Source: Aquabacterium sp. (GTDB lineage Bacteria; Pseudomonadota; Gammaproteobacteria; Burkholderiales; Burkholderiaceae_C). From it: a stretch of 36,058 nt of DNA. The stretch is from the NCBI RefSeq assembly GCF_021768455.1, contig NZ_JAIZVX010000022.1, positions 1 to 36,058 of the forward strand. Reading direction: 5' to 3'. Below, piece by piece: positions 1 to 36,058 of the stretch (position 1 is the stretch's first letter; every line of letters starts with the position of its first letter). The notes under the pieces are model-generated. The model was not told the origin of the DNA, made no database searches, and saw only the letters and a list, made by a program, of their open reading frames with translations. A program made the position numbers and the translations under genes.

Positions 1-593
1 ACCCATGCCGAAACCGATATGGTGGCGCTGGGCGTGTCGAGCGCGGCAATGAGGCGCTCCAGGCGCCGCAGGTTGCTGGCGTAGTCCGTGATCACCAGGC
101 TGTTGTTGCCCGCGTTCACGTTGATGGTGTTGTTGGCGCTGATCAAGGGGCGCAGCACGGTGACCATGCTGGACGCGTTCTCATGCTGCAGGCGAAACAC
201 CTGGGTGCCCACCACATCCTGACCAGGAGCACTGCCATCGGTGCGCAGCGAACCGGCCTGCACCTTGCCCTCGGCCTCGGGCACCACCTTGAGCAGGCCC
301 TGCGACTCGACCAGGGCGTAGCCCGCACCGCGCAAGGCCGCCGCAAACATCGCATGGGCCTGGGCCGACGACACGGGCGTATCGGTGTAAAGCGTGATCT
401 TGCCCACCACGCGCGGGTCGACCACCACAGGGCGCCCCATGATGGCGGCCATGGCCCGCGCCACCGCGTCCACATCGGTGTTCGGGAAGTTCAAGGAGAC
501 CGACTGAGGCGCCACCGGCCTGGCGACCACCACGCCCTGCCCTGCGCACAACAGACCGGCGATCAGGGCCGACACCCAAGGTTTCCGAAACAT
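1..593 (-). CDS. gspD: Type II secretion secretin GspD, N-terminal part (runs off window)
   Basis: This is the first ~197 residues of the outer-membrane secretin through which type II secretion substrates leave the cell; the 3' part lies beyond base 1. Translation begins MFRKPWVSALIAGLLCAGQG, a short basic n-region and hydrophobic core typical of a Sec signal peptide. An N0 domain follows (about residues 30-105: SLNFPNTDVDAVARAMA and VVDPRVVGKITLY). The start of an N1 domain comes next (VFRLQHENASSMVTVLRPLI, then NSLVITDYASNLRRLERLI). These segments match the GspD family rather than PilQ or type III secretins. The ATG at 591-593 has a weak GTGAGG upstream; GTG codons lie just before it in frame. 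No gspC/gspN lies immediately upstream on this strand. Family assignment is strong; the C-terminal gate cannot be seen. Confidence 0.9.
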   Translation of the reverse strand, partial: MFRKPWVSALIAGLLCAGQGVVVARPVAPQSVSLNFPNTDVDAVARAMAAIMGRPVVVDPRVVGKITLYTDTPVSSAQAHAMFAAALRGAGYALVESQGLLKVVPEAEGKVQAGSLRTDGSAPGQDVVGTQVFRLQHENASSMVTVLRPLISANNTINVNAGNNSLVITDYASNLRRLERLIAALDTPSATISVSAW

Positions 594-746
594 CCTCACC
601 ACCCGCAAGCAAAGCGCGGATGCTGCCGCGCCCACGTCAAGCTGGGATGTGCGGATGTTGCTGGGTGGTCATGCGATCTGTCTGATCGGACACACGCTCA
701 AGGTTGCTGGACGCCATGTGGCCGTTGGCGCCCACTGCCGCATCGT

Positions 747-1639
747 CTACCCACCGATGCCCCACAGCCTGTAAGTCCAGAACGAAGGGTCGGCCTTCAC
801 GCGCTTGAACAGCGACGCCGGGGTGAACCCTGTGATCCTGCGTGTTTGACGAATCATGTGGGACTGGTCAGCGTAGCCGGCCAGCGCAGCAACGTCGGGC
901 CAATCGATGTCCTCGGGGCCATCCTCTTGGGCCAGGGCTTCAAAAAAAGCACGCTCGGCACGGCCCATCGCGAAGATTTCGCGGTGGGTCAGCCCCAGCC
1001 ACTGCTTGAAGCGCCGCTCGAACTGCCGGACGCTGCGCCCCTTCTCGCTCATTGCAGCACGCCGGGCCAGATCCTCGCACCAATCGAGGACGCGCTGTTG
1101 CGGGGTACCGAGTGAGCTTGCTCCGCGCGCCACAAGGATCCGATGAACTGCTCTGTGAGGCGCATGCGGGCAAGGTCGTCTTGCGACGCCAGCATCGACT
1201 GCAAGAAACCGTGCCATGAAGCTGGCAGCACCTCGCGTGCATCCACCCACTTGTCCAACCAAGGGCCGACGTCCAACCCGGTCAGGCGCCGCAGAGCCTC
1301 TGGCCTGAAGAGGAGCATCAGGCCGTGAAACGGCGGTCGGCACCAGGTGGCCACCGGGCGCCTTTGGGGGCCATTGAAGGTGATGCGGGGGAGCGCACGC
1401 CTGGGCTGGGAACATGCCTGTTCGCCGCCAAGCTCGCACCATTCGCCTTGCCCCTGTATCCACCATGACAGGGTGCAGTAGGGAGAAGCCGGGTAGTGAT
1501 TGAAGAAGTCGGCATCTGACATCAAGGGCATCGCATCCCAGCGCCGTGACATGGCCGCCAAAACGCAGCCAGAAAGCACATGGGAGGGCAACCACAGCTG
1601 GCCATCCCGGCCTGGCAAGTGAGTGGGGCTTGGCTTCAT
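747..1639 (-). pseudogene. AraC-family regulator, interrupted by a frameshift
   Basis: Two overlapping reading frames together make one AraC-type regulator of about 297 residues. The N-terminal half (from MKPSPTHLPGRDGQLWLP) reads in one frame to about base 1105, then runs out of frame to a stop near 1049. The C-terminal half continues in another frame from about SLGTPQQRVLDW. It contains a complete helix-turn-helix region (RSVRQFERRFKQWLGLT, then WPDVAALAGYADQSHMIRQT, then GFTPASLFKRV) and ends at 747. A single missing base around 1105-1120 would join them. Both halves keep normal high-GC codon use, so the lesion is recent or a sequencing error. The start at 1639 fits a promoter at 1660-1688; an in-frame codon at 1678 lies upstream of the predicted transcript. 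It faces the divergent DUF4336 gene, which it may control (inference). Confidence 0.75.
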
Positions 1640-1659
1640 CAGGGCAATCTGTTGAACCC

Positions 1660-1688
1660 ATTCTAGCCAGCGTTGCACAGCATGTCGG
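1660..1688 (-). promoter_or_regulatory. Putative sigma70 promoter for the AraC-type gene
   Basis: On the minus strand a CCGACA -35 (1683-1688) is separated by exactly 17 bases from a TAGAAT -10 (1660-1665), matching TTGACA/TATAAT at 4/6 and 5/6. Predicted initiation near 1653 leaves a leader of about 14 bases before the ATG at 1639. Assignment is by pattern only. Confidence 0.45.
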
Positions 1689-1732
1689 AAACGTTCTATC
1701 CCGAAATTCCACGGGCAGGCAGCATCCGCTTC

Positions 1733-2431
1733 ATGACTTCTTCAACCCTGATCCCCGTTTGTGAAGACATCTGGCAGGCGCGACATGCGCTTGTTGTGCA
1801 AGGCGTGCCGGCGCACACGCGCATGACCGTGGTCCGACTGAGAAGCGGCCAACTCTGGGTGCACTCGCCAGTCCCTTTGTGCGATGAACTGCTCGCCCAG
1901 TTGAAGCAACTTGGCCCGGTGGTGGCGGTGGTAGCGCCCAATTGTGCCCACCACCTGTTCGCCGACGCGTTCATGCGGGCCTTTCCGCAAGCCACGCTGT
2001 ACCTGGCACCCGGGCTGGCGCGCAAACGGCCCGACCTGCCGGGCCAGCCCTTGCCTGCGGAGCCTGGCCACTGGCAGCCTGACCTGAACTACCACCTGTG
2101 GCGTGGCATGCCGCTGATCAACGAGACGGTGTGGTTCCACGCCAGCAGCGGCACCCTCATCCTCACCGATGTCTGTCAGTGGTGGGCAGGCGAAACCTTG
2201 CCCTGGCAGGCAGCGCTGTGGGCACAGGTGACACGGGTGAGGCATCGCATGGGCGTGCCACTGCATGTTCGCGCCATGGTGCGTGACGCGGAGGCCGCCG
2301 CTGCCAGCGCGCAGCAGATCCTGGACTGGCCCATCCGCCGCATCAGCCTGGCGCACGACGCACTCATCGAAACGCAAGCCCGCGATCAACTGGCCCGCGC
2401 ACTGACGCCCCTGCTTCGGAGAGCGCGCTGA
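1733..2431 (+). CDS. DUF4336 domain-containing protein (metallo-beta-lactamase-like fold)
   Basis: A 232-residue soluble protein of the DUF4336 family, whose members resemble the metallo-beta-lactamase fold; no biochemical role is established to my knowledge. The recognisable core starts almost at once (LIPVCEDIWQARHALVVQG), continues with MTVVRLRSGQLWVHSPVPL and VVAVVAPNCAHHLFADAF (the degenerate metal-site loop of the family), then GTLILTDVCQWW. I chose the ATG at 1733 because family members begin just before the LIPVCEDIW-like segment. An ATG at 1682 and a TTG at 1673 are in frame but overlap the predicted promoter of the opposite gene; no start has a strong ribosome site. There is no signal peptide. 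It is divergent from the broken AraC-type gene, suggesting a regulator-target pair. Confidence 0.75.
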   Translation: MTSSTLIPVCEDIWQARHALVVQGVPAHTRMTVVRLRSGQLWVHSPVPLCDELLAQLKQLGPVVAVVAPNCAHHLFADAFMRAFPQATLYLAPGLARKRPDLPGQPLPAEPGHWQPDLNYHLWRGMPLINETVWFHASSGTLILTDVCQWWAGETLPWQAALWAQVTRVRHRMGVPLHVRAMVRDAEAAAASAQQILDWPIRRISLAHDALIETQARDQLARALTPLLRRAR

Positions 2432-2661
2432 GATGTGATCACCGCCCCAACGACTGAAGCGGGTGCGCGTCATCGGCAGCCAGGTGTCGATGGACATCTG
2501 GGACCGCCTCGACGCGCACATGGCCACCTTGAGCAAAAAACTCAAAAAACTCTTGGGGCCCCGCGGGATGCTGCGCCGGGTACGCAGGTTCAAGCCGAGG
2601 CCTGATTGAGGGTCCTTTCCGGCGACCACTCAATTCCCCCCTGGGGCGGCGGCCAATGTGG
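2432..2661. other. Intergenic stretch without a confident gene
   Basis: This 230-base gap lies between the DUF4336 stop and the tRNA terminator. On the plus strand, a GTG at 2463 opens a 48-codon frame ending at 2609, rich in Lys/Arg (includes MDIWDRLDAHMATLSKKLKK). It has no ribosome site and I recognise no family. It could be a remnant of a decayed gene. The direct repeat AAAAAACTC occurs twice in tandem near 2536-2553. I make no functional claim. Confidence 0.3.
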
Positions 2662-2701
2662 AAATAGAAAAAGCCCCGTAAATCAAAGACTTACGGGGCT
2701 T
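2662..2701 (-). terminator. Intrinsic terminator of tRNA-Val
   Basis: On the minus strand AAGCCCCGTAA (2691-2701) pairs perfectly with TTACGGGGCTT (2671-2681) across a 9-base loop. A T-rich tail (TTTTTCTATTTC) follows. It lies 4 bases past the encoded CCA of the tRNA, so it ends that transcript. Confidence 0.9.
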
Positions 2702-2705
2702 ATCC

Positions 2706-2780
2706 TGGTGGGCGGTGCAGGGTTCGAACCTGCGACCCCTGCCGTGTGAAGGCAGTGCTCTACCGCTGAGCTAACCGCCC
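2706..2780 (-). tRNA. tRNA-Val, anticodon CAC
   Basis: Read on the minus strand, this is a complete 75-base tRNA with encoded CCA. The acceptor arms GGGCGGT and ACCGCCC pair, followed by the discriminator A. The D arm contains AGCTCAGCGGTAGAGC. The anticodon stem CTGCC/GGCAG carries the loop TTCACAC, placing CAC at positions 34-36, which reads GUG valine codons. The T arm has GGTTCGAACCC. CAC suits a genome whose valine codons are mostly GTG. It is preceded by dnaQ on the same strand and followed directly by an intrinsic terminator. Confidence 0.97.
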
Positions 2781-2848
2781 GAAACTGGTTCGGGTTTCAC
2801 TGATCAGCAAAACGTTTTGTTTTGTTGTCGCGATCAGCGAAGAACATG

Positions 2849-2876
2849 ACTATAGCACAGCTTCTAAAGATTTCCA
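2849..2876 (-). promoter_or_regulatory. Possible tRNA-Val promoter overlapping the dnaQ 3' end
   Basis: The minus strand shows TGGAAA (2871-2876), a 16-base spacer and TATAGT (2849-2854), matching -35 at 4/6 and -10 at 5/6. The TATAGT overlaps the dnaQ stop codon. Initiation near 2842 would give a leader of about 60 bases that processing would remove from the tRNA. Pattern evidence only. Confidence 0.4.
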
Positions 2877-3575
2877 CAAACTTTTTCCACCGCTGGCTTT
2901 GTCGATGTCCAGCAACGCTTTCTCGAAGGCCTCCGCCTCCTCGGCGCTGGGCTCGATCACCGGCAGGTCGAAGGTGCTGAAGTCCACGGCCTCCAGTTCC
3001 TGTGTACCACCGCCCTCACCGCCTTCGTCGCCATCGGTGTCCACCAGCAGCGCATCCTGGCCACGGGTCATGTTGATGAAGACGGTCGCCAGCAGCTCCG
3101 CGTCCATCAGCGCGCCGTGCAGCGTGCGGTGGGTGTTGTCGACCTCCAGCCGTTTGCACAGTGCGTCCAGCGAGTTGCTCTTGCCCGGGAACATCTCGCG
3201 GGCCATCAGCAGGCTGTCGATCACGCCGTCCACGTGGTCGGTGAACTTGCCCTTGCCACAACGGGCCAGTTCGGCGTTCAGGAAGCCGATGTCGAAGGCC
3301 GCGTTGTGGATGATGACCTCGGCGCCCCGGCAGTAGTCGAGGATCTGGTCGACCAGGGTGGCGAACACCGGCTTGTCGGCCAGGAACTCGTCGGTCAGGC
3401 CGTGGATGCGCACGGCGTCTTCGTGGTTGGGCCGCTCGGGGTTGATGTAGAAGTGCAGGTGCTTGCCGGTCAAGCGGCGGTTCACCATCTCCACGCAACC
3501 GATTTCGATGACGCGGTCACCCGACTCCGGGCTCAGGCCGGTGGTTTCGGTGTCCAGGAAGATCTGACGAGACAT
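2850..3575 (-). CDS. dnaQ: DNA polymerase III epsilon subunit (3'-5' proofreading exonuclease)
   Basis: This 241-residue protein is the DEDD-family proofreading exonuclease of the replicative polymerase, which removes misincorporated 3' nucleotides and binds the alpha and theta-like subunits. Exo I is visible as D8-T-E10 (IFLDTETTGLSP). Exo II is around D95 (NAAFDIGFLN). Exo III is H153 and D158 (HGALMDAELL), the histidine form expected for bacterial epsilon. The C-terminal tail, after a Gly/Glu linker near 185-195, would carry the alpha-binding segment and ends in SLWKSLEAVL. Length is normal for the family. The gene begins 15 bases after the fdx stop on the same strand, so it is probably cotranscribed from the ISC operon at least in part. 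The tRNA-Val gene follows. Confidence 0.95.
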   Translation of the reverse strand: MSRQIFLDTETTGLSPESGDRVIEIGCVEMVNRRLTGKHLHFYINPERPNHEDAVRIHGLTDEFLADKPVFATLVDQILDYCRGAEVIIHNAAFDIGFLNAELARCGKGKFTDHVDGVIDSLLMAREMFPGKSNSLDALCKRLEVDNTHRTLHGALMDAELLATVFINMTRGQDALLVDTDGDEGGEGGGTQELEAVDFSTFDLPVIEPSAEEAEAFEKALLDIDKASGGKSLWKSLEAVL

Positions 3576-3590
3576 GCGTACCCTCCCCGG

Positions 3591-3929
3591 TCAATGGTTC
3601 TCGCGGGCGTGGTTGATCGTGTACTTGGGGATCTCGATGGTGAGGTCCTGACCGGCCACGAAAGCCTGGCAGCTCAGGCGCGAGTTGGGCTGCAGACCCC
3701 AGGCGCGGTCCAGCAGGTCTTCTTCGGTTTCTTCGATCTCGTTGAGGCTGTTGAAGCCCTCTTTGACGATGACGTGGCAGGTCGTGCAGGCAGCGCTCAT
3801 GTCGCAGGCGTGCTCGATCTCGATGTCGTTCTCCAGCAAGGCTTCGCAGATGCTGGTGCCGGGGGCAACAGTGAGTTCCTTGCCTTCAGGGCAAAGGCTG
3901 GCGTGGGGCAGGATCTTGATGATGGGCAT
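3591..3929 (-). CDS. fdx: ISC-system [2Fe-2S] ferredoxin
   Basis: A 112-residue adrenodoxin-type [2Fe-2S] ferredoxin that supplies electrons during Fe-S cluster assembly on IscU. The four cluster cysteines are C42, C48, C51 (ACDMSAACTTCHV) and C87 (RLSCQAF), in the spacing of E. coli Fdx. The acidic stretch EIEETEEDLLDRAWGL between them is typical of the partner-binding face. The N-terminus MPIIKILPHASLCPEG is the family start. The gene begins 21 bases after hscA and is followed after 15 bases by dnaQ. No iscX gene intervenes, unlike in E. coli. Confidence 0.95.
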   Translation of the reverse strand: MPIIKILPHASLCPEGKELTVAPGTSICEALLENDIEIEHACDMSAACTTCHVIVKEGFNSLNEIEETEEDLLDRAWGLQPNSRLSCQAFVAGQDLTIEIPKYTINHARENH

Positions 3930-3950
3930 AAAGGTCTCAGGTCTCGGGGA

Positions 3951-5822
3951 TCAGACTTGGTCGATCTGGCGGCCGGCCAGGGCCTGGCGGATGCCACGGT
4001 TCATGCGCTCGGCGGCAAAGGCCTCGGTGCCTTGGGCCAGGGCCTTGGTGGCGGCTTCCAGGGCTTCGAGGTCCCCGCGGTCGCAACGCGAGCCGATCTG
4101 CGCCATCAGGGCGTCGATCTCGGCGCGCTGTGCGGGGCTGAGCAGGTCGCCATCGGCGGCCAGGGCGGTTCGGGTGGCTTCGAGCATGCGCTCGGCCTCC
4201 ACGCGGGCCTCGCGCAGGGCGCGGTCCTTCATGTCGGCAGCGGCCGTGGTGAAGCCCTCGCGCAGCATGTGGGCGACCTGTTCGTCGCTCAGGCCATAAC
4301 TGGGCTTGATGACCACGGTGGCCTCGACGCCCGAGACCTGCTCCTTGGCCGTCACGCTCAAGAGGCCGTCGGCATCGACCTGAAAGCTCACACGGATGCG
4401 CGCGGCCCCAGCGGCCATGGGCGGGATGCCGCGCAATTCGAAGCGGGCCAGGGAACGCACGAACTCGACTTGCTCACGCTCGCCCTGCACCACATGCACG
4501 GCCAGGGCAGTCTGCCCGTCCTTGAAGGTGGTGAAATCCTGCGCCAGGGCGCAGGGGATGGGCGTGTTGCGCGGGATGATGCGCTCAACCAGGCCACCCA
4601 TGGTTTCCAGACCCAGGGACAGCGGCAGCACGTCGAGCAGCAGCAGGTCACCCTTGTCGTTGTTGCCAGCGAGCTGGTTGGCCTGCACGGCGGCGCCCAG
4701 GGCGACCACCTCGTCGGGGTTCAGGTCGGTCAGCGGGGTCTGGCCGAAGAAGGCGCCCACGGCATCGCGCACGGCGGGCATGCGGGTGGAGCCTCCCACC
4801 ATGACCACGCCCTTGACCTCGTCAGGCTTGACCTTGGCGTCGCGCAGCACGCGCTTGACGGCCGCCAGCGATTTGTCGATCAGGGGCTTGGCCAACTCGG
4901 CCAACTGCTCGCGGGTGATCCGCACCGAGACCATGCCGCCCGAAAGCGCCACGCTGAGGTGGGTGCTGCCGTCCGTCGAGAGCTTCTCCTTGGCGCGGCG
5001 GGCCGCGACCAGCACGGCGCGCTTGTCCTGCGGGGTCACGGCCTGCAGCTTGGCGTCGGCCAGGGCGAAGTCGGCCAGGGTGTGGTCGATGTCGTCACCG
5101 CCCAGGGCCGAGTCGCCCCCCGTGGCCACCACCTCAAACACACCGCGGGCCAGTTGCAGCAGCGAGATGTCGAAGGTGCCGCCCCCCAGGTCGTAGATGG
5201 CGTAGAGGCCTTCGGCACCGTTGTCCAGGCCGTAGGCAATGGCCGCGGCCGTGGGCTCGTTCAGCAGGCGCAGCACGTTGAGGCCGGCCATCTGGGCGGC
5301 GTCTTTCGTGGCCTGACGCTGCGCGTCGTCGAAGTAGGCCGGGACCGTGATGACGGCACCGAAGAGGTCATCGTTGAAGGTGTCTTCGGCCCGCTGGCGC
5401 AGGCTGGCGAGGATCTCGGCCGAGACCTCGACCGGGCTCTTGGCCCCGCCCACGGTCTGCACGGCCACCATGCCCGGCTGGTCTTCGAACACGTAGGGCA
5501 GGCGACTGGTGTCGCCCAGGTCGGCCAGGCTGCGCCCCATGAAGCGCTTGACCGACACGACGGTGTTGACCGGGTCTTCGGCCTGAGCGGCCAGGGCCTC
5601 GAAGCCGATCTGGCGGCGCAGCTTGCCGGTTTGCGCATCGTTGAAGTAACGCACGGCCGAGGGCAGGATCACGCGGCCCTGCTCGTCGGGCAGGCACTCG
5701 GCCGAGCCATGGCGCACGGCGGCCACGAGGGAATGGGTGGTGCCCAGGTCGATGCCCACCGCCACGCGGCGCTGGTGGGGGTCGGGCGATTGCCCAGGTT
5801 CGGAAATTTGCAGCAGGGCCAT
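3951..5822 (-). CDS. hscA: Fe-S protein assembly chaperone HscA (Hsp70 family)
   Basis: This 623-residue Hsp70 is specialised for Fe-S cluster transfer: with HscB it binds the LPPVK motif of IscU and drives cluster release using ATP. The nucleotide-binding domain shows the phosphate-1 motif [13 protein letters not shown] near residue 23, the phosphate-2 motif [14 protein letters not shown] near 210, and [16 protein letters not shown] near 350. The substrate-binding domain follows from about residue 400 ([18 protein letters not shown]), then a helical lid. Length matches HscA and is slightly shorter than DnaK. The ATG at 5822 lies 43 bases after hscB. The terminator upstream of hscB may lower its expression relative to iscSUA. 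Confidence 0.96.
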
Positions 5823-5865
5823 GGGGTCTCAGCGGGTCGGGGTCGGGACGGCCAGCCTGGAGGGG

Positions 5866-6390
5866 TCAGGCTTCGTCTTCGTATCGTTCAAGTCGGGCAT
5901 CGATCTCCTCGCTGAGGCGGTCGATGAACATGAGGGCGCGCACTTCCTGCGCGGCCTGGGCGGCGTTGGCGTCCACATCGAGCAGCTGCGTGACGAGGGC
6001 CAGACGGGCCTTGCGCTGCGCACTGACCTCGTCGGACAAGGCCTGCACCTGCTCGGCGTTGTCGGCCTCTTCGAGGGCCTCGCGCCAGGTCATCTGTTGC
6101 ATGAGGAAGGCGCCCGGCATGGCCGTGTTGCTCTCGGACTGCACCGGCACACCGGCGAGTTCGCAGAGGTAGGCGGCCCGCTTGAGCGGGTCTTTCAGGC
6201 GCTGGTGGGCCTCGTTCACACGCACGGCCCATTGCATGGCCACGCGCTGGGAGGCCGCGCCTTCGGCGGCAAAGCGGTCGGGGTGAACCTTGGCCTGCAG
6301 CGCTTTCCACGCACCATCGAGCTGGGCGCGGTCGAGCTGGAAGGCCTTGGGCAGGCCCAGGAGGGTGAAGTCGTCGGCGTCGATGTTCAT
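5866..6390 (-). CDS. hscB: Fe-S protein assembly co-chaperone HscB
   Basis: A J-domain co-chaperone of about 174 residues that recruits IscU to HscA and stimulates its ATPase. The J domain occupies the first ~75 residues with the HPD signature in AKVHPDRFA, then RVNEAHQRLKDPLKRAAYL. The C-terminal three-helix IscU-binding domain follows (LMQQMTWREALEEA, then EVRALMFIDRLSEEI). I chose the ATG at 6390 (MNIDADDFTLLGL), with an ACAGG ribosome site about 9 bases upstream. A GTG two codons earlier (6396) is also possible. It precedes hscA and starts just after the intrinsic terminator at 6411-6443. Confidence 0.94.
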   Translation of the reverse strand: MNIDADDFTLLGLPKAFQLDRAQLDGAWKALQAKVHPDRFAAEGAASQRVAMQWAVRVNEAHQRLKDPLKRAAYLCELAGVPVQSESNTAMPGAFLMQQMTWREALEEADNAEQVQALSDEVSAQRKARLALVTQLLDVDANAAQAAQEVRALMFIDRLSEEIDARLERYEDEA

Positions 6391-6410
6391 GGCCACAAAC
6401 CTGTCTGGTC

Positions 6411-6443
6411 GAAAAAACGAAACCCCACCACAGGGTGGGGCTT
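6411..6443 (-). terminator. Intrinsic terminator or attenuator between iscA and hscB
   Basis: On the minus strand AAGCCCCACC (6434-6443) pairs with GGTGGGGTTT (6420-6429) around a CTGT loop, with one G-U pair. After CG comes a run of six T (6412-6417). This has the form of an intrinsic terminator. It sits inside the ISC gene run, about 20 bases ahead of hscB, so it probably allows partial read-through. Confidence 0.75.
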
Positions 6444-6500
6444 CATCCGACGCAAGGCGCGTGCCTTGCTGGCGGCGGGCTGCAGACAGCCCGGCTCACC

Positions 6501-6824
6501 TCAGATGCGGAAGGATTCCCCGCAACCGCAACGGTCGCGCTCGTTGGGGTTGTTGAACTTGAAGCCCTCGTTGAGGCCTTCTCGCACGAAGTCGAGTTCG
6601 GTGCCATCGATGTAGGGCAGGCTCTTCGGGTCGACCAGGATCTTGACGCCCAGTTGCTCGAAGACCACGTCTTCCGGGTTGACCTCGTCGGCGAACTCGA
6701 TCTTGTAGGCCAGACCCGAACACCCCGTCGTCTTGACACCCAGGCGCACGCCCACGCCCTTGCCACGACGGCCCAGGTAGCGGGTGATGTGGCGCGCGGC
6801 CGCTTCCGTCAGGCCGACGGACAT
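6501..6824 (-). CDS. iscA: A-type Fe-S carrier protein IscA
   Basis: IscA accepts or carries Fe-S clusters or iron for delivery to apo-proteins. From the ATG at 6824 the protein is exactly 107 residues, the E. coli length, with cluster cysteines at C35 ([10 protein letters not shown]), C99 and C101 (DRCGCGESF) at their canonical positions. The N-terminal [17 protein letters not shown] matches the family start, and GAGG lies just upstream. A second in-frame ATG at 6911 overlaps the iscU end and has AAGG at good spacing. It would add 29 residues without family counterpart and with lower GC at third positions, so I prefer 6824. The gene lies between iscU and the terminator ahead of hscB. Confidence 0.93.
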
Positions 6825-6900
6825 GCCCTCGGTGATGGCTGCGATTTCAGCGAGCGGGCCATTGCCCGGACCGCTGGTGCAAGAAGCTGGGGTGGCTTGC

Positions 6901-7287
6901 TCAGGCGACATTTTTGGCCTTGTAGTCGTTGACGGCGGCTTTGATCGCATCTTCGGCCAGGATCGAGCAATGGATCTTGACCGGGGGCAAGGCCAGCTCT
7001 TCGGCGATCTGGGTGTTCTTGATCTCCAGGGCCTCGTCCAGGGTCTTGCCGCGCACCCACTCGGTCACGAGCGAGCTCGATGCGATGGCCGAGCCACAGC
7101 CATAGGTCTTGAAGCGCGCGTCTTCGATGACGCCGGTGCTCGGGTTGACCTTGATCTGCAGTTTCATGACGTCGCCGCAGGCCGGCGCGCCAACCATGCC
7201 GGTGCCCACGGACTCGTCGCCCTTGTCAAATCCGCCGACGTTGCGGGGGTTCTCGTAGTGGTCGATGACTTTGTCGCTGTATGCCAT
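6901..7287 (-). CDS. iscU: Fe-S cluster scaffold protein IscU
   Basis: This 128-residue scaffold is where [2Fe-2S] clusters are built from IscS-derived sulfur. The cluster ligands are visible: C37 ([11 protein letters not shown], with D39, whose mutation stabilises clusters in homologues), C64 ([12 protein letters not shown]) and C107 (VKIHCSIL). The HscA recognition motif LPPVK is intact at about residues 100-104. The N-terminus [18 protein letters not shown] is diagnostic. It starts 15 bases after iscS and is followed by iscA. Confidence 0.97.
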
Positions 7288-7302
7288 GGTGAGACTCCAA
7301 AT

Positions 7303-8523
7303 TCAGTGTGCAGCCCATTGGATGGTGCTGATGTCGATGCCGTCCTTGTACATGTCCCACAGAGGGGACAGTTCGCGCAGCTTGGCCACGCGGTCTTGCA
7401 AGGTGGTGACGACGAAATCGATTTCCTCTTCCGTCGTGAAACGGCCGATGGTCATGCGCAGGGAGCTGTGGGCCAGCTCGTCGGAACGACCCAGGGCACG
7501 CAGCACGTAGCTGGGCTCCAGGCTGGCCGAGGTGCAGGCAGAGCCGGAGGACACGGCAATGCCCTTGATGCCCATGATCAGCGACTCGCCTTCGACGTAG
7601 TTGAAGGAGACGTTGAGGTTGTGGGGCACGCGGCGCTCGAGGTCGCCGTTGACGAAGATCTGCTCGATGCCCTGCAGGCCGGTCAGCAGGCGCTGGCGCA
7701 GGGCCAGGATGCGTGCGTTCTCCGAAACCATCTCTTCCTTGGCGATGCGGAAGGCCTCGCCCATGCCGACGATCTGGTGCGTGGGCAGGGTGCCGGAGCG
7801 CATGCCGCGCTCGTGGCCGCCACCGTGCATCTGCGCTTCGATGCGGATGCGGGGCTTGCGGCGCACGTACAAGGCGCCGATGCCCTTGGGGCCGTAGGTC
7901 TTGTGCGAGGCCAGGCTCATCAGGTCGACCGGCAGGGTGGCGAGGTCGATCTCGACCTTGCCGGTGGCCTGTGCGGCGTCGACGTGGAAGATGATGCCCT
8001 TCTCGCGGCACAGGGCGCCGATGGTGGCGATGTCCTGGATGACGCCGATCTCGTTGTTCACGAACATGACCGAGATCAGGATGGTGTCAGGGCGGATGGC
8101 CGCCTTGAGCACATCGAGGTCGAGCAGGCCGTCTTCCTTGACGTCGAGGTAGGTGGCTTCAAAGCCTTGGCGCTCGAGTTCACGCACGGTGTCGAGCACG
8201 GCCTTGTGCTCGGTCTTGACCGTGATGATGTGCTTGCCGCGCGACTGGTAGAAATGGGCTGCGCCCTTGAGGGCCAGGTTGTTGGACTCGGTGGCACCCG
8301 AAGTCCAGACGATCTCGCGAGGGTCGGCACCGATGAGTTCGGCGACCTGCACACGGGCCTTCTCGACGGCTTCTTCAGCGGCCCAGCCGTAGGCGTGGGT
8401 GCGCGAAGCGGGGTTGCCGAAGTTTTCGCGCAACCACGGGATCATGGCGTCGACGACACGGGGGTCCACCGGGTTGGTGGCGCCGTAGTCCATGTAGATG
8501 GGGAAGTGCGGGGTCATGTCCAT
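7303..8523 (-). CDS. iscS: Cysteine desulfurase IscS
   Basis: A 406-residue PLP-dependent group I cysteine desulfurase that converts L-cysteine to alanine and passes persulfide sulfur to IscU and to tRNA thiolation enzymes. The N-terminal [17 protein letters not shown] is family-typical. [15 protein letters not shown] carries the PLP-stacking region, and K208 ([12 protein letters not shown]) is the Schiff-base lysine. C330 in the mobile loop ([17 protein letters not shown]) is the persulfide cysteine. Length matches E. coli IscS. The ATG at 8523 is used here; an ATG two codons on is equally possible and neither has a clear ribosome site. A 155-base structured gap separates it from iscR. Confidence 0.96.
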
Positions 8524-8599
8524 GATGGGGACTCAAACAATGCTGGCGCTGACCAACGGCTCGGGAGGATGCCCTGCCCGTCTCAGCGGCTGGCTCAGA

Positions 8600-8616
8600 G
8601 CTGCGCCGGGCGCAGC
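8600..8616 (-). other. Perfect hairpin in the iscR-iscS intergenic region
   Basis: GCTGCGC (8600-8606) and GCGCAGC (8610-8616) form a perfect 7-bp stem with a CGG-type 3-base loop. No T-run follows, so it is not a terminator. A GATAAT at 8629-8634 on the minus strand could be a weak internal -10, but no good -35 accompanies it. The hairpin would fall in the mRNA between iscR and iscS, where structure could protect one part of the transcript. Confidence 0.5.
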
Positions 8617-8678
8617 GGGAAACCCGGGATTATCGCGCTTGCCGGAACCCGGGCACTTGCCTGGGCCCGACAAGACCT

Positions 8679-9215
8679 TTACTTGGTCAGGGCTGCGCCC
8701 AGAGCGAAAACCGAGTTCGGGGCGGTGACCTTGATCGGCTTGACCACGGGCTGGGTGGAGATGGCGCGCTTGACCGGCTGCGCCTCGATGGAGACGCCCT
8801 TGGCAAGCTGGTCTTCCACCAGCTTGCGCAGAGAGATGGAATCGAGGTATTCGATCATCTTGTTGTTGAGCGCCGTCCAGAGGTCGTGCGTCATGCAGCG
8901 GCCGCCGTCGTCGCCACCCATGCAGTTCTCTTTGCCGCCGCAGCCGGTGGCATCGATGGGCTCATCGACCGCCACGATGATGTCGGCCACGGTGATGTCT
9001 TCCGCCTTGCGGCCCAGCGAGTAACCGCCGCCCGGGCCACGGGTGCTTTCCACCAGTTCGTGGCGGCGCAGCTTGCCGAAGAGCTGCTCGAGGTAGGACA
9101 GCGAAATCTGCTGGCGCTGGCTGATCGCTGCCAGGGCGACCGGACCGGTGTGCTCACGCAGGGCCAGGTCGATCATCGCGGTGACCGCAAAACGGCCTTT
9201 GGTCGTCAAACGCAT
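8679..9215 (-). CDS. iscR: Fe-S cluster-sensing regulator IscR (Rrf2 family)
   Basis: This 178-residue Rrf2-family regulator binds a [2Fe-2S] cluster and, in that form, represses its own operon, so that ISC synthesis follows demand. The winged helix is at residues 1-65 (MRLTTKGRFAVTAMIDLA, then SLSYLEQLFGKLRRHELV). The cluster ligands appear as C92, C98 and C107 with H110 (GCGGKENC then RCMTHDLW). The last interval is 3 residues longer than in E. coli IscR (C92, C98, C104). The tail after ~130 is longer and Val/Pro rich, as in many Burkholderiales. The AAGGAG ribosome site is strong. Upstream lies the promoter at 9336-9364, overlapping a probable IscR site. Confidence 0.96.
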   Translation of the reverse strand: MRLTTKGRFAVTAMIDLALREHTGPVALAAISQRQQISLSYLEQLFGKLRRHELVESTRGPGGGYSLGRKAEDITVADIIVAVDEPIDATGCGGKENCMGGDDGGRCMTHDLWTALNNKMIEYLDSISLRKLVEDQLAKGVSIEAQPVKRAISTQPVVKPIKVTAPNSVFALGAALTK

Positions 9216-9335
9216 GGCTAACTCCTTGGTCAGGAACTCGAAAAGGCGCCCGCAGCCGCCTGGGGTTTACCAGTATCAGACCCCTGCGGGATCTCCGCGG
9301 AATCCGGCTCACCCTAATCCCGAGTGAATGACTCA

Positions 9336-9364
9336 ATTATAGGGAAGCCCACTGATTTGGTCAA
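9336..9364 (-). promoter_or_regulatory. isc operon promoter overlapping an IscR-type operator
   Basis: On the minus strand TTGACC (9359-9364), a 17-base spacer and TATAAT (9336-9341) form a near-perfect sigma70 promoter. Predicted initiation near 9329 gives a leader of about 114 bases. The segment GTTGACCAAATCAGTGGG resembles a type 1 IscR site, which in enterobacteria overlaps the -35 region of the isc promoter in the same way. The promoter call rests on sequence; the operator is inferred from similarity and position. Confidence 0.75.
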
Positions 9365-9470
9365 CTTCAGATCAGGGAGTTCCCTGAGTTCCTGACGATG
9401 AGGGCGATAGCCTCCATCAATCAAAAAGCGGGCCAGCACAGGCGCGCCCTGTGAGCCGATCAAACCTGAG

Positions 9471-9989
9471 TCAGCGCGTGGGGTTTGTTCCGACAGACAC
9501 GACAACTTGTCGCAAATGCCCCATCAGGCCCTCGCAAGCGGCTTCGACCAGGTCAAGCACGGCGTCGAAGCCGGCAGGGCCACCGTAGTAGGGGTCGGGC
9601 ACGGTCTGCGCACCGGCATGGGGGGAGTCGGCGGGCAGGAACTCGGTCAGGCGGCGAAGTTTGCGGCGCAGGGCAGGATCGTCGGGACAGGCGTCTTCGA
9701 GCAGGGCGTGGTTGTCCCAGTCCATCGCGAGGATGAGATCGAAGCGCTGGAAGTCGTCCTCCGCAACCTTGCGGGCGCGCAGGTGACCGAGGTCATAGCC
9801 GCGCTGGGCGGCGTGCTTCTGGGTGCGGGGGTCGGGAGGGCTGCCCACGTGGTAGGCGTGGGTGCCGGCCGAATCGACCTGCACCCAGGCGTCGAGTCCG
9901 GTTTGCCGCAGCTTGTGCTGCAGCACGCCTTCGGCCGTGGGACTGCGGCAGATGTTGCCCATGCAGACCATGAGGACCTTGTAGGTCAT
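9471..9989 (-). CDS. Low-molecular-weight protein tyrosine phosphatase
   Basis: A 172-residue cytoplasmic LMW-PTP that hydrolyses phosphotyrosine through a cysteinyl-phosphate intermediate. The P-loop is at the N-terminus: C9 to R15-S16 in VCMGNICRSPTAEGV. The general-acid loop is VPDPYYGG near the C-terminal third. The core ends in the usual helix (FDAVLDLVEAACEGLMGHL), and the tail after it is short. I chose the ATG at 9989 because GGAGAG lies 7 bases upstream; upstream in-frame ATGs would add ~39 residues with no family match. It lies upstream of iscR on the same strand, an association I recall from other Burkholderiales. Its substrate is unknown; homologues act in exopolysaccharide control or arsenate chemistry, and nothing here favours either. 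Confidence 0.9.
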   Translation of the reverse strand: MTYKVLMVCMGNICRSPTAEGVLQHKLRQTGLDAWVQVDSAGTHAYHVGSPPDPRTQKHAAQRGYDLGHLRARKVAEDDFQRFDLILAMDWDNHALLEDACPDDPALRRKLRRLTEFLPADSPHAGAQTVPDPYYGGPAGFDAVLDLVEAACEGLMGHLRQVVVSVGTNPTR

Positions 9990-10189
9990 GGGATTGCTCT
10001 CCGTTGGCGGCGTCGCATCGCTCTCATGAAGCTTGCCTGCGCCGCGCAGGCGTTTCAACCAGTTCATCGGGTTCATGACAGGGTCAGTGAGGGCGCAGGC
10101 TATCACGTGCCCCGCTCACCCGTCGTTTTTGACCAAAACCTATACCGTCTCTCGCAAACCAGGGAAATTCCTGAGGCTTGCGTGCAATT

Positions 10190-10217
10190 TCGTACCACTA
10201 ATGTCGGGAATCGTACC
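10190..10217 (+). promoter_or_regulatory. Candidate AraC-type operator and promoter of the polyol operon
   Basis: The heptamer TCGTACC occurs twice as direct repeats (10190-10196 and 10211-10217), 21 bases start to start, i.e. two helical turns. A possible -10, TATTCT, lies at 10240-10245, so the second repeat abuts the -35 region (10217-10222), which itself has no -35 consensus. That is the classic layout for activation by an AraC-family protein. The regulator encoded at 16886-17848 is the obvious candidate (inference). Confidence 0.5.
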
Positions 10218-10322
10218 GGCGGCCGCAAGAGCCCAAACCTATTCTTCGTCTCCGGCAGGTCGCCCGAGACAGCGGCCACCGATTCAACGCCTTCTCCCCA
10301 CAACACACGCTGGAGACAATCC

Positions 10323-11627
<1,305 letters not shown>

Positions 11628-11637
11628 GCCTGCCGCG

Positions 11638-11661
11638 TCCGGGCCCATGCAAGGGCTCGGA
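11638..11661 (+). other. mRNA hairpin between the binding-protein and permease genes
   Basis: TCCGGGCCC (11638-11646) pairs with GGGCTCGGA (11653-11661) around a 6-base loop, with one G-U pair. No T-run follows. Hairpins at this position in ABC operons commonly protect the 3' end of the binding-protein mRNA, allowing it to be made in excess over the permeases. That role is inferred here from position. Confidence 0.5.
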
Positions 11662-11736
11662 CCTTCACCGGGCGCGCAGCCCGACCTGCGTCGCGTGCGC
11701 GCCCTGCCCTGCCCCTCGGGACCCTGGACCCCTCTC

Positions 11737-12594
11737 ATGAACCGATTCCTGCCCCGTGCCCTGATGGCGCCTGCGGTGATCACGCTCTTCCTGTGGATGA
11801 TCGTGCCGCTGGTGATGACCATCTACTTCAGCCTCATCCGCTACAACCTGATGCAGCCGGATGTGACCGGCTTTGCCGGCATCGAGAACTTCGAATACTT
11901 CCTCACCGACCCGTCGTTTTCGGTGGCGGTGATGAACACGGTGCTGCTGCTGGGCAGCGTCATCGTGATCACGGTGATCCTGGGCGTGGCCCTGGCGCTG
12001 TTGATCGATGCGCCCTTCCCCGGCCGCGGCCTGGTGCGCGTGCTGCTGATCTCGCCCTTCTTCGTCATGCCCACGGTCAACGCGCTGCTGTGGAAGCACA
12101 TGATGATGAACCCCATCTATGGCGTGCTGGCCCAGGTGTGGACCTTCTTCGGCGCCCAGCCCGTGGACTGGCTCACCGACTTCCCGCTGGGCAGCGTGAT
12201 CATCATGATCAGCTGGCAGTGGCTGCCCTTTGCGACCCTGATTTTCATGACCTCGCTGCAGTCGCTCAACCGCGAGCAGCTGGAGGCGGCCCGCATGGAC
12301 GGCGCCAACTACCTGCAGCAGCTGCGCTACATGGTGCTGCCTCACCTGGGCCGCTCGGTGGCGGTGGTGGTGATGATCGAGCTGATCTTCCTACTGAGCG
12401 TGTTCGCCGAGATCTTCACGACCACAGGCGGCGGCCCGGGCGATGCGAGCACGAACGTGGCCTTCCTGATCTTCAAGCAGGCCTTGCTGAACTTCGACGC
12501 CGGTGTGGCCTCGGCTGGCGCGCTCTTCGCCGTCGTGCTGGCCAACATCGCCGCCGCCTTCCTGATCCGCATGGTCGGCAAGAACCTGGATTGA
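11737..12594 (+). CDS. smoF: Polyol ABC transporter permease (SmoF/MtlF-like)
   Basis: This 285-residue inner-membrane permease has about six transmembrane helices. The first is ALMAPAVITLFLWMIVPLVM; others lie around VLLLGSVIVITVILGVALAL and SVIIMISWQWLPFATLIF. The cytoplasmic EAA loop that contacts the ATPase is EAARMDGANYLQQLRYMVLP. It is a MalF-type subunit and pairs with the next gene. I chose the ATG at 11737 (MNRFLPRALMAP), since the upstream frame encodes a Gly/Pro/Arg stretch unlike the family. It ends 9 bases before the next start. Confidence 0.9.
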   Translation: MNRFLPRALMAPAVITLFLWMIVPLVMTIYFSLIRYNLMQPDVTGFAGIENFEYFLTDPSFSVAVMNTVLLLGSVIVITVILGVALALLIDAPFPGRGLVRVLLISPFFVMPTVNALLWKHMMMNPIYGVLAQVWTFFGAQPVDWLTDFPLGSVIIMISWQWLPFATLIFMTSLQSLNREQLEAARMDGANYLQQLRYMVLPHLGRSVAVVVMIELIFLLSVFAEIFTTTGGGPGDASTNVAFLIFKQALLNFDAGVASAGALFAVVLANIAAAFLIRMVGKNLD

Positions 12595-12603
12595 GGTGAA
12601 CCC

Positions 12604-13434
12604 ATGAACCACCCTTATCGTTTCCCTTGGGCCCTGCTCGTGCGCACGGTGTGCGCCTGGGGCGTGACCCTGCTGCTGTTCTTCCCGCTGGGCTGGCTGT
12701 TGATGACGGCCTTCAAGACGGAGTTGCAGGCCATCGCCGTGCCGCCCGAGCTGTTCTTCAAGCCCACCCTGGCCAACTTCCATGAGGTTCAAGAGCGCAG
12801 CGACTACCTGCTGTACGCCAAGAACTCGGTGGTGACCAGCGTGGTCTCGACCCTGCTCGGGCTCCTGATCGCGGCACCGGCGGCGTATTCGATGGCCTTC
12901 TTCAAGGGCCCGCGCACCAAGGACATCCTGATGTGGATGCTCTCGACCAAAATGATGCCCGCCGTGGGCGCCCTGGTGCCCATCTACGTGCTGGCCCAGA
13001 AGACGCACCTGCTCGACACCCAGCTGGGCCTGATCATCGTGTTCACGCTGAGCAACCTGCCCATCATGGTGTGGATGCTGTACTCGCACTTCAAGGACAT
13101 CCCGCACGAGATCCTGGAGGCCGCGCGCATGGACGGCGCCACGCTGTGGCAGGAGGCCTCCCAGGTGCTGCTGCCGCTGGGCATGGGCGGCCTGGCCTCC
13201 ACCGGCCTGCTGTGCCTGGTGCTGAGCTGGAACGAGGCCTTCTGGGCGCTCAACCTGAGCTCGGCGCAGGCCGGCACGCTGGCCACGCTGATCGCGTCCT
13301 ACTCCAGCCCCGAGGGCCTGTTCTGGGCCAAGTTGTCGGCGGCCTCGCTGATGGCCATTGCGCCCATCGTCGTGTTCGGCTGGTTCAGCCAGAAGCAGCT
13401 CGTTCAGGGCCTGACCTTCGGCGCTGTGAAATGA
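12604..13434 (+). CDS. smoG: Polyol ABC transporter permease (SmoG/MtlG-like)
   Basis: The second permease, 276 residues, is of the MalG type. Transmembrane helices include VCAWGVTLLLFFPLGWLLMT at the N-terminus, SVVTSVVSTLLGLLIAAPAA, and AASLMAIAPIVVFGWFSQK near the C-terminus. The EAA loop EAARMDGATLWQEASQVLLP couples it to the ATPase. A GAGG ribosome site precedes the ATG, and the gene follows smoF after 9 bases, so the two are translated together. It ends 72 bases before the ATPase gene. Confidence 0.91.
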   Translation: MNHPYRFPWALLVRTVCAWGVTLLLFFPLGWLLMTAFKTELQAIAVPPELFFKPTLANFHEVQERSDYLLYAKNSVVTSVVSTLLGLLIAAPAAYSMAFFKGPRTKDILMWMLSTKMMPAVGALVPIYVLAQKTHLLDTQLGLIIVFTLSNLPIMVWMLYSHFKDIPHEILEAARMDGATLWQEASQVLLPLGMGGLASTGLLCLVLSWNEAFWALNLSSAQAGTLATLIASYSSPEGLFWAKLSAASLMAIAPIVVFGWFSQKQLVQGLTFGAVK

Positions 13435-13506
13435 CCCTCCCCCCGTTACGCGATCACGCTCAGGCGATTCTGCCGTTTGTTCTCCATTCAAGTTAAGAGT
13501 CCCAGC

Positions 13507-14568
13507 ATGGCATTCCTGCAACTCAAAGGTTTCCACAAGCGCTTCGGCGATGTGCACACGATCAAGGGCATCGACCTGACGATCAACAAGGGCGAGTTCA
13601 TCGTTTTCGTCGGGCCCTCGGGCTGCGGCAAGTCCACCCTGCTGCGACTGATCGCCGGCCTCGAAGAGGTGAGCGATGGGCAGCTGATGCTCGATGGACG
13701 CGACATCACACACGCGCCATCTTCCAAACGCGACCTGGCGATGGTGTTCCAGAGCTACGCGCTCTACCCGCACATGAGCGTGTACGAGAACATGAGCTTT
13801 GCGCTCAAGCTGGCCAAGGTGGACGAGGCCGTGATCCGCGAGAAGGTCGAGCGTGCCGCGCGGATCCTCAACCTCACCAGCTACCTGGACCGCACGCCCA
13901 AGGCGCTGTCGGGCGGCCAGCGCCAGCGTGTGGCGATTGGCCGCGCCATCGTGCGCAACCCCAAGGTGTTCTTGTTTGACGAGCCGCTCTCCAACCTGGA
14001 CGCGGCCCTGCGCGGCCAGACCCGCGTGGAGATCGCCAAGCTGCACCGCGAACTCGGCGCCACCACCATCTATGTGACGCACGACCAGGTGGAGGCCATG
14101 ACCCTGGCCGACCGCGTGGTGGTGCTGCGCGATGGCCTCATCGAACAGGTGGGCACGCCGCTGGAGCTGTACGACCGCCCGGCCAACCAGTTCGTGGCCC
14201 AGTTCATCGGCACGCCGCAGATGAACGTGGTGCCGGCCGCCCAGCTGCCGCAGTTCGAGCAGGTCAGCGGCCTGACGCTGCCCGCGGGCGGTGCCATCGG
14301 TCTGCGCCCGGAGAGCGTCACGCTCACCGCCCCCGACCAGAGCCCCATCCATGGCCGGGTGGAGCTGCTCGAAGCCCTGGGGGCCGAGACCCTGATCTAC
14401 GTGACCACCCCCAGTGGCGCGCAACTGGTGTCGCGCCTGAACCAGCGCACCAGCCTGCAGGCCGGTCAGACCGTGGGCGTGCAGATCGACACCGACGCCG
14501 CCCACCTGTTCGACGCCCAGGGCCGCATCACGCGCACCGGCGCCCAGGCCGTGGGCCTGGCGCACTGA
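13507..14568 (+). CDS. smoK: Polyol ABC transporter ATP-binding protein (SmoK/MtlK-like)
   Basis: A 353-residue MalK-type ATPase that powers the polyol importer. Walker A is GPSGCGKST at residues 36-44. The Q loop is VFQSYALYPHMSVYEN, the signature LSGGQRQR is at about 134-141, and Walker B is VFLFDEP near 154-160 followed by the D loop SNLDAALR. The switch histidine is in IYVTHDQVEAMTLADR. The C-terminal ~110 residues form the TOBE/OB regulatory region (IGLRPESVTLTAPDQ). I chose the ATG at 13507 (MAFLQLKGFHKRFG), with AAGAG upstream; a start 10 codons earlier is possible but not family-like. Confidence 0.92.
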   Translation: MAFLQLKGFHKRFGDVHTIKGIDLTINKGEFIVFVGPSGCGKSTLLRLIAGLEEVSDGQLMLDGRDITHAPSSKRDLAMVFQSYALYPHMSVYENMSFALKLAKVDEAVIREKVERAARILNLTSYLDRTPKALSGGQRQRVAIGRAIVRNPKVFLFDEPLSNLDAALRGQTRVEIAKLHRELGATTIYVTHDQVEAMTLADRVVVLRDGLIEQVGTPLELYDRPANQFVAQFIGTPQMNVVPAAQLPQFEQVSGLTLPAGGAIGLRPESVTLTAPDQSPIHGRVELLEALGAETLIYVTTPSGAQLVSRLNQRTSLQAGQTVGVQIDTDAAHLFDAQGRITRTGAQAVGLAH

Positions 14569-14615
14569 GGCCCTCACCCGCTCACCCCACGAGCCACCTC
14601 TCATCTGGAACCATC

Positions 14616-16028
14616 ATGACCACGCCTTCTCAACCCCTCGTGATGCTGCACCTGGGCCTGGGCTCCTTCCACCGGGCCCACCAGGCGGTCTACCAGCACC
14701 TGCTGCACAGCCAGGGCGACCACAGCTGGGTGCTGGCCGGCGGCCACATCCGCCCGGACATGCCCGAGACCATCGCCGCCCTGCAGGCCAGCGGTGGCGC
14801 CTACACGCTGGAGACCATTTCGCCAGCGGGTGAGCACGTCTACACGCGCATCACGTCCATCCAGCGCGTGATCCCGCACGATGCGCAACTGGCCGGGCTG
14901 ACCGCCTGTGGCGCCGAACCGAGCACCCGCATCATCTCCTTCACGGTGACCGAAGCGGGCTACTACCTCGATGCCCACAACCGGCTGGACCTGGGCTTCG
15001 CAGACCTGGTGGCCGATGTGGCCGCCCTCAAGGCCGGCCAGGCGGGCAGCACCATCTACGGTGCGCTCACCCAGATCCTGCGGGCCCGCATGCAGCAAGG
15101 CAGCGGCGACGTCACCCTGCTGAACTGCGACAACCTGCGCCACAACGGCGACCGCTCGCGCAGCGGCCTGCTGCAGTTCATCGACCTGATCGGCGATGCG
15201 CCGCTGAAGGCCTGGGTGGAGGCCCACACGAGCAGCCCGAACGCCATGGTCGACCGCATCACCCCACGCCCCACGCCGGCTGTGCGCGAGCGCGTGAAAG
15301 CCGCCACCGGGGTGGACGACGCGGCGGCGCTGATGGGCGAGAGCTTCATCCAGTGGGTGATCGAGGACCGCTTCATCGCTGGTCGCCCTGCCTGGGAAAA
15401 GGTGGGCGTGGAAATGGTGCAGTCGGTCGATGCCTACGAAGAGGCCAAGATCCGCCTGCTCAATGCCACGCACAGCTGCATCGCCTGGGCAGGCACCCTG
15501 GTGGGCATGCTCTACATCCACGAAGGCACCCACGATGCCGAGATCCGCCAGATGGCCTTCGATTACGTCACCGACGACGTGATCCCGGTGCTGGACACGC
15601 CAGAGCACCCCTGCCCCATCCACTTGCCCACCTACCGTGACGTGGTGCTGGACCGCTTTGGCAACCCGGCCATCCAGGACACCAACCAGCGCGTGGCCAT
15701 GGACGGCTTCAGCAAGATCCCGGGTTTCATCGCGCCCACCTTCCGCGAGCGCCTGGCCCGTGGCGAAACCATCGACAGCGTGGCCATGTTGCCTGCGCTG
15801 TTCCTGGCCTACCTGCAGCGCTGGCACGCAGGCCTCATCCCCTACACCTACCAGGACCAGGCGATGGACCCGGCCGTGGCCCACGCCATCTGCGAGGCCG
15901 CCGACCCGGTCGCCGCCTTCTGCGCCGACGCCACGCTGTGGGGCCCGCTGGCGCGTGACGAACGCCTGGTGAGCGCCATCCGCCGGGCCAGCGAACGTGT
16001 GGCGGCCTTTGTGGCCCGCCGCGCCTGA
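14616..16028 (+). CDS. Long-chain mannitol/D-arabitol dehydrogenase family enzyme
   Basis: A 470-residue NAD(P)-dependent polyol dehydrogenase of the mannitol dehydrogenase family. These enzymes oxidise D-mannitol to fructose or D-arabitol to D-xylulose without zinc. The nucleotide-binding start GLGSFHRAHQAVYQ is at residues 14-27. The catalytic K-x4-N-x2-H triad is K278, N283, H286 (AKIRLLNATHSCIAWAG), the spacing known from Pseudomonas fluorescens mannitol dehydrogenase. The downstream xylulokinase makes D-arabitol (DalD-type) as likely as mannitol; several enzymes of the family accept both. GGAA lies ahead of the ATG at 14616. It follows the ATPase gene after 47 bases. Confidence 0.88.
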   Translation: MTTPSQPLVMLHLGLGSFHRAHQAVYQHLLHSQGDHSWVLAGGHIRPDMPETIAALQASGGAYTLETISPAGEHVYTRITSIQRVIPHDAQLAGLTACGAEPSTRIISFTVTEAGYYLDAHNRLDLGFADLVADVAALKAGQAGSTIYGALTQILRARMQQGSGDVTLLNCDNLRHNGDRSRSGLLQFIDLIGDAPLKAWVEAHTSSPNAMVDRITPRPTPAVRERVKAATGVDDAAALMGESFIQWVIEDRFIAGRPAWEKVGVEMVQSVDAYEEAKIRLLNATHSCIAWAGTLVGMLYIHEGTHDAEIRQMAFDYVTDDVIPVLDTPEHPCPIHLPTYRDVVLDRFGNPAIQDTNQRVAMDGFSKIPGFIAPTFRERLARGETIDSVAMLPALFLAYLQRWHAGLIPYTYQDQAMDPAVAHAICEAADPVAAFCADATLWGPLARDERLVSAIRRASERVAAFVARRA

Positions 16029-16076
16029 GCACACCGTCCGACATCGCACGCTGAAGTCATTCAACAGGAATCGTCC

Positions 16077-16862
<786 letters not shown>

Positions 16863-16885
16863 GCCCTGTTCTGGGAACCGATGCC

Positions 16886-17848
16886 ATGACCCAGCGCGAC
16901 CGCCTCGCCCCCAGAAACCTGCCCCGACAACGCCAGCCGGAGCTGGAACACGAACACGTTCGCAGCCCCGCACTGGGTTATGAGTCTCCCGAGGACGTGG
17001 GCTTTGTGAGATGCCTCTCACACGGCTTCCCGACCCCGCTGGCCCGCTGGCACCACCACGACGAGTACGAACTGCACCTGATCAACGCCACCTCGGGCAA
17101 GGCCTTTGTGGGCGACTGGATCGGCCCGTTCCAGCCCGGTCACCTGGTGCTGGTCGGGCCGCGCCTGCCACACAACTGGGTGTCGATGGACCTGCCGGAG
17201 GACGGCGTGCCCCAGCGCGACCTGGTCATCCAGTTCCAGCACGAACCGATTGCCCAGGCTGCGGCCCACATCCCCGAGCTGGCCGAGGCCCTGCCCATGC
17301 TGGAACGCGCCCGCCTGGGCATCGAGTTCTTCGGCATGGGCGAACGGGCCGAGCAGCACTGGCACCGCATCAAGGGCAGCCGCGGTCTGCGCCGCTTCGC
17401 GGCCTTCAGCGAGCTGCTGGGGGACCTGGCGCACTGCACGGACTTCCGCCTGCTCTCCAGCGTTCAGATGCAAAGCGCCGGAGACGATGACCAGCTTGAT
17501 CACATCAACGCGGTGGTCAGCCGGATCACGAACGACGTGTCCCAGGCCTTCTCGGCCTCGCAACTGGCCACCGAACTCGGCATGAGCGAGAGCCGCTTCT
17601 CGCGCTTTTTCCGCAAGGCCACGGGCAACACCTTCACCGACTTCGTCAACCGCGTGCGCGTGAACCGCGCCTGCCAGCTGTTGATGGACTCCGACCGGCT
17701 GGTCACCGACATCTGCTACGAGGTCGGCTTCAACAACGTGGCGAACTTCAACCGCCGCTTCCTCGAGATCAAGGGCATGACGCCCACGGAATTCCGGCGC
17801 CAGGCCGACACCCGTTTCGGCATGCCGCCCCTGGTGCGCAAGGCCTGA
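16886..17848 (+). CDS. AraC-family regulator of polyol utilisation
   Basis: A 320-residue regulator with an N-terminal cupin sensor domain. The cupin region includes ARWHHHDEYELHLINATSG near residue 50 and FQPGHLVLVGPRLPHNW near 87. The C-terminal AraC DNA-binding domain spans about 210-305: FSASQLATELGMSESRFSRF is the first helix-turn-helix, and LVTDICYEVGFNNVANFNRR is the second. It resembles MtlR-type activators of mannitol operons. It is encoded inside the operon, 23 bases after smoS and 46 before xylB, so it would be self-amplifying if it activates the promoter near 10217. The target is inferred from the paired direct repeats there. Confidence 0.88.
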   Translation: MTQRDRLAPRNLPRQRQPELEHEHVRSPALGYESPEDVGFVRCLSHGFPTPLARWHHHDEYELHLINATSGKAFVGDWIGPFQPGHLVLVGPRLPHNWVSMDLPEDGVPQRDLVIQFQHEPIAQAAAHIPELAEALPMLERARLGIEFFGMGERAEQHWHRIKGSRGLRRFAAFSELLGDLAHCTDFRLLSSVQMQSAGDDDQLDHINAVVSRITNDVSQAFSASQLATELGMSESRFSRFFRKATGNTFTDFVNRVRVNRACQLLMDSDRLVTDICYEVGFNNVANFNRRFLEIKGMTPTEFRRQADTRFGMPPLVRKA

Positions 17849-17894
17849 GCCCGGCCCCAGGCACCCGACCACCCTGCACAGAAAGCCTTTCACC

Positions 17895-19373
<1,479 letters not shown>

Positions 19374-20523
19374 GCCAGGGCACGTGCCCGCGCCTTGTGG
19401 CGCCAGCGCAGCCAGCCCGTCAGGCCCAGCGGCACCGGCGCCAGACCACTGAGCAAGACCAGAATGCGCCCCGGCCAACCGGCCACCTCGCCGTTGTGCA
19501 GTGGGTGCAACCAGGCCATCAGCGTGTCGGCGGGGCTGTCCTGCAGGCCATCGCGCACGGCCACCACCTCGGCCGTTGCCGCATCCACCCACACCTGGGT
19601 TCGGGGGAAGCGCCGACTGGGCTCGCCAACCTGCCACAGTTGCACGCGAATCAGGCCCCCGCCCACCGGCGCGCTTTCCACCCAGCGCAACCGAGCCTGC
19701 GGGAAGCACTGCCCGGCCAGGCTCACCGCTTGAGCCAGCGAAACCACTGGCGGGCCCTTCACGACCACGGCGGGCGGGTGGAACACCGGGCCGACACGGT
19801 GCAAGGCCATGGCCAGGGGCTGGTGCCAGGTCAGCGCCATGCCTGTGGCCGCCAGCATGAGCAGGACCACGGCACTGGCCAGGCCCGTGAGCTTGTGCCA
19901 GTCGTAGACCTGCCGCTCGATGGCCGCCCCGCGCTTGAAGCGCCAGGCCTGAGGCCAGCCCCCGGAACGGGGCCACCACAGCACGAGGCCTGACACCAGC
20001 GACACCGTCATCAGCACCCCGAGCGCCCCCACCAGCTGCCGCCCATCGAGGTCCAGCAGCAGGCTGTAGTGCAGGTCGTAGAGCCAGGTCAGGGGCTCAT
20101 CGCCCCAGATGGCCTCGTGGCCCACCACGGCGGTGTACGGATCGACCCAGACCATCAGCGGCGCGAAGGCCCGGTCGGCCGACTCCACCGGCTTCATGTA
20201 GCGGGCCACGATGGGCTCGCCCGGCTTGAGGGGCAGTTCGAGGCGCCAGGCGCCGTGGCGGTCTGGGTGGGATCGCCGCAAGGACTGGTGCACCCGGTCG
20301 AGGTCGATGCCCTGGGCAGGGTCGGCCAAGGGCTGCGCCGCCTGCACCGGCTGCGCCCCGCCAGCAGCCGAGTGCAGGGCCGTCAGCACCTCCCGGTAGA
20401 CCACCAGCACACTGCCTGTGAGCCCGATGACGAGCCAGAAGCCCAGCAGCCCCAGGCCCAGCCAGCGGTGCAGGCGGACCCAGAACTGTCGGCGGTGTGA
20501 CCAGGTCTTGGAAGCCGCCATGC

Positions 20524-22548
20524 TCAGAAGCGCACCGTGGCCGAAAGGTAGGCGGCGCGGCCATCGGCCGGTGCGTGCAGAGACTGGCTGCCATCCCACC
20601 AGGCGTAGCCATAGGACCGGTCAAACAGGTTCTTGACCTGCAGGTCCAGGCTGATGCGCTCGTTGACCGCGTGCTTCACGCCCACATCGGCCACCACGAA
20701 TTGACCATATCGGCCCGTGCTGTTGGTCGAATCCAGGAAATAGCTGCTTTGGGCGCGCACACCGGCCGTGGTCTCCCATTTCGCGTCGATGCGCCACTTC
20801 GCCCCCACCGAAGCCAGGGCATGGGGAACGTGGTCGACCTCCTTGCCACGGGTCAGCGGGGCACTCGGATCGGGCTCGACGATCACGGCCCGCTGCAGGC
20901 TCAGGCTGAACCAGGCGCTGAGGGCCTCGCCCGGGTTGATGTTGAGCTGCAGGTCCTGACCCTGGCGGCGCGTGGCGCCCAGGTTCTCCGAATCGCCGCT
21001 GGGGTCGTTGAGCTTGCGGTAGATCTCGCCGGTGGCGGTCTGCGTCCAGCTCGCGAGGCGGCCTTCCAGCCAGGGCAGCGGTCGGAACTTCCAGCCGAAT
21101 TCCCACCCTTCGTTCAGCGAAGGCGCCAGATCGGACGTGCGAGGCGGCACCTTGTAGCTGGCCGCGCCCACGCCCACCTGGAAGCTGCGGCCCCAGTTGG
21201 CATACAGGCTGTGGCCACTCACGGGCGCAAACACCACGCTCAGCTTGGGCTGGCGAATCTGGCCGTAGTCGTTCAGGGTGTAGCGTTTGCCGGTGAGCCG
21301 GTTGTCGAGCTGACCCGAAAGGGTGTCGATGCGGTAGGCCGGCAGGATCGTCCACTGCCTGGAGGGCGTGATCACGGCCTGCACGTAGCCGCCGAGCGTG
21401 TCGAAGCTGAAGGCCTGCGAGCGCGTCTGGCTGCTGCGCACCTGCGCCACCGTCAGGTAGCGTTCGCTGACGTTGTCCTGCCATTCGCGCTGCAGGCCGC
21501 CTTCCAGCTGCCACAGGGGCGTGGCCCGCCAGGTCAAGCTGCCGATCAGCCCCCGGTGGGTCTCGCGCACGTCGCGCTCCTGCTGGCTGACCGTCGACGA
21601 GAAGGTCACATACCGGTCGTCCTGGATCTGATTGCGATACGCCCGCGTCAGCCACGACAGGCCCTGGCCCAACTCGCCCTCGGCATGGGCGCTGAGCTGG
21701 CTGAGCTGACGGCGGTCTTCGTCGCTCGCGTTGTGGCGCGGCGACTGGGTGGGATCGGCCTTGCCTTGCGCCAGGGTCAGGTAGCCGGCTTCTTCGGCGC
21801 GGGCATCGTGGGTCCGGGCGATCAGGCCCGCACGCCAGCCCTCTCCCGCCGGCTGGTAGAACCATTTGCCGGCCAGGTTCAGCTTGCGGGTCGCGCTGTG
21901 CGCCCGGTATCCCTCGCTCTGGCGCCAGCCCACAAAGTAGTTCTGGGACCAGCCCGATTCACCCTCCAGGCCTTTGGCCAGCTGCACCTCGGCCGTGCCA
22001 AAGCTGCCTGCCGTGACCCGGGCCTCCCCTTCGTTGCCACCCTGACGCGTGAGGACCTGGGCGTTGCCCGCGATGTTGTGCAGCCCCCAGCGTGGGTCAT
22101 TCGTGCCGCGCACGACCTCGATGCGCTCGATCTCCAGCGGCGAGACCAGATCAAGGAAGGGCATGTTGCCGTCGTTGGTGTTGGACGGGATGCCGTCGAT
22201 CAGCAGCTTGACGGCGTTGACATTGCCCTCGCCATTGAAACCCCGGAAGGACAGCTTGCCCGAGGTCGTGCCCTGCTTGAACTCGGTGAGCATGACGCCC
22301 GGCACCAGGCCGAACAGGGCCCAGCTCTGATCGACATTCTGGGCAGACAGGACTTCGGCGCCGACCACATCGACCGAGGTCAGGATGCGCCGGCTGGACA
22401 GCGGACCGGTGGCCGGTGCGCTGACCGTGACCTGGCCCAGGGTGAGGGTGGCATCGTCCGTGGACTGGGCGGTGGCGGCTGTGGATGCGGCCGTGGCGGC
22501 CAGCGCACACAGGGGCGCGGCCATGCCGAGATGGGCAAAAGACTTCAT
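20524..22548 (-). CDS. TonB-dependent outer-membrane receptor
   Basis: A 674-residue outer-membrane transporter for a chelated metal or similar ligand, energised by TonB. A signal peptide spans about residues 1-27 (MKSFAHLGMAAPLCALAATA...). The plug domain follows: GQVTVSAPA resembles a TonB box region, then LVPGVMLTEFKQG, LSFRGFNGEGN, LLIDGIPSNTNDG and PLEIERIEVVRG. The rest is a 22-strand barrel ending VKNLFDRSYGYAWWDG and a terminal Phe (LSATVRF). It resembles FecA/siderophore-type receptors, but the ligand cannot be determined. I chose the ATG at 22548; the frame extends 20 codons upstream without a signal-like sequence. DUF2946 lies upstream and PepSY downstream. Confidence 0.9.
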   Translation of the reverse strand: MKSFAHLGMAAPLCALAATAASTAATAQSTDDATLTLGQVTVSAPATGPLSSRRILTSVDVVGAEVLSAQNVDQSWALFGLVPGVMLTEFKQGTTSGKLSFRGFNGEGNVNAVKLLIDGIPSNTNDGNMPFLDLVSPLEIERIEVVRGTNDPRWGLHNIAGNAQVLTRQGGNEGEARVTAGSFGTAEVQLAKGLEGESGWSQNYFVGWRQSEGYRAHSATRKLNLAGKWFYQPAGEGWRAGLIARTHDARAEEAGYLTLAQGKADPTQSPRHNASDEDRRQLSQLSAHAEGELGQGLSWLTRAYRNQIQDDRYVTFSSTVSQQERDVRETHRGLIGSLTWRATPLWQLEGGLQREWQDNVSERYLTVAQVRSSQTRSQAFSFDTLGGYVQAVITPSRQWTILPAYRIDTLSGQLDNRLTGKRYTLNDYGQIRQPKLSVVFAPVSGHSLYANWGRSFQVGVGAASYKVPPRTSDLAPSLNEGWEFGWKFRPLPWLEGRLASWTQTATGEIYRKLNDPSGDSENLGATRRQGQDLQLNINPGEALSAWFSLSLQRAVIVEPDPSAPLTRGKEVDHVPHALASVGAKWRIDAKWETTAGVRAQSSYFLDSTNSTGRYGQFVVADVGVKHAVNERISLDLQVKNLFDRSYGYAWWDGSQSLHAPADGRAAYLSATVRF

Positions 22549-22628
22549 GGTGGAAAACCGTTCTGGCGATGACACAGGGCGGCACCACGCCGGCTCGGTG
22601 CACGGCATGGCGCCACGTGGGCGGGGTG

Positions 22629-23057
22629 TCAGACCAGAGGCGGCGGGCCGCGGGGCCGCGGCGCAGCCCAGGCGAACAGCGGCCGGTGCGACCGCAGGAA
22701 GAGCGTGGGCAGCAGCCCATCAGCGACGCGGGGCAACAGCCCCCACCGAGGCAAGGATGGCGGTGCCCAGGCCTGGTGCTGGAGGGCACACATCGGGCAA
22801 TCGTCGTGCGAGGCCATGGACTCGGGCTCAGAGCCTGGCAGCCCGACCTTCATCAGCTTCAGCGGCTGGCCCGTGCCGTCACTGCGGCACACCACCTGCC
22901 AGCTCGGCAGGCCCTGCGTGGCCTGCAGCAGGCGCGAGAGCGTGGGCACCAGCACCGCCGCACACAGGCAGGCGAGCACCACGCGGGCGAACCAGCGTGG
23001 GTGGCGAGGCAGCGTGACGGTCGGCATGAGGTGCGTGAATGTAAACCACCGGTTCAT
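22629..23057 (-). CDS. DUF2946-like membrane/periplasmic protein with CPMC motif
   Basis: A small protein of about 142 residues that fits DUF2946, a family found next to TonB-dependent receptors and copper genes; its function is not established. A hydrophobic helix (FARVVLACLCAAVLVPTLSR) is near the N-terminus. The family hallmark Cys pair is DDCPMCALQ near residue 86. The Pro-rich end (RPRGPPPLV) is also characteristic. A second Met 10 codons in (23027) is an equally plausible start, as neither has a good ribosome site. It precedes the receptor by 80 bases on the same strand, so the three genes probably form one uptake operon. Confidence 0.7.
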   Translation of the reverse strand: MNRWFTFTHLMPTVTLPRHPRWFARVVLACLCAAVLVPTLSRLLQATQGLPSWQVVCRSDGTGQPLKLMKVGLPGSEPESMASHDDCPMCALQHQAWAPPSLPRWGLLPRVADGLLPTLFLRSHRPLFAWAAPRPRGPPPLV

Positions 23058-23158
23058 TCAGGTGGCTGCGCTGCCTCAAAAGCCAGCAACACAGCAGACG
23101 CCTCAATGTGACACAGCCCCAGCGCATCTCTTCACCAGAACAACCCGCGTCCTGTGGC

Positions 23159-25297
<2,139 letters not shown>

Positions 25298-25372
25298 GGG
25301 GGCACCGAGGCGAAGGAAAGAGAGGCCAGGCAGCACGCTGAGCGCACGCACCCGGCCGGGCACGACCCTCCA

Positions 25373-25388
25373 CTGTAAGGCGTGGCAG
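25373..25388 (-). promoter_or_regulatory. Candidate LexA (SOS) box upstream of uvrB
   Basis: CTGTAAGGCGTGGCAG fits the CTG-N10-CAG core of LexA operators, with 7 of 8 bases of CTGT-N8-ACAG on the plus strand. It lies about 75 bases before the uvrB start. uvrB is an SOS gene in E. coli, which supports the call, but such cores arise by chance in GC-rich DNA and no clear -35/-10 pair accompanies it. Confidence 0.35.
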
Positions 25389-25474
25389 CCCAACGTGCTC
25401 GGCCAGGGGCCTTGACGGGGGGCTGCGCCTCGCCACGGCGAATCCCCCAAACCGAAGCCCCCAAACGGCCCATG

Positions 25475-25508
25475 GCGTCACAGGGTCGTCACACAGGATC
25501 CCTATCGT
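25475..25508 (+). promoter_or_regulatory. Pho box and -10 element upstream of phoX
   Basis: GCGTCAC (25475-25481) and TCGTCAC (25486-25492) are two PhoB half-sites whose GTCA cores are exactly 11 bases apart. Ten bases further on lies TATCGT (25503-25508), a 4/6 match to the -10 and at the distance expected for a PhoB-activated promoter lacking a -35. The leader to the ATG at 25581 is about 65 bases. The target is a phosphatase, which strengthens the call. Confidence 0.6.
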
Positions 25509-25580
25509 CCGCCTCGGCCACATGGCTACACCTTGCCGCCTGCGCGGCCCTCATTCCCTTTTGCTCCGGCAGTACACCCG

Positions 25581-27551
25581 ATGTCCCAACACCCCTCGTC
25601 CAGCCGCCGCCAGGCCCTCAAGTTCTTCTCCACCATCCCCATGCTGCCCCTGGGCGCCGGCGCGGCGTCCACGCTGCTCTCCGGCTGCGGCGGTGGTGGC
25701 GACAGCGCCACGCCCACCACGGCGGGCGGCAGCACCACGGCCACCTTCGTGTCGGCGGCGTTCACCAGCACCCCCGCCCCCACGGCGACCGCAGACCGCG
25801 CCACCACCTACACCACCTCGCAGATGGTCGTCACCCTGAGTGACCACAGCACCCGCAGCTACAACCTGGCCTACGAGCCCTATTTCCTGACTGGCACCAC
25901 CGTGTCCGACGGCCAGGGCGGCACCATCGTGGCCGGCGGCTACTACGACATCCAAAACCAGCCCATCATGGACACCACGGGCAGCACGGCCCGCCAGTTC
26001 TTCAGCGATTCGCCCGACGGCACCTCGCTGCTGACCGTGGCCAACGCCAGCGTGAGCGGCGTGACCGGCAACGCCGTGTTTGCCGTGGTGCAGTTCGAAT
26101 ACACCACCTACGCCCAGGATGGCAGCACCAGCATGTACGGCAAGCTGCCCTCGCCCATCGCCGTGCTCACCCTCGACCAGAACCCCAGCACGGGCAAGCT
26201 CACGCTGGTGAAATACCACAACGTCGACACCTCGGGCGTCAACGGGCTGTGGATCACCTGCGGCGCCAGCCTCTCGCCCTGGGGCACGCACCTCTCCAGC
26301 GAAGAGTACGAACCCGACGCCTGGAACCTGCCCAGCTACTGGAGCGCCTTCCAGACCAACCTGGGCTCCACCAGTGTCTCGCCCTACCACTACGGCCACC
26401 TGCCGGAGGTGACCGTCAAGGCCGACGGCACCGCCACCATCAAAAAGCACCACTGCCTGGGCCGCATCTCGCACGAACTGGTGCAGGTCATGCCCGACAA
26501 CCGCACCGTGCTGATGGGCGACGACGCCACCAACGGCGCCCTCTTCCTCTTCGTGGCCGACAAGGAAAAAGACCTCTCCGCCGGCACCCTCTACGTGGGC
26601 CAGTTGCAGGACACCTTCGACACAGCCTTCCTGGCCGGCACCAACACCGTCAGCTGGAAGTGGATCAAGCTCGGCTCGGCCACCAGCGCCGAGATCAAGG
26701 TCTACATCGACCTGCTGGCCAACGGCACGCTGAGCAAGTCCGACATCATGGACGTGAAGACCTCCGACCCGTCGGACAGCACCTACACCAAGATCAGCAT
26801 CGGCGGCGCCAAGAACTGGATCAAGGTCGTCTCGGGCATGGAGAAGGCCGCCGCCTTCCTGGAAACCCACCGCTATGCGGCCCTGATGGGCGGCAGCATG
26901 GGCTTCACCAAGCTGGAGGGCACCACGGTCAACATCGCCGACAAGGTGGCCTACTCGGCCCTGCAGAACATGGAGACCTCCATGGTCAGCGGCGCCACCG
27001 CCTGGGACAGCGCCAGCAAGATCGCCCTGACCTCGGCCCTCAAGGCCGGTGGCGTCATGGCGCACACCCTGGGCAGCGGCCAGATCGACACCAGCGGCAA
27101 CGCGATCGACAGCGCCTGGATCCCCTCGGTCACGAAGATGCTGCTGACCGGCGAAGACATCAGCGCCGACAGCCTGGGCAACACCGCCAACCCGGCCACG
27201 GTCGCCAACCCGGACAACCTGAAGTTCTCGGAAAAGCTGCGCACCCTCTTCATTGGCGAAGACAGCGGCCAGCACACCAACAACTTCCTGTGGGCCTACA
27301 ACGTCGACACCAAGCAGCTCTCGCGCATCCTGTCCATCCCGGCGGGCGGTGAATCGACCGGCTTGCACGCCGTCGACGAGATCAATGGCTGGACCTACAT
27401 CTCGAGCAACTTCCAGCACGCTGGCGACAGCAGCTACGTGCGCGGCAACACCGAACTCAACGCCGCGGTGAACGCGAACTACAACAACAAGTTCAGCGCC
27501 GCCGTCGGTTACCTGACCGGCACCGCCACGAGCCTGAAACTGAGCGCCTGA
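25581..27551 (+). CDS. phoX: PhoX-family alkaline phosphatase (DUF839), Tat-exported
   Basis: A 656-residue PhoX-type phosphatase. PhoX enzymes are Ca/Fe-dependent monomeric phosphatases released or anchored outside the inner membrane to scavenge phosphate. The N-terminus carries a Tat motif (SRRQALKFF) followed by a hydrophobic stretch and a lipobox-like LLSGC before a Gly/Ser/Thr linker, suggesting a Tat-exported lipoprotein. Family motifs are visible: TCGASLSPWGTHLSSEEYE near 230, HHCLGRISHELVQVM near 290, VLMGDDATNGALFLFVADK near 310, and LFIGEDSGQHTNNFLWAYNV near 560. I chose the ATG at 25581 because the Tat motif follows directly. The Pho box upstream supports phosphate-starvation control. 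It lies between uvrB and the aminotransferase. Confidence 0.85.
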   Translation: MSQHPSSSRRQALKFFSTIPMLPLGAGAASTLLSGCGGGGDSATPTTAGGSTTATFVSAAFTSTPAPTATADRATTYTTSQMVVTLSDHSTRSYNLAYEPYFLTGTTVSDGQGGTIVAGGYYDIQNQPIMDTTGSTARQFFSDSPDGTSLLTVANASVSGVTGNAVFAVVQFEYTTYAQDGSTSMYGKLPSPIAVLTLDQNPSTGKLTLVKYHNVDTSGVNGLWITCGASLSPWGTHLSSEEYEPDAWNLPSYWSAFQTNLGSTSVSPYHYGHLPEVTVKADGTATIKKHHCLGRISHELVQVMPDNRTVLMGDDATNGALFLFVADKEKDLSAGTLYVGQLQDTFDTAFLAGTNTVSWKWIKLGSATSAEIKVYIDLLANGTLSKSDIMDVKTSDPSDSTYTKISIGGAKNWIKVVSGMEKAAAFLETHRYAALMGGSMGFTKLEGTTVNIADKVAYSALQNMETSMVSGATAWDSASKIALTSALKAGGVMAHTLGSGQIDTSGNAIDSAWIPSVTKMLLTGEDISADSLGNTANPATVANPDNLKFSEKLRTLFIGEDSGQHTNNFLWAYNVDTKQLSRILSIPAGGESTGLHAVDEINGWTYISSNFQHAGDSSYVRGNTELNAAVNANYNNKFSAAVGYLTGTATSLKLSA

Positions 27552-27568
27552 CGCCCATTTCGGCACCA

Positions 27569-27617
27569 CCGCGGCGCCCCTTCTTCTGGAAATTGACACA
27601 AGAATGGGGCGCCGCGG
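27569..27617 (+). other. Long inverted repeat after phoX
   Basis: CCGCGGCGCCCC (27569-27580) and GGGGCGCCGCGG (27606-27617) are perfect 12-base inverted arms. A further five pairs (TTCTT with AAGAA) extend the stem past one bulged T, leaving a loop of about 14 bases. There is no T-run on either side, so it is not a standard intrinsic terminator. It could block 3' exonucleases at the phoX mRNA end or act through Rho. It lies about 150 bases before the next gene. Confidence 0.6.
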
Positions 27618-27767
27618 GCCATTCAGGCACCCGTTTGGCGCAAGAGACCGATAAAATACAGGGTTTGTCCCAGACGTTCTCCGTTTGCCAACCGCGAGCG
27701 GAGGGCCCCTCGGGGACCACACGTCCCCACGTATCGACCTCACTCCAACCGACCGGAGACTGCTTGC

Positions 27768-28967
27768 ATGGCCTCGCTGTTTGCTTCCGTTGAACTCGCC
27801 CCCCGCGACCCCATCCTGGGCCTCAACGAACAATTCAATGCCGACACCAACCCCGCCAAAGTGAACCTGGGCGTGGGCGTGTACACCGACGACCAAGGCA
27901 AGCTGCCGCTGCTGAAGTGCGTCGCCGCCGCTGAAAAGCAGCTGGCCGAAACCCTCAAGCCCCGCGGCTACCTGCCCATCGATGGCATCGTGGCTTACGA
28001 CAAGGCCGTGCAAGGCCTGGTCTTCGGTGCCGAGCACCCCGCCGTCAAGGGCGGTCGCATCGCCACGGCCCAGGCCATCGGCGGCACGGGCGGCCTGAAG
28101 CTGGGCGCCGACTTCCTCAAGCGCCTGAACCCTGCGGCCAAGGTCCTGATCTCGGACCCGAGCTGGGAAAACCACCGCGCCCTGTTCGAATCGGCCGGCT
28201 TTGAAGTGGGCACCTACCCCTACTACGACGCCGCCAACCGCGGCATCAACTTCGCCGGTCTGATCGAAACCCTGAAGGCTGCCGCCGCCGGCACCATCAT
28301 CCTGCTGCACGCCTGCTGCCACAACCCGACCGGCTACGACCTGTCGGACGCCCAGTGGGAAGAAGTCATCGCCGTGATCAAGGCCGGCAACCTCGTGCCG
28401 TTCCTCGACATGGCTTACCAGGGCTTTGGCAACGGCATCGCCGAAGACGGTCAGGTCGTCCTGAAGTTCCTGGAATCGGGCCTGAGCTTCTTCGTCTCCA
28501 CCTCGTTCTCCAAGAGCTTCTCGCTGTATGGCGAACGCGTGGGCGCCCTGAGCATCGTCAGCGAAAGCGCCGAAGAGTCGAACCGCGTGCTGAGCCAGCT
28601 CAAGCGTGTGATCCGCACCAACTACTCCAACCCGCCCACGCACGGCGCCCAGGTGGTGGCCACGGTGCTGACCAGCCCCGAGCTGCGCAAGATGTGGGAA
28701 GACGAGCTGGCCGAAATGCGCGACCGCATCAAGCTGATGCGCACCGCCCTGGTCAACGAGCTGACCGCCGCCGGCGTGCCGGGCGACCTGAGCTACATCA
28801 CCCGCCAGAAGGGCATGTTCAGCTACTCCGGCCTGAACGCCGCCCAGATGCAGCGCCTGCGTGCCGAGTTCGGCATCTACGGTGTGGACTCGGGCCGCAT
28901 CTGCGTGGCCGCGCTCAACAGCGGCAACATCAAGGCCGTGTCGGCCGCGATCAAGGCCGTGATGTAA
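27768..28967 (+). CDS. Aspartate/aromatic amino acid aminotransferase
   Basis: A 399-residue fold-type I PLP aminotransferase of the AspC/TyrB group, interconverting aspartate or aromatic amino acids with their 2-oxo acids. The family start is LFASVELAPRDPILGLNEQF, then VNLGVGVYTDDQGKLPLL. Substrate- and PLP-binding segments include SDPSWENHRALFESAGF and LLHACCHNPTGYDLSD. The Schiff-base lysine lies in STSFSKSFSLYGERVGAL; the C-terminal Arg that binds the substrate carboxylate lies in YGVDSGRICVAALN. AspC and TyrB specificities cannot be separated from sequence. A possible -10 TAAAAT is at 27652, without a good -35. A strong terminator follows. Confidence 0.93.
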   Translation: MASLFASVELAPRDPILGLNEQFNADTNPAKVNLGVGVYTDDQGKLPLLKCVAAAEKQLAETLKPRGYLPIDGIVAYDKAVQGLVFGAEHPAVKGGRIATAQAIGGTGGLKLGADFLKRLNPAAKVLISDPSWENHRALFESAGFEVGTYPYYDAANRGINFAGLIETLKAAAAGTIILLHACCHNPTGYDLSDAQWEEVIAVIKAGNLVPFLDMAYQGFGNGIAEDGQVVLKFLESGLSFFVSTSFSKSFSLYGERVGALSIVSESAEESNRVLSQLKRVIRTNYSNPPTHGAQVVATVLTSPELRKMWEDELAEMRDRIKLMRTALVNELTAAGVPGDLSYITRQKGMFSYSGLNAAQMQRLRAEFGIYGVDSGRICVAALNSGNIKAVSAAIKAVM

Positions 28968-28991
28968 GCACAACGTCAACGCGCACCCGGG

Positions 28992-29017
28992 AAAGGGGCC
29001 CTGCGGGGCCCCTTTTT
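28992..29017 (+). terminator. Intrinsic terminator of the aminotransferase gene
   Basis: AAAGGGGCCC (28992-29001) pairs with GGGCCCCTTT (29006-29015) around a TGCG loop and continues into T residues, giving five in a row. It lies 25 bases after the stop codon and separates this gene from the convergent gene at 29028. Confidence 0.9.
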
Positions 29018-29027
29018 CATGGCTCGC

Positions 29028-29798
29028 TCAATCGTGCTCGTGGGGCTGGCGCCAGCCGGCCAGCACGTCCATGTGACTGGCCTTGCGGATCACGGGGTTG
29101 TTTTCCATGTCGCCAAAATCGGCGGCGTCGTAGCGCTGGTAGGCCTCGGTTCCGCGCGCCGGCACCGGCCAGCTGGCAGGCGGCAGCGCATGCCGAGCCT
29201 GCAGGGTGAAGCGCACGCTGCGGCCCTGCTCCTGGCGCAGCACGCGCTGGGCCACGCCCGCCTCGTCCAGCCAGTCCACCTCGATCTGTTCGTGGCCCAT
29301 GCGGCCTTTGTAGCGGGTCACGCCCGCCTTCGCATCCCGCCCCACACGCTGCAGCTGCGGCAGCTTGCGGGCGTCGAACAGGGTGGCCAGGCTGTCCCAT
29401 TGCGGGTAGACGTTCAAGGTCTTGAGCTCGCCGGTGGAGTAGGCCACCACACTGCGGTCGGCATGGAACACGCGCTCGAAACCGATGTGTCCCTGGGCGC
29501 TGCGCGTCCAGATGTCTTCCAGCTCGGGGCGCTGCACCACGGCGCGCTCGCCGTCGCGCAGGAGGTACCAGGTCTGCACCTTGCTCACCTTGCCGGCCTG
29601 CCACCGCACGCTGTAAGACAGGGCCTGGGGCCGCTCGGCCTGCAGAGGCGCCGCGGCCTCGGGCGCCACGTCGGACGCGGCCTCAGGGGTCTGCACGGGG
29701 GTGGGGGCCGAGGTCTGCGCCCACGTGGGGCCGATGAGCGCGAGCCCGCAGGCCAGGGTCAGCGCCAGGGGGCGAACCGAACAGGTGAACCGCTTCAT
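29028..29798 (-). CDS. Secreted hypothetical protein downstream of phoA
   Basis: I do not recognise the family of this 256-residue protein. It starts with a clear signal peptide (MKRFTCSVRPLALTLACGLALIG..., cleavage near WAQ). A Pro/Ala/Thr linker of about 35 residues follows (to about 55), then a predicted beta-rich domain (YSVRWQAGKVSKVQTWYLL, ERVFHADRSVVAYSTGELKT, VTRYKGRMGHEQIEVDWLD) and a His-rich end (WRQPHEHD). This architecture suggests a periplasmic or outer-membrane-associated beta protein; metal binding by the tail is only a guess. I chose the ATG at 29798 because an upstream GTG in frame lies inside a terminator hairpin. It follows phoA on the same strand, but two terminators lie between. 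Confidence 0.65.
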   Translation of the reverse strand: MKRFTCSVRPLALTLACGLALIGPTWAQTSAPTPVQTPEAASDVAPEAAAPLQAERPQALSYSVRWQAGKVSKVQTWYLLRDGERAVVQRPELEDIWTRSAQGHIGFERVFHADRSVVAYSTGELKTLNVYPQWDSLATLFDARKLPQLQRVGRDAKAGVTRYKGRMGHEQIEVDWLDEAGVAQRVLRQEQGRSVRFTLQARHALPPASWPVPARGTEAYQRYDAADFGDMENNPVIRKASHMDVLAGWRQPHEHD

Positions 29799-29818
29799 GT
29801 TCAGGCTTTCTCTGTTTG

Positions 29819-29852
29819 AAAAAGCCTTCGCCACCCCGAGGGCAGCGAAGGC
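29819..29852 (-). terminator. Intrinsic terminator, second of a tandem pair after phoA
   Basis: On the minus strand GCCTTCGC (29845-29852) pairs perfectly with GCGAAGGC (29824-29831) and is followed by five T (29819-29823). It lies only about 20 bases ahead of the ATG of the next gene. Confidence 0.8.
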
Positions 29853-29875
29853 AAAAGCCCGCCACGGGGCAGGCT
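29853..29875 (-). terminator. Intrinsic terminator, first of a tandem pair after phoA
   Basis: On the minus strand AGCCTGCC (29868-29875) pairs with GGCGGGCT (29856-29863), one T-G pair, loop CCGT, followed by TTT. It lies about 35 bases after the phoA stop and directly ahead of the second hairpin. Confidence 0.65.
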
Positions 29876-29908
29876 CTGGCGTGTGGGCCTGCAGGCCCTC
29901 ACTCTTGC

Positions 29909-31474
29909 TCAGAAACCGAATGCTTCCTTCATCACGTGGAAGATCCAGTTCTGTTCCATGCTGCCGCGCACCAGGTAAGCCTTGGGGCCACGGGCCCAGA
30001 CGCCCACGTCTTCACCGGCGTGGGTTTCCGAGCTGCTCAGCGGAATGGCCGCCTGCTGCAGGAAGCCCAGGGCCGTGGTGTCGACGCTGCTCAGGTCAGG
30101 GCGCACGCCGGAGGCGATCTGCGAGGCCGTCACACCAGGGCCGTTCATGTAGCCCAGGGTGGTGTAGGGCTTGCCGTCATCGGCCAACGAGGGCGAGACC
30201 GAGGTCCCGTCCACATTGGGCACAGGCTTGACCAGGCCCAGGATGTCGTTGCCGCGGTGCGGGTAGCCCGCCACCGTGAAGGTGTGGCTGTGGTCGGCCG
30301 AGACGATGATCAGGGTGTCGGCATCGCTGGTCAGCTCCATGGCCTTGCGCACGGCGTTCGACAGCTCGATGGTGTCGAGCAGTGCGCGCTTGGCATTGCC
30401 GGCGTGGTGGCCGTGGTCGATGCGACCGGCCTCGACGTGCAGGAAGAAACCATTGGGACTCTTTTGCAGCAGCTTGATCGACTTCTCGGTCATCTCGGTC
30501 AGCGAGGGCTCACCGGCGGTGTCGGCCTTGCGGTCGGCTTCGTACTGCATGTGCGAAGGCTCGAAGAGGCCCAGCACCGGGCCGCTGGTGGCCGGGTCGA
30601 TGGCATCGAAGCCGGCGCGGTTCCACACATAACGGGCATCGCCACCTCGGGTCGAGACCCACTCGGCGGTCAGGTTGCGACCATCGTTGCGGCGGCCGAC
30701 CGTGCCACTGTATTCCGGGTCCTTGAGGGTCTTGGGCAGGAAGTAGGTGCGGCCACCGCCCATCGCCACCTTCAGGCTGTTGCGCACGGTGGGCGACACC
30801 TCGATCAGCTGGCGTGCGATGTCCTTCACCGGGTTGGCGTAGTTGGCGCAGGTGCTGCCGATTTCCTTGTCCGACTCCCAGTCACGCACGGCGGTGTGGG
30901 CGTAGGTGGCGGCCGGGGTGGCGTGGGTCAGGCGGGCGGTCGACACCACGCCCGTGGCCTTGCCGTAAGCGGCGGCCAGCTCCAGCATGGTCGGCAGGGA
31001 CTTGGTGGCGATCACATTGCCGTCGCACTCGAAGCGGGCCGTGGTGTGGTTGACCGACAGCATGCTTTCACGGGTCTTGTAGCCCGTGATCATGGCCGTC
31101 ATGGTGGGCGCCGAATCGGAAGTCTGCTGGTCCCAGGAGTACGTCTTGGAGAGGGCGCTGTAAGGCAGGGTCTCGAACGAGAGGCGGTTTTCTTCGCCGG
31201 TCTTGCCGTTCAGTTGACCTTCGAGGATGCGCGCGGCGGTCTGGGTCGAGATACCCATGCCATCGCCCACAAAGAAGATCACGTTCTTGGCGCGGCGCAC
31301 ATTGGGCACCAGGCGCTTGCCCTCGGCAATGAACTGGTTGCCGGCGTTGTACCAGTCCTGCACGGCCTCCGGGCCCTTGACGACGGGGGCCACGGTGGTC
31401 GCGGCCTGGGCGGGCGACAGCGCCAGCCACAGGCTGCTCAGGGCAGCGGCGGCGGTGAGGGAGAGTTTGAACAT
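29909..31474 (-). CDS. phoA: Alkaline phosphatase PhoA
   Basis: A 521-residue periplasmic or secreted alkaline phosphatase that releases phosphate from monoesters using two Zn and one Mg. The signal peptide is MFKLSLTAAAALSSLWLALS..AQA. Metal-site Asp lies in FFVGDGMGIST; the nucleophilic Ser is in TSDSAPTMTAM. Further ligands are in EAGRIDHGHHAGN (E, D, H), SADHSHTF (D, H) and SETHAGEDVGVWA (H). All E. coli PhoA ligands have counterparts; the protein is about 50 residues longer, mostly in mid-protein loops. I chose the ATG at 31474, with GAGGAG upstream. It follows the PEP-CTERM gene after 56 bases, so a shared Pho-controlled transcript is likely. Tandem terminators follow. Confidence 0.94.
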   Translation of the reverse strand: MFKLSLTAAAALSSLWLALSPAQAATTVAPVVKGPEAVQDWYNAGNQFIAEGKRLVPNVRRAKNVIFFVGDGMGISTQTAARILEGQLNGKTGEENRLSFETLPYSALSKTYSWDQQTSDSAPTMTAMITGYKTRESMLSVNHTTARFECDGNVIATKSLPTMLELAAAYGKATGVVSTARLTHATPAATYAHTAVRDWESDKEIGSTCANYANPVKDIARQLIEVSPTVRNSLKVAMGGGRTYFLPKTLKDPEYSGTVGRRNDGRNLTAEWVSTRGGDARYVWNRAGFDAIDPATSGPVLGLFEPSHMQYEADRKADTAGEPSLTEMTEKSIKLLQKSPNGFFLHVEAGRIDHGHHAGNAKRALLDTIELSNAVRKAMELTSDADTLIIVSADHSHTFTVAGYPHRGNDILGLVKPVPNVDGTSVSPSLADDGKPYTTLGYMNGPGVTASQIASGVRPDLSSVDTTALGFLQQAAIPLSSSETHAGEDVGVWARGPKAYLVRGSMEQNWIFHVMKEAFGF

Positions 31475-31530
31475 GGGGACTCCTCGAATCGGTCTCGGTG
31501 GACCGTCAGACACGGTGTAAAGGGATGGGC

Positions 31531-32268
31531 TCAACGACGGCGGGCGCGCAGAGTGCCCGCGACGCCCAGGCCCGCCAGGATCAAGGCCAGGCTCTGCGGC
31601 TCCGGCACGGTCGACACCTGCAGGGCGACGTTGTCGACCCCCACCTGCAGCGAACCCAGGGTGTTGGCCGCGGCGATGCGCAGGGTATAGGTCTGCCCCG
31701 CCAGCAGGCCGGTGTTCGACCAGCTGGCTTCGTAGTGCGTGTACGCACTGGGAGTGGCCAGCAGCGATGGCGACAGCGCCAGGCTGTAGAGCACATCGGT
31801 CGCGTCGGTGCTGAAGGCGGAGGCGCCGGCCTTGAGGATGTCGACGCGCACCTGCACGTTCTCGGCGTCGGTCGACAGGCCGAGCGCGGCCGACGAGAAG
31901 CTCGTTTCGGCGCCGACGTAATGGACGAAAAGGTCCAGCGACAGGGTGGCACTGGCCGCGTCTTGCGCGCCCAGGGTGAAGGACTGGCTCAAGGCCGCAC
32001 GCGACGGCGCGATCAGGTCGATCAGGCCGTAGTAGTGCCCCGAGGCGGCGCCGGCGGTGGCTTCGCCGCTCACGGGGGAGACCGTGCCCGACTCGACGAG
32101 CACACCGCCGAAGATGCCTTCTTCGCTGGCCGACCAGCTCGCGATCGCATCGGGGGACTGCACCGTCTGTCCATCGGCTTCAAAGCCGCTGTTGCCCAGC
32201 ACCTGGGCGGCCTGAGCCTGGGCCATCAGGCCGAGGGCCAGCGCGCTGGCAATCACGGGAAACTTCAT
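31531..32268 (-). CDS. PEP-CTERM sorting domain-containing surface protein
   Basis: A 245-residue secreted protein with an N-terminal signal peptide (MKFPVIASALALGLMAQAQA) and a C-terminal PEP-CTERM tripartite signal: VPEP near residue 220, a hydrophobic helix (SLALILAGLGVAGTL) and a basic RARRR end. Exosortase recognises this tail and processes or attaches the protein, usually in species that make exopolysaccharide. The middle looks like a beta-sandwich carbohydrate-binding domain, starting GNSGFEADGQTV and containing HYYGLIDLIAPSRAALSQSF; I do not name a specific family. No exosortase is in the window. It lies ahead of phoA on the same strand, with a candidate Pho box upstream. Confidence 0.88.
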   Translation of the reverse strand: MKFPVIASALALGLMAQAQAAQVLGNSGFEADGQTVQSPDAIASWSASEEGIFGGVLVESGTVSPVSGEATAGAASGHYYGLIDLIAPSRAALSQSFTLGAQDAASATLSLDLFVHYVGAETSFSSAALGLSTDAENVQVRVDILKAGASAFSTDATDVLYSLALSPSLLATPSAYTHYEASWSNTGLLAGQTYTLRIAAANTLGSLQVGVDNVALQVSTVPEPQSLALILAGLGVAGTLRARRR

Positions 32269-32298
32269 GTCCTGGCTCCGTCTTGGGGTGGTGACGAC

Positions 32299-32315
32299 AC
32301 GTGAATCGTTCACGT
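32299..32315 (-). promoter_or_regulatory. Perfect inverted repeat in the PEP-CTERM gene leader
   Basis: ACGTGAA-TCG-TTCACGT is a perfect 7-base inverted repeat with a 3-base centre, starting about 30 bases before the ATG at 32268. It looks like a dimeric regulator operator, or a small hairpin near the ribosome site; no regulator can be named. Confidence 0.4.
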
Positions 32316-32338
32316 TTCGCTCATCCTGACGGCGCTTC

Positions 32339-32356
32339 ATGACACGCCCATGAAGC
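32339..32356 (-). promoter_or_regulatory. Candidate Pho box ahead of the PEP-CTERM/phoA genes
   Basis: On the minus strand, GCTTCATGGGCGTGTCAT has two half-sites (GCTTCAT and GTGTCAT) exactly 11 bases apart. The second matches CTGTCAT at 6/7 and the first at 4/7. Ten bases downstream, CAGGAT is only a weak -10. The site lies in the 115-base gap between the oxidase stop and the PEP-CTERM start. Its position ahead of a phosphatase gene supports it. Confidence 0.45.
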
Positions 32357-32383
32357 CCGGGCCCGCGCCCGGCCCGAAGCAGG

Positions 32384-33925
32384 TCAGCCCAGCTTGATCA
32401 CCTTCGCCACCGAAGGCACACCGGCACTGTTGAACACGAACAGCAGGTAGTAGCCCGGCGGCGCCACGTTGGCGCTGGCCGGCAGGGTCACGCTCAGGCT
32501 GCTGCCGCTGGCGGTGTAGCTCAGGGGCACGTAGCGCTGGTCGAAGTCGACCGTGTGTGTGACCGAGCCCGTTTTCACCAGCGAGACCTTGCTCACCCCG
32601 GTCACATTGGTGTCGACCTGGATGCGCTGCGCCCAGGTGCCGGTGGTAGGCGCCGAGGTGATCTCTGGCCGCACGGCCAGAGTGCCACTCGTGTCCTGCT
32701 TGTAGAGGTAGGGCGGCGTGTAGACCTCGGCGTTCAGGTTGGTTTGCGGCCCCGGGGCGCCGCCCCCGCCCGTCAGCACGCGGCCATCGGGCAGCAGCAT
32801 GCTCACAGAGTGGTACAGGCGCATCTGCCTGGCGGTGGCCGCGGTGCGCCAGGCCCGTGTATCGGGGTTCCAGATCTTGCCGGTGTAGGCCACACCCCAG
32901 GCCACGTTGGAGACAAACGAGCCGCCGTTCACATAGACCTGCCCGTCGGCCATGACCGTGGCCGAGCCATGGAAGCGGTCCTGGCCGACCCCGGTCACGC
33001 GGGCGGCCGTGGGGGTGGTACCCGTGAGGTCGATGACGGTGGCCGTGTTGTTCTTGCGGAAAGACAGGATCTTCCCCGGGCGATACATGACACTGGTCAG
33101 GTAGGCATCGCCGGCGGCCAGGGTCAGCGGGGTCTTGGTCAGCTGGCCGGTGCCAGCGGGATCGAGGAAATAGGTGCCGCCAGCGGTGGTGGCAATGAAG
33201 ACCTTGCCATGGGGCGCCACCCAGGCGCGCGGGTAACTCCAGTTCTGCGTGCCATAGGCGGCGTCGCTCACGGCAGAACCCAGGGTGCGCCAGCCTGCAC
33301 CTTCTGTGTAGACCTCGGGCGTTGCCACAGGCGTGTTCGGGTCGGCCCGGCCGCCCAGCACCAGCACCTCGCCCTGCGCCGTGGTCAGCACGGTGGGGTA
33401 CCAGCGCAAAAAGGCCATGGGCTGCTGAGCCGAGTACAAGGTGGTGCGCTGCCAGTCGAAGAGGTTGACGTCATTGACCGAGTAATTTCGCGTGCCGTTG
33501 ACGGTCTTGTCGCCCCCGGTGAGCAGCACCGCACCGCTGGCCGGCAGCACAAGCTGACCACTGCAGAAGGTGTCGGTGCCAGTGGTGTTGGGCAGGGTCA
33601 GGTGGGCGTCAGGGCCAGTGCCCTTGCGCGGGTCCCAAACGTCGTAGATGAACTGGCCGGTCTGGTTGCCGGCGCCGTCGCTGCCATAGCTGAGCACCCG
33701 CCCGTCGGGCAACTGCACCATGTGGATGGGGATCAGCGGCCAGCTCACCACGGGGCCAAAGCTGCCCTGCAGGTAGGCGTTGCTGGCCGCCTGGGCAGCC
33801 GTGGCCAGCGCCAGTGCCCCCCAGGCCCCGCACAGCGTGCGCAGGCGACAGCGAAGACGCAGGCGAAAACGCCTGCAAAGTGAGGCCCTGGCATGGGGCT
33901 GATCGGCTTGATGTCGCTTGTTCAT
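32384..33925 (-). CDS. Copper-radical oxidase (galactose/glyoxal oxidase-like)
   Basis: A 513-residue secreted enzyme resembling galactose oxidase and glyoxal oxidase, which use a Tyr-Cys crosslink and Cu to oxidise alcohols or aldehydes and make H2O2. All five active-site positions have counterparts: C121 (TDTFCSGQLVL), Y176 (RWYPTVLTT) for the crosslink, Y371-H372 (RLYHSVSMLLPDG) and H457 (SVTHTVDFDQR). The body is a seven-bladed Kelch-type propeller, followed by a DUF1929 beta domain. It lacks the N-terminal carbohydrate-binding domain of fungal galactose oxidase. The N-terminus has a long Arg-rich n-region before the hydrophobic signal (ALALATAAQA). The ATG at 33925 is set by GGGAGG 8 bases upstream. 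Substrate unknown. Confidence 0.85.
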   Translation of the reverse strand: MNKRHQADQPHARASLCRRFRLRLRCRLRTLCGAWGALALATAAQAASNAYLQGSFGPVVSWPLIPIHMVQLPDGRVLSYGSDGAGNQTGQFIYDVWDPRKGTGPDAHLTLPNTTGTDTFCSGQLVLPASGAVLLTGGDKTVNGTRNYSVNDVNLFDWQRTTLYSAQQPMAFLRWYPTVLTTAQGEVLVLGGRADPNTPVATPEVYTEGAGWRTLGSAVSDAAYGTQNWSYPRAWVAPHGKVFIATTAGGTYFLDPAGTGQLTKTPLTLAAGDAYLTSVMYRPGKILSFRKNNTATVIDLTGTTPTAARVTGVGQDRFHGSATVMADGQVYVNGGSFVSNVAWGVAYTGKIWNPDTRAWRTAATARQMRLYHSVSMLLPDGRVLTGGGGAPGPQTNLNAEVYTPPYLYKQDTSGTLAVRPEITSAPTTGTWAQRIQVDTNVTGVSKVSLVKTGSVTHTVDFDQRYVPLSYTASGSSLSVTLPASANVAPPGYYLLFVFNSAGVPSVAKVIKLG

Positions 33926-34220
33926 GGTGTGACCTCCCTGTGGCATCGCAGGCCGATCCTAGCCAGAACAGGGGCGCGCTGACGAGGCCAGACGGGGCGC
34001 CATCCCGCACAAAATGCAGGCCACCCCCCTCAACAAGGGGACGGGTCACAGCCGACCTGACCCACAAATGCACGGTTTCAGGGGCCTACTTGATCGGGAT
34101 GGCGGGTCACCCCCGATGCCATCATTCAGGAAGTAAACTATGCTGCACTGCACCAAATACTGAAACCGCCGGTATTCAGTTGCGGCCAAGCGCCGCCTCC
34201 CCCCGCTTTGAGGACCCGCC
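33926..34220. promoter_or_regulatory. Divergent regulatory region between the oxidase gene and phaZ
   Basis: This 295-base region has no gene. It holds GGGTCA-N9-TGACCC as an inverted repeat (34043-34063) and a third GGGTCA at 34104-34109. It also has GCACCAAATACT at 34150-34161, which matches the PhaR motif GCAMMAAWTMMD, as I recall it from Ralstonia eutropha, at 12/12. A weaker copy, GCACAAAATGCA (34007-34018), matches at 11/12. I see no clear -35/-10 pair for either gene. Confidence 0.4.
34150..34161 (+). promoter_or_regulatory. Candidate PhaR operator upstream of phaZ
   Basis: GCACCAAATACT follows TATGCTGCACT and lies 60 bases before the phaZ ATG. It fits the PhaR consensus as recalled from Ralstonia eutropha phasin promoters. 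PhaR represses PHA-associated genes when free of granules. The consensus is degenerate, but the site sits before a PHA gene. Confidence 0.45.
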
Positions 34221-35480
34221 ATGCTCTATCAGATCTACGAAACCAACCGCGCCTGGATCAGCCCGTTCTCGGAGTTCGCCAGCGCCGCCTCCAAGCTGTA
34301 CAGCAACCCGCTGTCGCCCATGGCGCAACTGCCGGCGGCCCAGCGCGTGTCGGCCGGCTTCGATCTGATCCACCGCCTGACCAAGGAGTATGAAAAGCCC
34401 GAGTTCGGCATCAACAAGGTCAACGTGGGCGGCACGGAGGTGGTGATCCAGGAGCAGGTGGTCGAGGCCAAGGCCTTCTGCAAGCTCATCCGCTTCAAGC
34501 GTTTCACCGACGACGCCAAGCTGCTCGACAAGATGCGCGACCAGCCCTCGGTGCTGGTGGTGGCGCCCCTGTCCGGCCACCACTCCACCCTGCTGCGCGA
34601 CACCGTGCGCACCCTGCTGCAGGACCACAAGGTCTACATCACCGACTGGATCGACGCCCGCATGGTGCCCATGGAAGCAGGCGCCTTCCACCTCGACGAC
34701 TACGTCAACTACGTGCAGGACTTCATCCGCAAGGTCGGCCCGGATGTGCACGTGATCTCGGTCTGCCAGCCCACGGTGCCGGTGCTGGCCGCCGTCTCGC
34801 TGATGGCCAGCCGCGGCGAGGCCACGCCCCGCACGATGACCATGATGGGCGGCCCCATCGATGCGCGCAAATCGCCCACGGCCGTGAACAACCTGGCCAT
34901 GAACAAGTCGTTCGAATGGTTCGAGAACAACGTGATCTACCGCGTGCCGCACAACTACCCCGGCTCCAGCCGCCGCGTCTACCCGGGCTTTTTGCAGCAC
35001 ACCGGCTTCGTGGCCATGAACCCCGACCGCCACGCCACCTCGCACTACGACTACTTCCTCGACCTGGTGCGTGGTGACGACGACAGCGCCGAAGCCCACC
35101 GCGAGTTCTACGACGAGTACAACGCCGTGCTCGACATGCCGGCCGAGTACTACCTCGACACCATCAAGACCGTCTTCCAGGATTTCGCCCTCGTCAACGG
35201 CACATGGATGGTGCGCAACCCCAAGGGCCAGGAAGAGCTGGTGCGCCCGCAGGACATCACCACCACCGCGCTGCTGACGGTGGAAGGCGAGCTGGACGAC
35301 ATCTCCGGCGCCGGCCAGACCCGCGCCGCCCACGACCTGTGCACCGGCATTCCCAAGGAGCGCCAGAAGCACTACGACGTGATCGGCGCCGGCCACTACG
35401 GCATCTTTGCCGGCCGCCGCTGGCGCGAAAAGGCCTACCCGGAGATCCGCGCCTTCATCCTGGCGCACAACAAGAAGTGA
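34221..35480 (+). CDS. phaZ: Intracellular polyhydroxyalkanoate depolymerase
   Basis: A 419-residue PhaZ1-type depolymerase that hydrolyses intracellular PHB granules to release 3-hydroxybutyrate. It has no signal peptide and starts with the family segment MLYQIYETNRAWISPF. The nucleophile is a Cys, C182 (HVISVCQPTVPVLA), in place of the lipase-box Ser; R. eutropha PhaZa1 uses Cys183. The catalytic Asp lies in TVEGELDDISGAGQ and the His in VIGAGHYGIFAGRRW. Length matches the family. GAGG is 7 bases ahead of the ATG at 34221. It is divergent from the copper oxidase gene, and a PhaR-like site precedes it. Confidence 0.95.
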   Translation: MLYQIYETNRAWISPFSEFASAASKLYSNPLSPMAQLPAAQRVSAGFDLIHRLTKEYEKPEFGINKVNVGGTEVVIQEQVVEAKAFCKLIRFKRFTDDAKLLDKMRDQPSVLVVAPLSGHHSTLLRDTVRTLLQDHKVYITDWIDARMVPMEAGAFHLDDYVNYVQDFIRKVGPDVHVISVCQPTVPVLAAVSLMASRGEATPRTMTMMGGPIDARKSPTAVNNLAMNKSFEWFENNVIYRVPHNYPGSSRRVYPGFLQHTGFVAMNPDRHATSHYDYFLDLVRGDDDSAEAHREFYDEYNAVLDMPAEYYLDTIKTVFQDFALVNGTWMVRNPKGQEELVRPQDITTTALLTVEGELDDISGAGQTRAAHDLCTGIPKERQKHYDVIGAGHYGIFAGRRWREKAYPEIRAFILAHNKK

Positions 35481-35528
35481 TGCCCGGGCGCGCGGGCGCT
35501 GGCGGAGGCAGGTAGACTGCGCGCCGCC

Positions 35529-36056
35529 ATGCCCCACGCCCCCCATGCCCCGTTCAGGCCCGGCCTGAACGCCGACGAGATCAACGCCCTGCTGCCGCAG
35601 ACGCAGTGCACGCGCTGCGGCTTTCCCGACTGCGCCGCCTACGCCCAGGCCATTGCGCAGGGCGAGGCCGACATCAACCAGTGCCCGCCTGGTGGCGCCG
35701 AAGGGGTGGCCCGCCTGGCCGCCCTCACCGGCCTGCCCGCCAAACCGCTCAACCCCGAACACGGCCTGGAAGGCCCCCGCACCCTGGCCGTCATCGACGA
35801 GGCCTGGTGCATCGGCTGCACCCTGTGCATCAAGGCCTGCCCGGTCGACGCCATCACCGGCAGCAACAAGCTGCTGCACACCGTGATCGAGGCCGACTGC
35901 ACCGGCTGCGAACTGTGCGTGCCCGTTTGCCCGGTCGACTGCATCAGCATGGTCCCGGTGACCGGCGAGCGCATGGGCTGGGAATCGCCTTTGCCCGATG
36001 ATTTCGTGTGGCTGGTATCCCTGCTCAAGCAGGACCGCGAGGCCTTCGTCGGATGA
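35529..36056 (+). CDS. RnfB/RsxB-like ferredoxin-type electron transfer protein
   Basis: A complete 175-residue iron-sulfur protein. An N-terminal 4Fe-4S region of the RnfB type is visible ([20 protein letters not shown], then INQCPPGG). Two 8Fe ferredoxin motifs follow: [17 protein letters not shown] near 95-115 and [17 protein letters not shown] near 125-145. It has the cluster domains of RnfB but lacks the N-terminal membrane helix of E. coli RsxB, as in the short betaproteobacterial forms. It may donate electrons in a soluble or peripheral complex; the rest of an rnf operon is not seen here. The stop lies at 36054-36056. The ATG at 35529 has GGAGG and AGG about 20 bases upstream, so the start is less certain. 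Confidence 0.85.
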
Positions 36057-36058
36057 CC

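Follow-up and report, generated by a model that had tools for sequence, protein, structure and literature searches.

The phoA operon of Escherichia coli encodes a secreted alkaline phosphatase under Pho control, with a gene for a secreted protein (PsiF) downstream. Phosphatases of this superfamily require zinc and magnesium. The LolA fold family is better known for the binding of lipids and lipoproteins, while PEP-CTERM proteins are, to our knowledge, mostly without known roles.

In Caulobacter crescentus, the envelope protein ElpS is produced under phosphate starvation and was linked to an increase in extracellular alkaline phosphatase activity; its gene adjoins a type II secretion system, and the organism has no phoA homologue (PMC2996285, available sections). 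The floc protein PepA of Aquincola was reported to be RpoN-dependent and tied to floc formation (PMC9850573, available sections). A gene set combining a phosphatase, a PEP-CTERM protein and the protein here named P1 is not described in the accessible portions of PMC2907700, PMC3333781, PMC9850573, PMC3684757 and PMC2996285. The open-access papers searched yielded nothing joining PEP-CTERM proteins with PhoX or with phosphate limitation.

We analyzed a window of 36,058 nucleotides from Aquabacterium sp. (contig NZ_JAIZVX010000022.1). Genes for a PEP-CTERM protein, an alkaline phosphatase and a secreted protein were located at the positions given by the first-pass annotation, all on the minus strand. 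The coordinates confirmed the 56 bases it reported between the first two, and 110 bases separate the phosphatase from the third. The features were as follows.

25475-25494, plus strand: Pho-box-like site GCGTCACAGGGTCGTCACAC, the top-scoring one in the window
25581-27551, plus strand: PhoX-like phosphatase, a divergent member with a PF05787 match and a Tat-like start, MSQHPSSSRRQALKFF
29028-29798, minus strand: P1 (the name given here to the unnamed secreted protein), 256 aa, with a predicted LolA-like fold and a conserved acidic/His C-terminus
29824-29852, minus strand: terminator-like hairpin in the phosphatase-P1 gap, 13 pairs, tail TTTTTC
29909-31474, minus strand: alkaline phosphatase, 521 aa, animal-type branch of PF00245
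31531-32268, minus strand: PEP-CTERM protein, 245 aa, with a signal peptide, a predicted jelly-roll domain and a VPEPQSLALILAGLGVAGTLRARRR tail
32337-32356, minus strand: Pho-box-like site GCTTCATGGGCGTGTCATGA, 88 bases 5' of the PEP-CTERM start codon

Sequence comparison places the phosphatase in the animal-type branch. It matched PF00245 over its full length (420 bits, residues 62-518 of 521), and the nearest solved structures were the intestinal, tissue-nonspecific and placental phosphatases (372-384 bits), whereas the E. coli PhoA entries reached up to 120 bits. Its score against the E. coli-type PhoA equivalog NF007810 was 161.3 bits, compared with a cut-off of 540. The operon thus differs from that of E. 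coli in the branch of its phosphatase and in the 256-aa P1 with its putative LolA fold.

P1 had been described as belonging to no known family, and indeed it found nothing in Pfam or NCBIfam at E<=1. None of 50 family members matched any model in these collections at E<=0.01, LolA models included, and a profile search against solved structures gave no credible relative. The predicted model (pLDDT 87.5) appears to contain a LolA-like half-barrel (Foldseek E 3e-7 to 4mxt; VIA Z 11.1 to 8i34 and 10.3 to 4mxt). P1 would share this fold with LolA, LolB, RseB and the ependymin-related proteins, but it has only about 10% identity to them, lacks a Pfam match, carries an extra acidic/His C-terminus and is genetically linked to one phosphatase family. 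The start of P1 is lipoprotein-like in several methanotrophs. There it may be a surface lipoprotein as ElpS is (PMC2996285, available sections).

P1 adjoins the phosphatase in 65 of the 78 named loci with enough sequence, two Nitrospina assemblies among them, and is absent from the other 13. A chance neighbourhood is therefore ruled out. Among 369 genomes of the class there were 17 P1 matches, 13 of them beside the phosphatase; the remaining four comprised three truncated at contig ends and one match limited to part of the C-terminus. The two proteins also diverged together over ten loci (rho 0.87, reached by 0 of 2000 permutations). P1 is a widespread, uncurated family closely linked to one phosphatase clade, which makes its function directly testable.

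The first-pass annotation had the secreted gene following the phosphatase. This order holds, but the two genes are not simply adjacent, since a hairpin with a TTTTT run (29852-29824) lies between them. It has the longest stem of six terminator-like sites in 28900-34250, where 2.7 were expected. The gap, folded as 114 nt, gave an energy of -60.5 kcal/mol (z -4.89). Such hairpins recur between phosphatase and P1, occurring in 25 of 43 gaps of at least 60 bases (window included) as against 10 of 860 shuffles. An Rfam scan of 28000-34250 returned nothing at gathering scores.

The PEP-CTERM assignment was supported by the C-terminal motif (Pfam PEP-CTERM 28.6 bits, cut-off 20.7; TIGR02595 19.1, cut-off 16). 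The same genome encodes 21 PEP-CTERM genes and two exosortases, both over the TIGR02602 cut-off (148.9 and 131.9 bits). The carbohydrate-binding fold called probable at first was a fair reading: the AlphaFold model (mean pLDDT 78.5) resembles HpiC1-type cyclases and carbohydrate-binding modules. The Pfam HpiC1-like score was 18.6 bits, below the cut-off of 27, and a profile search of solved structures brought up no credible homologue. A C-terminal motif, a signal peptide and a genomic exosortase are common to this protein and the PEP-CTERM/exosortase system that includes PepA.

A homologous PEP-CTERM gene lies directly 5' of the phosphatase in the window and in nine of 80 named loci; in one of these nine (L047) the PEP-CTERM tail lies in another reading frame. 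Roseateles oligotrophus is a cultured relative that carries the trio. It was not found there in the other 71, some of which have little upstream sequence. Across 399 order-level genomes, nine full-length matches to this PEP-CTERM family were recovered, and eight of them, the window included, stand directly 5' of the phosphatase. The 81 phosphatase loci contained 19 PEP-CTERM ORFs, of which 15 lay no more than 2 kb 5' of the phosphatase and four were spread over about 1057 kb of remaining flank. These counts rule out a chance neighbour. However, the gene was gained or lost at least seven times on the phosphatase tree and showed no co-divergence with the phosphatase (rho 0.0), which also rules out the trio as a tightly co-inherited unit. 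No direct repeats were found in 31400-32450.

The grouping of these genes is real and recurrent. The first-pass annotation had proposed the trio as one Pho-regulated surface unit, and had named the lack of a conserved neighbourhood in relatives as one half of what would count against it, the other half being no effect of phosphate on the PEP-CTERM gene. Such a neighbourhood does recur, but its conserved core is the phosphatase with P1, and the PEP-CTERM gene is patchy. The interpretation offered there, that co-expression might place the phosphatase in the extracellular matrix, is partly supported.

Our preferred reading, tentative and at slightly less than even confidence, is a phosphate-acquisition operon made of the animal-type phosphatase and its partner P1, with a PEP-CTERM gene in front in some lineages. 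Its core would be the secreted enzyme and a dedicated envelope protein of LolA fold, with a conserved, Asp-rich, His-ended C-terminus, which may escort or mature the phosphatase in the envelope. If termination at the hairpin is leaky, less P1 than enzyme would be made. The PEP-CTERM product has a predicted jelly roll of glycan-binding type and would be an exosortase substrate directed to the exopolysaccharide layer; produced in phosphate starvation, it might keep enzyme or substrate near the surface. We infer Pho control in vivo and a role in the matrix; matrix display of the phosphatase is plausible. PEP-CTERM proteins are numerous, and their repeated link with phosphatases provides a subset of them with a physiological setting that can be tested. 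That setting would be phosphate capture in flocs and biofilms, and it would bear on how phosphorus is cycled in freshwater and wastewater.

A serious possibility, to which we give minority weight, is that only regulation is shared. The PEP-CTERM protein would then thicken or remodel the exopolysaccharide during phosphate starvation without ever meeting the phosphatase, and its place in the operon would be a matter of timing. The patchy distribution of the gene and its lack of co-divergence agree with this, and different PEP-CTERM families beside different phosphatases would fit a general matrix response to starvation. However, the trio family is nearly confined to this one position, a specificity that a general matrix protein would not need.

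Returning to P1 in the preferred operon, its C-terminus suggests an alternative to an escort that we consider rather unlikely: a metal-loading factor, whose Asp motif and His tail would pass zinc or magnesium to the phosphatase, with the LolA fold as a mere scaffold. D224, D227, G229, D230, H253 and H255 were invariant or at least 90% conserved in 50 members, and the last 14 residues held a median of three His in 65 members, in keeping with the metals that the enzyme requires. Five members lacked the C-terminal His: three were cut by contig ends, one was split and one (L068) was a true exception. This intact member argues against metal loading, as does the better known association of the fold with lipids and lipoproteins. 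Whether as escort or as metal-loading factor, P1 would serve the bacterial relatives of the animal alkaline phosphatases as a dedicated helper.

The candidate Pho box noted earlier upstream of the PEP-CTERM gene was recovered as GCTTCATGGGCGTGTCATGA, its outer end falling at the same base, 32356. Sites were scored with a matrix built from the pstS promoters of the genus (30 promoters with 25 distinct sites), which replaced a simple 7-4-7 consensus scan that was uninformative for many phosphatase loci. GCTTCATGGGCGTGTCATGA scored 7.9, rank 4 of 72,078 window positions, and none of 200 shuffled versions of the upstream 250 bp, with mononucleotide composition kept, reached this score. Its distance of 88 bases from the start codon compares with 67 to 94 for the highest-scoring pstS sites in the genus, and PhoB is encoded near pstS in the same genome. 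The box is thus better than chance, and Pho control is plausible, although the low score and poor conservation described next count against it.

That the box is fortuitous, with another regulator driving the operon and the trio a simple insertion beside an existing gene, seems improbable. In its favor, the score lies below all 30 training sites (19.9 to 32.7). Among the nine trio relatives, two had marginal sites 5' of the PEP-CTERM gene (p 0.045 and 0.04) and in seven the box was weak or absent (p>=0.065). No sigma-70-like promoter was found in 28900-34250. On the other hand, GCTTCATGGGCGTGTCATGA ranks high at the canonical distance and the top-ranked site of the window precedes the PhoX-like gene. 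Sites at p<=0.01 occurred in 17 of 69 phosphatase-first loci, and for the remaining 20 PEP-CTERM genes of the genome, searched over as many as 1500 bases ahead of the motif, the best score was 2.6. Nor was a strong sigma-54-like site found 5' of the window PEP-CTERM gene (best 6/12) or in the nine relatives (best 8/12). When sigma-54-like sites were sought upstream of all 21 PEP-CTERM genes in the genome, with wrong starts for five of them (L190, L192, L196, L202 and L203), one clear site appeared (L189, 11/12). Unlike PepA, then, the PEP-CTERM protein of the trio is encoded at the head of a phosphatase operon, behind a Pho-like box and without a strong sigma-54-like site.

In the same genus, 22 of 23 phoX loci have a different PEP-CTERM family 3' of phoX, a recurrence that favors the preferred reading. 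This adjacency was seen in one of 30 loci at order level, which rules it out as a general trait of the order. Only two of the 23 phoX-PEP operons had a Pho-like site at p<=0.01, and the phoX-phoA interval of three sister species had none; both results weigh against Pho control. It is doubtful, and in our view the least probable reading, that the trio forms a phosphatase display system, in which an escort of LolA fold, dedicated to animal-type alkaline phosphatases, would carry the enzyme through the outer membrane or onto it, and a glycan-binding protein from the same operon, sorted by exosortase, would fix it in the exopolysaccharide. A like arrangement would then have arisen a second time in the genus, with PhoX and another PEP-CTERM family.

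The PhoX-like protein of the window scored 64.7 bits against PF05787 (cut-off 24), and the site before its gene, GCGTCACAGGGTCGTCACAC, scored 18.3, rank 1 of 72,078. It adds a second gene for phosphate acquisition close to the trio.

The PEP-CTERM gene, the alkaline phosphatase gene (phoA) and the gene of the secreted protein P1 (the trio) follow one another on the minus strand, separated by gaps of 56 and 110 bases respectively. The features of this region were as follows.

32387-33925, minus: galactose-oxidase/glyoxal-oxidase-like protein (PF09118, 87.9 bits), immediately 5' of the trio
31531-32268, minus: PEP-CTERM protein, 245 aa (PEP-CTERM 28.6 bits, cut-off 20.7)
29909-31474, minus: alkaline phosphatase, 521 aa (PF00245, 420 bits)
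29852-29824, minus: terminator-like hairpin in the phosphatase-P1 gap, a 13-pair stem followed by TTTTT
29028-29798, minus: P1, secreted protein, 256 aa, without a family match at E<=1
25581-27551, plus: divergent PhoX-like gene, preceded by the highest-scoring Pho-box-like site in the window (region 25475-27551)

The closest solved structures of the phosphatase were animal enzymes (intestinal, tissue-nonspecific and placental; 372-384 bits). The E. coli PhoA structure entries reached up to about 120 bits, and the protein scored 161.3 where the equivalog model for E. coli PhoA requires 540. The distribution of this gene in the genus is patchy. Matches at E below 1e-100 were detected in three of 25 genus genomes (the window's own, G007 and G013) and in one genome of another family (G025), while a separate survey identified the gene in a further genus genome, G057.

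P1 homologues were searched for in the best 80 of 379 phosphatase relatives from named genomes, and adjacency was judged only where at least 800 bases were available downstream, which left two loci not judgeable. A P1 homologue was located directly 3' of the phosphatase in 65 of the 78 judged loci and was absent downstream in the other 13. The 65 loci were distributed among Burkholderiales, Rhodocyclaceae, Methylophilaceae, methanotrophs and two Nitrospina assemblies. A class-level survey of 369 genomes, with no more than seven initial candidates scored in each, gave at least 17 P1 matches in at least 16 genomes; among the 17 matches listed, a phosphatase adjoined 13, contig ends cut three others, and a partial C-terminal match (L142) had no adjacent phosphatase. 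Within the genus, P1 occurred in four of 42 genomes, always adjoining the phosphatase. The pairwise identities of phosphatase and P1 were correlated across the ten trio loci, comprising the window and nine named relatives (rho 0.87; 0 of 2000 permutations as high). The phosphatase-P1 pair is the widespread core of the arrangement.

Homologues of the window PEP-CTERM protein (38-48% identity) were encoded directly 5' of the phosphatase in nine of the same 80 named loci, including those from Roseateles, two Methylotenera assemblies and a Rhodocyclaceae assembly; in one of the nine, L047, the PEP-CTERM tail is out of frame. A ten-row profile, with no more than six candidates scored in each genome, detected at least nine full-length homologues in 399 order genomes, and a phosphatase was directly 3' in eight of the nine listed, namely the window, three loci overlapping named ones (L041, L047 and L062) and four new ones. 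The ninth, in G437, scored lower (158 bits) and had no phosphatase within the flanking sequence examined. In the class survey of 369 genomes the window copy was the only full-length homologue. Among 19 PEP-CTERM ORFs in the 80 named loci and the window, 15 (two of them short, 73 and 63 aa) were within 2 kb 5' of the phosphatase, and ten of these adjoined it on the same strand; the remaining four were spread over about 1057 kb of other flank. These counts come from a motif model trained partly on the same proteins (10 of 31 sequences) and from related, non-independent loci. The window's genome also carries two exosortase genes on opposite strands about 4 kb apart (contig C112, 10250-15535), both above the TIGR02602 cut-off.

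The PEP-CTERM gene is not strictly co-inherited with the phosphatase. In a quick phylogeny of 82 phosphatases, with SH-aLRT alone as support, the trio label required seven changes, every one forced by starred branches, and 4 of 500 shuffled labellings needed as few. The identities of PEP-CTERM protein and phosphatase were uncorrelated (rho 0.0, a value reached or exceeded in 868 of 2000 permutations). The mismatch could stem from loss, from exchange or from repeated recruitment. The first-pass annotation had proposed the trio, with its Pho-box candidate, as a Pho-regulated surface unit. The arrangement is real and recurrent, with a neighbourhood conserved in relatives, but the emphasis has to shift towards the phosphatase-P1 core, to which the PEP-CTERM gene is a mobile or dispensable addition that recurs. 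Display of the phosphatase in the matrix via the PEP-CTERM protein is an attractive, hypothetical idea. A literature search, in which most matches were judged from the title or the start of the abstract, found no paper describing this gene set. The nearest functional parallel is ElpS of Caulobacter, a phosphate-starvation lipoprotein linked to an increase in extracellular alkaline phosphatase activity (PMC2996285).

The link between PEP-CTERM proteins and phosphatases recurs in the genus with a second enzyme, PhoX. In three sister species (G013, G057 and G007) the phosphatase-P1 pair and a full PhoX gene are arranged divergently, and a PEP-CTERM gene unlike that of the trio comes after PhoX (about 7100-9990 in L236, the G013 locus). 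As in the window, a galactose-oxidase-like gene (76-77% identity, same position) and phaZ adjoin the phosphatase locus in all three, and tyrB is on the opposite side in the two whose sequence extends that far, G013 and G057. Among genus PhoX genes above 500 bits, a same-strand PEP-CTERM gene was next in 22 of 23 (L240-L262), at 23-72 bases wherever the gap was measurable; the available sequence of the 23rd, L258, stops too early to judge. When aligned, the encoded PEP-CTERM proteins fall into a single family (median pairwise identity 37%). The pairing does not hold outside the genus: in 300 genomes of the order, one of the 30 best PhoX loci had a PEP-CTERM gene within its 1.5-kb flanks, on the opposite strand. 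The literature search found no paper pairing PEP-CTERM with PhoX. L254 and L256 have PEP-CTERM genes on both sides of PhoX, and their nearly identical tails suggest duplication. In the window, an aminotransferase gene separates the PhoX-like gene from the end of P1, a distance of about 1.5 kb.

For phosphate control, a Pho-box matrix was built from 25 distinct sequences among 30 pstS promoter sites of the genus, in which the best 7-4-7 site of the expected stretch matched 10-13 of 14 positions and lay 67-94 bases 5' of the start codon. The window candidate (32356-32337, at -88) ranked fourth of 72,078 and scored below every pstS training site; its score was 7.9, whereas the best was 2.6 in the stretches of up to 1500 bases 5' of the genome's other 20 PEP-CTERM motifs. 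The 56 bases immediately 5' of the phosphatase contain no Pho box (best score -17.1), so any Pho control of this gene would make the box upstream of the PEP-CTERM gene the candidate site. Besides the score below all training sites, three results speak against Pho control. Of the nine trio relatives, two had p values of 0.045 and 0.04, and the other seven had 0.065 or higher; the phoX-phoA interval of the sister species had no site; and two of 23 PhoX-PEP-CTERM operons had one at p<=0.01. Sites at p<=0.01 preceded 17 of 69 phosphatase-first loci (100 shuffles each). In the window's genome the gene for PhoB and pstS are about 3.6 kb apart.

The phosphatase-P1 gap of the window folds far more stably than its shuffles (z -4.89). 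P1 starts, chosen by an ad hoc signal-peptide rule, could be placed in 63 loci (the window and 62 of the 65 named), of which 43 had a gap of at least 60 bases; a terminator-like hairpin was present in 25 of these 43 gaps and in 10 of 860 shuffled ones. The preferred reading of the hairpin is a leaky terminator, which would hold the amount of P1 below that of the phosphatase. Alternatively, it might serve RNA stability, or terminate fully, with P1 having a separate promoter.

None of 50 P1 family members matched Pfam or NCBIfam at E<=0.01. A predicted model (mean pLDDT 87.5, from a 50-row alignment) gave LolA-type proteins as top Foldseek matches, with 4mxt at E 3e-7, a partial match (TM by query 0.42). 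VIA-align Z scores were 11.1 for an ependymin-related protein, 10.3 for 4mxt and about 9 for LolA, all at roughly 10% identity. W134, D227 and G229 showed no variation in the 50-row alignment, and D224, D230, H253 and H255 were kept in at least 90% of members. We infer that P1 is an envelope protein handling the phosphatase; the main alternative is that it loads the phosphatase with metal. A simple pattern identified a lipobox-like start in seven of 65 members, six of them methanotrophs.

More distant phosphatases of the same family form tandem pairs in G031 (L005 and L015) and G028 (L006 and L016), and a divergent copy is on a contig labelled Klebsiella pneumoniae (L073). The phosphatase of a 'Chloroflexi' assembly (L029) is almost the same as that of a Betaproteobacteria assembly (L030), with end branches of 0 and 0.003, and therefore the former assignment may be a binning error.
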